From the NCBI GenBank assembly GCA_016788945.1, contig JAEUSA010000376.1:1-10743 (forward strand): 10,743 nt of DNA. The letters run 5' to 3'. Shown piece after piece: positions 1-10,743 of the stretch. The notes beneath the pieces are model-generated. The model did not search any database. It was not told where the DNA came from and was given only the letters and a program-made list of their open reading frames with translations. Both the position numbers and the translations under genes were made by a program. Within the stretch, counting starts at the first letter, position 1, and every line of letters begins with the position of its first letter. The DNA comes from Leptospiraceae bacterium (GTDB lineage: Bacteria > Spirochaetota > Leptospiria > Turneriellales > Turneriellaceae).

Positions 1-2166
1 CATATACTTTAATAGTCCATATTTTTCGTTGGCGCGCTCTAGTTCACCGTAGGTGCGCAAAACCTGAACGCGCGGCAAATTGGCGATAAGTGTCTTGCCG
101 TATGTTTTCTGCCAAACGCGGCTGTCGAGCAGCGCGACCACACCCTTGTCCTGTTCGGTGCGAATCAGCCGTCCGAAAGCTTGTCTGAGCATTGTCGAGG
201 TGTGCGGCAATGCAAGGTCGAAGAACGGGCGGCGCCCGCGCGTTTCAAGGTTTTCCGAACGCGCTTTGAAAATCGGATCATCGGGCGGTGTGAACAGAAG
301 TTTTGTGATGACCAAGAGACGCAGCCCGTCGCCGGCGACGTCGATACCCTGCCAGAATGACTGCGAACCCAAAAGCACCGATTCTTTGTCGTTACGGAAT
401 TTTTGCAGAGCGTCTTGCACGCCGTCTTCAAGCTGCGAAAAAACCGGCAGATCAATCGCGTCGCGCAGCCGTCGGGCAACCTGATTCAGATTAAAGTTGG
501 ATGTAAACAGTACCAGCGCGCCCCCCTGCGACATGGTAACCAGCGAAGCAATTTCTTCGGTGAGCAGATCGAAGTAGGCAGAAAGTACTTCGGCGGGCGC
601 GCCGTGCTCGGGAATCAGCAGGTGTTCGGGTGCGTAGAGTGCGGCGTGTTCCCGGTAATTGAACGGCGAGAAAAAAATATTACAGTCGATGCTGCCTTCT
701 TCGGCCAGCGGCAGGGCGTCTGACAGAAACCGATCGAAAAATCCGCGCTGAATGAGATCGGATTTTTTACTGGGAAAATCGGCGTATGGCCAGTAGCCTA
801 TGGTCGCCGACGTGTATAGCCTGAGTTCGGGCATCAAGTCGGCGAGAGTTTCGCCGAGCGCCAGCCTGCAGGCATTGAGCGAAAACTTTTCATTTCGTTT
901 TTCTGACCAGTAGACCACGCGCTCCGCGTCAAATTGGGAAAACATGCGCGCAAAATCTGCCATCTTGCGCAATTGTTTGAACTGCGCGTTGATGCTGTTC
1001 ATCAGCTGCGGGTCGAGATCTTCGCCTTTCAGGTTTTCGAATTTTTCCGCAAGATCGGTGATTACTCCGGCAATTTCTGGTACATCGCCGATGTTCGCGC
1101 GTATCAACGCGGTGCCTGAATCCTTAAATACCATGTCGGTTTCGACTTCCCAGCGGGAAAAAAAAGTCTCCCAGCGATTCTGCGCGAGTTCGGCGAGTTC
1201 ACCGATCTCTTGCCGCTGTTCGCCCTGAATGCCGGTGTGTTGCGTGAGTATTTTATCGATCGACTTTTTTGCCTCCGCAAGTTCATGGCGGGCAAAACTG
1301 GCGGTGAAGATATTGTATCCCGTGCGAATAAGTCCGTGTGCCTCATCGATCACCACCGCACCGTATTCAGGCAGGGTGTGTTTGTCGTTCAGCAGATGAT
1401 AGAGCAGCAGGTGATGGTTCGCAACCAGCAGCTGCGCGTCGCCCCATTTTTTGCGCTCGCGGTAATAGTTGCATGACGTATAGTGCGGACAGCGCGCTGC
1501 CGGGCATCCATCGCTGTCGCGTGTGACTAGTCCCCAGATTGCTTCGGGCATTTTGGGGGCGGGTTCATAGCGGCTGCCCGCGAGCTTCTCATTTAAGGCA
1601 ATTTCTGCCGCCCACGCGCGTAGTTCGCCTAATTGTTCGCTTTCGATCAGGTCGCGGAAGGTGCCTTCGTGCAGCATCTGTTCGTAGCGCAGACGGCAAT
1701 AATAATTACCTGAACCGAGGCAGAGAGAGAAGCGCAGCTGATCATCGAGCGCCGAATGGAGAAATGGTAGATCTTTTTCAAATAGCTGCCATTGCAGCGC
1801 CTTGGTTTCAGTGGCGACCACAACGCGGTTGCCGGTCAGGTAGCTGTATGCAAGCGCCGCGACAAGATAGGCGAATGATTTGCCGACACCCGTCGCCGCT
1901 TCAATGACGGCATTGCGCTCACGATAAAAGGAGCGCAGAATCTGCTGCGACATCTGTACCTGCCCTTCGCGCAATTGATAATTTTCGAGGCGAGCGCCGA
2001 TGCGGCGAAATGCCTGTGTGCAGATAAGGTTCAGCGCTTCGCCGGTCAGGCTGCGCTCTTCGACGGCGCTTTCAATCGCCTCTCCCTGTACATCGCTGAG
2101 TTCTGCGGCGTCACACCATGGGGGCAATTGTCCGGGAATCAGATCGTCAGATTCGGCGTCGGTCAT
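1..2166 (-). CDS. dinG: DinG/YoaA-family ATP-dependent DNA helicase (Fe-S, superfamily 2), C-terminus cut by window edge
   Basis: The open frame reads 722 codons from ATG at 2166 to the window edge with no stop; the missing tail is probably short. Seen: Walker A ATGVGKS at residues 91-97 (Lys96); four cysteines placed as in XPD/DinG iron-sulfur helicases (Cys157, Cys221, Cys226, Cys232); DEAH box at 274-277; a motif V-like SFWQGIDVAG followed by a TPPDDP segment typical of DinG/YoaA; and motif VI QAFGRLIR at 662-669. Family knowledge: these are 5'-3' DNA helicases that unwind damaged, forked or R-loop DNA, and E. coli dinG is SOS-induced. The start lies 1 nt after the RNase HI stop (TGA A ATG) with no clear Shine-Dalgarno sequence, so translational coupling is likely. 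There is no N-terminal exonuclease domain, unlike Gram-positive DinG. Whether it is the DinG or YoaA orthologue is unresolved. Confidence 0.93.
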   Translation of the reverse strand, partial: MTDAESDDLIPGQLPPWCDAAELSDVQGEAIESAVEERSLTGEALNLICTQAFRRIGARLENYQLREGQVQMSQQILRSFYRERNAVIEAATGVGKSFAYLVAALAYSYLTGNRVVVATETKALQWQLFEKDLPFLHSALDDQLRFSLCLGSGNYYCRLRYEQMLHEGTFRDLIESEQLGELRAWAAEIALNEKLAGSRYEPAPKMPEAIWGLVTRDSDGCPAARCPHYTSCNYYRERKKWGDAQLLVANHHLLLYHLLNDKHTLPEYGAVVIDEAHGLIRTGYNIFTASFARHELAEAKKSIDKILTQHTGIQGEQRQEIGELAELAQNRWETFFSRWEVETDMVFKDSGTALIRANIGDVPEIAGVITDLAEKFENLKGEDLDPQLMNSINAQFKQLRKMADFARMFSQFDAERVVYWSEKRNEKFSLNACRLALGETLADLMPELRLYTSATIGYWPYADFPSKKSDLIQRGFFDRFLSDALPLAEEGSIDCNIFFSPFNYREHAALYAPEHLLIPEHGAPAEVLSAYFDLLTEEIASLVTMSQGGALVLFTSNFNLNQVARRLRDAIDLPVFSQLEDGVQDALQKFRNDKESVLLGSQSFWQGIDVAGDGLRLLVITKLLFTPPDDPIFKARSENLETRGRRPFFDLALPHTSTMLRQAFGRLIRTEQDKGVVALLDSRVWQKTYGKTLIANLPRVQVLRTYGELERANEKYGLLKYM

Positions 2167-2167
2167 T

Positions 2168-2614
2168 TCAGGCGGGCAGGGTGTCGAGAGCGCGGTTGGC
2201 CAGAAAATCGGCGATCTGATTTTTTTCTCTGCGCACATGCACAAGGGACGGTTTGATTTTTTGCACCAGCGGTAACGCCTGCGCATACAGCCCTTTCAGG
2301 TTTTCACCTTTAACTTTATATTCGCCGCGCAATTGTTTGATGACCAGTTCGCTGTCCGAGCAGATTACCGGGGCCTTGATATTTTTTTCTGTACAGAATT
2401 CGAGCGCGGCGAGCAGCGCGGCATATTCGGCTTCGTTGTTCGTGCGTTTACCGAGGCGCTCCGCGCGAATAAACAGGGCCTTTGACTCATCGAGTTTAAA
2501 TTCATTGAGTGGGATATCCGCCTTGCCCGCAAAGGCGACGACACCAAACGCCGCGTCACCGGGGTTGCCGCGTGAAGCACCGTCACAAAAGAAGGTAATT
2601 TTCTCGCCGCTCAT
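2168..2614 (-). CDS. rnhA: Ribonuclease HI family protein
   Basis: 148-residue single-domain RNase H. It would cleave the RNA strand of RNA:DNA hybrids (R-loops, primers) in the cytoplasm with two metal ions. The four acidic catalytic residues are visible: Asp11 in CDGASRGNPG, Glu61 in TNNEAEY, Asp87 in SDSEL and Asp136 in KNQIADFLAN. The segment KQLRGEYKVK (94-103) and the HVRREKN block are typical of the compact bacterial/archaeal-type RNase HI group. There is no N-terminal hybrid-binding domain. The start at 2614 is preferred because it gives a normal N-terminus (MSGEKITFF) and forms an ATGA overlap with the upstream ABC gene; the frame stays open to 2713, but that extension lies inside the ABC gene and looks non-native. 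The helicase gene follows after 1 nt, so the pair may cooperate in R-loop removal (inference). Confidence 0.93.
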   Translation of the reverse strand: MSGEKITFFCDGASRGNPGDAAFGVVAFAGKADIPLNEFKLDESKALFIRAERLGKRTNNEAEYAALLAALEFCTEKNIKAPVICSDSELVIKQLRGEYKVKGENLKGLYAQALPLVQKIKPSLVHVRREKNQIADFLANRALDTLPA

Positions 2615-3606
2615 GCACGTATGCAGCGCCACATACGGTTCGCCATCTTCTGCGGAGTTACAGTTGCATTGCAGCGCTGTTCTGCATAGTTGCAGCGCGC
2701 GGCGAACGCGCAACCGGCAGGCAATGAGGTCAGAACGGGCGGTGAACCCGCGATCGCAAAAAGTTTCTGCCCGCGCGGAGCGTCGTGCACAGAGGCCAAT
2801 AACGCCTGCGTGTAAGGGTGTTTCGCCGAAGAGAAAATTTCGGCTACGCTGCCGTACTCGACAATTTCACCGGCATACATAACGGCTACGCGGTGCGCCA
2901 GTTTGGCAACAATACCCAAATCGTGCGTAATAAATATCATTGCGGTTTTTTCTGTTTCGTTGATTTGCCGCAACAACCGCAGAATCTGCGACTGTATCGT
3001 CACATCGAGTGCCGTCGTGGGTTCGTCGGCGATCAGAATCTCAGGAGCGGCAGCGAGCGCCATCGCGATCAGAATGCGCTGGCGCATACCACCCGAAAGT
3101 TGAAAGGGAAAACTCTTCAGGCGCAGTTCGGGCTCGGGAATGCCCACTTTGTTCATTAATTCGATCGAACGTTTTTCCGCCGCGGCTCTATCGAGGTTAC
3201 AGTGCAGCTTCAGCACTTCGGCGAGCTGGAAACCCACGGTAAAAACCGGGTTCAGGGCGGTCATCGGCTCCTGAAATATCATCGCGATTTTTCCGCCGCG
3301 ATAAGATCGCATTTCTTCTTCATCAAGACCTATCAGGTCTCGACCGCGAAAGTTGATCGAACCGGCCATCGTGGCCGTTTTGCCGTGCAGGCGCAGAATA
3401 CTGAGACCCGTGACGGATTTTCCGCTGCCCGATTCACCGACGATCGCGAGAATTTCTCCGTTTGCGAGTGTTAAATCGACCCCGCGCAGCGCGTGTATCG
3501 TATTGCCGCCGGCTTTGAAGTTGAGTGTCAGACCCCGGATTTCAAGTATATTTTCTGCGGATTTTGCCGCTAATTCACCGGAAAGCGCCGTCGTCGCGGT
3601 ACTCAT
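2611..3606 (-). CDS. OppD/DppD-type ABC transporter ATP-binding protein (peptide/nickel uptake family)
   Basis: 331 residues, the usual length for an OppD/DppD ATPase, which powers import of peptides (or nickel and other solutes) through a two-permease complex at the inner membrane. Seen in order: Walker A GESGSGKS at 57-64, Q-loop FQEP at 111-114 with the family-typical MTALNP after it, signature LSGGMRQR at 170-177, Walker B ILIADEP at 190-196 with Glu195, and switch His228 in ITHD. The oligopeptide-type C-terminal extension is present (KHPYTQALL, then GSPP and GCAFAARC) with Cys299, Cys305, Cys312 and Cys328, the spacing that binds a 4Fe-4S cluster in some family members. A stop codon lies in frame 12 nt upstream of the ATG at 3606, so the start cannot move far. 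There is no strong ribosome-binding site. No OppF, permease or binding-protein gene is next to it here; substrate unknown. Confidence 0.92.
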   Translation of the reverse strand: MSTATTALSGELAAKSAENILEIRGLTLNFKAGGNTIHALRGVDLTLANGEILAIVGESGSGKSVTGLSILRLHGKTATMAGSINFRGRDLIGLDEEEMRSYRGGKIAMIFQEPMTALNPVFTVGFQLAEVLKLHCNLDRAAAEKRSIELMNKVGIPEPELRLKSFPFQLSGGMRQRILIAMALAAAPEILIADEPTTALDVTIQSQILRLLRQINETEKTAMIFITHDLGIVAKLAHRVAVMYAGEIVEYGSVAEIFSSAKHPYTQALLASVHDAPRGQKLFAIAGSPPVLTSLPAGCAFAARCNYAEQRCNATVTPQKMANRMWRCIRA

Positions 3607-3626
3607 GTGCGCCGAACGTTAACAGA

Positions 3627-3642
3627 ACGCCGATTGCGGCGT
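3627..3642. repeat. GC-rich perfect hairpin in the ABC gene 5' leader
   Basis: ACGCCG (3627-3632) and CGGCGT (3637-3642) form a perfect 6-bp stem around a 4-nt loop. It starts 20 nt upstream of the ABC ATPase start codon, in what should be its untranslated leader. No T-tract follows on either strand, so it is not a terminator; a role in translation is only possible. Confidence 0.45.
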
Positions 3643-3661
3643 AAAACCCTTTGTTTATATT
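3634..3661 (+). promoter_or_regulatory. Weak candidate promoter for the tRNA cluster
   Basis: TTGCGG (3634-3639) and TATATT (3656-3661) are separated by 16 nt and resemble sigma-70 -35 and -10 elements. Transcription would begin near 3668, about 80 nt before tRNA-Ser(UGA), and would have to pass the terminator-like hairpin at 3696-3715. On the opposite strand TATAAA (3659-3654) could serve as a -10 for the ABC-RNase H-helicase operon. This is based on motif resemblance only. Confidence 0.2.
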
Positions 3662-3666
3662 GACGC

Positions 3667-3688
3667 CATGTTTCGATCTCGAAATATG
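3667..3688. promoter_or_regulatory. Operator-like imperfect palindrome in the divergent intergenic region
   Basis: TTTCGA TC TCGAAA (3671-3684) is a perfect inverted repeat around 2 bp. It extends outward as CATG/TATG to 10-bp arms with one mismatch (3667-3688). The 22-bp dyad with a 2-bp centre has the geometry of a homodimeric repressor site. It lies 61-82 bp upstream of the ABC start codon and 59 bp upstream of tRNA-Ser(UGA), so it could act on either transcript. The regulator is unknown. Confidence 0.35.
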
Positions 3689-3695
3689 CAAGATT

Positions 3696-3715
3696 AGACC
3701 GCGAGGTCTTTTTTT
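3696..3715 (+). terminator. Short Rho-independent terminator-like hairpin
   Basis: AGACC (3696-3700), loop GCGA, GGTCT (3705-3709), then an unbroken T run to 3715. The 5-bp stem is short, but the GCGA loop belongs to the stable GNRA class and the T run is immediate. On the plus strand it stands upstream of the tRNA genes with no plus-strand gene before it in the divergent region, so it may stop stray antisense transcription or attenuate the tRNA operon. It does not work as a terminator on the minus strand. Confidence 0.5.
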
Positions 3716-3746
3716 ATTGTCCAGACCCTCGGACGGTAAAAAATCG

Positions 3747-3833
3747 GGAGGAGTGGCAGAGTGGTCGAATGCGGCGGTCTTGAAAACCGTTAGGCCTTCA
3801 CGGGTCTCGTGGGTTCGAATCCTACCTCCTCCG
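3747..3833 (+). tRNA. tRNA-Ser(UGA)
   Basis: Class II tRNA of 87 nt, reading UCN codons. Acceptor strands GGAGGAG (3747-3753) and CTCCTCC (3826-3832) pair perfectly, with discriminator G at 3833. The anticodon loop CTTGAAA (3779-3785) gives anticodon TGA at 3781-3783. The long variable arm expected of tRNA-Ser is present, and the T-arm GTGGG/CCTAC encloses TTCGAAT. CCA is not encoded (CAC follows the discriminator), so CCA-adding enzyme must finish the end. It is the first of four tRNAs in the same direction. Confidence 0.96.
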
Positions 3834-3839
3834 CACTAA

Positions 3840-3880
3840 CCCTGCGCCATACGCCGTCTGAGGCGGAGTATCGTGCAGGG
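3840..3880. repeat. Imperfect long hairpin in the Ser-Ser tRNA spacer
   Basis: CCCTGC (3840-3845) pairs with GCAGGG (3875-3880), and inside this ATAC pairs with GTAT and CCG with CGG, with a short mismatched internal loop. It begins 7 nt after the mature 3' end of tRNA-Ser(UGA). No T-tract follows, so it is not a terminator; it could mark a processing site in the tRNA precursor (inference). Confidence 0.5.
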
Positions 3881-3888
3881 GAATTAGT

Positions 3889-3917
3889 GGAGCGGTGGCT
3901 GTGATCACGCGGTTTGC
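3889..3917 (+). pseudogene. Possible remnant of a tRNA-Ser(GCU) 5' half
   Basis: GGAGCGGTGGCTG (3889-3901) is identical to the first 13 nt of tRNA-Ser(GCU) at 3984-3996, and the bases before it (TTAG) are nearly shared too. Farther on, GCGG and TTTGC (3909-3917) match in order the GCGG and TTTGC around the anticodon stem of the intact gene, with indels between. The downstream part does not match and no cloverleaf can form. A decayed or truncated duplicate is the simplest reading; the first 13 nt are solid, the rest may be chance. Confidence 0.45.
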
Positions 3918-3929
3918 GACGCAAACCGC
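3909..3929. repeat. Perfect 9-bp inverted repeat
   Basis: GCGGTTTGC (3909-3917) and GCAAACCGC (3921-3929) are exact reverse complements around GAC. An 8-bp palindrome GTGATCAC (3901-3908) touches its left side. The transcript would form a strong small hairpin in the Ser-Ser tRNA spacer. Confidence 0.75.
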
Positions 3930-3933
3930 TCTG

Positions 3934-3967
3934 GTCTCCGAAGCAAAGCGGAGACGTGTGAAGCACG
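3934..3967. repeat. Two more adjacent inverted repeats in the Ser-Ser spacer
   Basis: GTCTCCG (3934-3940) and CGGAGAC (3949-3955) form a perfect 7-bp stem around 8 nt. It abuts a smaller CGTG/CACG stem (3955-3958 with 3964-3967). With the hairpins at 3840-3880 and 3909-3929 they fill most of the 150-nt spacer. No T-tracts and no open frame are seen. Confidence 0.6.
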
Positions 3968-3983
3968 AAACCGACGCGACTTA

Positions 3984-4072
3984 GGAGCGGTGGCTGAGTG
4001 GTCGAAAGCGGCAGTTTGCTAAACTGTTGTACTAGGTAACTGGTACCGAGGGTTCGAATCCCTCCTGCTCCG
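3984..4072 (+). tRNA. tRNA-Ser(GCU)
   Basis: Class II tRNA of 89 nt, reading AGC/AGU. Acceptor GGAGCGG (3984-3990) pairs with CTGCTCC (4065-4071) with one G-T wobble, discriminator G at 4072. The anticodon loop TTGCTAA (4016-4022) gives GCT at 4018-4020 on the stem GCAGT/ACTGT. The long variable arm lies at about 4028-4047, and the T-arm GAGGG/CCCTC encloses TTCGAAT. CCA is not encoded (CAG follows). A 13-nt copy of its 5' end lies about 95 bp upstream. Confidence 0.96.
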
Positions 4073-4079
4073 CAGTGTT

Positions 4080-4124
4080 TTTGAGCAAATACATGCGCGT
4101 AACGCGCTCATGTATTTGCTCAAA
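4080..4124. repeat. Long hairpin in the Ser(GCU)-Thr spacer (20 bp with 2-nt bulge)
   Basis: The 15-nt arm 4080-4094 (TTTGAGCAAATACAT) is the exact reverse complement of 4110-4124. It is capped by GCGCG (4095-4099) and CGCGC (4103-4107) around loop TAA, with TC bulged at 4108-4109. It starts 7 nt after tRNA-Ser(GCU). No T-tract follows on either strand, so it does not look like a Rho-independent terminator. It may be a processing or RNA-stability element, or the product of a template-switch event. Confidence 0.85.
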
Positions 4125-4151
4125 GCAAAATGGTCTACGCAACTTGGTTTG

Positions 4152-4196
4152 ACCGACTGAGCTACGTGGGCTGTAGGCCCACGTAGCTCAGTCGGT
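4152..4196. repeat. Perfect 20-bp inverted repeat that includes the 5' end of tRNA-Thr
   Basis: Positions 4152-4171 are the exact reverse complement of 4177-4196, the first 20 nt of tRNA-Thr(GGU), across a 5-nt loop TGTAG. The left arm is therefore an inverted partial copy of the tRNA (acceptor 5' strand plus half of the D-arm). The match stops abruptly at 4152. In RNA the 20-bp hairpin would compete with the tRNA fold and hide the RNase P cleavage site at 4176/4177 in its loop. Confidence 0.93.
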
Positions 4197-4249
4197 AGAG
4201 CATTTCCATGGTAAGGAAAAGGTCACCGGTTCGATTCCGGTCGTGGGCT
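4177..4249 (+). tRNA. tRNA-Thr(GGU)
   Basis: 73-nt tRNA reading ACC/ACU. Acceptor GCCCACG (4177-4183) and CGTGGGC (4242-4248) pair perfectly, discriminator T at 4249. The anticodon loop ATGGTAA (4208-4214) on the stem TTTCC/GGAAA gives GGT at 4210-4212. The D-arm (GCTC and GAGC) and the T-arm ACCGG/CCGGT with TTCGATT are intact. CCA is not encoded. The gene looks functional, but its 5' 20 nt are mirrored immediately upstream, which could interfere with folding of the precursor. Confidence 0.96.
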
Positions 4250-4255
4250 AATGGT

Positions 4256-4286
4256 GCAGCTGGCGCGGAAAATCCGCAAAGGCTGC
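4256..4286. repeat. Two-tier hairpin in the Thr-Trp spacer
   Basis: GCAGC (4256-4260) pairs with GCTGC (4282-4286), and inside it GCGGA (4265-4269) pairs with TCCGC (4273-4277) around loop AAA, with a 4x4 internal loop between. It lies between the tRNA-Thr 3' end and the tRNA-Trp 5' end. No T-tract follows. Confidence 0.6.
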
Positions 4287-4296
4287 GCTGGAGTTT

Positions 4297-4367
4297 AGGG
4301 CAGTAGTTCAACGGTAGAACGACGGTCTCCAAAACCGTTAATGAGGGTTCGATTCCTTCCTGCCCTG
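4297..4367 (+). tRNA. tRNA-Trp(CCA)
   Basis: 71-nt tRNA reading UGG. Acceptor AGGGCAG (4297-4303) and CTGCCCT (4360-4366) pair perfectly, discriminator G at 4367. The anticodon loop CTCCAAA (4327-4333) gives CCA at 4329-4331. The T-arm GAGGG/CCTTC encloses TTCGATT. The 3' CCA is not encoded. A tRNA-Trp just before secE-nusG is a widespread bacterial arrangement, so it is probably co-transcribed with the genes downstream. No promoter stands out in the 58 nt between it and secE. Confidence 0.97.
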
Positions 4368-4425
4368 AAGTAAACGTAGCGGCACGGGATGCGCAATCTC
4401 TGCTGGTACAAATTAGAGGAGCACT

Positions 4426-4611
4426 ATGAAAAAGATTTGGCAATTTCTCGTCGAGGCGCGTGCCGAACTGCGAAAGGCGACATGGCCATCGTGGGATGAT
4501 GTATCCCGTTCTACGCTCGTGGTTTTTGTCACGGTAATTATTTTTGCCGTGCTGATCTATGCTGTCGATGGCGGTATAGACAGGGTGTTCCGCTCACTAC
4601 TGGGCGGCTAA
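4426..4611 (+). CDS. secE: Preprotein translocase subunit SecE
   Basis: 61 residues, the short single-span form of SecE found in most bacteria outside the Enterobacteria. It clamps and stabilises SecY in the SecYEG channel of the inner membrane. Seen: an amphipathic N-terminal helix with the conserved ELRKATWPSWDDV block (14-26), then one hydrophobic membrane segment at about 30-47 and a short C-terminal tail. The start is set by a strong Shine-Dalgarno AGAGGAG at 4415-4421, 4 nt before the ATG. It follows tRNA-Trp by 58 nt and precedes nusG by 2 nt, the classic secE-nusG pair. Confidence 0.97.
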   Translation: MKKIWQFLVEARAELRKATWPSWDDVSRSTLVVFVTVIIFAVLIYAVDGGIDRVFRSLLGG

Positions 4612-4613
4612 GC

Positions 4614-5150
4614 ATGGCGATGCAATGGTATGTCGTGACGACGCTGTCGTCGCATGAAGACAAGGTAAAAAAGCTGATAGAGCGTCAGAAGACCAAATGG
4701 CCTGACGGTGCCAAAGTGGGGCAGGTGAAAATCCCCCTCCATGAAATGGCGGAGCTCAGGGGCGGCAAAAAGCGTATCGTCAAGAAAAAGCTGATGCCGG
4801 GCTACGTATTTATCGAGGCCGAATTGACCGATGAATTGCAGCACCGCATTCGTGCTCTACCGGGCATTATGGGGTTCGTGAGCGCCGGGACAGATCCGCA
4901 GGTGCTCAGTGAAGAAGAAATGCACTCCTTATTCACCGAAATGGGGCCGGCAGTGGCAGAAGAAAAGCAAACTCCGCGTATTTTCTTCTCCGAGGGCGAA
5001 ATTGTCAAGATTATCGATGGTCCGTTTGCTAATTTTCAGGGTACCATCGATGATGTTAACCCGGAAAAAGGTAAAGTACGGGTGCGGGTGGAGATTTTCG
5101 GCCGGGCGACCCCGGTTGAGCTCGATTACCTGCAGGTAAGTAAAATATAG
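4614..5150 (+). CDS. nusG: Transcription termination/antitermination factor NusG
   Basis: 178 residues, normal length. NusG binds the RNA polymerase clamp, suppresses pausing and links polymerase to Rho or to ribosomal S10. Seen: the NGN domain from MQWYVVTT (3-10) through the conserved KKLMPGYVFIEAEL (58-71) to about 110, a linker, then the KOW domain (FSEGEIVKIIDGPFANFQG at about 125-143, continuing to the end). The ATG at 4614 is 2 nt after the secE stop; a second ATG at 4620, giving MQWYVV, is an equally sensible start. No strong Shine-Dalgarno sequence is visible, so translation may be coupled to secE. Confidence 0.97.
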   Translation: MAMQWYVVTTLSSHEDKVKKLIERQKTKWPDGAKVGQVKIPLHEMAELRGGKKRIVKKKLMPGYVFIEAELTDELQHRIRALPGIMGFVSAGTDPQVLSEEEMHSLFTEMGPAVAEEKQTPRIFFSEGEIVKIIDGPFANFQGTIDDVNPEKGKVRVRVEIFGRATPVELDYLQVSKI

Positions 5151-5151
5151 T

Positions 5152-5178
5152 TTGCGGTATGTCGCAATTTTGCAAAAT
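5152..5178 (+). promoter_or_regulatory. Small dyads in the nusG-rplK leader
   Basis: The 59-nt gap between nusG and rplK holds TTGCG/CGCAA (5152-5156 with 5163-5167, 6-nt loop) and an overlapping perfect 12-bp palindrome ATTTTGCAAAAT (5167-5178). In E. coli the L1 translational repressor binds the leader just before rplK. I cannot match these bases to the L1 target consensus, so the role is open. Confidence 0.25.
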
Positions 5179-5209
5179 GGCAGCTCGCAAGTAAGTTAAA
5201 GGGTCACTC

Positions 5210-5638
5210 ATGGCAGCAAAAAAGATCGTAGCACAGGTTAAACTCCAGATTCCTGCGGGAAAGGCGAATCCAGCGCCGCCTGTTGGTACTGCTTTGGGGC
5301 CGCAGGGCGTCAACCTCATGGAGTTCTGCAAGCAGTTTAATGCAAAAACGCAGGCTCAAGCTGGCAGCATCATACCTGTCATCGTCACTGTTTTTTCTGA
5401 CCGCTCCTTTACTTTTATTACCAAGGTTCCGCCCGCGAGCGACCTCATTAAGAAGGCTGCTAAGATAGAAAGCGGTTCCAAAATTCCTCATAAAGAAAAA
5501 GTAGGCTCTATTACGCAGGCTCAGCTCGAGCAGATCGCGAAGCAGAAAATGCCCGATCTCAACGCGAACGACATCGAAGCGGCAAAGCTCATTATCGCAG
5601 GTACCGCGCGTTCAATGGGAGTAACTGTTCAGGGTTAA
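5210..5638 (+). CDS. rplK: 50S ribosomal protein L11
   Basis: 142 residues, standard length. L11 binds the 23S rRNA GTPase-associated centre at the base of the L7/L12 stalk and is needed for stringent-response sensing by RelA. Seen: the N-terminal domain with [11 protein letters not shown] (16-26), whose prolines (21, 23, 24) belong to the thiostrepton/micrococcin-contacting helix; the [12 protein letters not shown] block (33-44); and the C-terminal rRNA-binding domain ending [21 protein letters not shown] at 5198-5203 acts as Shine-Dalgarno sequence. It is followed 4 nt later by rplA, the conserved L11-L1 pair. Confidence 0.98.
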
Positions 5639-5642
5639 TAAG

Positions 5643-6326
5643 ATGGCAAAACACGGAAAAAAATACCGCGCAGCGGCAGAAAAGGTCAATCCCGAAAAAG
5701 AATATTCATTGCTTGATGCAATGAAGCTGCTCAAAGAAGTAAATTATACCAAATTCGATTCAACTCTCGAAGGTCACTTTAACATCCGCTATAAGAGCAC
5801 ACAAAATGTGCGCGGCATTGTTCAGTTACCTCACGGCACGGGCAAAAAAGTAAAAATTCTCGTCTTTGCCAAGGGCGACAAAGCTGAAGAAGCGCGCGCC
5901 GCCGGTGCGGATTACGTCGGCGATGACGACATGATCCAGAAAGTGCAGGGTGGCTGGGTTGATTTCGACTTCGTCGTGGCTACTCCCGATATGATGAAAG
6001 ACGTCGGCAAGTTGGGCCAGGTGCTTGGTAAGCGGGGCCTGATGCCGAAACCGAAATCAGGAACCGTAACGACGGACATGAAAGGTATTATTGCGCAGCT
6101 GACCTCAGGACGCATTGAATATCGCGCCGACAAAACGGGTGTTGTGCATGTGCCGATGGGGCGCATGTCATTCAACGCAGAGCAACTCAAAGATAATGCC
6201 GAAATGGTGTTCCAGACTATTCTGAAAGAAAAACCTTCTGACGCGAAAGGTGATTACATCGTGGGTATGTACGTCGCCGGGACCATGACGCCGGCGATCA
6301 AGATTAACATCAAGGAAATGCGCTAA
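5643..6326 (+). CDS. rplA: 50S ribosomal protein L1
   Basis: 227 residues, normal for bacterial L1, which forms the mobile L1 stalk at the E site and in many bacteria represses its own operon by binding the rplK leader. The two-domain fold is recognisable: N-terminal KYRAAAEKVNPEKEYSLLDA, the VRGIVQLPHGTGK loop, and the L1 signature KLGQVLGKRGLMPKPKSGTV at about 123-142, with GKR where E. coli has GPR. The C-terminal half contains RADKTGVVHVPMG. It starts 4 nt after rplK; the Shine-Dalgarno sequence is poor, consistent with translational coupling to L11. Confidence 0.98.
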   Translation: MAKHGKKYRAAAEKVNPEKEYSLLDAMKLLKEVNYTKFDSTLEGHFNIRYKSTQNVRGIVQLPHGTGKKVKILVFAKGDKAEEARAAGADYVGDDDMIQKVQGGWVDFDFVVATPDMMKDVGKLGQVLGKRGLMPKPKSGTVTTDMKGIIAQLTSGRIEYRADKTGVVHVPMGRMSFNAEQLKDNAEMVFQTILKEKPSDAKGDYIVGMYVAGTMTPAIKINIKEMR

Positions 6327-6338
6327 GCCGGGGATATT

Positions 6339-6863
6339 ATGCCATCAGCGGAAAAAACAGGATTAAAAGAAGAATACGCAGCGATGCTGAAGTCGCGTCC
6401 GAATTTTATTGTGACGCACTATCAGGGTCTTGACGTGGTACAGATCAGCGCCCTGCGCAAAAAACTTCGCGACGCAGGTGCTTCGTATACTGTTGTAAAG
6501 AATAACGTATTCAGCATTGCGCTCAAAGAATCGGGTGCGGCAAAAGATTTTCCTTACGATTCGACACTCAAGGGACCGAATGCGATTGCCTTTGCGGGCA
6601 GCGACGTTCCGGCAGTGGCGAAAGTGCTGCGCGATTTCAGCAAAGATAATGAGAAGCTGAAGATTACCGCCGGCGTAATGGAAGCGACATATTTTGACGC
6701 GAAAGGCGTGGCGGCAATCGCCGACCTGCCTTCGCGCGAACAGATTCTGGCGCAGTTGGCAGCAATGCTCAATTCGCCCGCGACAAAAATCGCCGGTACG
6801 CTCAACAATGTTATCGCGTCTCTTGCACGCGGCATAAAGAGCGTCGCCGAGAAAAACGGATAA
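6339..6863 (+). CDS. rplJ: 50S ribosomal protein L10
   Basis: 174 residues, the usual length. L10 anchors L7/L12 dimers to the 23S rRNA and forms the stalk base with L11. Seen: the N-terminal rRNA-binding part with FIVTHYQGLDVVQISALRKK (24-43) and the conserved VVKNNV motif, then a C-terminal helix that carries the L12 N-terminal domains. A GGGGA sequence lies just before the ATG. The gap to rplA is only 12 nt, so the L10-binding leader found before rplJ in many bacteria cannot occupy this gap. Confidence 0.98.
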   Translation: MPSAEKTGLKEEYAAMLKSRPNFIVTHYQGLDVVQISALRKKLRDAGASYTVVKNNVFSIALKESGAAKDFPYDSTLKGPNAIAFAGSDVPAVAKVLRDFSKDNEKLKITAGVMEATYFDAKGVAAIADLPSREQILAQLAAMLNSPATKIAGTLNNVIASLARGIKSVAEKNG

Positions 6864-6918
6864 TAACGTCTTAGTAGAGATACTTAAGAGTAGATAGGGG
6901 AAAGTTTAAGGAGTTAGT

Positions 6919-7296
6919 ATGGTACAGGAGCTGTTAGATAAAATTGGTTCACTCACCATTGTACAGGCGGCAGAACTCGTCAAAGCGATGGAAGATAAAT
7001 TCGGCATTTCAGCTGCGGCACCCGTTGCGGTAGCGGCAGTAGCTGCGCCGGCGGCAGGAGCTGCGGCGGCAGGCGAAGAAAAAACTGAATTCAACGTAGT
7101 ACTCGAAGGTTTTACCGGTGACAAAAAAGTCGACGCAATCAAGAAAGTACGCGAAATCACCAACCTCCCGCTGATGGACGCAAAGAAGCTCGTTGAGGGC
7201 GGTACAGGCGTTCTGAAAGAGGGCGTTTCCAAAGAAGAAGCTGAAAAAATCAAGAAAGAAATCGAGGCCTTGGGCGGCAAAATCGCGCTCAAGTAG
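6919..7296 (+). CDS. rplL: 50S ribosomal protein L7/L12
   Basis: 125 residues. L7/L12 is the multi-copy stalk protein that recruits and stimulates the translational GTPases. Seen: the N-terminal dimerisation domain (about 1-31), a flexible alanine-rich hinge (32-53, [16 protein letters not shown]), then the globular domain with KTEFNVVL and the conserved [20 protein letters not shown] factor-binding helices. AAGGAG at 6908-6913 is a good Shine-Dalgarno sequence. The 55-nt gap from rplJ shows no convincing hairpin, and the strong ribosome site suits the need for several L12 copies per ribosome. Confidence 0.98.
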
Positions 7297-7329
7297 TGCC
7301 TTACCCTTTCTTGCCAGATTCCCTTTCAG

Positions 7330-7390
7330 ACCTAGCGGCCCGTGGATTGCCTGACGGCGATTCAGGGTCGATAGGTTTTGTATTTTTCTT
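7330..7390 (+). promoter_or_regulatory. Nested hairpin plus T-rich tract between rplL and rpoB: candidate attenuator
   Basis: ACCTA (7330-7334) pairs with TAGGT (7372-7376), enclosing a second stem CCTGA (7350-7354) with TCAGG (7362-7366), loop of 7 nt. TTTTGTATTTTTCTTT follows to about 7393. E. coli is known to have a partial terminator and RNase III site in the same interval that reduces transcription into rpoBC relative to rplJL. Here the stems are short and the T-tract is interrupted, which fits partial rather than full termination (inference). Confidence 0.45.
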
Positions 7391-7413
7391 TCTGCTGATG
7401 TCAGAGGAGCAAA

Positions 7414-10400
7414 ATGTCAGATTCTAATGTCGTACGTGTAGGCGAGGATACTTCGTCGTTCAAAATCGTCAATTTCGGAAAAATCCGCAAGTCACTGGAT
7501 GTGCCTCCGCTCATCGAGGTGCAGACAATTTCGTATAACGAATTTCTGCAAATCGATACGCCTATGGCGAAGCGCAAGCGCATCGGCCTGCAATCGGTAT
7601 TCGAAGACAGCTTTCCGATCGAAAGCTCGAATGGTGATGTGGTGCTCGAATTCGTCGAGTACACCCTCGGAGAACCAAAACGCGATATTTGGGATTGCAA
7701 AATCAACGGTCTGACCTATGCCGCGCCGCTGAAGGCGACGATTCGCCTGATTGCGATTGAGACAGGCGAAGTGCGCGAACAAGAAGTTTACATGGGCGAC
7801 CTGCCGATGATGACGCCGACCGGCACATTTATCATTAACGGCGCCGAGCGCGTTATCGTCAACCAGCTGCACCGCTCACCGGGTATTTTTATCTTCTTCG
7901 ACGAAGCAAAAAATATCTTCTCCTCACGTATTATTCCCGACCATAAAGGTTCATGGCTTGAATTCGAAATGGACGCCAAGGGTCTGCTGATTGCGCGCAT
8001 TGACCGCCGCAAAAAATTCCCCTTTACGCTGCTGCTGAAAGCACTGGGCTACGGCACTAACGAGCAGATTCTGCGCCTGTTTTATGAGGCAGAAAGCGCG
8101 GTGATCAAAGGCGTTCAGTCAAAGACGCTGGCAAAATTCATCGGTCGCCGCATTCTCACCGACGTTGCACACCCTGAAACGGGGGAGATCCTCATTGAAG
8201 CCGGACAAGCGCTCAACGAAGACAACCTGGACATTCTCAAAGATGCGAAAATCGACAAGATCGAACTGATCGTCAATAAGGGCGCGGTAGATCACCGCGT
8301 CGTATTCAATTCTCTCGACAAAGACGGAGTGAATTCGACTGAAGAAGCGCTTATGGAGTTCATCAAGCACCAGAAGCCGCTCGACTACAGCCCCGACCAT
8401 GGCGATGCAGAGAAACGCACAAAGAATATCGAGCGCGCGAATGCAGAATTGCAGCGTTTGTTTTTTGATCCGAAAACGTACAATATGGGCAGCGTAGGTC
8501 GCTATAAGATCAACGCACGCTTCAAGCACTTAAGCCCGAAAGAATTCGGCGATGACGTCGACACACAGACCCTGCGTCCGCTCGACATCGTCGAGACATG
8601 CAAGTACATGGTGAACCTGATTCATGAAGTGCCTGGTTATCAGTATGACGATATCGACCACTTAGGTAACCGCCGCGTGCGCACGGTGGGCGAACTTCTC
8701 ACCACGCAGCTGAAAGCAGGTTTTACGCGCATGGAACGCGTCGTCAAAGAGCGTATGAGCATGAATGACGTCGACATCATGACGCCGCAGCTCCTCATTT
8801 CTATTAAGCCGATCACTGCCGTCATGAACGAATTCTTCGGCGCGAGCCAGCTTTCACAGTTCATGGACCAGACGAATCCGCTGTCAGAGATTACGCATAA
8901 GCGTCGCCTCAATGCGCTCGGGCCCGGTGGCCTAACGCGCGAACGCGCGGGCTTTGAAGTGCGTGACGTTCACTATACACATTATGGCCGCCTGTGCCCG
9001 ATTGAGACACCGGAAGGCCCGAACATCGGTCTGATTACTTCCATGGCGACCTATTCGCGCCTCAACCCGTATGGTTTTGTCGAAACTCCATACCGAGTTG
9101 TTGAGAAGGGCAAAGATACCGGCAAATCAGTTTTCCTTTCGGCAAACGAAGAAGACCATTATGTGGTTGCGCAGGCCAATGCGACTCTCGGTGACAACGG
9201 TGAGTTCCTCGATAAACTCGTGAGCTGCCGTTATCGCGGGGATTTCCCTCTGAAGTCACCGGAAGAAATTCAGCTGATGGACGTTGCTCCGACGCAGGTG
9301 ATTTCGCTCTCGACGAGCCTTATTCCATTTCTTGAGCACGATGACGCGAACCGCGCACTCATGGGTTCAAACATGCAGCGCCAGGCTGTGCCGCTGCTGA
9401 CCCCCGATATGCCATATGTCGGCACCGGCATGGAACTGCCGATTGCCTATGATTCTGGTGTGTGCGTTATCGCCGATTATGACGGTGTCGTAACCAAAGT
9501 CGATGCCGATGGCATCGAGGTTGAGCGCGACAACGGTACGAAAGACAAATATCGTCTCGTAAAATTTAAGCGCACTAACCAGAGCACAACGCTGAACCAC
9601 CAGGCGCTTGTCGGATGCCACAACGCACCGGAGAACGGTAAGATAACTGCCATCACCAAGACAGAAATGACCCTCGAAGCCGAAAACGGCAAAACCTACA
9701 GCTTTCCGATGCAGACCTTTCAGGGGTCGATGAAACCGATGGTTAAAGAAGGTGCATTCGTCTACCGCGGCGATCTGTTAGCCGGCGAAATCGTTAAAGG
9801 CCGCCTTGACCAGCCGAACAAGAATGTGTCGCGTAAAGCGACGATTCTTGCCGATGGTCTCGCGACCCGCTACGGCCGCCTCGCATTGGGTAAAAATATC
9901 ACTGTGGCCTTTATGCCATGGGATGGTTACAACTTCGAAGATGCGATTATTCTGTCAGAGAAACTGGTAAAGGACGATACGTTCACCAGCATCCATATCG
10001 AAGAATTCGAAATTCAGGCCCGTGAAACGAAACTTGGCCGCGAGATCATCACACGTGATATTCCGAACATCAGCGAGCGCGCATTCCGCGACTTGGATGA
10101 TGAAGGTATTATCCGCGTCGGCGCCGAAGTGCGCGCGGGAGATATTCTCGTCGGTATGGTGACTCCTAAAGGAGAAACTGACCTCACTCCGGAATACCGC
10201 CTGCTGCATTCAATCTTCGGCGAAAAAGCCAAAGAAGTGCGCGACTCATCGCTGCGTGTGCCCAACGGCCATGCAGGCATCGTCGTCGACATCGTCCGCT
10301 TTAAGCGCGACGAGGGCGATGAACTGCCTGCGGGTATTGTTGAAGCCGTAAAGGTTTACGTTGCACAAAAGCGCAAAATTTCTGTCGGTGACAAGATGGC

Positions 10401-10743
10401 AGGTCGTCACGGTAACAAAGGTGTTATCTCGACGATTCTCAACGAAGCCGATATGCCGATGCTGCCCGACGGCACACCGATCGACATTGTTCTCAATCCG
10501 CTCGGCGTACCTTCGCGTATGAACCTTGGCCAGATCTTTGAAACACAACTTGCCTATATCGGCAAAACCCTGGGGATTCATTTTGAAACTCCGGTATTTG
10601 ACGGTGCCAAATGGGAAGACGTGCAGTCTTACGCACAGAAAGCAAAACTCAGCCCTGATTCAAAAATTCACCTGCGCGACGGCCGCACGGGCGAACATTT
10701 CCAACAATCGGCGTTTGTCGGCACCATTTACATGCTGAAACTG
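7414..10743 (+). CDS. rpoB: DNA-directed RNA polymerase subunit beta, C-terminus cut by window edge
   Basis: 1110 codons with no stop, so the last part (probably about 100-200 residues) lies outside. It is a core subunit of RNA polymerase. The start is fixed by AGAGGAG at 7403-7409. Seen: N-terminal lobe (SYNEFLQ, FPIESSNGD), GNRRVRTVGEL, the rifampicin region from SQLSQFMDQ to THYGRLCPIETPEGPN (Asp485, His495 and Asn500 at E. coli 516, 526, 531), AFMPWDGYNFEDAI, and the catalytic GDKMAGRHGNKG with Lys994 and Lys1002 (E. coli 1065 and 1073). Asn500 in place of Ser531 is the change associated with intrinsic rifampicin resistance in spirochetes. The large E. coli insertion before the catalytic lysines is absent, while about 60 extra residues lie within 734-812. 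rpoC is expected downstream. Confidence 0.98.
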   Translation, partial: MSDSNVVRVGEDTSSFKIVNFGKIRKSLDVPPLIEVQTISYNEFLQIDTPMAKRKRIGLQSVFEDSFPIESSNGDVVLEFVEYTLGEPKRDIWDCKINGLTYAAPLKATIRLIAIETGEVREQEVYMGDLPMMTPTGTFIINGAERVIVNQLHRSPGIFIFFDEAKNIFSSRIIPDHKGSWLEFEMDAKGLLIARIDRRKKFPFTLLLKALGYGTNEQILRLFYEAESAVIKGVQSKTLAKFIGRRILTDVAHPETGEILIEAGQALNEDNLDILKDAKIDKIELIVNKGAVDHRVVFNSLDKDGVNSTEEALMEFIKHQKPLDYSPDHGDAEKRTKNIERANAELQRLFFDPKTYNMGSVGRYKINARFKHLSPKEFGDDVDTQTLRPLDIVETCKYMVNLIHEVPGYQYDDIDHLGNRRVRTVGELLTTQLKAGFTRMERVVKERMSMNDVDIMTPQLLISIKPITAVMNEFFGASQLSQFMDQTNPLSEITHKRRLNALGPGGLTRERAGFEVRDVHYTHYGRLCPIETPEGPNIGLITSMATYSRLNPYGFVETPYRVVEKGKDTGKSVFLSANEEDHYVVAQANATLGDNGEFLDKLVSCRYRGDFPLKSPEEIQLMDVAPTQVISLSTSLIPFLEHDDANRALMGSNMQRQAVPLLTPDMPYVGTGMELPIAYDSGVCVIADYDGVVTKVDADGIEVERDNGTKDKYRLVKFKRTNQSTTLNHQALVGCHNAPENGKITAITKTEMTLEAENGKTYSFPMQTFQGSMKPMVKEGAFVYRGDLLAGEIVKGRLDQPNKNVSRKATILADGLATRYGRLALGKNITVAFMPWDGYNFEDAIILSEKLVKDDTFTSIHIEEFEIQARETKLGREIITRDIPNISERAFRDLDDEGIIRVGAEVRAGDILVGMVTPKGETDLTPEYRLLHSIFGEKAKEVRDSSLRVPNGHAGIVVDIVRFKRDEGDELPAGIVEAVKVYVAQKRKISVGDKMAGRHGNKGVISTILNEADMPMLPDGTPIDIVLNPLGVPSRMNLGQIFETQLAYIGKTLGIHFETPVFDGAKWEDVQSYAQKAKLSPDSKIHLRDGRTGEHFQQSAFVGTIYMLKL

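Follow-up and report, generated by a model that had tools for sequence, protein, structure and literature searches.

A perfect, very stable hairpin that takes up the 5' half of a tRNA, apparently a single-copy one, ought to be harmful; even so, tRNA genes preceded by such an arm occur in several genomes of one bacterial genus. The case considered here is a tRNA-Thr(GGU) gene in a Turneriellaceae contig of 10,743 nucleotides, the whole of which is called 'the window'; an exact inverted copy of the tRNA 5' end lies directly upstream of the gene. How does such a copy come about, why does it still match its tRNA, and does it serve the gene? Seven genomes of one genus were compared, labelled G000 (the genome of the window) to G006; we infer that the genus is Turneriella.

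The inverted copy upstream of tRNA-Thr(GGU)

The gene is the third of a cluster of four tRNAs, with the following features.

3747..4368, + strand: tRNA cluster Ser(UGA)-Ser(GCU)-Thr(GGU)-Trp(CCA), followed by secE-, nusG- and rplK-like ORFs
3889..3983, + strand: element before tRNA-Ser(GCU), consisting of a direct copy of tRNA nucleotides 1-13 (3889-3901) and then hairpins
4080..4124, + strand: second long inverted repeat, in the Ser-Thr spacer, with 20-nt arms that are 95% complementary and not tRNA-derived
4131..4143, + strand: possible decayed direct copy of the tRNA 5' end, read by eye
4152..4171, - strand: left hairpin arm, inverted copy of tRNA-Thr(GGU) nucleotides 1-20 (20/20 exact)
4172..4176, + strand: 5-nt loop TGTAG between the arms (counterpart in G005, same orientation: TATCG)
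4176..4250, + strand: tRNA-Thr(GGU), the only one found in the assembly (ARAGORN; RF00005, 72.1 bits)
4177..4196, + strand: right hairpin arm, that is, tRNA-Thr nucleotides 1-20 (5' acceptor strand, 5' D-stem strand and D-loop to U20)

The three ORFs presumably are secE, nusG and rplK, names given by resemblance; the secE-like ORF is shorter than the length cut of our ORF list and was read from the sequence itself. A unit similar to the tRNA-Ser(GCU) element occurs in two tandem copies in G006. At the other end of the cluster, a terminator-like hairpin with a T-run (3696-3709) precedes the first tRNA and follows a TTGACG motif (3660-3665). G004 has a similar terminator-like hairpin at the matching position, and TTGACG-like motifs were seen by eye upstream of many tRNAs of the genus.

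An earlier note on this DNA had reported that positions 4152-4171 are the reverse complement of tRNA nucleotides 1-20, 5 nt away from them, and this was confirmed: nucleotide 1 of the tRNA is G4177 (Rfam match to RF00005 at 4177-4249). Complementarity between the arms is 100% over 20 nt with a gap of 5 nt, which is the near-adjacent arrangement by which template-switch inverted duplications are recognized. When the 101-nt spacer was shuffled 2,000 times with its dinucleotides preserved and compared with the first 30 nt of the tRNA, the longest inverted match was 10 nt, against 20 in the real sequence. The assembly, which is 94% complete, yielded 30 tRNA matches, including a single Thr(GGU) and one Thr(UGU). 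At the Rfam gathering score, the window contained four tRNAs only, and no T-box or other riboswitch family was found in the leader; a known riboswitch or T-box was thus ruled out.

The stretch further upstream may be a decayed direct copy of the tRNA 5' end, to judge from its letters: positions 4133-4143, GTCTACGCAAC, agree with GCCCACGTAGC at 7 of 11 places, and all four differences are transitions. In the survey scan described below, however, the direct-copy score of this leader was just 5. Direct-copy-like stretches are also found near the tRNA-Thr genes of G005 (GCCCATGTAGC, in a comparable position) and G004 (GCCCACATAGC, more distant).

The earlier note had expected the hairpin to be more stable than the acceptor stem and D-stem it replaces, and the predicted energies agree with this. 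Alone, the hairpin reaches -42.6 kcal/mol with 21 pairs, T4172 and G4176 being paired as well. Left free, positions 4125-4260 fold at -71.2 kcal/mol (z = -7.66); constraining them to keep the tRNA cloverleaf gives -47.3 kcal/mol, about 24 kcal/mol worse than the trapped fold. Positions 4131-4139 pair with the 3' acceptor strand of the tRNA in the best predicted fold. Eight other genes, chosen for carrying an arm, were folded as well, and in each of them, as in the window, the free fold was better than the tRNA-kept fold. The advantage amounted to 23.9 (window), 17.3 (G005) and 17.7 kcal/mol (G004) for the Thr genes, 19.6 (G002) and 4.3 (G006) for Met, 9.6 (G004, UCG), 13.9 (G005, UCU) and 5.1 (G003, ACG) for Arg, and 10.7 for Val of G006, the 'tRNA fold' being for some genes the free minimum of the tRNA and not a strict cloverleaf. 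According to these models, the arm would compete in the RNA with the acceptor and D stems of tRNA-Thr, with a probable effect on the tRNA, and a newly made tRNA-Thr should be trapped in the wrong shape unless the cell resolves the hairpin.

Recurrence at tRNA genes of the genus

The window's arm is not an isolated oddity: it is one real example of what looks like a genus-wide, recurring process. We surveyed 205 tRNA genes from the seven genomes, after merging identical copies (the fragmentary G002 contributes only 11 genes). An inverted or direct copy of the gene's own 5' part, with a score of at least 10, was present upstream of 30 genes: seven Met, four each for Asn, His and Val, three each for Ser, Thr and Arg, one Asp and one Ile. 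To estimate the background, spacers were swapped between different tRNAs, giving 754 pairs. Inverted scores of at least 14 were reached in 5/205 real gene-spacer pairs and in 0/754 swapped ones; at a threshold of 10 the figures were 16/205 and 9/754, and for direct copies at the same threshold 21/205 and 8/754. At an inverted score of at least 8, counted anywhere in the spacer, there is some background, 39/754 swapped pairs reaching it against 25/205 real ones.

Inverted copies scoring at least 8 within 35 nt of the tRNA were found at 19 of the 205 genes. For 14 of these arms the score is at least 10; the remaining five score 8 or 9, and a few of them may be chance matches. The arms end at nucleotide 11 (eight genes), 12 (one), 13 (three), 17 (one), 19 (five) or 20 (one), and none ends at nucleotides 14-16 or past nucleotide 20. 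They thus fall into two groups, nucleotides 11-13 (12/19) and 17-20 (7/19), which agrees with the view of the earlier note that the end at base 20 is no accident. In 5 of the 19 genes the gap between arm and tRNA is 19-30 nt long, and by eye most of these gaps hold a further small hairpin. A strict long-arm pattern (CCRACTGAGCTA, 17-40 nt, TAGCTCAGTYGG), which detects only tRNAs with that D-arm, was matched in three genomes, whether the search took in the 48 of the class or the 392 of Spirochaetota; all three belong to this genus, and the matches lie at Thr of G000, Thr and Arg(UCU) of G005, and Met of G002. The reversed pattern had no match in the same genome search. In G004, which has 38 tRNA matches, tRNA-Arg(UCG) carries an arm of 17 bp.

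Such recurrence bears directly on the possibility, raised in the earlier note, that a false inverted join was made during assembly. The window does come from a fragmented assembly of 465 contigs. However, the same arrangement is seen at Thr of G005 with another loop and another flank, at other tRNAs in G002 and G005, and in the 17-bp case of G004, taken to be the T. parva type strain, which was sequenced with two technologies and subjected to gap closure (PMC3746428). An artefact is therefore very unlikely.

Both direct and inverted copies of the tRNA 5' end are present in the leaders of several Met, Val, His, Arg and Thr genes. A fuller form was seen in the leaders of a number of Met, Val, His and Arg genes. 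It begins with a direct copy of nucleotides 1-11 and a short insert that starts with CCGAAGACGGAG or nearly so; most of these leaders then have a direct copy of about nucleotides 13-25, and all continue with an inverted copy of about nucleotides 11-2, a gap of 4-9 nt and the intact tRNA. The insert sits exactly between T12 and C13, with T12 kept, in four G003 leaders or copies (Asn, Val, Arg UCU and one Met copy); elsewhere, other G003 copies included, T12 is replaced by A. In some genomes such units are repeated in tandem, two or three times, at Met, Val, His, Arg and Ser genes.

At tRNA-Val(UAC) of G004 (L095, reverse strand, about 1580-2330), three tandem 'exploded' copies lie 3' of the intact gene; by our reading they contain, taken together, hairpins in the D-stem, the anticodon arm, the variable region and the T-arm. 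At tRNA-Arg(UCU) of G006 (L111, reverse strand, 1570-2022, at the start of contig G006:C2), two interrupted copies stand with the beginning of a third; each has an insert in the D-stem, and the array runs to the contig end. An intact gene stands beside most of the copies inspected; one exception is this array, truncated by the end of its contig, as G006 yielded no intact tRNA-Arg(UCU). Two further cases were noted. In tRNA-Arg(UCU) of G005 (L094, 1445-1519, minus strand), A3 is opposite C in the acceptor stem, and the matching G is found in the direct copy upstream; with the 3' acceptor strand, this upstream copy forms better pairs than the 5' strand of the gene itself. At tRNA-Leu(UAG) of G006 (L188, reverse strand, about 480-620), the tRNA 3' end recurs two times downstream, and hairpins separate the repeats; therefore tRNA 3' ends are copied too.

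The arm of the window has no double-hairpin insert inside it; the inserts of the other copies were analyzed as a group. With an expression requiring CCGRRGAC, so that constancy at this motif is partly built in, 26 inserts were gathered (24 distinct), of which 20 were compared after four repeats or near-repeats and two His inserts shortened by the search expression had been dropped. The MAFFT alignment is not structure-aware, and stems were instead counted per sequence. The first hairpin was predicted in 17 of the 20 and the second in 19, which gives a double-hairpin outline in many copies. Near the base of the second stem, inserts differ yet remain paired: the third pair is CG in 9, GC in 7, AT in 2 and TA in 1, the best register lying two columns earlier in 3/20 inserts, so that these tallies mix registers there.

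The exact core of the insert, TAGCWCCGAAGACGGAG, had 24 matches in 7 of 296 genomes of the phylum, these being the seven of this genus, and its reversed control had one match. None of the 24 is further than 459 nt from a tRNA gene, the pattern itself starting with the tRNA motif TAGC. The 12-nt core without its tRNA part was matched 2, 9, 3, 21, 17, 2 and 24 times in G000 to G006 and 0, 0, 0 and 2 times in four other genomes of the family, with 0-3 matches each for reversed controls; in G000 its reversed control was matched more often (3 against 2). Core matches are located in tRNA copies, in other palindromes, and in repeats away from tRNAs, some of which we take to be attC-like sites. At L277, L280 and L282, the core lies within other intergenic palindromes (CCCCCTCT/AGAGGGGG), and in two of them its edge may show a TCA duplication. 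In G004 (L293, 7026-11484) and G006 (G006:C1, about 300-329 kb), long palindromic repeats that are attC-like form arrays between ORFs; several of these repeats carry the same CCGAAGACGG mini-hairpins, and the arrays look like integron cassette arrays. A viral origin of the core was also considered: five exact matches were found in viral contigs, with unrelated flanks and no tRNA in the stretches inspected, and they were taken as chance.

Hairpin content was then compared between genera. Among leaders of up to 70 nt, 75/198 in the genus (7 of the 205 being too short) have a z-score below -3, against 5/39 in other genera (26 of 65 too short), a comparison group that is small and composed mainly of Thr, Trp and Ser genes. 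Perfect intergenic hairpins with arms of at least 12 nt number 38 in 34.8 kb in G004 (10.9 per 10 kb) and 15 in 23.9 kb in G006 (6.3), against 1 in 9.0 kb, 1 in 12.7 kb and 3 in 6.2 kb in three other genera (G011, G018 and G029), the last of which (4.8 per 10 kb) is close to G006; these counts are small, and the Turneriella stretches were chosen around tRNAs while most of the others were not. Within 200 nt of tRNAs, the density of perfect hairpins is 9 to 13 times that found elsewhere. This density mostly reflects intergenic DNA; in the intergenic counts, which rely on a crude longest-ORF mask for coding sequence, the genus is hairpin-rich generally, and a hot spot specific to tRNAs was rejected. 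Loss of the hairpin nuclease SbcCD is insufficient alone as a cause: SbcD had no match at the cut-off in the seven genomes of the genus, nor in four other genomes of the family including the hairpin-poor G011, an absence that is weakly shown, as the cut-off was reached in just 8 of 14 control genomes.

In one alternative explanation, tRNAs of the genus need a stable hairpin before or between them, for processing, insulation or termination; its sequence would be free, and the tRNA would simply happen to be one arm. Hairpin richness also holds for leaders without any tRNA-derived copy (both scores below 8), 56/158 of which have z below -3, and perfect hairpins occur in other spacers of this tRNA cluster in several species. 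However, a processing hairpin could not be chosen worse than with one arm reaching into the tRNA, and a free sequence does not account for own-tRNA matches of at least 14 that swapped pairs never reach. The excess over other genera is itself measured against the limited group described above, in a genus whose intergenic DNA is generally rich in hairpins. We regard such a spacer hairpin as improbable.

Upkeep of the arm and its possible origin

The tRNA-Thr arm is present in G005, altered in G004, and absent from G003 and G006, where unrelated sequence is found. The earlier note had held that unrelated sequence there in relatives, taken together with a normal tRNA-Thr level from this gene despite the hairpin, would remove a regulatory role; G003 and G006 agree with the first of these two points. 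No Thr(GGU) gene was found in the tRNA survey of G001 or of the fragmentary G002. The arm is likewise absent from tRNA-Arg(UCG) in G001 and from tRNA-Met in G000 and G005.

Where the arm is shared, it is kept closely. The part common to G000 and G005 is identical at 19/19 nt, while loop and flanks differ and the spacer outside the arm aligns poorly. Between the same genomes, only 72 of 166 fourfold sites of secE, nusG and rplK agree, which we read as near saturation. Neutral inheritance of the arm is unlikely for that reason, and chance was limited to 10 nt in the shuffles; an explanation by either is hardly credible. Something thus appears, from the sequences compared, to keep the window's arm matched to its tRNA. 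This upkeep does not seem complete. The tRNA-Thr arm of G004 carries its own tRNA's change at nucleotide 7, with one base lost and another changed; that of tRNA-Arg(UCU) in G005 has a mismatch to the tRNA at nucleotide 3 and a wobble at nucleotide 7; and that of tRNA-Arg(UCG) in G002 has drifted.

The left arm is probably, though by no means certainly, a fold-back (template-switch) duplication of the tRNA 5' end that has since been re-copied repeatedly from the tRNA. We infer the following route. A nascent DNA strand crossing the tRNA toward the leader would fold back just beyond nucleotide 1, copy itself as far as the D-loop (nucleotide 19/20), and then rejoin the template. Later fold-back events would re-copy the tRNA into the arm, so that the match is kept while loop and flanks drift. 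Such re-copying could keep the arm matched because one arm is a constrained gene and the two are nearly adjacent. The event would belong to a wider process at Turneriella tRNA loci, comprising partial tandem copies of 5' ends, fold-back arms, and insertions of small double hairpins into the copies. Template switching had been put forward in the earlier note as a single recent duplication. Copying of this kind fits best, but a single local event does not, since the process looks genus-wide and recurring and is accompanied by direct copies and small hairpin inserts. Recurrence at different tRNAs, every arm matching its own tRNA, supports fold-back; together with recurrent re-copying, it is the favored explanation for perfect arms, for presence and absence among species, for nested hairpins and for drifted loops. 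Plain fold-back leaves unaccounted for why long arms end at nucleotides 17-20 and short ones at 11-13, and selection would yield the same conservation of the arm as re-copying.

Selection is the basis of the alternative that the arm is part of an RNA switch, a structural switch having already been proposed in the earlier note. The arm would pair either with the upstream direct copy, freeing the cloverleaf, or with the tRNA, hiding the RNase P site, and a signal, a protein or the order of folding would choose between the two. The leaders of Met, Val, His, Arg and Thr genes that have direct as well as inverted copies allow two such exclusive pairings, and the Thr leaders of G000 and G005 have similar best folds, the upstream stretch pairing with the 3' acceptor strand in both. 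A switch explains the retention of the arm in G005 despite saturated fourfold sites, and the restriction of arm ends to the vicinity of the D-stem and to G18-G19, equally well as fold-back or better. The advantage of the free fold in the window and in the eight other arm-bearing genes is also in its favor. Against it, the same gene lacks the arm in some species (Thr in G003 and G006, Arg(UCG) in G001, Met in G000 and G005), the genes concerned have no amino acid in common, and the decayed upstream copy in the window would jam the switch shut. We consider a selected switch possible but rather unlikely.

More doubtful still is a specific version in which the leader would be a built-in maturation switch on several Turneriella tRNAs, the upstream copy of the acceptor 5' strand, the inverted arm and the tRNA forming two exclusive folds. 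In its extreme form, the best fold predicted for the window and for G005 would itself be used: the upstream copy would serve as 5' acceptor strand and the 20-bp hairpin as a giant D-arm, so that the tRNA would exist in a second form; the better-pairing upstream copy of tRNA-Arg(UCU) in G005 and the interrupted-only copies of tRNA-Arg(UCU) in G006 may be cited for it.

To return to fold-back with re-copying, the cell must then tolerate or resolve the hairpin, because a single tRNA-Thr(GGU) gene was found and is presumably needed. Either there is an unrecognized route by which such tRNAs are freed and matured, or tRNA genes are fold-back hot spots whose products are tolerated; both alternatives are testable in T. 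parva (type strain DSM 21527). A tRNA would moreover be an unusually good clock for fold-back copying, since one arm is held constant by function.

Comparison with known systems

Among the matches listed in a search of the open-licence literature, no paper dealt with tRNA-derived inverted leaders or hairpin-inserted tRNA copies in Turneriella. The closest parallel for the arm is quasi-palindrome correction, or template-switch mutation, in which inverted arms are made or homogenized by fold-back copying, one arm templating the other. The Turneriella case differs in that the arm is the 5' end of a tRNA, that many tRNA genes of one genus are concerned, and that the end positions are few and fixed.

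Small palindromes dispersed in a bacterial genome are known as REP/BIME and as Rickettsia palindromic elements. In the Turneriella inserts, by contrast, the stem sequence varies, and the tRNA-linked copies have gene-specific arms. REPs can be mobilized by Y1 transposases, and a Y1 transposase (PF01797) was found above the cut-off in five of the seven genomes of the genus, G002 and G003 being without it. A link between this transposase and the inserts is disfavored, because G003 has 21 core matches without PF01797.

Disrupted tRNA genes, whether split, permuted or intron-bearing, have their tRNA sequence interrupted. Turneriella resembles them in that tRNA sequence is interrupted and duplicated and that the leaders hold complementary segments; it differs in that an intact tRNA gene lies beside most copies.

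In outline, the inserts resemble the short single- or double-hairpin elements of fungal and sponge mitochondria, which occur in intergenic regions and rRNA genes, are possibly mobile and have no known adaptive function (PMC2800124); this is a likeness, not membership. Unlike the mitochondrial elements, the Turneriella inserts reside in a bacterial chromosome, where they are located near nucleotide 12 of additional copies of tRNAs as well as in palindromes of attC-like type.
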